DNA from: Limnothrix sp. CACIAM 69d
GTDB lineage: Bacteria; Cyanobacteriota; Cyanobacteriia; CACIAM-69d
Direction of reading: 5' to 3'
DNA: 35,352 nt
Assembly: GCA_001913845.2 (NCBI GenBank)
Contig: MKGP02000055.1
Location: 1-35,352, forward strand
The notes under the pieces are model-generated. The model worked only from the letters and a program-made list of their open reading frames with translations. It was not told where the DNA came from and did not search any database. The translations under genes and the position numbers were made by a program. How positions within the stretch are numbered: position 1 is the stretch's first letter; each line of letters starts with the position of its first letter. This document shows, in pieces, positions 1 through 35,352 of this stretch.

Positions 1-1
1 A

Positions 2-106
2 TTTCGGATCTTCTCAGAACGCTATCGCAATCGTCGTCGCCGTTTTGGCTTGAGGCTCCATCTGTTAGCTGGGTTGCTCAACTACCAAGCGGCACATCCA
101 ATTTGA
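2..106 (+). pseudogene. 3' end of an IS transposase (DDE type, IS5-like), cut by the window edge
   Basis: The frame open from base 2 to the TGA at 104-106 encodes FRIFSERYRNRRRRFGLR followed by LHLLAGLLNYQ. This closely resembles the extreme C terminus of DDE transposases common in cyanobacteria, where a SERYRNRRKRFGLRFNLIAG-type motif lies near the end. Only about 34 residues are visible, so it cannot be said whether the element is intact to the left of the window. No terminal inverted repeat was identified between the stop codon and the glutaminase gene. The family assignment rests on motif memory only. Confidence 0.7.
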
Positions 107-153
107 TTCGTGCAAGAGGTCTATTGGATTCAGGCTATTGGGTTCAGGGTGAA

Positions 154-1047
154 TCAAAACCAGCGAATAGCCCCTTCCACAAAGTCCAACCCCAAAATCG
201 AATGGCCTTGGGGATTCAACAGCGGACTGTAACAGGCGATCGATCCTTGGCCGGGCTGGATTGACCAAACCACGCCGCTCACGCCGGACTTGGTGGGCCA
301 GCCCACATGCGCCATCCAGGTTTCCGAATCTTGGTAGAGACCGCCCACCGCGATCGCCCCTAGGGTTTGCTGCACCAACTCAGCCCATTGGGACGGCGGG
401 TTGGCAAACCAGCAGCCCAAAGCCGCCAACTCAGGCATCGTGATCCCCAGGCAACAAAGCCGGTTGTAAATCTCCAGGGCAATTTCCGGCTCCACCACCC
501 GGCCAGAATCCACCAAGGTTTGCACCAAAGCACGATTGCGACCGTTGGGCAGGCTTTGCACCGAAGCCAGCACCGTTTCATTCACGGGCATGAGGCAGCC
601 TGTTTCCCGATATAACCAAGCTTGGAACCGCCGCACCCGATCGCGCGCGGTGGTTCCAGGCAGGGCCCCCGCCAGGGCCAGGGCCCCACTGTTGAGCATG
701 GGATTGCGGGGATGGCCCGCATCTTCCAGTAGTTGATCCAAGTCGTTGTAGGCCTTGGCGGATGGTTGACAGCCCACCAAGCCGCTCACAACCTCGGGGC
801 CCAGAAGCGCAAGGGCATAAAACAACAGCAGGGGTTTCATCACGCTCATCAACACCACCCGCCGCCCCGGGGGCGATCGATCCCAACTGCGGCCATCCAC
901 AGCCTGCACGGCGGCCGCAAACTCTTGCGGATTGGCCTTGGCCAGAGCGGGCACGTAGTCTGGCAAATAGCCACTGATGCCCGATCGCGCTCCTTGTCGA
1001 GCCAGATCATCCAACAACAACCGAGATGTTGCGATTAGTCCAGTCAT
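154..1047 (-). CDS. glsA: glutaminase (serine-dependent beta-lactamase-like fold)
   Basis: Predicted to hydrolyse L-glutamine to glutamate and ammonia in the cytoplasm. The protein follows the glutaminase family pattern from start to end. An early GYLPDYVPALAKANP segment matches the family's G-x-x-x-xYIPxLAxxxP. The catalytic S-x-x-K appears as SVMK about 82 residues from the most upstream start, where homologues often have SISK. PRNPMLNSGALAL and a C-terminal TKSGVSGVVWSI followed by a GLDFVE end complete the pattern. The frame opens at a GTG at 1089, with ATGs at 1074 and 1047. I prefer 1047 (MTGLIATSRLL, 297 residues) because the family usually starts just before this helix; the start is uncertain. 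It is a single gene, divergent from the transaldolase across a gap of about 290 bp. Confidence 0.88.
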   Translation of the reverse strand: MTGLIATSRLLLDDLARQGARSGISGYLPDYVPALAKANPQEFAAAVQAVDGRSWDRSPPGRRVVLMSVMKPLLLFYALALLGPEVVSGLVGCQPSAKAYNDLDQLLEDAGHPRNPMLNSGALALAGALPGTTARDRVRRFQAWLYRETGCLMPVNETVLASVQSLPNGRNRALVQTLVDSGRVVEPEIALEIYNRLCCLGITMPELAALGCWFANPPSQWAELVQQTLGAIAVGGLYQDSETWMAHVGWPTKSGVSGVVWSIQPGQGSIACYSPLLNPQGHSILGLDFVEGAIRWF

Positions 1048-1339
1048 GTCGCCTGCATCGCCTTGGGCCGGCATACAGGAAGCAGCCACCAGCCCTGCTA
1101 ATACTCTAGAGAAGGCCCGGGAGCCTGATAAGCAATTGTGATCAAGTGATGAGGTTTCTTATTGATCGCTGATTGAACACTTACCAGGAACTCCCGCCCT
1201 CTTTGAACTTTTCTGTGATTTTGTTGAAGTTCTCATCGGGAGCGTCACCATTCCCGGTGGGATCGGCCACACTGGAAGCACATTTCCCGGCCCAACCGAG
1301 AGGGCGGGACACTCGCAACGCTCTCAGCGAGAAGTGATC

Positions 1340-2524
1340 ATGGCTCAGACCTTGCTTGAACAATTACGCACAATGACGATCGTGGTGGCCGATACCGGCG
1401 ACATTCAGGCGATCGAACGACTCAAGCCCCGCGATGCCACAACGAACCCTTCATTGATCACCGCTGCGGCCCAAATGCCGCAATACCAGGAAATTGTGGA
1501 TCAAACCCTGCTGGAGGCCCGCACCGAAAAGGGCAAGCAAGCCAGCGCGGAGGAGGTGGCTTCCCTGGCCTTTGAGCGCTTGGCGGTGGCCTTTGGTAAA
1601 AAGATTTTGCAAATTATTCCCGGTCGGGTCTCCACGGAGGTCGATGCGCGCCTGTCCTATGACACGGAAGCGACGATCGCCAAGGGTCGCTATCTGATTT
1701 CGGAGTACGAAAAAGCCGGTGTTTCACGCGATCGAATTCTGATCAAAATTGCCGCCACTTGGGAAGGCATTCGCGCCGCCGAAGTGTTGGAAAAAGAAGG
1801 CATTCACTGTAATCTCACCCTGTTGTTTGGGTTGCACCAGGCGATCGCCTGTGCAGAGGCGGGCGTGACTCTCATTTCGCCCTTCGTGGGTCGAATTTTG
1901 GATTGGCATAAGAAAAAGACCGGGCGCGATTCGTTTCCGGCCCCAGAGGATCCCGGTGTGTTGTCCGTGACGCGGATTTATAACTACTACAAAACCTTCG
2001 GCCATCAAACGGAGGTGATGGGGGCGAGTTTCCGCAACATGGGCGAAATTGTGGAACTGGCCGGTTGTGATTTGCTGACCATTTCGCCGGCCCTCCTGGA
2101 CGAGCTGGAAAGCAATCGGGGCGAGCTAGTGCGCAAGCTGAGTCCTGACTTGGCCGGTGCAGAGCCGATCGAAAAAATCGAGATGAATCGCGAAGTTTTC
2201 GATCAAATGCACCAGGACGATGCAATGGCTTCCGAAAAGCTCACGGAGGGGATTGAAGGGTTCTCAAAAGCCCTAGAGTCTCTGGAGTTGCTGTTAAAAA
2301 ATCGCCTAGCCCAACTGGAAGGCCAAGAAGCCCTCAGCCATGCGGCCGATGACATTTTCCATGTCTACGATTTAGACGGGGATGGCTTCATTACCCGTGA
2401 AGAATGGGCTGGGAGCGATGCGGTTTTTGATGCCCTAGATTCCAACCGAGATGGCAAAATCACCCCCGCTGAAATGGCGGCGGGTCTTGGGGCGGCCTAT
2501 CACCACCATCTGGTGGGCGTTTAG
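1340..2524 (+). CDS. tal: transaldolase with a C-terminal EF-hand pair
   Basis: Transfers the dihydroxyacetone unit between sedoheptulose-7-P and glyceraldehyde-3-P in the non-oxidative pentose phosphate pathway. Residues 1 to about 320 are a class I transaldolase: the early DATTNPSLI motif, the Schiff-base lysine in ILIKIAAT (about K136) and the CNLTLLF strand. A C-terminal extension holds two canonical 12-residue EF-hand loops: [12 protein letters not shown] (about 344-355) and [12 protein letters not shown] (about 367-378). Each has acidic residues at positions 1, 3, 5 and 12 except N at position 3 of the second. The protein ends with a His-rich tail. Such transaldolase/EF-hand fusions are known in cyanobacteria and suggest calcium influence on stability or activity, which is an inference. 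I chose ATG 1340 because GAGAAG (1329-1334) lies 5 nt upstream; a GTG at 1334 is in frame. Confidence 0.95.
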
Positions 2525-2548
2525 GGCCCGATTTCGGCCAAAGCTTAA

Positions 2549-2577
2549 AGATTCTCGATGGGGAGATCTGAGAATCT
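2549..2577. terminator. hairpin between convergent genes
   Basis: AGATTCTC (2549-2556) and GAGAATCT (2570-2577) form a perfect 8-bp stem around a 13-nt loop. It lies between the ends of the transaldolase and the CorC-like gene and overlaps the latter's stop codon. It could end transcription from both sides, but no long T-run follows on either strand, so termination is an inference. Confidence 0.5.
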
Positions 2578-3886
2578 AGTGCAGGCGGCGAATGCGGATC
2601 CGATCGATTCGGGCCCCATTGGCCGCTTCAATTTCAAATTCCAAACCGTTGTAACGAAAGCTTTCGCCCACTTGGGGAATTCGTTGCAGATGACAAAGCA
2701 CAAACCCGGCCAAGGTTTGGTAATCGTCGGCTTCGGGCAGGGTTAGCCCCAAACGGCCATTCACCTCATCGATCGTGATTTGGGCGGGGACGCAGGCGGT
2801 TTGCTCATCGATCGCCTCGATCGAGCTGTCGTCGGCGGCCAGGGGCCCCACAATTTCCTCCGCCACATCGGTGAGCGTGACCAAACCCGCCGTGTTGCCA
2901 AATTCATCGACCACGATCGCCATGGGTTGTCCCGATCGCCGGAGCGATCGCAGCAAGTCCGCCGTATTGGCAAATTCCGGCACGAAACAGGCGGGCTGAA
3001 TCCAAGCACTCAGGGGCGTGTCCAGGCTCAATTCCCCAGCGGCCAGGGGCGTGGCTAAATCTTTAAACCGCACCATGCCCACAATGTTATCGATCGAGTC
3101 ACCCATCACCGGGTAGCGCAGGTGGCCCGTTTGGCCAACGGCCGCCAGCAAATCCGTCACGGAATCCGACTGCTCCAGCACCACCATCTGGGTGCGGGGA
3201 ATCATCACATCCCGGGCCGTCACGGCTCGAAAGGCCAAAACATTTTGCAGCAGGCGGCGCTCATCGGCTTCCAAGTCCGGGGACTCCGTGGAATTCCCCA
3301 CAATTTGTTGCAACTCCGAAAGGGCGATCGGGCTGGCCCAATGACGATCGCTGGGCCGCAACCCCAAGGCCCGCAACACCCACCGCGTGGAGCGCTCCAA
3401 AAACCAAACGATCGGCTGCAAAAATCGCCCGATCGTGACGCTGGGCGGCCCCAACACCAAGGCCACCTGTTCCGCATGGCGCAGGGCGATCGACTTGGGG
3501 CCCAATTCCCCAAACACGATTTGCAGATAGGCCACCAACAGGAATGCGGTTCCCACGGCCACCGCCTGCACCAAAGGGCGATCGGCCGCTGCGGGCCAGT
3601 AGTGAATTGCGCCGCTGATCAAGGGTGCGGCCAAAACCGACTGCCCCAACCAACCCAGGGTGAGGGCCGCCAGGGTGATCCCCAACTGGGTTGTGGACAG
3701 CAACCGATCGACATGTTGTTGCAAATACTGGACGCTGCGGGCCGCTGGATCTCCCCCCGCAACGAGTTGATCAATGCGCGATCGCCGCACAGCCACCATG
3801 GAAAACTCTGCCGCCACAAAGAACGCATTCAGCGTGATGGGCAACAGCAGCACCCACAAGCTCAACGTCCAGCCTTGACTATCCAC
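2576..3886 (-). CDS. CNNM/CorC family membrane protein (DUF21-CBS-CorC_HlyC)
   Basis: An integral membrane protein of the hemolysin-C/CorC/CNNM family, whose members are implicated in magnesium or cobalt efflux and tolerance. Residues 8 to about 190 form the DUF21 (CNNM) domain with about four hydrophobic segments, including the family-typical FFVAAEFSMVAVRRSRI near the N terminus and TTQLGITLAALTLGWLG at 65-81. Two CBS domains follow. The first starts at the conserved DVMIPRTQM (226-234); the second ends with VVDEFGNTAGLVTLTDVAEEIVG (325-347). The C-terminal CorC_HlyC domain occupies about 355-435. The length (436 residues) is normal. The start is GTG, since no ATG is available close by. The substrate cannot be told from sequence. 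Confidence 0.92.
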   Translation of the reverse strand: MDSQGWTLSLWVLLLPITLNAFFVAAEFSMVAVRRSRIDQLVAGGDPAARSVQYLQQHVDRLLSTTQLGITLAALTLGWLGQSVLAAPLISGAIHYWPAAADRPLVQAVAVGTAFLLVAYLQIVFGELGPKSIALRHAEQVALVLGPPSVTIGRFLQPIVWFLERSTRWVLRALGLRPSDRHWASPIALSELQQIVGNSTESPDLEADERRLLQNVLAFRAVTARDVMIPRTQMVVLEQSDSVTDLLAAVGQTGHLRYPVMGDSIDNIVGMVRFKDLATPLAAGELSLDTPLSAWIQPACFVPEFANTADLLRSLRRSGQPMAIVVDEFGNTAGLVTLTDVAEEIVGPLAADDSSIEAIDEQTACVPAQITIDEVNGRLGLTLPEADDYQTLAGFVLCHLQRIPQVGESFRYNGLEFEIEAANGARIDRIRIRRLH

Positions 3887-4002
3887 CGCTACTAGGTTCC
3901 GTTTAATCGAGTTTGTGTAATTCTGGTTAATTTTGCTTGATTTTGTTCAAAACCGGACGACTCGCATATCTTGTGCGTGGGGCTTTCTCAAATCTGTTAA
4001 TT

Positions 4003-4044
4003 CGCCCTTGGCATTGATGGCTGATGGAGCTGTGGCCAAGGGCG
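4003..4044. repeat. 10-bp inverted repeat downstream of the one-TM protein gene
   Basis: CGCCCTTGGC (4003-4012) and GCCAAGGGCG (4035-4044) are perfect complements separated by 22 nt. The structure lies just past the 3' end of the minus-strand gene at 4052-4723 and may protect or end its transcript. There is no T-run, so intrinsic termination is doubtful. Confidence 0.45.
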
Positions 4045-4051
4045 ATCGCCC

Positions 4052-4723
4052 CTAACGCACCGGAATGCCCTGAATTTGAAGCTGTAATTGCTGATCGGGA
4101 TAATCGGTCAGGGACAGTTGCAACGATTTCACCCCATCCAGCAACACCGTCGGCACGATCGCCTTGCCCCGAACGGTGGCTCCGTCGGCCGGTAGCTCAC
4201 TGGGCAAATCTTCCACGATCGCGCTCAGGGGATCACCCCGATCGTCTGCCATTTCCAAAAAGCTATAGAGAAACTGCACCGCCCGATCGCCCTGATTGCG
4301 CAGCGTCAACTCCAGCACCAACGAATCGCCCACCCGGCTGGCTCCCACCACCGTCAGGGTCACACCTTCCGCCTTGGCCGAAATAGGCAACTTAGCCACC
4401 GCCGTTTGTGACAAAGGCTTGGCCTGAGGTTGGGTTTGGGTCAAGGCTGGATCCACCGGCTTGGGCGGCGCATTGCCCACGGGAGCCGTTTGGGTGATGG
4501 CCTTGGTTTTGGCCAACAACTGCTGCTCATTCAGCAGTTTCAACGGAGCCGGTTCCGGTCGCTTGCCGCCTCGTCCTGAGGAGTCCGCCGTGGGGCGAAA
4601 GTCCGGCTGCACAATGCCCTTCAGCGCCTCCCGCCCGAGGTTATAGCCCCAAGAGGTGCTGGCGATGCCCGTGCCCGCCATCAACAACAACAACAGAATG
4701 GTCAAACCAGCGCTGGGATTCAC
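4052..4723 (-). CDS. conserved cyanobacterial one-TM protein of unknown function
   Basis: A 223-residue protein with one N-terminal hydrophobic segment (about residues 7-22, LTILLLLLMAGTGIAST) that would act as an uncleaved anchor or signal peptide. It is followed by a SWGYNLGREALKGIVQPD motif that I have seen as a recurring feature of uncharacterised cyanobacterial proteins. A Pro/Gln/Thr-rich linker spans about 40-112. The C-terminal part (about 115-223) has alternating hydrophobic strands such as VTLTVVGASRVGDSLVLELTLRNQG and looks like a beta-sandwich, similar in style to DUF4352-type extracytoplasmic domains. That fold suggestion is an inference. The function is unknown. It stands alone, facing away from the tRNA. 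Confidence 0.75.
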   Translation of the reverse strand: MNPSAGLTILLLLLMAGTGIASTSWGYNLGREALKGIVQPDFRPTADSSGRGGKRPEPAPLKLLNEQQLLAKTKAITQTAPVGNAPPKPVDPALTQTQPQAKPLSQTAVAKLPISAKAEGVTLTVVGASRVGDSLVLELTLRNQGDRAVQFLYSFLEMADDRGDPLSAIVEDLPSELPADGATVRGKAIVPTVLLDGVKSLQLSLTDYPDQQLQLQIQGIPVR

Positions 4724-4934
4724 GGCAGTTGATGAAGATTACTTGAGAGAGGTTGAGGGATCCAGAGCAGATGGCGGCTGGCTGATCACTCAAGCCATTC
4801 AAACCCTATCCAAGAATATTGCCCAAACTAGCGGCCAATGGCAAAATTAATGACGAGTGTAAACTCACACGACTCTCCAAAAGCGATAGACCACCCTCAA
4901 AACCTATCGCTGAGCATGGGGTCTCCGACATTTT

Positions 4935-5007
4935 CCAGGGTTGGCCGAGCGGTTTAGGCAGCGAACTCATAATTCGCCTCAGACAGGTTCAACTCCTGTA
5001 CCCTGGA
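4935..5007 (+). tRNA. tRNA with CAT anticodon (elongator Met or Ile2)
   Basis: A full cloverleaf can be drawn. Acceptor arm: CCAGGGT (4935-4941) with ACCCTGG (5000-5006) and discriminator A5007. D-arm: GCC/GGC. Anticodon stem: GCGAA/TTCGC around loop CTCATAA, anticodon CAT at 4968-4970. Variable loop: CTCAG. T-arm: ACAGG/CCTGT around TTCAACT. CCA is not encoded. It is not the initiator: the first pair is a normal C-G, and the anticodon stem lacks the three G-C pairs. A CTCATAA loop occurs both in elongator tRNA-Met and in tRNA-Ile whose CAT is modified to lysidine. The D-arm sequence reminds me of plastid trnI-CAU, so Ile2 is slightly favoured but not proven. Confidence 0.9.
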
Positions 5008-5016
5008 TTGTTTTAC

Positions 5017-5100
5017 GATCGAACCGACTTGATCAAGCCAAATCAATCGAACTGGCTCACCCGAACCGGCCTGATTGAACCCGCTTGATTGAACCGGCTT
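5017..5100 (+). repeat. six degenerate 14-nt tandem repeats after the tRNA
   Basis: From 5017 to 5100 the sequence divides in exact 14-nt register into six related units. The clearest are GATCGAACCGACTT (5017-5030), AATCGAACTGGCTC (5045-5058), ACCCGAACCGGCCT (5059-5072), GATTGAACCCGCTT (5073-5086) and GATTGAACCGGCTT (5087-5100). The second unit (5031-5044) is the most diverged. The array begins 9 nt after the tRNA and ends about 60 nt before the peptidase start. Its role is unknown. Confidence 0.75.
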
Positions 5101-5162
5101 GAAGTGAATGTGAACGCCTGAAATTGCTGCGTGAACCCAAGGTTGAGGCGAAGGTTGGAGCT

Positions 5163-6977
5163 ATGGTAGCAAGTGTGATCGGGACGGCCCAAACCACCGA
5201 CAAGAACGACCCATTAACCTGGAATTTAGCCGATCTATACGCGGGATTTGATGATCCCCGCTATGAGGCTGATTTGCACTGGGTGAGCGATCGAGCCGAG
5301 AATTTTCGGATCACCTACCGCGATCGCACGGCCTCGCTGACCGCCCAGGAGCTAGCCCAGGCCTTGGAAGAGCTAGAAGGCATCTACCAGGTGGTGGGCT
5401 ATCTTTGGAGCTTTCCCTCGCTCACCTTTGCGGCCAACACCCGAGACACCACCGCCCAAGCGGAGGTCGATCGAATCCAAACGGCCCTGACCACCGTGAA
5501 TAACGAGCTGGTCTTTTTTGACTTGGAACTTCAGGCCATGTGCGCCGACCACTTGGCGGAATTGCGACAGGCCCCAGAACTGCGGCTATATGCCCATTAC
5601 CTGGAATCCGTGGGTCGATTTGCGCCGTTTCGGTTGCCGGAAGCGGTGGAACAAACGCGCAATCGGGACAGCCTGACCGGGCGGCAAGCCTTTATCCAGT
5701 TGCGATCGATCCACTTGGGCGAACAGGCTTACACCCCCGTCACCACGGCCGATGGCAAAGCCGCCACCACGGAAGCTGAACTGTCGGCCCTGTTGTTTCA
5801 GGGCGATCGCACCCTGCGCGAACGGGCCTATCACTCGGTGCGAGCCGTCAGCCAACAGCACAACACCCTCTATGCCTACATCCTGAGCACGATCGCCCAG
5901 GATCACGCGATCGAAAACCAAATGCGCGGCTATCGATCGACCCTGGAAAAACAGCTCATTAGCGACGAAGTGCCCGAAGGGGTGTTTTGGGCCGTGATGA
6001 ATGGCACGCGCGATCGCACCGAAATTTGGCAAAACTATTACCGAATCAAAGCAAAAGCCACCGGAGCCGCCATTCGCACCTGTGATGTATATGCTCCCTG
6101 GAGCACCGAGCCGATCGCCCCGCTACCGTTCCAAGACGGCATTCAAACCCTGCTGGCGGCCCTGGAGCAATTCGACGCAACCTATGCAAACCGGGCCGAA
6201 GAATTTTTCCTCAATCGTTGGGTGGATGCCGCTGTGCGGCCGGGCAAACGGGGCGGCGCATTTTGTAACTACACCCACGGCAAACATAGCTATTTGTTTT
6301 TGTCTTACACCGAGGATTACAGCTCCCTGTTTACCTTGGCTCACGAAATGGGCCATGGCCTGCACTTTGCCTGGATTAACGATCATCAACGCTATTTCAA
6401 CAGCAATCCGCCTTTGGTGTTGGCGGAGGTGGCTTCCACCTTTAATGAACTGCTGTTGTTGGATTATTTGCTCGATCGGCATTCCGATCCCAATATGCAG
6501 CGCAGTTTAATTACGCGCCAGCTAGAAGATCAACTCAGTTTGCTCTTCCGACAAACCACCATTAGCCGATTGGAACTGGCCCTGCACGATCGGGCTGCAA
6601 AGGGGCGATTTGATGCTGAATTTGCGAATGAAGTTTGGGATAGTCTCTATCGAGATTTATGTGGCGATGCGGTGGAAATTTTGCCGGAACACCAATACGA
6701 CTGGGCCCGAATCGGTCATATTTTCTTCAAGCCCTTTTACTGCTACCAATACGCCGCTTCGGACATCGTAAGCCTGGCTTGCTATCAACAATATCGCCAG
6801 CGGGGCCAAGATTTTGTACCCGGCTATTTGCAACTGCTGGCTAGTGGGGGCAGCGAAAACCAAATGGCCGCCCTTAAGCATTATGTGGGTGTGGATTTGG
6901 AAGATCCGGCGACTATTTCCCAAGCACTGGATTATGTGGCGAATTTAGTCGATCGCCTGGCTAGCACCGTGCCCTAG
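5163..6977 (+). CDS. pepF: M3-family zinc metallopeptidase (oligoendopeptidase F-like)
   Basis: Predicted cytoplasmic zinc peptidase that cleaves short oligopeptides. The zinc site HEMGH lies at about residues 394-398 of the 604-residue form (nt 6342-6356). It sits in TLAHEMGHGLH, and the third ligand is the first Glu of the downstream AEVASTFNE. These are the M3 hallmarks. The N-terminal half is the helical oligoendopeptidase F domain, and the length fits the family. I chose ATG 5163 (MVASVIGTAQ). A TTG at 5124 would add 13 residues but has no support. AAGG at 5151-5154 gives an acceptable 8-nt spacing to 5163, and GGAG (5157-5160) is very close. The gene is monocistronic, following the tRNA and the 14-nt repeats. 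Confidence 0.92.
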   Translation: MVASVIGTAQTTDKNDPLTWNLADLYAGFDDPRYEADLHWVSDRAENFRITYRDRTASLTAQELAQALEELEGIYQVVGYLWSFPSLTFAANTRDTTAQAEVDRIQTALTTVNNELVFFDLELQAMCADHLAELRQAPELRLYAHYLESVGRFAPFRLPEAVEQTRNRDSLTGRQAFIQLRSIHLGEQAYTPVTTADGKAATTEAELSALLFQGDRTLRERAYHSVRAVSQQHNTLYAYILSTIAQDHAIENQMRGYRSTLEKQLISDEVPEGVFWAVMNGTRDRTEIWQNYYRIKAKATGAAIRTCDVYAPWSTEPIAPLPFQDGIQTLLAALEQFDATYANRAEEFFLNRWVDAAVRPGKRGGAFCNYTHGKHSYLFLSYTEDYSSLFTLAHEMGHGLHFAWINDHQRYFNSNPPLVLAEVASTFNELLLLDYLLDRHSDPNMQRSLITRQLEDQLSLLFRQTTISRLELALHDRAAKGRFDAEFANEVWDSLYRDLCGDAVEILPEHQYDWARIGHIFFKPFYCYQYAASDIVSLACYQQYRQRGQDFVPGYLQLLASGGSENQMAALKHYVGVDLEDPATISQALDYVANLVDRLASTVP

Positions 6978-6999
6978 CGGAAGGCTGCCCAATGATTTA

Positions 7000-7130
7000 G
7001 AGGATGTCTGAAAAGCAAATTGGGGGACTTACAAAGTACTAGCGATCGTGCGGGCAAGGGGCTTAAGCCCCTTGTCTTTATTGGTTGATGAGAACCAAAA
7101 GCTAGCAGTTTCAGCCTTTCAAAGATCCTC
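7000..7130. mobile_element. MITE-like element with a central perfect palindrome
   Basis: A noncoding 131-bp segment between the peptidase and the transporter. The left end GAGGATGTCTGAAAAG (7000-7015) is imperfectly inverted at the right end, CTTTCAAAGATCCTC (7116-7130). Its middle holds the perfect 20-bp palindrome CAAGGGGCTTAAGCCCCTTG (7055-7074). A near-identical palindrome occurs at 14290-14309, half of it at 29627-29639, and a reversed copy of the end motif at 19091-19110. This suggests a dispersed family mobilised by a transposase elsewhere. No clear target-site duplication was found. Confidence 0.5.
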
Positions 7131-7157
7131 TCAGGCTGAAGTTAGCTGGGTTGCAGT

Positions 7158-8462
7158 CTATTGATTAAGATCCGATGGCAAGTTCGACTGATGCCAAGGG
7201 GCAAACCAGGGCAATAATGCCAGCCCCGGTAGCGCCGCCCCGATCGTGAGTAAAAAGAAGCCGGGCCAACCCAATTGCTGGGCTAAAGCACCGGAAGGAG
7301 CCGAAAACAAATCACGACTAACAGCCATCAAACTGGACAACAAAGCATATTGGGTGGCGGAAAAACGAGCATTACAAAGACTCATCAAAAAAGCCGTGAA
7401 TCCTGCTGTTGCTAATCCACCGCAGAAATTTTCCACATTAATCGCTAACACCATGGCGGTGGCATTTTTCCCCACCCAAGCCAAAATTAAATAGGCAACA
7501 TTGCTGAGGGCTTGTAATCCCCCAAAGACCCAGAGCGATCGGCCAATACCAATTTGGCTGAGAATTGCACCGCCCGTTAAGGAACCGACAATGGTGGCAA
7601 TCAGACCCATTACCCCTTGAATGGCTCCCACTTCCGTTTGGCTAAAGCCCGTTTGCAGCAAAAAGGGCAGGGCCATGTTGTTCACCATCGAATCGCCCAA
7701 GCGATAGAGCACAATAAAGGCCAAAATGGCCAGGCCCCGCCGCCAATGGTAGCGATCGAGGAAATCCTTAAAAGGCAACCAAACAGCCTCCGACAGGCTG
7801 GCGGGTGGTTGTTGGGGGGCTGTGGGTTCTGGGGCCAGCCAACTCAACAGAATGCAGCCCGCCATCAAGACCGCCATCATGCTGTAGGTGACCGGCCAGG
7901 TGAAGCGATCGGCCAGCACCAACGCTGCTCCGCCCGCAATGAGCAGGGCCCCGCGATAGCCCAACACGAAGATCGCTGCTCCGGCTCCCATTTCCCGAGG
8001 AGTCAACACATCTGTGCGATAGGCATCGGCGGCAATGTCCTGGGTGGCGCTGAGCAGGGCCACCAACACCGCCGCGATCGCCACACCCTGTAGCCCCTGC
8101 TGGGGATTTTGCACCCCCAATGCCAACAGGGCCAAGGCGATCGCCCCTTGGCTGAGGGCCAACCAACCCCGCCGTCGCCCAAAAAACGGTGGTACAAATC
8201 GATCAAGCAAGGGGGCCCACAGAAACTTCAAGGAATAGGGCAATCCCACCAAGCTAAAAGCCCCGATCGCGCTCAGGTTCACCTGCTCCATCGTCATCCA
8301 AGCCTGAAGGGTACGGCTGGTTAACAGCAAGGGCAACCCCGAGCTAAACCCCAAGAGCAGCAGGGCCGCCATCTTGGGCTGTTGAAACAACCGAGCGATC
8401 GAGGCTAGGGGTGACGGAAGAGGAACTTTCACAGGTGTTGGGCAACCGGCATAGAGAAACAT
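7158..8462 (-). CDS. ampG: AmpG-like MFS transporter
   Basis: An inner-membrane major facilitator of the AmpG (muropeptide permease) type, probably importing anhydro-muropeptides for cell-wall recycling. Diagnostic segments are LLLGFSSGLPLLLTSRTLQAWM near the N terminus, GLPYSLKFLWAPLLDRF and the AmpG hallmark ATQDIAADAYR. About twelve hydrophobic helices can be recognised. The frame extends to a TTG at 8489, but the first ATG is at 8462 (MFLYAGCPTP, 434 residues), which I prefer. No good ribosome site is visible before either. The family is clear; the exact substrate in cyanobacteria is less so. The gene ends close to the MITE-like element at 7000-7130. Confidence 0.88.
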   Translation of the reverse strand: MFLYAGCPTPVKVPLPSPLASIARLFQQPKMAALLLLGFSSGLPLLLTSRTLQAWMTMEQVNLSAIGAFSLVGLPYSLKFLWAPLLDRFVPPFFGRRRGWLALSQGAIALALLALGVQNPQQGLQGVAIAAVLVALLSATQDIAADAYRTDVLTPREMGAGAAIFVLGYRGALLIAGGAALVLADRFTWPVTYSMMAVLMAGCILLSWLAPEPTAPQQPPASLSEAVWLPFKDFLDRYHWRRGLAILAFIVLYRLGDSMVNNMALPFLLQTGFSQTEVGAIQGVMGLIATIVGSLTGGAILSQIGIGRSLWVFGGLQALSNVAYLILAWVGKNATAMVLAINVENFCGGLATAGFTAFLMSLCNARFSATQYALLSSLMAVSRDLFSAPSGALAQQLGWPGFFLLTIGAALPGLALLPWFAPWHQSNLPSDLNQ

Positions 8463-8625
8463 TGGGTTGAGTTTACTGCTGTTAACCAACCGAGAGCGAT
8501 CAGGCGGAAGTGGTGCAACAGTGGTGTGAAGACCAGAGACTCCCCCCTTTCGCTGCGGTTATTTTTAGCCACAACCCCTTAAGCCTCAATATCCTAGTGC
8601 TAACTTTCTCCCACGAGATCGCGTT

Positions 8626-9150
8626 ATGCCCGTCAATTCTCCTGGCTATCCTCGTCGCCCCAGCCGCGCCAATATTACCCCCGAGCAATATCGGCTGATT
8701 CAGCGCCTACGGGAACGAAACCCCGCCGAGAACCCACCCAAAGAAAAAGCGGATTTGGGTTCGCATCTTGCTGACTTGGTGGCTTCAACGGTTGGTTCTT
8801 GGAAATTTGTCATCATCCAGTCCATTTGTTTAGGTTTCTGGATTTTTTGCAATGTCAGCAACAAGACAATCCATTGGGATTCCTATCCATTCATTTTGCT
8901 GAATTTGATGTTGTCATTCCAAGCAGCATACACAGCACCAATCATCATGATGAGCCAAAATCGGCAAAATGAAATTGATCGCCAAGAGGCTAAGCACGAT
9001 CATGAAGTAAATCTGAAATCGGAACTGGAAATTGAGCTGCTACATGACAAAATCAATCTTCTACGCGAGGCAGAGTTGAGCGAAATTCTGCATCTGCTGC
9101 GTGAGCAACAAAAACAGATTGATGAACTCCAAAAACAACTCAAATCTTAG
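8626..9150 (+). CDS. DUF1003 membrane protein
   Basis: A 174-residue protein matching the DUF1003 pattern: a soluble N terminus, then DLVASTVGSWKFVIIQSICLGFWIF (about 50-74), and a second hydrophobic hairpin, SYPFILLNLMLSFQAAYTAPIIMMSQNRQ (about 86-114). The conserved MMSQNRQ lies at the end of the second helix. The C-terminal 60 residues are strongly charged and heptad-like (LRE, LLREQQKQIDELQKQL), predicting a cytosolic coiled coil. The function of the family is unknown. The gene converges on acs across a strong terminator. Confidence 0.9.
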   Translation: MPVNSPGYPRRPSRANITPEQYRLIQRLRERNPAENPPKEKADLGSHLADLVASTVGSWKFVIIQSICLGFWIFCNVSNKTIHWDSYPFILLNLMLSFQAAYTAPIIMMSQNRQNEIDRQEAKHDHEVNLKSELEIELLHDKINLLREAELSEILHLLREQQKQIDELQKQLKS

Positions 9151-9180
9151 AAATTGTCTCTCAAGTCTTAAATTTTTCTC

Positions 9181-9218
9181 AAAATGAGCAGGGCGAGATT
9201 GACTGCCCTGCTCATTTT
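9181..9218. terminator. bidirectional intrinsic terminator between the DUF1003 gene and acs
   Basis: AAAATGAGCAGGGC (9181-9194) and GCCCTGCTCATTTT (9205-9218) form a perfect 14-bp stem with a 10-nt loop. The A-run on the left and T-run on the right give a U-tract for transcripts from either side. It sits between two convergent genes, the classic place for a shared terminator. Confidence 0.9.
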
Positions 9219-9225
9219 TGAATCG

Positions 9226-11196
9226 CTACGATCCTTCGCGGAGTTTGTCGAGCACGGAGCGATCTTCCAGGGTTGAAGTGTCCCCAGAAACCTCTTGACC
9301 CGAGGCGAGCGATCGCAACAGGCGGCGCATGATTTTGCCCGATCGGGTCTTCGGTAGCGCATCCGTGAAGCGAATTTCACCGGGCCGGGCGATCGCCCCG
9401 ATTTCTTTCACCACGTGCTGTTTCAGTTCCTTGATCAGCTCCTCGCTGGCCGCCGCCGTGCCTTCTAAAGTCACAAACGCCACAATGTCTTCGCCCTTCA
9501 GGTCGTCCGGCTTGCCCACCACAGCCGCTTCCGCCACCGCCGGGTGCGACACCAGCGCCGACTCCACCTCCATCGTCCCCAGGCGGTGGCCGGACACGTT
9601 CACCACGTCATCCACGCGGCCCATGATCCAGTAATATCCATCGGCATCCCGGCGCGCGCCATCGCCCGCAAAGTAGAAATGCTGACCATCCTTGGGCGCG
9701 ATGTGCTCCCAATAGGTGCTGCGGAACCGTTGGTCATCGCCAAACACCGTTCGCATCATGCTCGGCCAGGGATGCTTCACGACTAGGTAGCCGCCCTCGT
9801 TGTCGCCCACCGGGTTGCCATCGAGATCCACCACATCCGCCAGAATGCCGGGGAAGGGTTTCGAGGCGGAACCAGGCTTGGTGGGGATCGCCCCCGGTAG
9901 CGGCGTGATCATGAAGCCTCCGGTTTCCGTTTGCCACCAGGTATCGACGATCGGGCAGCGCTCGCCGCCAATCACCCGGTAGTACCACATCCAAGCTTCG
10001 GGGTTAATCGGTTCGCCCACGGTTCCCAACAGCCGCAGGGAACTGAGGTTGCGGGCTTTGGGCAGGTGCTCGCCCATTTTGATGAAGGCGCGGATCGCGG
10101 TGGGGGCGGTGTAGAAAATCGTCACGCCGTATTTTTCGATCACATCCCAGAAGCAGCCGGGATTGGACGATCGGGGCGCGCCCTCATACATCAGCGTCGT
10201 TGCGCCGTTCGAGAGTGGCCCGTAGACGATGTAGCTGTGGCCCGTAATCCAGCCCACATCGGCGGTACACCAATAAACGTCGGTGTCTTTGATGTCGAAC
10301 GTCCATTTGAACGTCATGTGGGTGTAGAGGTTGTAGCCCGCCGTGGTGTGGACGACTCCCTTGGGTTTGCCGGTGCTGCCGGAGGTGTAGAGCACAAACA
10401 GCAGGTCTTCACTGTCCATCGGCTCGGCGGGGCAATCGGCGCTAGCGTTCTGCTGCAGGTCGTGCCACCAATGGTCGCGGCCCGGCTCCATATGAACGTC
10501 TTGGCCCGTGCGCTTCACGACCAGCACGTTTTCGACGCTGGGGGCGGCGTTGTTGTCCAGGGCGCGATCGACCTGGACTTTCAGGGGCACGGCGGTATCT
10601 TTGCGGAAGCCCCCATCGGCGGTGATCACCAGTTTGGCCTTGGCATCGTTCAGGCGATCGCGCAGGGCTTCGGCGCTGAACCCACCAAACACAACGCTAT
10701 GGGCCGCGCCAATCCGAGCACAGGCCAACATGGCGATCGCGGCTTCCGGGATCATCGGCATATAGATGCCAATGATGTCGCCTTTTTGCGCGCCGAGGGA
10801 TTTCAGGACGTTGGCAAACTGGCAAACTTCCCGATGCAGTTGGGCATAGGTGAGGGTGCGCGAGTCGCCGGGTTCCCCTTCCCAAATCAGCGCGGCTTTG
10901 TTTTTGCGCCAGGTGGTTAAGTGCCGATCGAGACAGTTATGGGAAATGTTGATTTTTCCGCCGCCAAACCATTTAGCAAAGGGCGGCTGCCAATCGAGGG
11001 TGGTGTCCCATTTTTGGAACCAGTCGAGTTCTTTTTCGGCCAGTTCTGCCCAAAAGGCGGTGGGGTCAGCGGCGGCGCGATCGTACAAGGCTTGATAGCC
11101 ATCCAGGCTTTTAATTTCGGCATTGGCCACCAAGTCCGCAGGCGGCGCAAAGGTGCGATTTTCTTGAAGGATCGATTCGATCGTCGGTTGTGACAT
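9226..11196 (-). CDS. acs: acetyl-CoA synthetase (AMP-forming)
   Basis: Activates acetate to acetyl-CoA through acetyl-AMP in the cytoplasm. The protein is 656 residues, the normal length. It carries the AMP-binding P-loop motif [19 protein letters not shown], the WWQTETGG core motif and the C-terminal [11 protein letters not shown], whose lysine (K621) is the conserved catalytic lysine controlled by acetylation in this family. The start ATG at 11196 opens [10 protein letters not shown], as in homologues. Nothing is missing. It is transcribed away from the AT-rich island that follows. Confidence 0.97.
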
Positions 11197-12102
11197 GACA
11201 GTTCAACTGATCAGCGTTTGCTCTCAGTCGAATGTAGTACGAGCCGGGGCGACGGGCGATCGTCTGGTTAAAAGTTGATACAGATGGGATCATAGTTTTA
11301 TTAAAGCCAACCAAATTCGACCAATTCTGTGAAGTAATGATTTTCAGTAAAAAATTGCTTGCATTGCAAAACGTTTATTGACTCATCATTACTAAATTGC
11401 AGTATCTGTTCAGATTCTTGCATAAGACCCCACAAGGACATCTCGTTAAATCGACAACACTTTCTTGACTTTTAGGGCTTTTCATGATAATATTTTAAGT
11501 GAATACTTCTTAAAAGGCATAAAAAGCAACATTTTAAGAATTTGGGTAATTTTACAAAAATTACCATCTTCTATAACTGACCGCTTACACCGCAAGGCTT
11601 TCACCAGCTCATCATTACTGAACTACGGCACTACCAAGATTTGTTTTTCTTTCTAAATTCATTAGATAAAGCCTAATGAACTTAGAAAGGAAAATTTTTC
11701 CTAACAGCATCAAACTAGATCAGTTGATCTTTTTAGCTCAAACATTCTATTGACCTACAGTCAAGAATGTTGAATTTGCAATGAAAACTATTCTTTCTCA
11801 TGTAAAAAATTTCTCCATGACTCAAGTTCTTGCAAAAACCAAAAAACTGAAAATCTTGATATTTTGTTACGCTGTATCATCGGCAACCAAGAGATTGACA
11901 ACTTCAAGATAACTAAACTACTTTTGAAGTCTCTTTTAGAGTTCTGAATTTCTTCGATTATCTCGTTTTGGATAACTTTGAAGAATATTCTTAAAATCAT
12001 CGAGCAAGATTTTCTGAATGAAGAAAATTATTAGTAGACTTAATAAGTTCATATAGCTCAATGATTTAATGAACTCTGATTTTTGAAAATCAAGGTGAAA
12101 TC
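11197..12102. other. AT-rich intergenic stretch (900 bp) without a convincing gene
   Basis: Between acs and the sulfotransferase gene the base composition shifts abruptly to AT-rich from about 11290. Only short frames of 63 and 70 codons are open (11465-11656 + and 11788-12000 -), and neither resembles a known family. TCATCATTACT occurs twice (around 11392 and 11612), and an inverted AGTAATGA lies near 11333. A strong hairpin is at 11649-11689. The stretch may be decayed horizontally acquired DNA plus the leader of the sulfotransferase gene. Confidence 0.6.
11649..11689 (+). terminator. 17-bp hairpin in the AT-rich island
   Basis: CTTTCTAAATTCATTAG (11649-11665) pairs with CTAATGAACTTAGAAAG (11673-11689) at 16 of 17 positions, leaving a 7-nt loop. 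GAAAATTTTT follows on the plus strand. It begins at the stop codon of a 63-codon frame (11465-11656), so it could end a short transcript. Whether that frame is a gene is unknown. Confidence 0.55.
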
Positions 12103-13197
12103 ATGAAAAACATCCCAGTCTTAATTCATAGCCATATACCCAAGTGTGCTGGAACAACAATCAATAGCCAGTTGGTAAATTTTTTTGGAAGAGAAAGTTG
12201 TTTAAATCTCAACTACACCCATGATTTCAGTCAAGCTTTTAATCAGCTATTGAGAATGGATTCTGATCAGTTAAAGAAAATTCGCTTCATTTATGGACAT
12301 TTACCTGTAAAGTGGGTTGAATCATATTTGAAGTCAAAAATAGACACTGAATGTTATACATTTTCCATTTTGCGAGATCCTCTAGATCGTGCAATATCAC
12401 AAATTTTTTATTGGTTAGAGCATGGCGCGGTTTCAATTAGTAGCGGTGGTCAACAACTAATTAATCGAGAATTGGTTTGGAGAACTTTGGATGAAAATAT
12501 TGAAGATTTTTATATTAAATGGTTTCATAATTATTTTTTTGGAGGAAATTCTGTTTCCTTAAATGAAATTTTAATTAATTCTCAAGAGACTAAAGACTTC
12601 ATCCAAGAAGTCAGATATTGGTTCCCCGACAATCAGTGTCTAAAATTGGCTCAAAAATATTCGACTAATCAAAAAGATTATGATTCTTTTTTTGATTCCT
12701 ACAAATCTTTTAAAAAAGCAGATTTAATATCTTTTACAGAAATTCATCGATTCAAGGCGTTTTTGGAAATTCTGCAAGGTGATCATTTATATCCGTGGAA
12801 CCAAGTAGATGAAAGGCAAAGAGAATGTCATTGCTCCCCTATACATGTATATTCTTTGTCTCAGCTTCAAATTTTGCAAGAAAAGATCAGGAATCTATAT
12901 AAATTCTCAATCAATCTAAAACAGCAAGAAAACTCAGGCTTAAATAGAAATGATTGTTATCTCGGTCAGTTACTAGAAAAAATGCTTCGTCAAGGAGTAA
13001 CACTAGATCAAATCAAGCTGTCAGGTGGCTATCCTCTGACGCTTCTAGATAAACCTTTCCAAGTTTTACTCAAAAAAGTGTTTGAGGAATTTGGAGGGAA
13101 ACTTCTGCACAGAAAAATTGCTTTAGATTCTACTCTTTATCATTATGTTACGGAACGTTCCGTAGCTCAAAATGAAGGAGTTGCCTTTTGGTTATAG
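12103..13197 (+). CDS. sulfotransferase family 2-like protein
   Basis: A 364-residue protein with both PAPS-binding motifs of the Sulfotransfer_2 class. The 5'-phosphosulfate loop is HIPKCAGTT (11-19), and the 3'-phosphate motif is ILRDPLDRAISQ (89-100). It probably transfers sulfate from PAPS to a carbohydrate, perhaps a cell-surface glycan, but the acceptor is unknown. The gene is much richer in A/T than its neighbours, favours AAA/TTT codons, lacks the HIP1 octamer and lies in a long AT-rich stretch. This is good evidence for horizontal acquisition. ATG 12103 follows AAGGTGAAATC, which gives a plausible ribosome site. No partner genes lie beside it. Confidence 0.85.
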   Translation: MKNIPVLIHSHIPKCAGTTINSQLVNFFGRESCLNLNYTHDFSQAFNQLLRMDSDQLKKIRFIYGHLPVKWVESYLKSKIDTECYTFSILRDPLDRAISQIFYWLEHGAVSISSGGQQLINRELVWRTLDENIEDFYIKWFHNYFFGGNSVSLNEILINSQETKDFIQEVRYWFPDNQCLKLAQKYSTNQKDYDSFFDSYKSFKKADLISFTEIHRFKAFLEILQGDHLYPWNQVDERQRECHCSPIHVYSLSQLQILQEKIRNLYKFSINLKQQENSGLNRNDCYLGQLLEKMLRQGVTLDQIKLSGGYPLTLLDKPFQVLLKKVFEEFGGKLLHRKIALDSTLYHYVTERSVAQNEGVAFWL

Positions 13198-13214
13198 GTT
13201 TAGTTGTAAGTAGT

Positions 13215-13347
13215 CTGTAGAGTTGACACTGCCCACGACCCTCTAACCAAGGTAGCACTCATCCTCCAATCCCCGTCATTGCTAACCCCACTCGAAAAGC
13301 GTATCTTAGCGACTTGAGCAACACGGAAAGACGAGGGCAGTCTACAG
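13215..13347. repeat. imperfect inverted-repeat segment, possible IS/MITE remnant
   Basis: CTGTAGA and ACTGCCC (13215-13221 and 13228-13234) are mirrored by GGGCAGTCTACAG (13335-13347), where the two halves are contiguous. The 133-bp segment lies between the AT-rich sulfotransferase gene and the NlpC/P60-like gene, has more balanced composition than the island, and may mark its right border. No coding sequence was recognised in it. Confidence 0.35.
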
Positions 13348-13447
13348 CTTTAATAGTGGCAAAAAGATTATTCGCTGAGCAATAATTTCCTTATAAATCA
13401 GCGTTTACAACTGAAACACACCCACTATAGCCACAGCCCAAAACGTC

Positions 13448-14254
13448 ATGAATATTGTGCAATATCACGAAGTCTGTCATCAGATGCGATCGGGAGATGT
13501 GATTGCCTTTGCTGGGGCCGATATCCTGTCGGGAACGGTGCGCCTTTCAACCCAATCCACGGTTTCCCATGTGGGTGCTGTGTTTCAGCCAGAATTTATG
13601 ATCAATGGGCCCAGCAGGATCAACGTTGATGGCAAGCCAGATAGCGAGGTTGATTCAGATGCCAAGGGCGACCAAAATTCTAGCGCAAGCGTAACGGAGG
13701 ATCAGGAACATATCAGTTTGGAGCTAGCTTCCTCCCTGCTCGAAATTGATATGCTAACCACGGATCAACCGGAAATTTATATTATTGAATCTCATCCCCT
13801 TTGCTTTGACAAAGACACGGGAATTGCCAAAAGTGGCGTACAAATCAATAAATTAAGCGCCCTGATGGATGGCTACGATGGTCAAATTTGGTGGCTACCT
13901 TTGGGAGAGCAACATCGCTCCCGATTGGATCTGCAAAGGTTCACGAATTTCATGCGCCAAAGCGAAAAGCGTGCCTACGATTTTGTGCAGGCTGCGTTGG
14001 CGGGCTTAGATTTCTTAGACGAAGTGGGATTAACCTGCGCTCAGGAAGATCACTCTAGTTTTTTCTGCTCTGAGTTAATTGCAGCGGCCTTCCAAGCGGC
14101 TGGGTTAATTCAGGGGGTTAACCCATCGGAAACAACCCCGATCGATCTTTGTCGCTTTCCGATTTATGCGGAGGATTATTATTTGCTATGGGGCGACCCG
14201 ATCGAGATCCCTGGCTATAACGCTGCTGGCTTTCCGAGTACCTTGACAGATTAG
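13448..14254 (+). CDS. permuted NlpC/P60-like (YiiX/YebB-type) papain-fold protein
   Basis: A 268-residue protein with the layout of circularly permuted NlpC/P60 proteins. The N-terminal MRSGDVIAFAG and STVSHVGAVF carry the catalytic His (H41). A C-terminal YDFVQAALAGLDF is followed by FFCSELIAAAFQAAG, which carries the catalytic Cys (C207). These proteins hydrolyse amide or thioester bonds, in some cases of lipids or peptidoglycan peptides; the substrate here is unknown. An acidic insertion (about 60-100, with SEVDSDAKGDQ) lies between the two halves. No signal peptide is visible, so it is probably cytosolic. ATG 13448 is the first in frame. Confidence 0.8.
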   Translation: MNIVQYHEVCHQMRSGDVIAFAGADILSGTVRLSTQSTVSHVGAVFQPEFMINGPSRINVDGKPDSEVDSDAKGDQNSSASVTEDQEHISLELASSLLEIDMLTTDQPEIYIIESHPLCFDKDTGIAKSGVQINKLSALMDGYDGQIWWLPLGEQHRSRLDLQRFTNFMRQSEKRAYDFVQAALAGLDFLDEVGLTCAQEDHSSFFCSELIAAAFQAAGLIQGVNPSETTPIDLCRFPIYAEDYYLLWGDPIEIPGYNAAGFPSTLTD

Positions 14255-14289
14255 GCCCGTCATCCATTTTTCGCCAAAACCCTCATAGA

Positions 14290-14309
14290 CAAGGGACTTA
14301 AGCCCCTTG
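14290..14309. repeat. near-palindrome related to the MITE core
   Basis: CAAGGGACTTAAGCCCCTTG differs at one base from the perfect palindrome at 7055-7074. It lies between the ends of two convergent genes and could also act as an RNA hairpin at transcript ends. Confidence 0.55.
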
Positions 14310-14349
14310 CTGCCAGGATTTCGCGTTGTGACCAGGACTTGAAAGCGTC

Positions 14350-15426
14350 CTAAAACTGCTGCCCCACAAACACAGAGCGTGTTTCGCCATCTCGTCGGAG
14401 AGTCGCGGCTTGGTTGGCCACCTCCACCAAAGTCCAACCACTGGCCCCGATCGCCTCGCCCATGCTGACCCGTCTGGTCACGCCGTTCACGGAAACCAAA
14501 GCCGAGGAGCGATCGCCCAATTCCAAAACCCCCACCAGAACGTAGGTCATGCTGGGAGCAACCGCAACGGGCCCCGGTGACGCGGCTGGGCTGGCGGTCG
14601 GTTGAGGGGAAGCGGCCGGCGCGGGGCTGGGGCGGGTGGCGGCTCCGTTGGGTTGGGGTAAGTTGGTGGCCAAGTTGGGATTCCGTTCCAGCAAACGGGT
14701 TAAGCGCTCGATCGCATCCACCAAGTTGCTGGACAGGGGAAACCCAACCGGGGCCGCAGGCGTGACGGCAGCGCTGGAGGCCGGAGGGGCCGGGCTGGGG
14801 TTCGGAGGATTGAGGGTGACAACGTTGGGCAATTGCGAGGGCACTGGCGCGATCGCGGGAGGCTGGGGCAACTGAGCAACGGGGCCGCCGCCATTGGTGC
14901 GCCGCTCGATCGCATCCAAAGAACGGGAAATGTAGGCAGCAAATTCCGTATCGTCGGGGTCGTTGTTGCCTTCGTTGGCTACGGAAGCAACGGGAGCCGC
15001 CGGGGAGCCGTCGGCCATCACCGCCGCCGGTTCATTGCGATTGGCGAACCACAGGCCCACGGTGGCCAACAGGGACAGGGCCGCTGCGCCGATGGTTAGG
15101 CGATCGAACAGGCGCACCGATTGCCGGGCCCGTTCCGCGTCGGCCACTGCTTCGATCAGCTCTGGATCTGGCTCTTGAATTTTGGGCGGCGGCGGCGGCG
15201 GCAACACCTCCGCTGGCAACACTAAGGGCGGCACGGCGATCGATTGCAGGGCGATCGGGGGCGAGGGTTCCGGGGGTGGGGTCAACAGTTCCACGCCCTC
15301 CTCGAGCGATCGCTCCAAATCCCCAAACAAATCATCCATGAGCTGGTCGGCATACCAGTCGGCGGCCGAGGTCGATCGGGGGGCGATCGGCGGGTTGGAT
15401 TCGCGAGGCTCAATAGACAAATTCAT
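14350..15426 (-). CDS. proline-rich one-TM protein with PilP/GspC-like C-terminal domain
   Basis: A protein of about 358 residues (ATG 15426, MNLSIEPRES; a longer frame starts at 15471). The N-terminal cytoplasmic part has acidic helices (DWYADQLMDDLFGDLERSLEEG) and a polyproline stretch. A single membrane segment, LTIGAAALSLLATVGLWFA, lies at about 110-128. A long Pro/Ala/Ser-rich linker follows. The last 65 residues (YVLVGVLELGDRSSALVSVNG to the end) form a small beta domain like the C terminus of PilP or GspC, with a VGVLE..G..SALV..NG..R.V..GE pattern. It may be a periplasmic component of a pilus or secretion apparatus, but no pil genes are nearby, so this is an inference. Confidence 0.65.
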   Translation of the reverse strand: MNLSIEPRESNPPIAPRSTSAADWYADQLMDDLFGDLERSLEEGVELLTPPPEPSPPIALQSIAVPPLVLPAEVLPPPPPPKIQEPDPELIEAVADAERARQSVRLFDRLTIGAAALSLLATVGLWFANRNEPAAVMADGSPAAPVASVANEGNNDPDDTEFAAYISRSLDAIERRTNGGGPVAQLPQPPAIAPVPSQLPNVVTLNPPNPSPAPPASSAAVTPAAPVGFPLSSNLVDAIERLTRLLERNPNLATNLPQPNGAATRPSPAPAASPQPTASPAASPGPVAVAPSMTYVLVGVLELGDRSSALVSVNGVTRRVSMGEAIGASGWTLVEVANQAATLRRDGETRSVFVGQQF

Positions 15427-15471
15427 ACGACCACACCAAATATGGGCAAGGGACGCGGCCGCCATCCCCAA

Positions 15472-15941
15472 GCGCCGCCTTGCCCAGACACAACGTTGGG
15501 TTGCTTGCAGGGGGCAAATTTCGCAACGGCCGGACTTTCAACTCGGCCGAACCACCGAAAGATTGACCCTGGACAAGGCTACGGAGTTGGGGCCGATTCT
15601 ATTGAATCGTCGCCAGTTCGTCAAACGCTAGGAGATCTGATGGATTCACCGTTGGTCGGCGCTGCGGGCTTCATACGTTCTCGCAGCGCCCTGGCCGGGA
15701 GTGGCCGTTGCTGATCCAGACGGATTTAGCCCTTAAACCTCTTGCATCAATCAAAACCCTCACCCTAAATCCCTCTCCCAAGTCAGGAGAGGGACTTGAC
15801 AACCAACAAAATCGCCGTTATTTCCGATTTTTGGCTCCCCTTCGCCCTCCTTGGTAGAAGGGGTTGGGGGATGAGGGCTGTTAGCTAATTCGCGCCAGAG
15901 GTCTCGTGAACCAGCGATTCAGCCGATCATTGAGCTAGCCA
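15472..15941. other. intergenic region (470 bp) with a dispersed cyanobacterial repeat
   Basis: No convincing gene. The left half is GC-rich upstream DNA of the one-TM protein gene. A GCGCTGCGGGC / CTCGCAGCGCC inverted motif lies near 15660-15690. The right half carries the repeat listed at 15753-15878. Confidence 0.6.
15753..15878. repeat. dispersed intergenic repeat (AACCCTCACCCTAAATCCCT type)
   Basis: The segment begins AAAACCCTCACCCTAAATCC and ends GGGGTTGGGGGATGAGGG. Internal hairpins form from CCCTCTCC/GGAGAGGG and from CCCCTTC/GAAGGGG. This sequence type is recognised from intergenic regions of many cyanobacterial genomes, where it is dispersed in many copies. It probably moves as a MITE; that is prior knowledge, not something seen here. 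Confidence 0.7.
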
Positions 15942-17447
15942 CTAAGCCAAAATCCACTCCACCAAGGTACGAACCCCATAACCGGTAGCCCCGGCAGGAT
16001 TGAGGGCTGAATCCTTGTCACTCCAAACGGGCCCCGCCACATCCAAGTGCGCCCAAGGCGTGTCTTTCACAAACTGCTTCAGGAACAGGGCGGCGGTGAT
16101 TGAGCCACCCGCGCGGCCGCCGATGTTTTTCATATCAGCCACCACGGATTTCATCTTGTCGAAGTAGGGTTCTTCGAGGGGCATTTGCCACAGCTTTTCA
16201 CCGGCCTTGACGGCGGCGGCTTTCAAGCCGTTGGCCAGAGTTTCATCGGTGGCCCACAGACCCGCAATTTCATCGCCCAAGGCCACCACGCAAGCGCCCG
16301 TGAGGGTGGCCAAGTCCACGATCGCCTCCACACCCAGCTTGTCCGCATAGACGAGGGCATCGGCCAGGGTCAGGCGGCCTTCTGCGTCGGTGTTGCCCAC
16401 CTCGATCGTTTTGCCATTGGAGGCGGTGAGGATGTCGCCCGGGTGCATGGCTCGCCCGCTGATCATGTTTTCAGTGACGGCGGAAATGAAATGCACTTCC
16501 ACATCCGGTTGCAACAGGGCGATCGCCTGGGCCGCGCCAAAGGTTGCGCCCGCGCCGCCCATGTCGGTTTTCATCATCTCAATGCTGCTGCCTGCGCCGG
16601 CCTTGATGTTTAAGCCACCACTGTCGAAGGTCAGACCCTTGCCAACGATCGCCAACTTTTTGCGGGGCGTGCCTTGGGGCTTGTAAACCAAGTGGATAAA
16701 CTTCGGCGGCAGGTCAGACGCTTGGGCAACCCCCAAAAAGCTGCCCATGCCTAATTTTTCGCAATCTTCCTGTTCCAAAATGGTCAGTTCCCAGCCGGGG
16801 TTGGCGGCGATCGCCTGGGCCGTTTCGGCCATGGTGATGGGGGTGACCACATTGGCCGGAGCGGCCACTAACTCGCGGGCCAAAATGGTTCCGGCAGCGA
16901 TTTTTTCACCCCGATCGATCCCTTGGGCGATCGCCGCTGCATCCGTGGTTCCATTCCGAAACGGCAACAGCTCGATCGTCTCGGGCTTGGGGGTTTTACC
17001 GTTTTCTTCGCGATCGGACTTGAAGCGGCGATCGCGATAGAGCGACAAATGCACCCCTTCGGTGATCGCTTGGGCGGCGGCGGCCGTCTCTTGGTTGGCC
17101 AACGGGAACGCAATGGCCAGGCGATCGCACTTTTGGGCCCGGGCAGCTTTGGCGGCGGCGGCGGCCCCTTGGCGCAGGCGATCGAGCGGCAGATCCTCTG
17201 AGTTGCCCAACCCAATCAAGATCAATTTACGAACGGGTGTGCTGCTGCCCACGCGCAGGGTTGCAGTGTTTCCGGGTTTGCCCTTAAATTCGGCCTCATC
17301 GATCGCCTCGCGCAGGGCCCCACCCAGTCGATCGTTCAAGGCCGCCAAGTCACCCGCTAGGGTTTCCAGTTCCGACTCAAACAGCCCGATCGCCAAACCA
17401 GCGCCCGTCCATTCGATCGGGCTGCTGACACTTGCTCGAAATTCCAT
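15942..17447 (-). CDS. pepA: leucyl aminopeptidase (M17)
   Basis: A dinuclear-metal cytoplasmic aminopeptidase that removes N-terminal residues in peptide turnover. The C-terminal catalytic half has [16 protein letters not shown] (K270, D275, K282), MKTDMGGAG (D295) and the family signature NTDAEGRL (D354, E356, R358). All metal and catalytic residues are therefore present. The N-terminal domain is the usual macro-like regulatory part. Its 501 residues are typical. ATG 17447 follows an AAGG. The gene is divergent from the small membrane protein gene downstream. Confidence 0.96.
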
Positions 17448-17634
17448 GATTGCCTTGTGATGGTTGCGTTTTGCCGCTTTCTACTCTAACGGTTTGGCTA
17501 CACTGATAGACAGGGCGAACCCGGAAGCCCCGGGAGTCACTCTCTTCCCATTGCCGTTGGCTGGCATCATTAGCACCCAAGTGCATCCAAAGGCATTCAG
17601 TCGCATTTAACCGTTGTATCTAGAGGCTCGATCG

Positions 17635-17814
17635 ATGACTCAGCTTGTAACCCTCGTGATTTTTGGGGCTTACATCTTCTTTGGGGTGAAATTTTGGAAC
17701 GGCTTTCAGCGAACCAACTTCACCCAAAATCGAATTTTTTTAACCCTACTGTGGCCAGTTTTGTTAATTAATGGTTCCTATCGCAAAAACTTCCAAAAGG
17801 CTCTCAAAGGTTAA
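17635..17814 (+). CDS. small one-TM protein (59 residues), conserved hypothetical
   Basis: A short protein starting MTQLVTLVIFGAYIFFGVKFW with a hydrophobic segment at about 3-19. A conserved-looking tail follows: FQRTNFTQNR, LLWPVLLINGSYRKNFQKALKG. The second hydrophobic stretch may dip into the membrane, and the end is strongly basic. I recall similar small proteins in cyanobacterial genomes, but the function is unknown. An in-frame upstream start at 17614 (TTG) would add MYLEARS and is less likely. Confidence 0.7.
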   Translation: MTQLVTLVIFGAYIFFGVKFWNGFQRTNFTQNRIFLTLLWPVLLINGSYRKNFQKALKG

Positions 17815-17871
17815 CCATCATTTCCCTGTTGCTAGAGCAATATTCAACCCCAATTTTTGAGGGCGCATTCA

Positions 17872-18591
17872 TTGGTTAACTGGAGCATTGCTGAACTTCA
17901 ATCCCGTGATTGGAACACCCCTGAACTACAGGCCCAAATCCAAGCCGTTGCTGCTCGGTACAACAAAGAATATCGCGGTGAGGCCTTTGAAGTCCCCGAC
18001 GAAGTGGCCGCCTTGCCGCTCTATCCTGAATTCGCAACTGGATCTCTCACCAGCCGGATCACATCCCCCTTTTGGGAATTAGCAAAGCCCCAAAAAGGTT
18101 GGCGCTGTTTGGATTTGGGTTGCGGGGGTAGCTTTTTGTTTTATCCCTGGCGCGATTGGCAAGCCTTTTTCTATGGGCAAGATGTGGCTCGCGTCGCCTG
18201 CGATTTGTTAACAGCGCGGGGGCCGCAACTGAACTCCAAACTGTTTAAGGGCGTGCAGTGCCAACCAGCCCATGAACTGAACTATGAGCCAGGATTCTTT
18301 GATTTGGTGATTGCCACGGGGGTGAGTTGTTATTACCCGATCGACTATTGGGCCGCTGTGGTCGATCGAGTCAAACCCCTCCTCAAACCCGGTGGTTTAT
18401 TCGTCTTCGATGCCATTTTGCCCGAATTGCCCTTAGCGGAAAATTGGGCAATTTTGGAAACCTATTTGGGGTCAGAGGTTTTCTTGGAAGAGCCGATCGC
18501 CTGGAAAAAACTCATCCAGGCAGCCGGTGGCAAAGTGACCGCCACGCGCGAAGGCGACGTATTTGCCCTCTATCGCGTCAAATTCAGTTGA
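17872..18591 (+). CDS. class I SAM-dependent methyltransferase
   Basis: A methyltransferase of about 240 residues. Motif I is CLDLGCGGSFLF, an acidic strand end lies near YGQDVARVACD, and the post-motifs are FFDLVIATGVSCYY and PLLKPGGLFVFDAI. The acceptor is unknown. There is no ATG start. TTG 17872 gives MVNWSIAELQSRDW and has GAGGG (17859-17863) 8 nt upstream, whereas the longer TTG at 17857 has none, so I chose 17872. It lies about 57 bp after the small membrane protein gene in the same direction and may be cotranscribed with it. Confidence 0.85.
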   Translation: MVNWSIAELQSRDWNTPELQAQIQAVAARYNKEYRGEAFEVPDEVAALPLYPEFATGSLTSRITSPFWELAKPQKGWRCLDLGCGGSFLFYPWRDWQAFFYGQDVARVACDLLTARGPQLNSKLFKGVQCQPAHELNYEPGFFDLVIATGVSCYYPIDYWAAVVDRVKPLLKPGGLFVFDAILPELPLAENWAILETYLGSEVFLEEPIAWKKLIQAAGGKVTATREGDVFALYRVKFS

Positions 18592-18627
18592 AACACAATC
18601 AAAACTTCGGCTCAATTGCGATCTGCC

Positions 18628-19029
18628 ATGACTCACTCCATGACCAACTGCCTTGATGGTGTTGAGCGCGATCAAGCGAAGCCTCTGTGTCGCTCAATTA
18701 CGCTTCAGCCAGGTCTCACCGTGGATTGTCAAAAACTGATGTTGTTGTGTGATGATTGGCAGATCACTGAAGTTGCATTATTCGGATCAATTCTTGGCGA
18801 TCGATTTCGGGACGATAGCGATGTGGATTTATTAATTAGCTTTTCCCCGATCGCTAAGGTTACATTGCTTGATCTATACACAATTGAATGTGAATTTAGC
18901 AAGCTCTTTCAGAACCGCCCCGTGGACTTGGTGACTCGACGCGCCATTGAGCAAAGCCATAATCCCATTCGGCGTAACAACATTTTAGGAACTGCCCAAG
19001 TCATTTACCGAATTAATCATCAAGATTGA
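18628..19029 (+). CDS. MNT-type minimal nucleotidyltransferase (orphan antitoxin-like)
   Basis: A small nucleotidyltransferase with the polymerase-beta core motif VALFGSILGDRFRDDSDVDLLISF: a GS dipeptide followed by D-x-D in SDVDLL. A later basic segment contains the VDLVTRRAI that carries the third acidic residue. In HEPN/MNT toxin-antitoxin pairs this type is the antitoxin that AMPylates the HEPN RNase. No HEPN gene lies upstream or downstream here, so it is an orphan. It could be a decayed pair or act on a distant partner. The start may be ATG 18628 or 18640; a TTG at 18616 is also in frame. Confidence 0.82.
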   Translation: MTHSMTNCLDGVERDQAKPLCRSITLQPGLTVDCQKLMLLCDDWQITEVALFGSILGDRFRDDSDVDLLISFSPIAKVTLLDLYTIECEFSKLFQNRPVDLVTRRAIEQSHNPIRRNNILGTAQVIYRINHQD

Positions 19030-19090
19030 TCATCTTCTTGTCGATTAATGATACTCGAAAGCTAATGAGACCTACTAAGGTAAGGGTTTT

Positions 19091-19110
19091 GACTTTTCAG
19101 GCATCCCCTC
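19091..19110. repeat. solitary copy of the MITE end motif
   Basis: The reverse complement of 19091-19110 reads GAGGGGATGCCTGAAAAGTC. It shares GGATG-Y-CTGAAAAG with the left end of the element at 7000-7130. No second arm was found nearby. Confidence 0.4.
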
Positions 19111-19250
19111 AGACCTGAGCAAAAATCTTCAGCAATTCCTGACCGATCGCCCAAGGCCAACGGCTCATGGGTGGTAGATTATAGAGCTTTAGTTATCCCT
19201 GCCTTGTCAGCTTCTAACTCATTAACCTGCTATTCGGGAAGGATCGGTTC

Positions 19251-20648
19251 GTGGTTAAACTAACGCCAAATCCCAGTTTCAGTGTTTCGTTGCGTCTTCA
19301 GTTGCCCAACCAGGTGGGAATGCTATCCCAGGTCATTCAGGCGATCGCGGACGCTGGGGGCAACTTGGGCGATATCACCCTCGTGGAGCAAAATCGCCAA
19401 CAGACCATCCGGGATTTGGCAGTGGACGCGGCCAGCACCGAGGGCGCGGAGGCCATTGTGGCGGCCGTGAAAGCGATTCCAGAGGTATTGGTGTTGGCGG
19501 CGGCCGATCGCACCTTTGCCTTGCACCAGGGCGGCAAAATCACCGTCAACAGCAAGATTTCGCTCGATCGCCAGGCGGATTTGGCCATGGCTTATACGCC
19601 GGGGGTGGGTCGCGTTTGTCGGGCCATTGCTGACCAGCCCGATCGGGTCTATGAGCTGACGGTGAAGCAAAACATGGTGGCGATCGTCACCGATGGCAGC
19701 GCCGTGCTGGGGTTGGGCAATTTGGGGCCCGAAGGGGCGTTGCCGGTGATGGAAGGCAAGGCCATGCTGTTCAAGGAATTTGGCGGGGTGGATGCCTTTC
19801 CCATTTGCTTGGCCACCCAAGATGCCGATGAAATTGTGGAAACCGTGAAGCGGATTGCGCCGGTTTTTGGGGGGGTGAACCTGGAGGATATCGCCGCGCC
19901 GCGCTGTTTTGAAGTGGAAAAGCGGCTGAAGGAGGAGTTGGATATCCCCGTGTTCCACGACGATCAACACGGCACGGCGATCGTCTCATTGGCGGCCCTG
20001 ACCAATGCCCTGAAATATGTGGGTAAAACCCTATCGGCGGTCAAAATCGTGATCAATGGTGCAGGGGCGGCGGGGATCGCGATCGCCCAACTGCTGCGCA
20101 CGGCCGGAGCCACCGACATTGCCATTTGCGACTCGAAGGGGCTGCTGACGCTCGATCGCACCGATTTGAACCCCCAAAAGCAGGATTTTGCGGTCGATCG
20201 CCCCGGGCCGCTCACCCTGGCCGATGCGATGGTCGGTGCTGATATTTTCCTGGGAGTCAGTGCGCCCGGGGTGGTGTCCGTGCCCATGGTGGAATCCATG
20301 GCCAAAGACCCGATCGTCTTTGCCATGGCCAACCCGATTCCGGAAATTCAACCGGAACTGATCATCGGCAAAGCGGCCATCATCGCCACCGGCCGCAGCG
20401 ACTATCCCAACCAAATCAACAATGTGTTGGCGTTTCCGGGCCTGTTCCGGGGGGCCCTCGACAGCCGGGCCAACAAACTCACCCAACGCATGTTCTTGGA
20501 TGCGGCCCTGGCGATCGCCTCATTGGTGGACGATGAGCAGTTGGGCCCCGAAACGATCGTTCCTTCCGTCTTTGATCCGCGCGTGGCTCCAGCGGTGGCC
20601 GCTGCGGTGCAAGCGGCCGCTCGCTTAGACGGCGTTGCTCGTTTGTAG
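19251..20648 (+). CDS. malic enzyme with N-terminal ACT domain
   Basis: Oxidative decarboxylation of malate to pyruvate with NAD(P) in the cytosol. Residues 9 to about 85 are an ACT regulatory domain: SLRLQLPNQVGMLSQVIQAIADAGGNLGDI. The malic enzyme proper follows. Its N-terminal domain has MAYTPGVGRVCRAI and LGLGNLGPEGALPVMEGKAMLFKEFGGVDA, the metal site is FHDDQHGTAIV, and the Rossmann motif is INGAGAAGIAIAQL. The end, MANPIPEI and GRSDYPNQINNVLAFPGLFRGAL, is standard. The ACT domain suggests allosteric control by an amino acid, which is an inference. The start is GTG 19251, with AAGGA (19239-19243) 7 nt upstream. Confidence 0.94.
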   Translation: MVKLTPNPSFSVSLRLQLPNQVGMLSQVIQAIADAGGNLGDITLVEQNRQQTIRDLAVDAASTEGAEAIVAAVKAIPEVLVLAAADRTFALHQGGKITVNSKISLDRQADLAMAYTPGVGRVCRAIADQPDRVYELTVKQNMVAIVTDGSAVLGLGNLGPEGALPVMEGKAMLFKEFGGVDAFPICLATQDADEIVETVKRIAPVFGGVNLEDIAAPRCFEVEKRLKEELDIPVFHDDQHGTAIVSLAALTNALKYVGKTLSAVKIVINGAGAAGIAIAQLLRTAGATDIAICDSKGLLTLDRTDLNPQKQDFAVDRPGPLTLADAMVGADIFLGVSAPGVVSVPMVESMAKDPIVFAMANPIPEIQPELIIGKAAIIATGRSDYPNQINNVLAFPGLFRGALDSRANKLTQRMFLDAALAIASLVDDEQLGPETIVPSVFDPRVAPAVAAAVQAAARLDGVARL

Positions 20649-20831
20649 GGCGATCGCCTAGCGGGGGTGATGCTGAATGATTCAGGACAGCATTGATGGG
20701 GGAATTGCGGCCGCAGCTCAAGCTCAAGCAATTCTGGAAGCAACTGGGATGTTTAAGGTATGCTCTAGGCAACTTTCCCCGATCAAGGCTTTTTGCTGAA
20801 TCACTCCTTGGAATTCATCCTTTAAATCACC

Positions 20832-21794
20832 ATGCTCAGTCGCGTTGCGGACTCGATTTATTGGCTCAATCGCTATGTGGAACGGGCGGAAAATGTGGCC
20901 CGATTTGTTGATGTCAACCTCAAGCTGAGTTTAGATTCTCCTGCGGGCGTGACTCAACAATGGGAACCTCTGTTGATGACCACGGGAGACTTAGCACTTT
21001 TTCAGGCCAATTATGGGGAAGCTTCCGCTGAAAATGTGATTCAGTTTCTAACATTTGATGCGAATTATCCCAATTCGATTTTGTCTTGTTTAAAATCAGC
21101 GCGAGAAAATGCTCGATCGATCCGAGAAATTCTGTCTACGGAAGTCTGGGAACAAATTAATGCGTTTTATTTAATGGTTAAAGAAGCGGCCGCCAGCTAC
21201 AGCGCGGGAGCCGTTGATCTAGATAAGTTTTTTAATGAAGTCAAGTTGGCGAGTCATTTGCTCTATGGCGTGACCGATGCCACCATGACCCACGGCGAAG
21301 GCTGGCACTTTGGACAAGTGGGCCGATTTTTGGAGCGAGCCGATAAAACATCGCGAATTTTGGATGTGAAATATTACATTCTGCTGCCTTCGGTGCAGGA
21401 TGTGGGCACAACGCTCGATCGCCTCCAATGGATTGCGTTGCTGAAGTCCGCCAGTGCCTATGAAATGTATCAAAAGTGGCGCAATCACCGCATTTCGCCC
21501 ACGGGAGTTGTGGAGTTTTTATTGCTCGATCGACAGTTTCCCCGCGCGGTGCAATTTTGCCTGTTGCAGTCCCAAAAATCCTTGCATGAAATTACCGGAA
21601 CACCGACCGGCACTTGGAGCAATCCCGTGGAGCGGCCCTTGGGACGGTTGTTAGCAGAACTCAGCTATTTTTCGGTGGATGAAGTGATCGATCGGGGTCT
21701 CCATGAATTCATTGACAATTTGCAGCAAGAACTCAATGTGATTGGCGAGTGCATGAATGAAACATTTTTTGCGCTGCGGCCCGTGGTTCTTTAG
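20832..21794 (+). CDS. alpha-E domain protein (DUF403)
   Basis: A 320-residue all-alpha protein beginning MLSRVADSIYWLNRYVERAENVARF, the diagnostic start of the alpha-E family. Later typical segments are HGEGWHFGQVGRFLERADKTSRILDVKYY and FLLLDRQFPRAVQFCL. Alpha-E proteins usually sit beside a circularly permuted ATP-grasp ligase and a transglutaminase-like protein in predicted peptide-modification clusters. Neither partner is present within this window, so the gene is isolated here. Its biochemical role is not established. Confidence 0.92.
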   Translation: MLSRVADSIYWLNRYVERAENVARFVDVNLKLSLDSPAGVTQQWEPLLMTTGDLALFQANYGEASAENVIQFLTFDANYPNSILSCLKSARENARSIREILSTEVWEQINAFYLMVKEAAASYSAGAVDLDKFFNEVKLASHLLYGVTDATMTHGEGWHFGQVGRFLERADKTSRILDVKYYILLPSVQDVGTTLDRLQWIALLKSASAYEMYQKWRNHRISPTGVVEFLLLDRQFPRAVQFCLLQSQKSLHEITGTPTGTWSNPVERPLGRLLAELSYFSVDEVIDRGLHEFIDNLQQELNVIGECMNETFFALRPVVL

Positions 21795-21880
21795 ACTTGT
21801 TTTTGGGAACTCAAATTGTGAAATTCAGCAACAATAGGGCTAGTTTTCTAGTTTGTTCGCCCCTTATGAGGTTTTGATCT

Positions 21881-22243
21881 ATGGCAGACCAGCCAAGCCA
21901 AGAGCCAGTGTTGCATCTGTTGGTGGGTGATGCGGAGGAACTGGACACAGCCCCCGTGGGGGGTGGTCGTGGCATTCCCACTAAGGAGCAGGTCAAGGAA
22001 AAGATGAAAGCATTCCTGAAGCCGGTGGAAGTGCCTGCTTCAGCAATTCGGCCGCATATGGAAGAGTTGCTGAAGGTGGTGGGAACGGTGTTTGCACAGG
22101 CTGATCAACAGCCTGGGTTGGCGCTCGATGAAATTGAATTATCGGTGGACATCAACGCTAAGGGTCAGGTGCGGATCTTGGGCAGCGGGGCCGAAGTGGG
22201 CAGCACGGGATCGATCAAGCTGAAGTTTAAGCGCGTGCCATAA
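21881..22243 (+). CDS. Pepco-like small protein preceding the caspase gene
   Basis: A 120-residue protein ending 2 nt before the caspase-FGE gene, so the two are surely cotranscribed. The N terminus (MADQPSQEPVLHLLVGDAEELDTAPVG) is a short strand and loop. The middle, VPASAIRPHMEELLKVVGTVFAQAD, is amphipathic helix. The end, LALDEIELSVDINAKGQVRILGSGAEVGSTGSIKLKF, has beta strands. This matches my memory of the Pepco domain, a small domain described as co-occurring with caspase or trypsin-like peptidases in predicted bacterial cell-death and immunity systems. The position next to a caspase supports that. It may regulate or be the first substrate of the caspase; this is an inference. GAGG lies about 10 nt before the ATG. 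Confidence 0.72.
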   Translation: MADQPSQEPVLHLLVGDAEELDTAPVGGGRGIPTKEQVKEKMKAFLKPVEVPASAIRPHMEELLKVVGTVFAQADQQPGLALDEIELSVDINAKGQVRILGSGAEVGSTGSIKLKFKRVP

Positions 22244-22245
22244 TC

Positions 22246-24336
22246 ATGGGCGGCAAGCATTACGCGATTGTTGTAGGAATCAATCCTTACTACAACAGTT
22301 ACATTCACAACCTTAACTATGCCGAACGCGATGCCCTAGAACTCTATGGGGCAATGTGTCGAGCAGGGTTTACTCAAGTCGATTTGATCACTCGTTTTTC
22401 GCGCCGACTAGAAGATGATCAAGTACGAGTAGGTTCACTTGTCCAATACATTGATGAAACCATTCCAAACCAGCGACGAAATCCAGAGGATATAATTTGG
22501 TTTTTCTTTGCAGGACATGGCAAGCGCACGCAAGATCCAAATAATCAAGATCGCTGGGAAGATTACTTGCTGCCCTACGATGCAGGTCTGTCTCCTGGGC
22601 AAACTTGGATTCAGGTGCGGTGGATTGTTGAAAAGTTAAAAGAAACTGGCTCCAAAAATATCATTCTCTGCTTGGATGCTTGTCGCCAAAGCAATGGGCG
22701 TAGTATTGGCGAGGAAGCGTTGCAAGGAAATTACGAGGGTGTCATTACCTTGTTTGCTTGCGATAAGCGTCAGGAATCTTTTGAAATTGAACATCCAGAT
22801 ATCAGGCATGGTGCATTTACCTATGCACTGCTTGAAGCGATTAATCAGAAGGCTTGTTATCCAACAATTCGCGAACTTAGCGAGTATTTGTCCAGAAGAG
22901 TGCCTGAAATCTGTCGGAAATATGAAAAGCCAGAGCAAACGCCTGTTTTTCAGGTTGAGGGGGATCTGCAATGGCAAGTACCGGCTTTGCCGAATGTTGA
23001 GCTAGCTGCTGATGCGGTGGACTTGACGGTTTTGGTGCAGCAGGCTAGGAGTGCTGAAAATGCGGCTTTTGATCTATTGCAAGATAAGTATGATGTGGAA
23101 AAGCTGGAAATTGCTAAACAGAAATGGTGGACTGTTTTAGAGAGTGATCCCACTCACGCTGAAGCCCGTGAAGAGATTGAAAAAATTATTAAACGGATTA
23201 CTCGTCGTGAATTAGATCAATTGCCAGGAAAAGAGGCTCAACCACAGGTTTATGGAGATCTCAATCTAGTTATTAATGCTCAGGTCGCGGATCTGTCAGG
23301 ACAACCCTCAATTCCGTTGGAGGTGGTGAGTCGGGCTGTGGAGCCGCCGCCAGCACCACCAAAGCCAAAGCCACAACCAAAACCGCAGCCACCTGATCCG
23401 TTTTCGGGATGGAGTTTGCGGGAATGGACGTTTGAAACAGTGCGGGTGGATCGCCGGGGTGAAATTGTTGAGCGACTGTCCAAAACGGCCAAGTCGCACT
23501 TTGTGGATTTGGGTGAAGGGGTGCAACTGGAACTGGTGGCAATTCCCGGCGGCGAGTTCCAAATGGGGTCGCCAAAGGAGGAGGAGAAGCGGGATTCTGA
23601 TGAAGGGCCGGTGCGGACTGTGACCGTGCCGCCGTTGTTGGTGAGTCGGTATCCGGTGACGGTGGAGCAATGGAGACGGGTAGCGGGGAGCTTCCCAGCG
23701 GTGCTGAACCCCAAGCTCAAAGCCGATCCCTCGCAGTGGAAGGACGCAAAAGGGCCAGTGGAGCAAGTGAACTGGTTCGATGCGATGGAATTTTGCGCGC
23801 GACTGTCGAAAGCGACGAATCGGCTGTATCGACTCCCTACAGAAGCAGAGTGGGAATATGCCTGCCGAGGGGGAACACAGACCCCATTTGCATTTGGAGA
23901 AACGCTGACCCCGGAGCTAGCGAACTATGACGGGAACTACACCTATGCCGATGGATCTAAAGGGGAATATCGGCAACACACGACCTCTGTGGGTCAATTT
24001 CCACCGAACGGATTTGGATTGCAGGATATGCACGGGAACGTTTGGGAATGGTGCTTGGATGATTGGTATGACAGTTATGAGAATGCGCCGAGTACATCAG
24101 AGGCGAGATTTCGGAATGATAATCATTCTCATGCCTTTAATTCAGCAATCAAACTTAACAATTACCAGGAGCGATTTTTTCAGGAAATGGTGAAGGTTAA
24201 CAACGAACAACCCAAGCTCCTGCGTGGTGGTTCTTGGTTCAGCAATCCGAGGATCTGCCGTTCTGCGAATCGCCGCTGGTGGGGGGCTGATAGCATCGGC
24301 CGCAACCTCGGCTTCCGGGTCTTTGTTTGGCCCTAG
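22246..24336 (+). CDS. caspase-FGE-sulfatase fusion; DGR target protein
   Basis: A 696-residue fusion. Residues 1 to about 245 are a caspase-like (metacaspase/orthocaspase-type) peptidase: KHYAIVVGINPY at the start, catalytic His in FFAGHG (H91) and catalytic Cys in LCLDACRQSN (C146). The middle (about 255-365) is a helical and linker region. A proline/lysine-rich hinge lies at about 367-385. Residues about 425-696 are a formylglycine-generating-enzyme-like domain with a C-type-lectin-like core: LVAIPGGEFQMGSP, RLPTEAEWEYACRGG, GLQDMHGNVWEWC. FGE folds are common DGR targets and act as ligand binders rather than enzymes. The last 39 residues (658-696) are the variable repeat. About 40 residues (617-657) separate WYDSYENAP from LLRGGSW, longer and more AT-rich than usual. 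The stop codon lies in the invariant part of the VR. Predicted to be an effector whose binding face is rewritten by the adjacent retroelement. Confidence 0.93.
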   Translation: MGGKHYAIVVGINPYYNSYIHNLNYAERDALELYGAMCRAGFTQVDLITRFSRRLEDDQVRVGSLVQYIDETIPNQRRNPEDIIWFFFAGHGKRTQDPNNQDRWEDYLLPYDAGLSPGQTWIQVRWIVEKLKETGSKNIILCLDACRQSNGRSIGEEALQGNYEGVITLFACDKRQESFEIEHPDIRHGAFTYALLEAINQKACYPTIRELSEYLSRRVPEICRKYEKPEQTPVFQVEGDLQWQVPALPNVELAADAVDLTVLVQQARSAENAAFDLLQDKYDVEKLEIAKQKWWTVLESDPTHAEAREEIEKIIKRITRRELDQLPGKEAQPQVYGDLNLVINAQVADLSGQPSIPLEVVSRAVEPPPAPPKPKPQPKPQPPDPFSGWSLREWTFETVRVDRRGEIVERLSKTAKSHFVDLGEGVQLELVAIPGGEFQMGSPKEEEKRDSDEGPVRTVTVPPLLVSRYPVTVEQWRRVAGSFPAVLNPKLKADPSQWKDAKGPVEQVNWFDAMEFCARLSKATNRLYRLPTEAEWEYACRGGTQTPFAFGETLTPELANYDGNYTYADGSKGEYRQHTTSVGQFPPNGFGLQDMHGNVWEWCLDDWYDSYENAPSTSEARFRNDNHSHAFNSAIKLNNYQERFFQEMVKVNNEQPKLLRGGSWFSNPRICRSANRRWWGADSIGRNLGFRVFVWP

Positions 24337-24340
24337 CCAG
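24217..24340 (+). repeat. DGR variable repeat (VR)
   Basis: These 124 bp align without gaps to the template repeat at 25948-26071 (offset 1731). The 14 differences are at VR 24238, 24242, 24254, 24274, 24275, 24277, 24280, 24283, 24293, 24298, 24299, 24301, 24302 and 24307. Each is A in the TR; non-A positions never differ. They change 11 residues of the caspase-FGE protein: 665, 666, 670, 677-680, 683, 685, 686 and 688. The last 31 bp (24310-24340) are identical in both and include the stop codon. The first non-A mismatch, G versus C, is at 24341. Confidence 0.97.
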
Positions 24341-24416
24341 GACTCTTTTCCCTTCTTCTCTTCTTTCCCTCTTTTCCCTTCTTTTTCCCCCGCGCTGTGC
24401 GCGGTCGATTTTTTTT
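24341..24416 (+). terminator. polypyrimidine tract and GC hairpin after the VR
   Basis: A C/T-only tract (about 24344-24390) leads into CCGCGC (24390-24395), loop TGT, and GCGCGG (24399-24404), then TCGA and a run of T. It is a good intrinsic terminator for the Pepco/caspase unit. In the Bordetella phage DGR a GC-rich hairpin just downstream of the VR stimulates retrohoming. This hairpin lies about 50 bp after the VR and could serve the same purpose, which is an inference. Confidence 0.75.
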
Positions 24417-24486
24417 TAAAATCCAACATCTAATACCTCTAAAGATTGACCACACCAATTAACCAGGTATTTTAAAACCTGAATCA

Positions 24487-24849
24487 ATGAACAATGAATC
24501 AGAGCTTCCCATCATTCAAAAAGTCTATGATTTCATTAAGTGGTACGTCCCCATTCTGAATCGATTACCGCGCGATCATCGCTTTACACTTGGTGAACGA
24601 ATTATTCAACAACTTTATGATGTTTTAGAAGGTTGTATTAATGCAAGATTTACGAAAAACAAACTAGACATTCTTCAAAATAGCAATCGAAAACTTAATA
24701 TTCTGCGCTATCAAACTCGTTTATTATTTGATTTTCAGCTCATTGATGCTAGGCGGTATGAATATGCTGCCAAACAAATTGATCAGATTGGAACTGACCT
24801 TCACTCTTGGTTAGACCAACAGCAGCGAAAATCACAGCATCCATCATGA
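24487..24849 (+). CDS. avd: DGR accessory variability determinant (Avd)
   Basis: A 120-residue, basic, all-helical protein of the bacterial four-helix-bundle Avd family, which forms a pentameric barrel that binds the reverse transcriptase and template RNA. The helices [68 protein letters not shown] and [23 protein letters not shown] fit the family well, with the typical R-FTLGERI start of helix 2. The stop codon overlaps the start of the reverse transcriptase (ATGA, 24846-24849), indicating translational coupling and stoichiometric production. The gene is more AT-rich than the target gene. Confidence 0.93.
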
Positions 24850-25913
24850 AGCGCCACGGTAATCTATGGAAGCAAGTTATTGATTTTGAAAATCTACTTT
24901 TGGCTTCTCGTAAAGCACAAAAAGGAAAACGATTTCGAGAAAACGTCCTGCAATTTAATTTCAATTTGGAACGCAACCTCATTGAGCTACAATCAGAACT
25001 GCTCTCATTGACCTATCAACCGGGAGCCTACACCACATTTGAAATTCGTGAACCTAAGCATCGTTTGATTTCGGCTGCTCCTTACCGAGATCGAATTGTA
25101 CATCACGCGCTTTGTAATATCATCAGTCCGATTTTTGACCGATCCTTTTTGAGTTGCTCCTATGCAAACCGCACAGGCTATGGCACTCATCTTGCTCTCA
25201 AGAAATTCATTCAGCTAGCGCGATCCCATCAATATATTCTGCAATGTGATATTCAAAAATATTTCCCGAGCATTGATCATGAAATTCTCAAAATGATGAT
25301 TCGTAATAAAATAAAATGCCGCGACACTAATTGGCTGATCAATTCAATTATTGATGCAAGTAATCCACAATTCTTGGTTCATGATTATTTTGAAGGTGAT
25401 CATCTGCTGACTCCCTTGCAGCGACGCAAAGGACTCCCCATCGGCAATCTTACTAGCCAACTATTTGCAAATCTCTATTTAAACAAATTTGATTACTTCG
25501 TTTTAGAGAACTTAAAGATATCAAACTATATTCGCTATTCAGATGATTTTGCATTATTTTCCAATTCACATTCTGTGCTTGAACAAGCCAGGAGAGAAAT
25601 TGAATCTTTTCTAGAAAAGATTCGCTTAAAGATTCATCCCATTAAAAGTCAACTGTTTGCAACCAGACAGGGAGCTAATTTCCTAGGCTTTCGTATTTTG
25701 CCTAATCAAATTCGAGTTCGATCGCACAGCCTAAAACGGGGCCGTCGTCGTTTGCGTCAGCTTCTGCAACAACTAGATCAGGGAACAGTTACTCAGAATG
25801 ATCTCTGTAGCTCCTTGCAAAGCTGGTTTGCACACCTCGATCACGCTGATTCTTGGCATCTTCGACAAAATATCTTAAAAGAAAACTTTCAAAATTATCC
25901 ACTTATCCTATAA
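24846..25913 (+). CDS. DGR reverse transcriptase
   Basis: A 355-residue retroelement polymerase that copies the TR RNA with adenine-specific errors. The catalytic triad is visible: [15 protein letters not shown] (D135) and [11 protein letters not shown] (Y231, D233, D234). The DGR hallmark is [10 protein letters not shown] (196-205), where other reverse transcriptases have QG..SP; the I/L-G-x-x-x-S-Q form is linked to low fidelity at [10 protein letters not shown] is the downstream motif of the thumb. I place the start at ATG 24846, overlapping the avd stop. The frame extends upstream to a TTG at 24807, which is unlikely. The gene ends 34 nt before the TR. Confidence 0.96.
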
Positions 25914-25947
25914 CTTTAGGATTTTGGAGAAGGGACAGGCCAATTCT

Positions 25948-26071
25948 CTCCTGCGTGGTGGTTCTTGGATCAACAATCCGAGGAACTGCCGTTCTGCGAA
26001 TCGCAACAGGAGGAGGGCTGATAACATCAACAACAACATCGGCTTCCGGGTCTTTGTTTGGCCCTAGCCAG
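25948..26071 (+). repeat. DGR template repeat (TR)
   Basis: A noncoding 124-bp copy of the VR, lying 34 nt after the reverse transcriptase stop. It contains 28 A residues, of which 14 are substituted in the VR: 25969, 25973, 25985, 26005, 26006, 26008, 26011, 26014, 26024, 26029, 26030, 26032, 26033 and 26038. In the target's frame it would read with many AAC codons (N at the sites of S666, I670, R677, S683, G685, R686), the codon that gives the widest diversity when A is randomised. No start codon or open frame makes the TR itself a gene. Confidence 0.97.
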
Positions 26072-26287
26072 CACTCTTGGCTGTCGAGCTGGCGTATGGG
26101 AATACGTCAGGAAATTTCTAAGAGTCCAGCACTGTTCCTGTGAGGTTGGTGACAACTTCCGAATATCAATCGAGACCCGGCGATTTAGTAGCTTGCCGAA
26201 CCGTCACCGGGTCATCTGTTCTGTTGCTGCTAGGCGATCGCCCTGTGGGAACCGGCCCCAATCACAGGCACGATCGCGGTCAACCGA
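26072..26287 (+). ncRNA. candidate 3' flank (spacer) of the DGR template RNA
   Basis: About 216 nt between the TR and the convergent antitoxin gene hold no gene. A hairpin forms at 26091-26108: GGCGTAT and ATACGTC around loop GGGA, with one G-U pair. ACTCTT right after the TR (26073-26078) is complementary to AAGAGT (26120-26125) and would enclose that hairpin. CCAGCACT is repeated at 26068 and 26126. In the Bordetella DGR a structured spacer downstream of the TR primes cDNA synthesis, so this segment is the likely counterpart. This is an inference from position and pairing. Confidence 0.5.
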
Positions 26288-26587
26288 TTAGGTCGGTGAT
26301 CGATCGCGATCGGCCACCTCCGCCAACGCCGCCTCGATCGCCGCTGGACTCACCCCCTGCCGCTGCAAACTCGCCACCAACAACGCCACCCGATCGTCCG
26401 CCAGCCGCTCCAGATCCAGCCGCAACCCCTGGCCCACATAGGCCCGCACCAAAGGCTGATAGCCCGAAAACCCCAACAGCGGTGCAATTCGCTTCAGATC
26501 CTCAACCACATCCTCCGGCATCCGAATCGTAATCGTCGTCATCGGGCGATCGCGCTTCAGCCGTTTCCGAAGAGTTTCAATACTCAT
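26288..26587 (-). CDS. ribbon-helix-helix antitoxin (BrnA/CopG-like)
   Basis: A 99-residue protein whose ITIRMPEDVVEDLKRIAPLLGFSGYQPLVRAYVGQGLR is a ribbon-helix-helix DNA-binding domain: a short beta strand with TIR, then two helices. The C-terminal tail (ALLVASLQRQGVSPAAIEAALAEVA) is helical and should bind the toxin. It is encoded directly after the toxin, and the frames overlap at ATGAGTATTGA, with ATG 26587 inside the toxin's last codons. GTG 26596 would add three residues. The pair normally represses its own promoter. It points toward the DGR template and converges on it. Confidence 0.82.
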   Translation of the reverse strand: MSIETLRKRLKRDRPMTTITIRMPEDVVEDLKRIAPLLGFSGYQPLVRAYVGQGLRLDLERLADDRVALLVASLQRQGVSPAAIEAALAEVADRDRSPT

Positions 26588-26873
26588 ATTGCTCACGCTC
26601 CTGCCGGGTTGCTTTGCGAGCCGAAATGATCCGAATCATGTCGTTTTCGCGCTCGATATAGACCACATACAACAAGTTCCAGCGCCGATCGAAGCCAAGC
26701 ACCGCTTCTCTGAATTCTTGATTGCGACTGGCATCCACCACCACAAGAAACGGATCAAAAAATGCTTCTGCTGCTTGCGGGAACGTAACGCCATCGTGCT
26801 TGACCGCGTTGGCTGCTGCCTTGTCTTGGTTCCAAACAAAGACAACGCCATTGAGTACGAAATGGACATCCAT
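26577..26873 (-). CDS. BrnT family toxin (ribonuclease)
   Basis: A toxin of about 98 residues with the BrnT pattern. FVWNQDKAAANAVKHDGVTFPQAAEAFFDPF matches the family's F.WD..KA..N..KHGVSFEEA...F.DP. It is followed by a strand pair, REAVLGFDRRWNLLYVVYIER, and IRIISARKATRQEREQYEY at the end, which is the usual R-I-IS-ARKA..E...Y. BrnT toxins are RelE-fold RNases neutralised by BrnA. All expected residues seem present, so it may be active. ATG 26873 (MDVHFVLNG) and ATG 26885 are both possible; 26873 fits relatives better. Confidence 0.88.
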   Translation of the reverse strand: MDVHFVLNGVVFVWNQDKAAANAVKHDGVTFPQAAEAFFDPFLVVVDASRNQEFREAVLGFDRRWNLLYVVYIERENDMIRIISARKATRQEREQYEY

Positions 26874-26925
26874 ATCGCACAGCATAATGAGAACGTATTT
26901 ACAGTGTCAATACAAATACTTAGCC

Positions 26926-27198
26926 TGTCTCGATTGGCTCATCGAGCTGCGATCGCGCACCGATCGGCTTGAACTGCTCCAAGCCAAACTGCAAGAGTAT
27001 CTGGCGGCTGGACTGTAACTGGGTTGGCTGATCGATCCGATTCAGCAGCAGGTTTGGATCTATCAACCCGATCGCGCACCGATTCAGCGCGATCGCCCCC
27101 TGGAGTTGAGCGGCGATCCGGTGATGCCGGAATTTCGGTTAGATTTACGAGCCATTTGTCCTCCCGAATTCACAGGAATCTCACCAAATGCGCCCTAA
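26926..27198 (+). pseudogene. Uma2 family endonuclease remnant, 5'-truncated with in-frame stop
   Basis: From 26926 the frame reads CLDWLIELRSRTDRLELLQAKLQEYLAAGL, stop, then LGWLIDPIQQQVWIYQPD, DRPLELSGDPVMPEFRLDLRAI and stops at 27196-27198. This is the C-terminal half of a Uma2 (DUF820) protein, typically V-IELRS..D....L..KM.EY...G..LGWLIDP. The in-frame TAA at 27016-27018 lies where relatives have a codon such as CAA, so a single C-to-T change explains it. The N-terminal half is absent: the toxin's promoter region lies there instead. It is a decayed remnant. Confidence 0.75.
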
Positions 27199-27243
27199 TC
27201 TTCCCCTGCCGCCGCTCAACAGCCTTGGGCGATCGTGGCCTAA

Positions 27244-28665
27244 CTAACCGTTCGCCAATGCGGCCCATTCCGTGTGGAACGTGCCCGGTTTGTCGATCCG
27301 CTCGTAGGTATGTGCGCCGAAGAAGTCGCGCTGGGCTTGGGTGAGGTTTTGGGGCAGTCGATCGCGCCGGTAGCTATCGAAATAGTCCAGGGAGGCGCTG
27401 AAGGCTGGAACCGCGATCCCCGTTTGGGCCGCCGTTGCTACCACCGATCGCCAAGCGGCCTGGCGATCGAGAATGGTTTGCTTAAACTCCGGAGCCAGCA
27501 GCAAATTCGGCAACTGTGGATTATCCGTAAAAGCTCGCTCAATCTTGCTCAGGAAGCCAGCGCGAATGATGCAGCCGCCTTTCCAAATTCTGGCCATTTC
27601 CGCCAAATTTAAGCCATAGCCAAATTCAGCGGAAGCCTTTGCCAACAGGGCCATCCCTTGGGCATAGGAACAGATTTTGGAGCAGTAGAGCGCATCCCGC
27701 ACTTGGTCAATGAACGTGGCTTGATCCACCGGGGCGATCGGGCCGGGGCCGCTCAGCTCTTGGGCCGCCGCCGTCCGCTCGGCCTTAATGGACGACATAA
27801 TCCGGGCATTCACCGCCGCGATGATGGTTGGGATCGAAACCCCCAACTCCAGAGCGCTCATCACCGTCCATCGGCCGGTTCCTTTTTGCCCCGCTGCATC
27901 TTGAATCAGCTCCACCAACGGCTCTTGAGTGTCGGGATCACTGACCTTAAAGATTTCAGCGGTAATTTCAATCAAAAAGGAGTTGAGTTCGTCCGTTTGG
28001 TTCCAAGCCGCAAAGGTGGATTGCAACTGGGCTTGGTTCAGGCCGCCCACGGTTTTCAGCAAGTCGTAGGCTTCGGCAATGAGCTGCATATCGCCATACT
28101 CAATGCCGTTGTGAACCATCTTGACGTAGTGTCCAGATCCGCCGGGGCCGATGTAGGTAACGCAGGGGCCGTTATCCACCTGGGCGGCAATTTTGGTGAC
28201 GATCGGCTCAATTTTTTCATAGGCCGATCGAGTGCCACCGGGCATCAAGCTGGGGCCATTCAGCGCCCCTTCTTCGCCGCCGCTCACGCCCATGCCAATG
28301 TAGGTCAGGCCCAAGGCTTCCAGATCTTGGGTGCGGCGCTCTGTGTCCTCATAAAGCGAGTTGCCACCGTCAATCAAAATATCGCCCGGAGCCAGCAGGG
28401 GCTTGAGCTGTTCAATCACCGCATCCACGGGCCCGCCGGCCTTGACCATAATCAAGATTTTGCGCGGCGGTTCAAGGGCGGCCACAAATTCTTCCAAGCT
28501 GTAGGTGGGTTGCACCTGCTTGCCCTGGGCCCGGGTGGCCATGAATGTGTCGGTTTTATCGCGGCTGCGGTTATACACCGCGATCGGGAATCCATTCCGT
28601 TCAATGTTCAGGGCAAGATTTTCGCCCATCACAGCAAGACCGATGAGTCCGAAACTTTGAGCCAT
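27244..28665 (-). CDS. gnd: 6-phosphogluconate dehydrogenase (decarboxylating)
   Basis: Oxidative pentose phosphate enzyme making ribulose-5-P, CO2 and NADPH in the cytosol. At 473 residues it has full length. The N-terminal Rossmann motif is GLIGLAVMGENLALN, followed by YNRSRDKTD. The substrate-site signature is GMGVSGGEEGALNGPSLMPGG, the catalytic lysine and histidine segment is GSGHYVKMVHNGIEYGDMQLI, and the late motif is AQRDFFGAHTYERID. ATG 28665 opens MAQSFGLIGLAVMG. With transaldolase this is the second pentose phosphate gene in the window, but they are 25 kb apart and not an operon. Confidence 0.97.
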   Translation of the reverse strand: MAQSFGLIGLAVMGENLALNIERNGFPIAVYNRSRDKTDTFMATRAQGKQVQPTYSLEEFVAALEPPRKILIMVKAGGPVDAVIEQLKPLLAPGDILIDGGNSLYEDTERRTQDLEALGLTYIGMGVSGGEEGALNGPSLMPGGTRSAYEKIEPIVTKIAAQVDNGPCVTYIGPGGSGHYVKMVHNGIEYGDMQLIAEAYDLLKTVGGLNQAQLQSTFAAWNQTDELNSFLIEITAEIFKVSDPDTQEPLVELIQDAAGQKGTGRWTVMSALELGVSIPTIIAAVNARIMSSIKAERTAAAQELSGPGPIAPVDQATFIDQVRDALYCSKICSYAQGMALLAKASAEFGYGLNLAEMARIWKGGCIIRAGFLSKIERAFTDNPQLPNLLLAPEFKQTILDRQAAWRSVVATAAQTGIAVPAFSASLDYFDSYRRDRLPQNLTQAQRDFFGAHTYERIDKPGTFHTEWAALANG

Positions 28666-28992
28666 AGGAAAAATCTGGGTCGGCTAACAATCGGCTGAGT
28701 TGTGGCTGGCGGGCCAATCATGCAGGCCCCAACCAACATCACGGGAGTCGCAGTTCAAAGTTTTTAGCTCAAGCACTGTTGCGGGCGCTGTCGTGGATGT
28801 TGCAATGGGCTGGCCGAGGAAGCGCAGGCTATTCGGATTAGGGGGACGGAATCGCAACACCCGAGGCCACAACAGGGGCCAACCACTCAGCACCGTCATC
28901 CTTGATGACAACTTGCCTCAGATTAGCCCGATCCCCTGGGGACGGACTGGAAGATTCCGTTAAAAGTCTGCTCAAGAACCATCAGGAGAACA

Positions 28993-29066
28993 TTGAAGAC
29001 TATTTGAAGACTATTTATTGAAGACTATTTAAAGACTGCTGAAAGACTGAAAACTGGTTAAAGACT
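28993..29066 (+). repeat. GAAGACTATT tandem tract
   Basis: TTGAAGACTATT recurs three times, followed by the shortened variants TAAAGACT, GAAAGACT and TTAAAGACT. The unit drifts between about 8 and 15 nt, suggesting slipped-strand growth. It is AT-rich compared with the surroundings. Confidence 0.7.
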
Positions 29067-29342
29067 AGCCAACGGCGGGTTGAAGGCAGATTCAAGCTCA
29101 TTGATCGCTTTCATCGCTAATTGAATTGAGGTTGCCGGAAGTCGCCCAATTGGGGCGATCGGGGCTAATCTGGACTGAACTTGGACAGGATGGAGAATGC
29201 CACGGAACGCAACGTGGAAGCCAATTGCGCCATTGTCTAGGTTCAAGTGCTAGCGTTGGGTCAGGTGAGATTTTGGCAGGCTGGCTCGGGTGCGATACCG
29301 GCTTGTTGATTTGCGGGAACTTTGCGGGAATTCTGTTTTCAT

Positions 29343-29436
29343 CGCAGTTCGTGACCGCAACTCTCGATTGCGGTTCGTGATAGCAGTTCATGATCGTAAT
29401 TGGTCACTGCAACTTGTCACTGCAATTGGTCACCAA
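29343..29436 (+). repeat. GCAGTTCGTGA / GTCACTGCAA degenerate repeat tract
   Basis: Short motifs alternate in both orientations: GCAGTTCGTGA, GCGGTTCGTGA and GCAGTTCATGA, then GGTCACTGCAA, TGTCACTGCAA and GGTCACC. Because the second set is close to the complement of the first, the tract can fold on itself. Confidence 0.6.
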
Positions 29437-29920
29437 CAACGCATCACCACAGATCAACTCAACTCGCATCTAGCGAGGAAAATGGGAAGGAGCGGTGCTT
29501 TTGCAGTGCCGGTTCTGGATTTGAGCATGGAAACGGGCGATCGGGGGACGCTTAGCCAATTGGTCGCAAGAGGAGGGCGATCGCAGGGGACATCTCGAAC
29601 AAACCAATTGCGTTCAGGGCGATCGGGCAAGGGGCTTAAACCAGGCTTTAATCAAGGTTGCACGGCTTAACCACAGCCTAACCACGAAAACAACGCGGCA
29701 GTGACGGGGCCGCGGCGGGATGGGTTAACCGGACTGGGGCATGGGCGTTCTGAAAAACTGGTCTGGCCCCTCACCGCTTGTGAGCCTAAGCGCTGTCGAA
29801 TAGGGTGTAATGCATCGATCGGTTAACGTTCTCGGCGCTGTTCCCGGTGCTATTCTCAGCGTTCCAGTCGATGCGGATTTGGCGATATTGATTCGATTGC
29901 TGTGAAGCAGAGTAGATGGC

Positions 29921-31723
29921 ATGGCTGAGATCCAATTACGCCTTCAGGTTCCCGGTAGCCCCGATCGACTGATTCCCGTGGAAACCGACTCCGTGACGAT
30001 CGGGCGGGCCAGTGATTGCGAGCTGCCCCTTTCTCCCTATGGCGTGTCGCGACACCATGCCCGAATTAGTCGCGTCGATCGGGCTAGTCCCTGGATGGTT
30101 GAAGACCTGCAAAGCAAAAACGGCACACGCCTGAACCAAACCCCCCTCCAACAGCCAACCCCCATCGCCCACGGCGATCGAATCTATATCGAAAATGTTT
30201 GTATCACCATCCTGCTGGCGGGGGTGGGCACGGCCAACGCGGTCACGAATCCCACCATCACCCGATCGCGCCAATCGCCCCAAGGGCCCAAAGCCGTCTA
30301 TTCCCAGCGGGTGCAGGTTCCCTTAAACCCCGAGGCTTTGCCGCCCACCGTTTCCGTGGTGCGGCCCAATTTGGTCAAGCTGCCCCTGATTGATGCCACG
30401 GCCGATGGCAAAATGCGGATTTCGCGCGATGCCAGCGACCTCAAAGAACAGTGGCTCCGCACCAGCGAAGGCAGCGGCGACAGTCTTTATGAGCGCGATC
30501 GCACCATTGCCCGCCTGCGCGATCTCGTAGAAATTGCCAAAGGCCTCACCTCCGCCGCCAGCAGCAACGCCATCTTCTCCCAAGTGCAAGAAGTGGTGTT
30601 TCGCTATCTCACCAACATTGAGCGCCTGGCCCTGTTGGTGGACGTGGAAGGCAATGGCCAACTGCAACTGCTGAACGCGGCCGCCCGCGAAACCGAACGG
30701 GCCCGCGACCTCACCCTCAACAGCGGTTGGATCAGCCAAAGCATCTGCCAAAAAGTTTTCAAGGAAAAAATTGCCCTGCAAACGGCCGATGCCCAAGCCG
30801 ACGAACGGTTTGGCGCGGAACAAAGCATTCTCTATAAAGGCATCCGCAGCGCCATGGCCGTGCCCCTTTGGAACGAAGACAAAGTGGTCGGTGTGCTCTA
30901 TGCCGATGCCAACCTGTCCTCCGAAAGTTGGGTGCAAGAGGGCGAAGACGATCTCAGTTTCTTTTCCGCATTGGCCAACCTCGTGGCTGCCAGTGTTCAA
31001 CGGTGGTTGCTCACCCGCAAGCTTCAGGAAGAAGAGCGCCTGTGCCAAAAGCTAGAGCGCTACCACTCGCCTGCGGTGGTGCAACAGATGATCGCTGCTG
31101 GCACCCACGAGGATGGCCGGATTCCCACCACCGATGGGGAACTCAGCATCCTGTTTGCGGATATTGTCGGGTTTACGGCCCTTTCGGAGCGCCTGAGTCC
31201 GGCGGAGGTGGCGGATCTGTTGAACCGCTTTTTTGAAGAAATGCTGCAAGAGGTGTTTGCCCTAGGAGGAACCCTCGATAAGTTCATTGGCGATTGCATC
31301 ATGGCCTTTTTTGGTGCGCCGGAACCACAACCGGATCATGCCGATCGCGCTGTGATTGCGGCCCGGCGAATGCTGGAGCGCTTGGACGATCTAAATAAAC
31401 GAAACGTGTTGGGCGAGCATTTGCAACTACGGATTGCCATCAACAGCGGTCGAGCCGTGGTGGGGGATGTGGGCAGCTCCCAACGGATGGATTACACAGT
31501 CTTGGGCGGCGCGGTGAACCTGGCGGCCCGGATGGAGGCGATTTGTCCGGTGGGTCAATGCATCATCAGCGCCAATACCTATGACTTGGTGTCGCGGAAG
31601 ATGAATTGGGTGCAAATGGGAGAATTTCGGTTCAAGGGCATTGAACGGCCAGTACCCATTTTCCAAGATGGCCACCGCGCCCAAGAACTAGAGTTGGTGA
31701 AGCTTTTGACGGAGCCTTCTTGA
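29921..31723 (+). CDS. FHA-GAF-adenylate cyclase (class III)
   Basis: A 600-residue soluble signalling enzyme. FHA domain at about 5-100 (IGRASDCELPL, SRHHARI, SKNGTRLN), binding phosphothreonine peptides. GAF domain at about 205-365, with IRSAMAVPLWNEDKVVGVLYADAN. Class III cyclase domain at about 405-585. The metal-binding Asp residues are in LFADIVGFTALS (D414) and FIGDCIMAFFG (D458). Adenine-specifying residues are K454 (TLDKFIGD) and D524/T526 (MDYTVLGG), and the transition-state residues are N533 and R537. It should therefore make cAMP rather than cGMP. GAF ligand and FHA partner are unknown. It resembles cyanobacterial multi-domain cyclases, and nothing is missing. Confidence 0.94.
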   Translation: MAEIQLRLQVPGSPDRLIPVETDSVTIGRASDCELPLSPYGVSRHHARISRVDRASPWMVEDLQSKNGTRLNQTPLQQPTPIAHGDRIYIENVCITILLAGVGTANAVTNPTITRSRQSPQGPKAVYSQRVQVPLNPEALPPTVSVVRPNLVKLPLIDATADGKMRISRDASDLKEQWLRTSEGSGDSLYERDRTIARLRDLVEIAKGLTSAASSNAIFSQVQEVVFRYLTNIERLALLVDVEGNGQLQLLNAAARETERARDLTLNSGWISQSICQKVFKEKIALQTADAQADERFGAEQSILYKGIRSAMAVPLWNEDKVVGVLYADANLSSESWVQEGEDDLSFFSALANLVAASVQRWLLTRKLQEEERLCQKLERYHSPAVVQQMIAAGTHEDGRIPTTDGELSILFADIVGFTALSERLSPAEVADLLNRFFEEMLQEVFALGGTLDKFIGDCIMAFFGAPEPQPDHADRAVIAARRMLERLDDLNKRNVLGEHLQLRIAINSGRAVVGDVGSSQRMDYTVLGGAVNLAARMEAICPVGQCIISANTYDLVSRKMNWVQMGEFRFKGIERPVPIFQDGHRAQELELVKLLTEPS

Positions 31724-31874
31724 GGCCTGGCCGCAGATTTGGGCGATCGCCCTGATCCGGTTCCTGAGTGGTTCTGGCTAGGGGTTGTTGGCTCGCTTCA
31801 TGGGGCCCTGCGGGCGATCGGCTCAGGGCCAAAACTAGCGCTCCCGGGGCGATCGTAATCCTAAAACTGTTTGC

Positions 31875-31880
31875 TATAAT
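31875..31880 (+). promoter_or_regulatory. consensus -10 box (TATAAT)
   Basis: A perfect TATAAT in an otherwise GC-rich stretch; the start of transcription would be near 31887. No good -35 hexamer is visible 17 bp upstream, so an alternative sigma factor or an activator may be involved. No start codon with a long frame follows, which points to a noncoding or leader RNA. Confidence 0.5.
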
Positions 31881-31886
31881 TCCGGT

Positions 31887-32160
31887 TGGGTTTTGCTGCA
31901 ATGTTGGTGACTGCCAATAATTGTTTTGCGATCTATGTTTGTTCCAATTCGGGGACTCACCGAACGTCTTAGTGGCAGTAGACTGAGCGAGCGTTTCGGC
32001 GTTTTGTTAACTCAGAAACTTTAAACGGAGACAAGAGTACCCACCTGGTTTTTCCAGGTCGGAAGCTGAGGCAAGACGGCATTTGCGGTTAACCCAACTC
32101 CTCAGAATTTGCTTCAACCAATTGTTGATTAACCTCCCCGTCTGGAAAGAACGGGGATCC
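31887..32160 (+). ncRNA. candidate structured noncoding RNA
   Basis: Several stems can be drawn. TTCGG/CCGAA at 31948-31952 and 31960-31964. CTGAG/CTCAG at 31983-31987 and 32011-32015. ACCTGG/CCAGGT at 32043-32048 and 32054-32059 with a T5 loop. CTGAGG/CCTCAG at 32066-32071 and 32100-32105. CCCCGT/ACGGGG at 32136-32141 and 32151-32156. A long-range pair joins CAATAATTG (31915-31923) with CAATTGTTG (32119-32127), with one G-U. The segment follows a consensus -10 box. I cannot assign it to a family; 6S RNA is one possibility, and a long leader of the CHAT gene is another. Confidence 0.45.
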
Positions 32161-32316
32161 CGACCCTAGGTAAACAACCGCAGCTGATCGGTTAGCCGAT
32201 GGGGTCAACACGCTACAAACCAAAATCGCGGGAGCCTTGCGGGCATAGCGATCGCCCAAAACCGAGGGCTAGAGTGGAGCGGATTTAGCCGGCATTTTGG
32301 GTTTGGATCGCTCCCC

Positions 32317-35151
32317 ATGACGACGCTCTCCCTTTGGTTGCGATCGCTGACGGCGGATACGGTGGAATTCCGCTGGTTTTTTGAGAATCCCAATCGCTAC
32401 GAGAGCCGATCGCTCCCGGTGGCGGAGTTGGGCCAGGCGATCGATCAGGCCGATCGCCTCTTTGACCGGACGCTTGATCCTCGGCAGGGGCCGGCCCAGG
32501 CGTTGGCATTGGGGCGGTTGCTGTTTGATTGGCTGGACGGGAGCGATCGGCTGTTGAGTCGGCAGTTGGCGGATCAGCGGCCCGAGGTGTTGGCGATCGA
32601 CTTGATCGCGCCAACCGAGCTGAGCTGGCCCGACTTGGGGCGGTTGCCTTGGGAATTGCTGCACGATGGCGATCGCTTTTTGGTGGCGGCGGGGATTGTG
32701 CCGGTGCGGGTTTGTGCGGAGGCGCGGCCCCTGACCCCGATCGAGCGGCGCAACCGGGCGTTGCATGGTCTGTTTATGGCGGCGGCTCCCACCGGGGGCG
32801 GCGTGGCCCTGGGGTTTGAAACCGAAGAGCAGGCGATTTTGGATGCGACCGATCGCCTGGATATGCGGCTGACCGTGGAAGAAACCGGCTGCTTGGAGGA
32901 TTTGGGCTGGTTGGTGGGGCAGTTTGACCCCAGCGAGTTGGATTTGTTGCACCTGACCGGCCATGCGGGCATTGATCAACGCCAACAACCGCCCGTGTCG
33001 GTATTCATTACGGAAACGGAAACGGGCGATCGCCGCGATGCGACCGCCGCCGACATTGCCCAGGCCTTGGGGCGACAGTTTCCGCCCTTGGTGTTTTTGT
33101 CCGGCTGTCAGACCGGGGAAGGGCGCAACGGAATGCCCGCCATGGCCCGATCGCTCGTGCAGGCGGGGGCGCGGGCCGTGTTGGGTTGGGGGCGACCGGT
33201 CTATGATACCGATGCCACGGCGGCGGCGGCGGCGATCTATCGCGGGTTGGCGGAGGGGCGATCGCTCGTGGATGCGTTGCGGGTGGCCTATGGGGAGCTG
33301 ATGCGGCCCTTGGAAACGGGGCGATCGCCCGAGTGGTATTTATTGCGGTTGTTTGTGGGGGGCAACCTGACCCCGGCGATCGGCCCCTTGGTAACGGCTC
33401 CCCGATCGCCCGGCCGGTTGCGTGCGCCCAAGGCCAGCCTGGTGGGGCAATTTCTCGATCCAAATCGGCAAACGGTGCAAGTGCCGACCCGGCGGGAATT
33501 TGTGGGGCGGCGGCGCTGGTTGCAGCGGGGCTTGCGGGTGTTGCGCGATCGCGAGTCGGTGGGGGTGTGGATTCAGGGCATGGGCGGCCTGGGCAAAAGC
33601 AGCATCGCGGCCCGGCTGTGCGATCGGCTCGATCAATTTCAGCGGGTGGTGATTGTGGGGCGGTTGGATCTGCCTCGGTTTGTGCGGGAAACGGCGTGGG
33701 ATTTTCCCCCAGAGCAACGGGAAATTCTGGAAGACGATCGCAATCCCTTGGCTTATCGCCTCGTCCGTGTGTTTGACCAGCAAGCCCGCCTGGGTCAACC
33801 GCCCTTTTTGTGGGTGTTTGATGATTTTGAAAACTGCCTGGAATTGCGAAACGGCACTTATCAGCTCCAACCGGCGGCGGCGGAAATTTTGGAGGCGATC
33901 GCCACGGCCATTGATCGGCAAGCCTTTGATCAGCCCCACAAGCTGCTGATCACCACCCGCTACGACATTGACCCGGCCCTGCGCGATCGGTTGCGGTTGC
34001 GGCACTTGGGGATTGATGGGTTTCGGGATGGGGATGCGCGCAAGTTGCGGGAACGGCTGCCGGGTTTCAGCAACCCCGCCGCGACGTTGCCCCGATCGCT
34101 GGTGGAGCGGGCTTGGAAGTTGGGCGATGGCAACCCCCGGCTGTGGCGCTGGCTCGATCGGCTCCTGAGCGGCTTGGGTCGGCTGGATGAGTCGGGCAAA
34201 ATCACGATCGACCCCCAAGGCACGGGCGATCGCCCCGACCCGGACACCCTGAGCACCCTGCTCGATCGCCTGGCCCAACAGCCGGACGAGCTACGGGAGC
34301 AAGTGTTGGCCGCCACCCTTTGGGATTGGGTGGATCAGGATTTGCACCACCTGTTGCAGCGGGCAGCGATCTATGAGTTGCCCGTGCCACCAGCGGCGAT
34401 CGACCCCCTATTGACGAACATCCCAGCGGCGACCAACCGCCTGGCCCGGGCCCAAGCCCTGGGGTTGTTGGAGCGATCGCCCGCTGGGGAGTTGCGAGTG
34501 CCGCGCATTTTGCCGCTGGATCTGCCCAGCCCGCCGCCCCAGGAGTTGGCAGCCCTGGCTTGCCAAACGCTCTATCGCCTTTGGTGGGAAGCAGCGGACA
34601 GTTCCACGGAGGAACAGCGCCTAGAAATTCACCGGCTGGCACTGTTGGGCAAAGAATCGGAGATTGCTCTCAAAATTGCCAACCTGCTGTCGGTTCAATG
34701 GAGGGCCGTGAGTCGGTTTCGGGAGACTCAAGACCTCTGCGAAAAAACAATTCGGCTAGCAAATGATCACCGTGTTTTAGCGCAGCTAGGAATGGTTTCT
34801 AGCAATCTAGGACAAATTGCAAAAGCGCTGGATTGCTATAACCAAGCCCTCGATCAATGTCCAACCGACGATCAGCAGATGCGGGCCTTGCTGTTGCACG
34901 AACTGGGCATGATCTACGCCAACCGGGGCGAGATCGAGCAGGCGATCGCCCTCTATCAGCAATCCCTGGAAATCGAGGAGCAAATCGGCAATGCCCAGGG
35001 CAAAGCCGCCACCCTGCACCAACTGGGCATCCTCTACGCCAACCGGGGCGAGATCGAGCAGGCGATCGCCCTCTATCAGCAATCCTGGAAATCCAAGAGC
35101 AAATCGGCAATGCCCAGGGCAAAGCCGCCACCCTGCACGAACTGGGCATGA
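32317..35151 (+). CDS. CHAT-NB-ARC-TPR STAND protein, frameshifted near its 3' end
   Basis: A large signalling NTPase of the STAND class. Residues about 90-350 are a CHAT domain, a caspase-related peptidase, with the dyad His in LLHLTGHAG (H216) and Cys in FLSGCQTGEG (C264). NB-ARC/NACHT-type ATPase at about 390-650: Walker A GMGGLGKSS (421-429), Walker B FLWVFDDFE (D502, D503), and a sensor-like LLITTRYD (543-550). A winged-helix and helical part follows, then TPRs from about 775. The last TPRs are 40-residue units of nearly identical DNA. A C missing near 35083-35085 (CCC in the first unit, CC in the second) shifts the frame, giving the false tail from about residue 924 to a stop at 35149-35151. 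Predicted sensor-effector in antiphage defence or cell death. Confidence 0.88.
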   Translation: MTTLSLWLRSLTADTVEFRWFFENPNRYESRSLPVAELGQAIDQADRLFDRTLDPRQGPAQALALGRLLFDWLDGSDRLLSRQLADQRPEVLAIDLIAPTELSWPDLGRLPWELLHDGDRFLVAAGIVPVRVCAEARPLTPIERRNRALHGLFMAAAPTGGGVALGFETEEQAILDATDRLDMRLTVEETGCLEDLGWLVGQFDPSELDLLHLTGHAGIDQRQQPPVSVFITETETGDRRDATAADIAQALGRQFPPLVFLSGCQTGEGRNGMPAMARSLVQAGARAVLGWGRPVYDTDATAAAAAIYRGLAEGRSLVDALRVAYGELMRPLETGRSPEWYLLRLFVGGNLTPAIGPLVTAPRSPGRLRAPKASLVGQFLDPNRQTVQVPTRREFVGRRRWLQRGLRVLRDRESVGVWIQGMGGLGKSSIAARLCDRLDQFQRVVIVGRLDLPRFVRETAWDFPPEQREILEDDRNPLAYRLVRVFDQQARLGQPPFLWVFDDFENCLELRNGTYQLQPAAAEILEAIATAIDRQAFDQPHKLLITTRYDIDPALRDRLRLRHLGIDGFRDGDARKLRERLPGFSNPAATLPRSLVERAWKLGDGNPRLWRWLDRLLSGLGRLDESGKITIDPQGTGDRPDPDTLSTLLDRLAQQPDELREQVLAATLWDWVDQDLHHLLQRAAIYELPVPPAAIDPLLTNIPAATNRLARAQALGLLERSPAGELRVPRILPLDLPSPPPQELAALACQTLYRLWWEAADSSTEEQRLEIHRLALLGKESEIALKIANLLSVQWRAVSRFRETQDLCEKTIRLANDHRVLAQLGMVSSNLGQIAKALDCYNQALDQCPTDDQQMRALLLHELGMIYANRGEIEQAIALYQQSLEIEEQIGNAQGKAATLHQLGILYANRGEIEQAIALYQQSWKSKSKSAMPRAKPPPCTNWA

Positions 35152-35226
35152 TCTACGCCAACCGGGGCGAGATCGAGCAGGCGATCGCCCTCTATCAGCA
35201 ATCCCTGGAAATCAAAGAGCAAATCG
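34899..35226 (+). repeat. nearly identical 120-bp TPR repeats
   Basis: The sequence around AACTGGGCAT recurs at 34901, 35021 and 35140: spacing 120 and then 119, the missing base being the frameshift. Most differences between copies are few and local (ATGATC versus ATCCTC; GAGGAG versus CAAGAG or AAAGAG). Restoring the missing base lets the third unit continue in frame (LHELGMIYANRGEIEQAIAL) until the junction near 35229. Such identity between units points to recent expansion or gene conversion, and to a place where assemblies fail. Confidence 0.9.
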
Positions 35227-35352
35227 GCAAACACCCACCCCAATTCGCTCCATGGCTTCCTTAAAGAGCTTGCGGTCTTCGGCCATTTCGATCGCCGCCA
35301 GCTTGGCCCCAATCAGCTCCACACCATAGCGAGCCAACACGCCACTCTTGGC
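35227..35352 (-). CDS. carB: internal fragment of carbamoyl-phosphate synthase large subunit
   Basis: The reverse strand from the window end reads [20 protein letters not shown] followed by [22 protein letters not shown], 42 codons in one frame. This is a well-known internal stretch of CarB ([13 protein letters not shown]....I..AEDR.LF..AM..IG), close to the N-terminal ATP-grasp domain. Past V/C (35227-35232) the match stops at once and antisense TPR sequence begins. The gene is therefore cut within its coding region on this side and by the window edge on the other. CarB supplies carbamoyl phosphate for arginine and pyrimidine synthesis and is essential, so an intact copy must exist elsewhere if the junction is real. 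Confidence 0.85.

Follow-up and report, generated by a model that had tools for sequence, protein, structure and literature searches.

In BPP-1 the folded spacer brings in the RT-Avd complex, and one of its internal adenines serves as the priming site (PMC12875486). Here we ask whether the DNA behind the TR of a cyanobacterial DGR encodes an RNA of the same kind. We addressed this at a DGR of Limnothrix sp. CACIAM 69d, using a 35,352-nt stretch of its 4.57-Mb genome (contig MKGP02000055.1), hereafter the window. The whole DGR lies on the forward strand, in the order VR gene, Avd, RT, TR and spacer. The target gene (22246-24336) encodes caspase (Peptidase_C14, PF00656) and FGE-sulfatase (PF03781) domains and carries the VR (24217-24347) at its 3′ end. 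It is followed by Avd (24487-24849; NCBIfam NF033474, E = 1.4e-37; PF22296), the DGR reverse transcriptase (24849-25913; PF00078), whose identity to other cyanobacterial DGR RTs reaches about 65%, and the TR (25948-26078). A DGR-type RT, an Avd and an adenine-biased TR/VR repeat are thus all present. Of the 15 mismatches between TR and VR, 14 fall at template adenines and the lone non-adenine mismatch lies at the 3′ edge; the part copied into the VR extends to about 26071, and the sequence from 26072 onward is not transferred. An earlier note, made from the letters of this DNA, had proposed that a structured noncoding segment running from 26072 to 26287 folds with the TR RNA and primes its own cDNA, as in Bordetella.

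The surroundings of the DGR contain several other features. On the minus strand, convergent to the DGR, the region 26288-26885 holds a BrnT-type toxin gene (PF04365), with a putative antitoxin ORF between the toxin gene and the DGR. On the other side, a small gene with a Pepco domain (PF24393; 21881-22243) adjoins the caspase/FGE target gene, which suggests that the two form a conflict-system operon; within the Pepco gene, a 26-nt stretch (22025-22050) is 77% identical to part of the VR. A 6S RNA is located at 31890-32095 (RF00013, 79.7 bits).

Folding of the window sequence by itself gave no indication of unusual structure. Positions 26060-26150 fold with −31.2 kcal/mol (z = −1.14), a value equalled by 25 of 200 shuffled sequences, and the longer segment 25914-26290 likewise did no better than chance (z = −1.55). 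Rfam 15 offered no family above its gathering score in the spacer region, where a low-stringency search returned one chance hit only. Since the single-sequence fold was not better than shuffles, comparison with related loci was needed. A peptide-pattern scan of genome contigs with the window RT alone produced no match, and an RT alignment was used in its place. Of 388 genomes from the same class, 64 proved in RT searches to contain related DGRs. Most of these yielded a TR, recognized by its adenine-biased repeat and usually positioned immediately 3′ of the RT gene. The sequence 3′ of the TR is strikingly conserved among these DGRs. Fifty-one loci were aligned, and covariation between columns was scored without an assumed structure.

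The top-scoring covarying column pairs almost all agree with a single set of helices, comprising a helix between the TR 3′ end and the spacer (P1), an inner 2-bp helix, a GNRA hairpin (P2) and two further stems (P3 and P4), with RNAalifold concurring for P2-P4. Across the 51 loci, the 38 pairs of this set are paired in 95.7% of cells, compared with 78.7% after shuffling and 30-43% with slid partners; 34 of the 38 show changes on both sides, and cells with both-side changes number 361 against 95 in shuffled data. The covariation across related DGRs that the earlier note had proposed to look for is therefore strong. In the window, P1 joins 26073-26080, the TR 3′ end or IMH*, to 26118-26125 in the spacer through eight pairs including one G·U. 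It contains the ACTCTT/AAGAGT complementarity already noticed, and its 5′ strand lies partly within the TR/VR repeat. Pairing with the TR 3′ end is itself covariation-supported, with 94.9% of cells paired in this helix and five of seven pairs changed on both sides. P2 occupies 26089-26110, and eight of its nine pairs show changes on both sides. The hairpin previously described as 7 bp at 26091-26108 is real, but it represents the inner 7 bp plus loop of this 9-bp stem (26089-26097/26102-26110), which closes on a GGGA loop. Covariation also supports P3 (26142-26159; stem 26142-26148/26153-26159, GUGA loop) and the long stem P4 (26173-26214; 26173-26185/26202-26214), which forms the 3′ end of the conserved element. 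Judged by this pattern of substitution, the spacer encodes a conserved structured RNA that extends from the 3′ end of the TR to about 26216, so that positions 26217-26287, formerly counted as part of the noncoding element, fall outside it. The two copies of CCAGCACT (26068-26075 and 26126-26133) are indeed present, but relatives have CCAGACC at the second site. Because only CCAG is conserved, the 8-nt repeat appears incidental, and it was rejected as a functional element.

A hairpin of this kind might act as DNA rather than RNA. DGR targets are known to carry a hairpin or cruciform with a stem of 7-10 bp and a GRNA loop, located 4-34 bp after the repeat (PMC3240598), and P2, a GNRA-looped hairpin near a repeat, matches the published element in stem length, loop and distance. 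The published element, however, follows the VR, whereas P2 follows the TR, and P2 is embedded in a larger RNA that also has further covarying helices and conserved blocks of unpaired sequence, which points to behavior as RNA. Cyanobacterial VRs moreover carry downstream hairpins of their own: 38 of 76 VRs are followed by a stem of at least 6 bp, mostly GC-rich, where 3.5 would be expected. Identification of P2 as a target-site DNA hairpin is consequently extremely unlikely. In the window, the VR IMH is directly followed by a long polypyrimidine tract and then a GC hairpin with a T-run (24345-24404). This hairpin, CCGCGC-TGT-GCGCGG (24390-24404, forward strand), has a 6-bp GC-rich stem and could be a target-side stem-loop or a terminator; hairpins downstream of VRs are likely a target-side element.

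A covariance model, R1, was built from the 51-locus alignment to define the distribution of the RNA. It finds one match in the window, at 26070-26216 (110.6 bits), directly 3′ of the TR, and this copy, adjoining the TR, is also the only one in the whole genome. R1 further matches about 66 of 80 additional RT-containing DGR loci, some of whose genomes overlap its training set, mostly within a few hundred nucleotides of the RT gene. Records labelled as Chloroflexi, Acidobacteria, Nitrospirae, Verrucomicrobia, Poribacteria and Proteobacteria have no such overlap, although many of the non-cyanobacterial matching records are MAGs, in which contamination is possible. A DGR on a Chlorobi plasmid is also matched (E = 5.8e-7). 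Relative to the consensus, the inner loop of the window copy (26081-26117) has neither CAGA nor GGCGURC, and the inner 2-bp helix is gone, positions 26084/26115 forming a U·U that is the sole break of that pair among the 51 loci. As these consensus features are missing, this copy may be weakened, or less active than those of its relatives.

The element also includes a partner upstream of the TR that the earlier description had missed. A leader segment at 25931-25940 pairs with 26129-26139, with A26131 bulged, in a helix termed P0 (both strands on the forward strand; duplex −15.0 kcal/mol). The leader motif is of the GGGRCAGG type, and its spacer partner lies directly 3′ of a conserved GUCCA. 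Compensating variants occur among relatives (GGGCTCGGTC/GACCGAGCCC, GGTATAGATC/GATCTGTGCC and GGTGCAAATC/GATTTGTGCC). The summed pairing score over the 51 loci is 372, compared with 330.9 (sd 4.2) for permuted leader and spacer partners, the best fit being picked per locus in real and permuted data alike. A corresponding leader:spacer helix, mostly in one register, is found in BPP-1-like phages (307.5 versus 293.7, sd 2.8). Between P1 and P0 lies A26128, which is invariant in 51 of 51 loci. By its position this adenine is the counterpart of BPP-1 spacer A56, and it is predicted to be the priming nucleotide.

The limits of TR-to-VR transfer bear directly on this prediction. In 77 TR/VR comparisons, non-adenine mismatches amount to no more than 7% at well-sampled positions up to −2 and rise to 91% at −1, the base before P1, from which point onward TR sequence is not transferred to the VR. 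Identity between TR and VR thus ends exactly at the 5′ edge of P1, as expected if cDNA is primed by the spacer, since such cDNA must begin there. Covariation, this boundary and the anatomy shared with BPP-1-like phages all favor the BPP-1-like folding of spacer with TR that had originally been proposed. Taken with the BPP-1 analogy, they make us confident that the region is the DGR template-RNA spacer (Sp), which would fold with the leader and the TR end and prime cDNA synthesis. The structure could instead do no more than stabilize the 3′ end of the RT-TR transcript or terminate its transcription, given that it comes last in the DGR operon, at the 3′ end, and closes with the long stem P4. Such a role is very improbable: no T-run follows P4, a scan of 26070-26287 revealed no terminator-like site, and a terminator would need neither invariant unpaired blocks such as GUCCA nor pairing with the TR end and a leader about 190 nt upstream, nor would it coincide with the TR/VR boundary.

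The priming reading can be set out as a sequence of steps. In the transcript that this copy would yield, the leader (through P0) and the TR 3′ end (through P1) would pair with adjoining parts of the spacer, holding the TR as a closed loop, with A26128 next to the template where the two helices meet. If BPP-1 is a guide, the Avd-RT complex would bind the folded RNA, and cDNA would start from A26128, with the TR copied from just 5′ of P1. The same spacer strand, being complementary to the VR IMH, may then help to pair the spacer-linked cDNA with the target. On the combined strength of sequence comparison and the BPP-1 parallel, the spacer very probably initiates error-prone template copying.

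BPP-1 offers the closest functional comparison. Its sequence allows spacer AGGUGGU to form a stem with AUCACCU at the TR end, and C-A comes next. The adenine 3′ of this stem is spacer A56, the priming site, with cDNA starting at TR G117. As in the window, the BPP-1 Sp lies directly 3′ of the TR, a hairpin is enclosed by pairing between the TR 3′ end and the spacer, and an adenine stands just 3′ of the TR:spacer stem. The BPP-1 leader AGGGCAGG can likewise pair with spacer UCUGUCCU, with covariation seen in phage relatives. The two systems differ in that the order here is VR-avd-RT-TR-Sp, the leader derives from the end of the RT gene and not from avd, and neither the length nor the sequence of P2, P3 and P4 is the same. 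The best local score of R1 on the BPP-1 spacer, 3.2 bits, is below significance, so the equivalence rests on shared anatomy. Other cyanobacterial DGRs, including those of Nostoc, Nodularia and Trichodesmium, resemble the window DGR in having FGE-sulfatase-type targets and a TR near the RT, and strongly expressed TR RNA has been reported for them (PMC7517822; PMC12691664; PMC3610870). In Nostoc punctiforme the TR RNA reaches high levels of expression (PMC12691664), and the Nodularia spumigena CCY9414 genome is reported to contain 70 near-identical copies of a DGR1 non-coding RNA element (PMC3610870). Text searches of these three papers turned up no description of a spacer structure. The RNA described here is a genuine DGR spacer RNA of known kind that belongs to no Rfam family.

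The spacer strand of P1 has a second possible partner. The core of the VR IMH, GGACTCTT (24340-24347, forward strand), forms eight contiguous Watson-Crick pairs with spacer 26120-26127, and protein coding does not explain the match because the core lies past the stop codon. At the priming end this strand fits the VR better than the TR. Among 104 distinct TR/VR/spacer sets, 99 VRs but 8 TRs pair with the spacer at position −1, and core positions −2 to +2 are all Watson-Crick in 61 VRs versus one TR; part of this agreement is inherited, so the counts do not represent independent events. Non-consensus spacer cores occur in 17 sets, and in the 15 that are in proper register the VR fits its own spacer better than it fits the consensus. 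Three of these 15, namely L039 and L055, which come from one genome, and L229, have a VR that changed along with the spacer and an unchanged TR. Two loci, L061 and L064, are exceptions to the TR mismatch rule, their TRs having a G at −1 that pairs with the spacer. In BPP-1 the spacer is perfectly antisense to the VR IMH over 9 nt (AGGUGGUCA/TGACCACCT), and in BPP-1-like loci (36 distinct sets) complementarity to the VR extends over about 7 nt, with the TR mismatched at one particular position in 30 of the sets. A further 18 mixed loci, mostly distant DGRs for which the register is not known, gave matches of mostly 4-6 nt and no excess over permuted pairs; the claim is therefore limited to R1-type and BPP-1-like groups.

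Such complementarity suggests that the spacer might also guide the DGR to its target, the spacer-cDNA chimera then being one unbroken antisense strand for the VR but not for the TR, a proposal to which we give an even chance. One-way transfer from TR to VR would follow, because the spacer is antisense to the IMH but has a conserved mismatch to IMH*. It is also conceivable, if rather unlikely, that the match arises as a by-product: repair would copy the RNA primer of the cDNA into the VR, so that the spacer leaves the IMH as its footprint and the IMH is no address; this would concern only the spacer:VR match and leave the priming reading as it stands. A footprint would account for the VR matching its own spacer core and following its variants, and for a match contiguous with the cDNA start, yet VR complementarity fades within 5-9 nt and homing in BPP-1 requires an IMH at the target (PMC3240598). 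Returning to the guide proposal, a 2026 study in E. coli found homing favored when the lagging-strand template is the strand complementary to the cDNA, and it refers to a proposal of an Okazaki-like RNA-cDNA intermediate; a spacer antisense to the IMH, as the RNA end, would fit such an intermediate.

With its fold and boundary supported by covariation (25931-26216 here), the template RNA of cyanobacterial-type DGRs can be sought with a covariance model, and its priming site can be tested. The spacer:IMH complementarity is possibly a new insight into IMH/IMH* directionality. If the guide proposal is true, it would provide a base-pairing account of directionality for the DGRs of cyanobacteria, other bacteria and BPP-1-like phages. 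If the pairing is functional, it would answer the old question of what separates IMH from IMH* and would supply a rule for retargeting DGRs, namely to match the 3′ edge of the target to the spacer.
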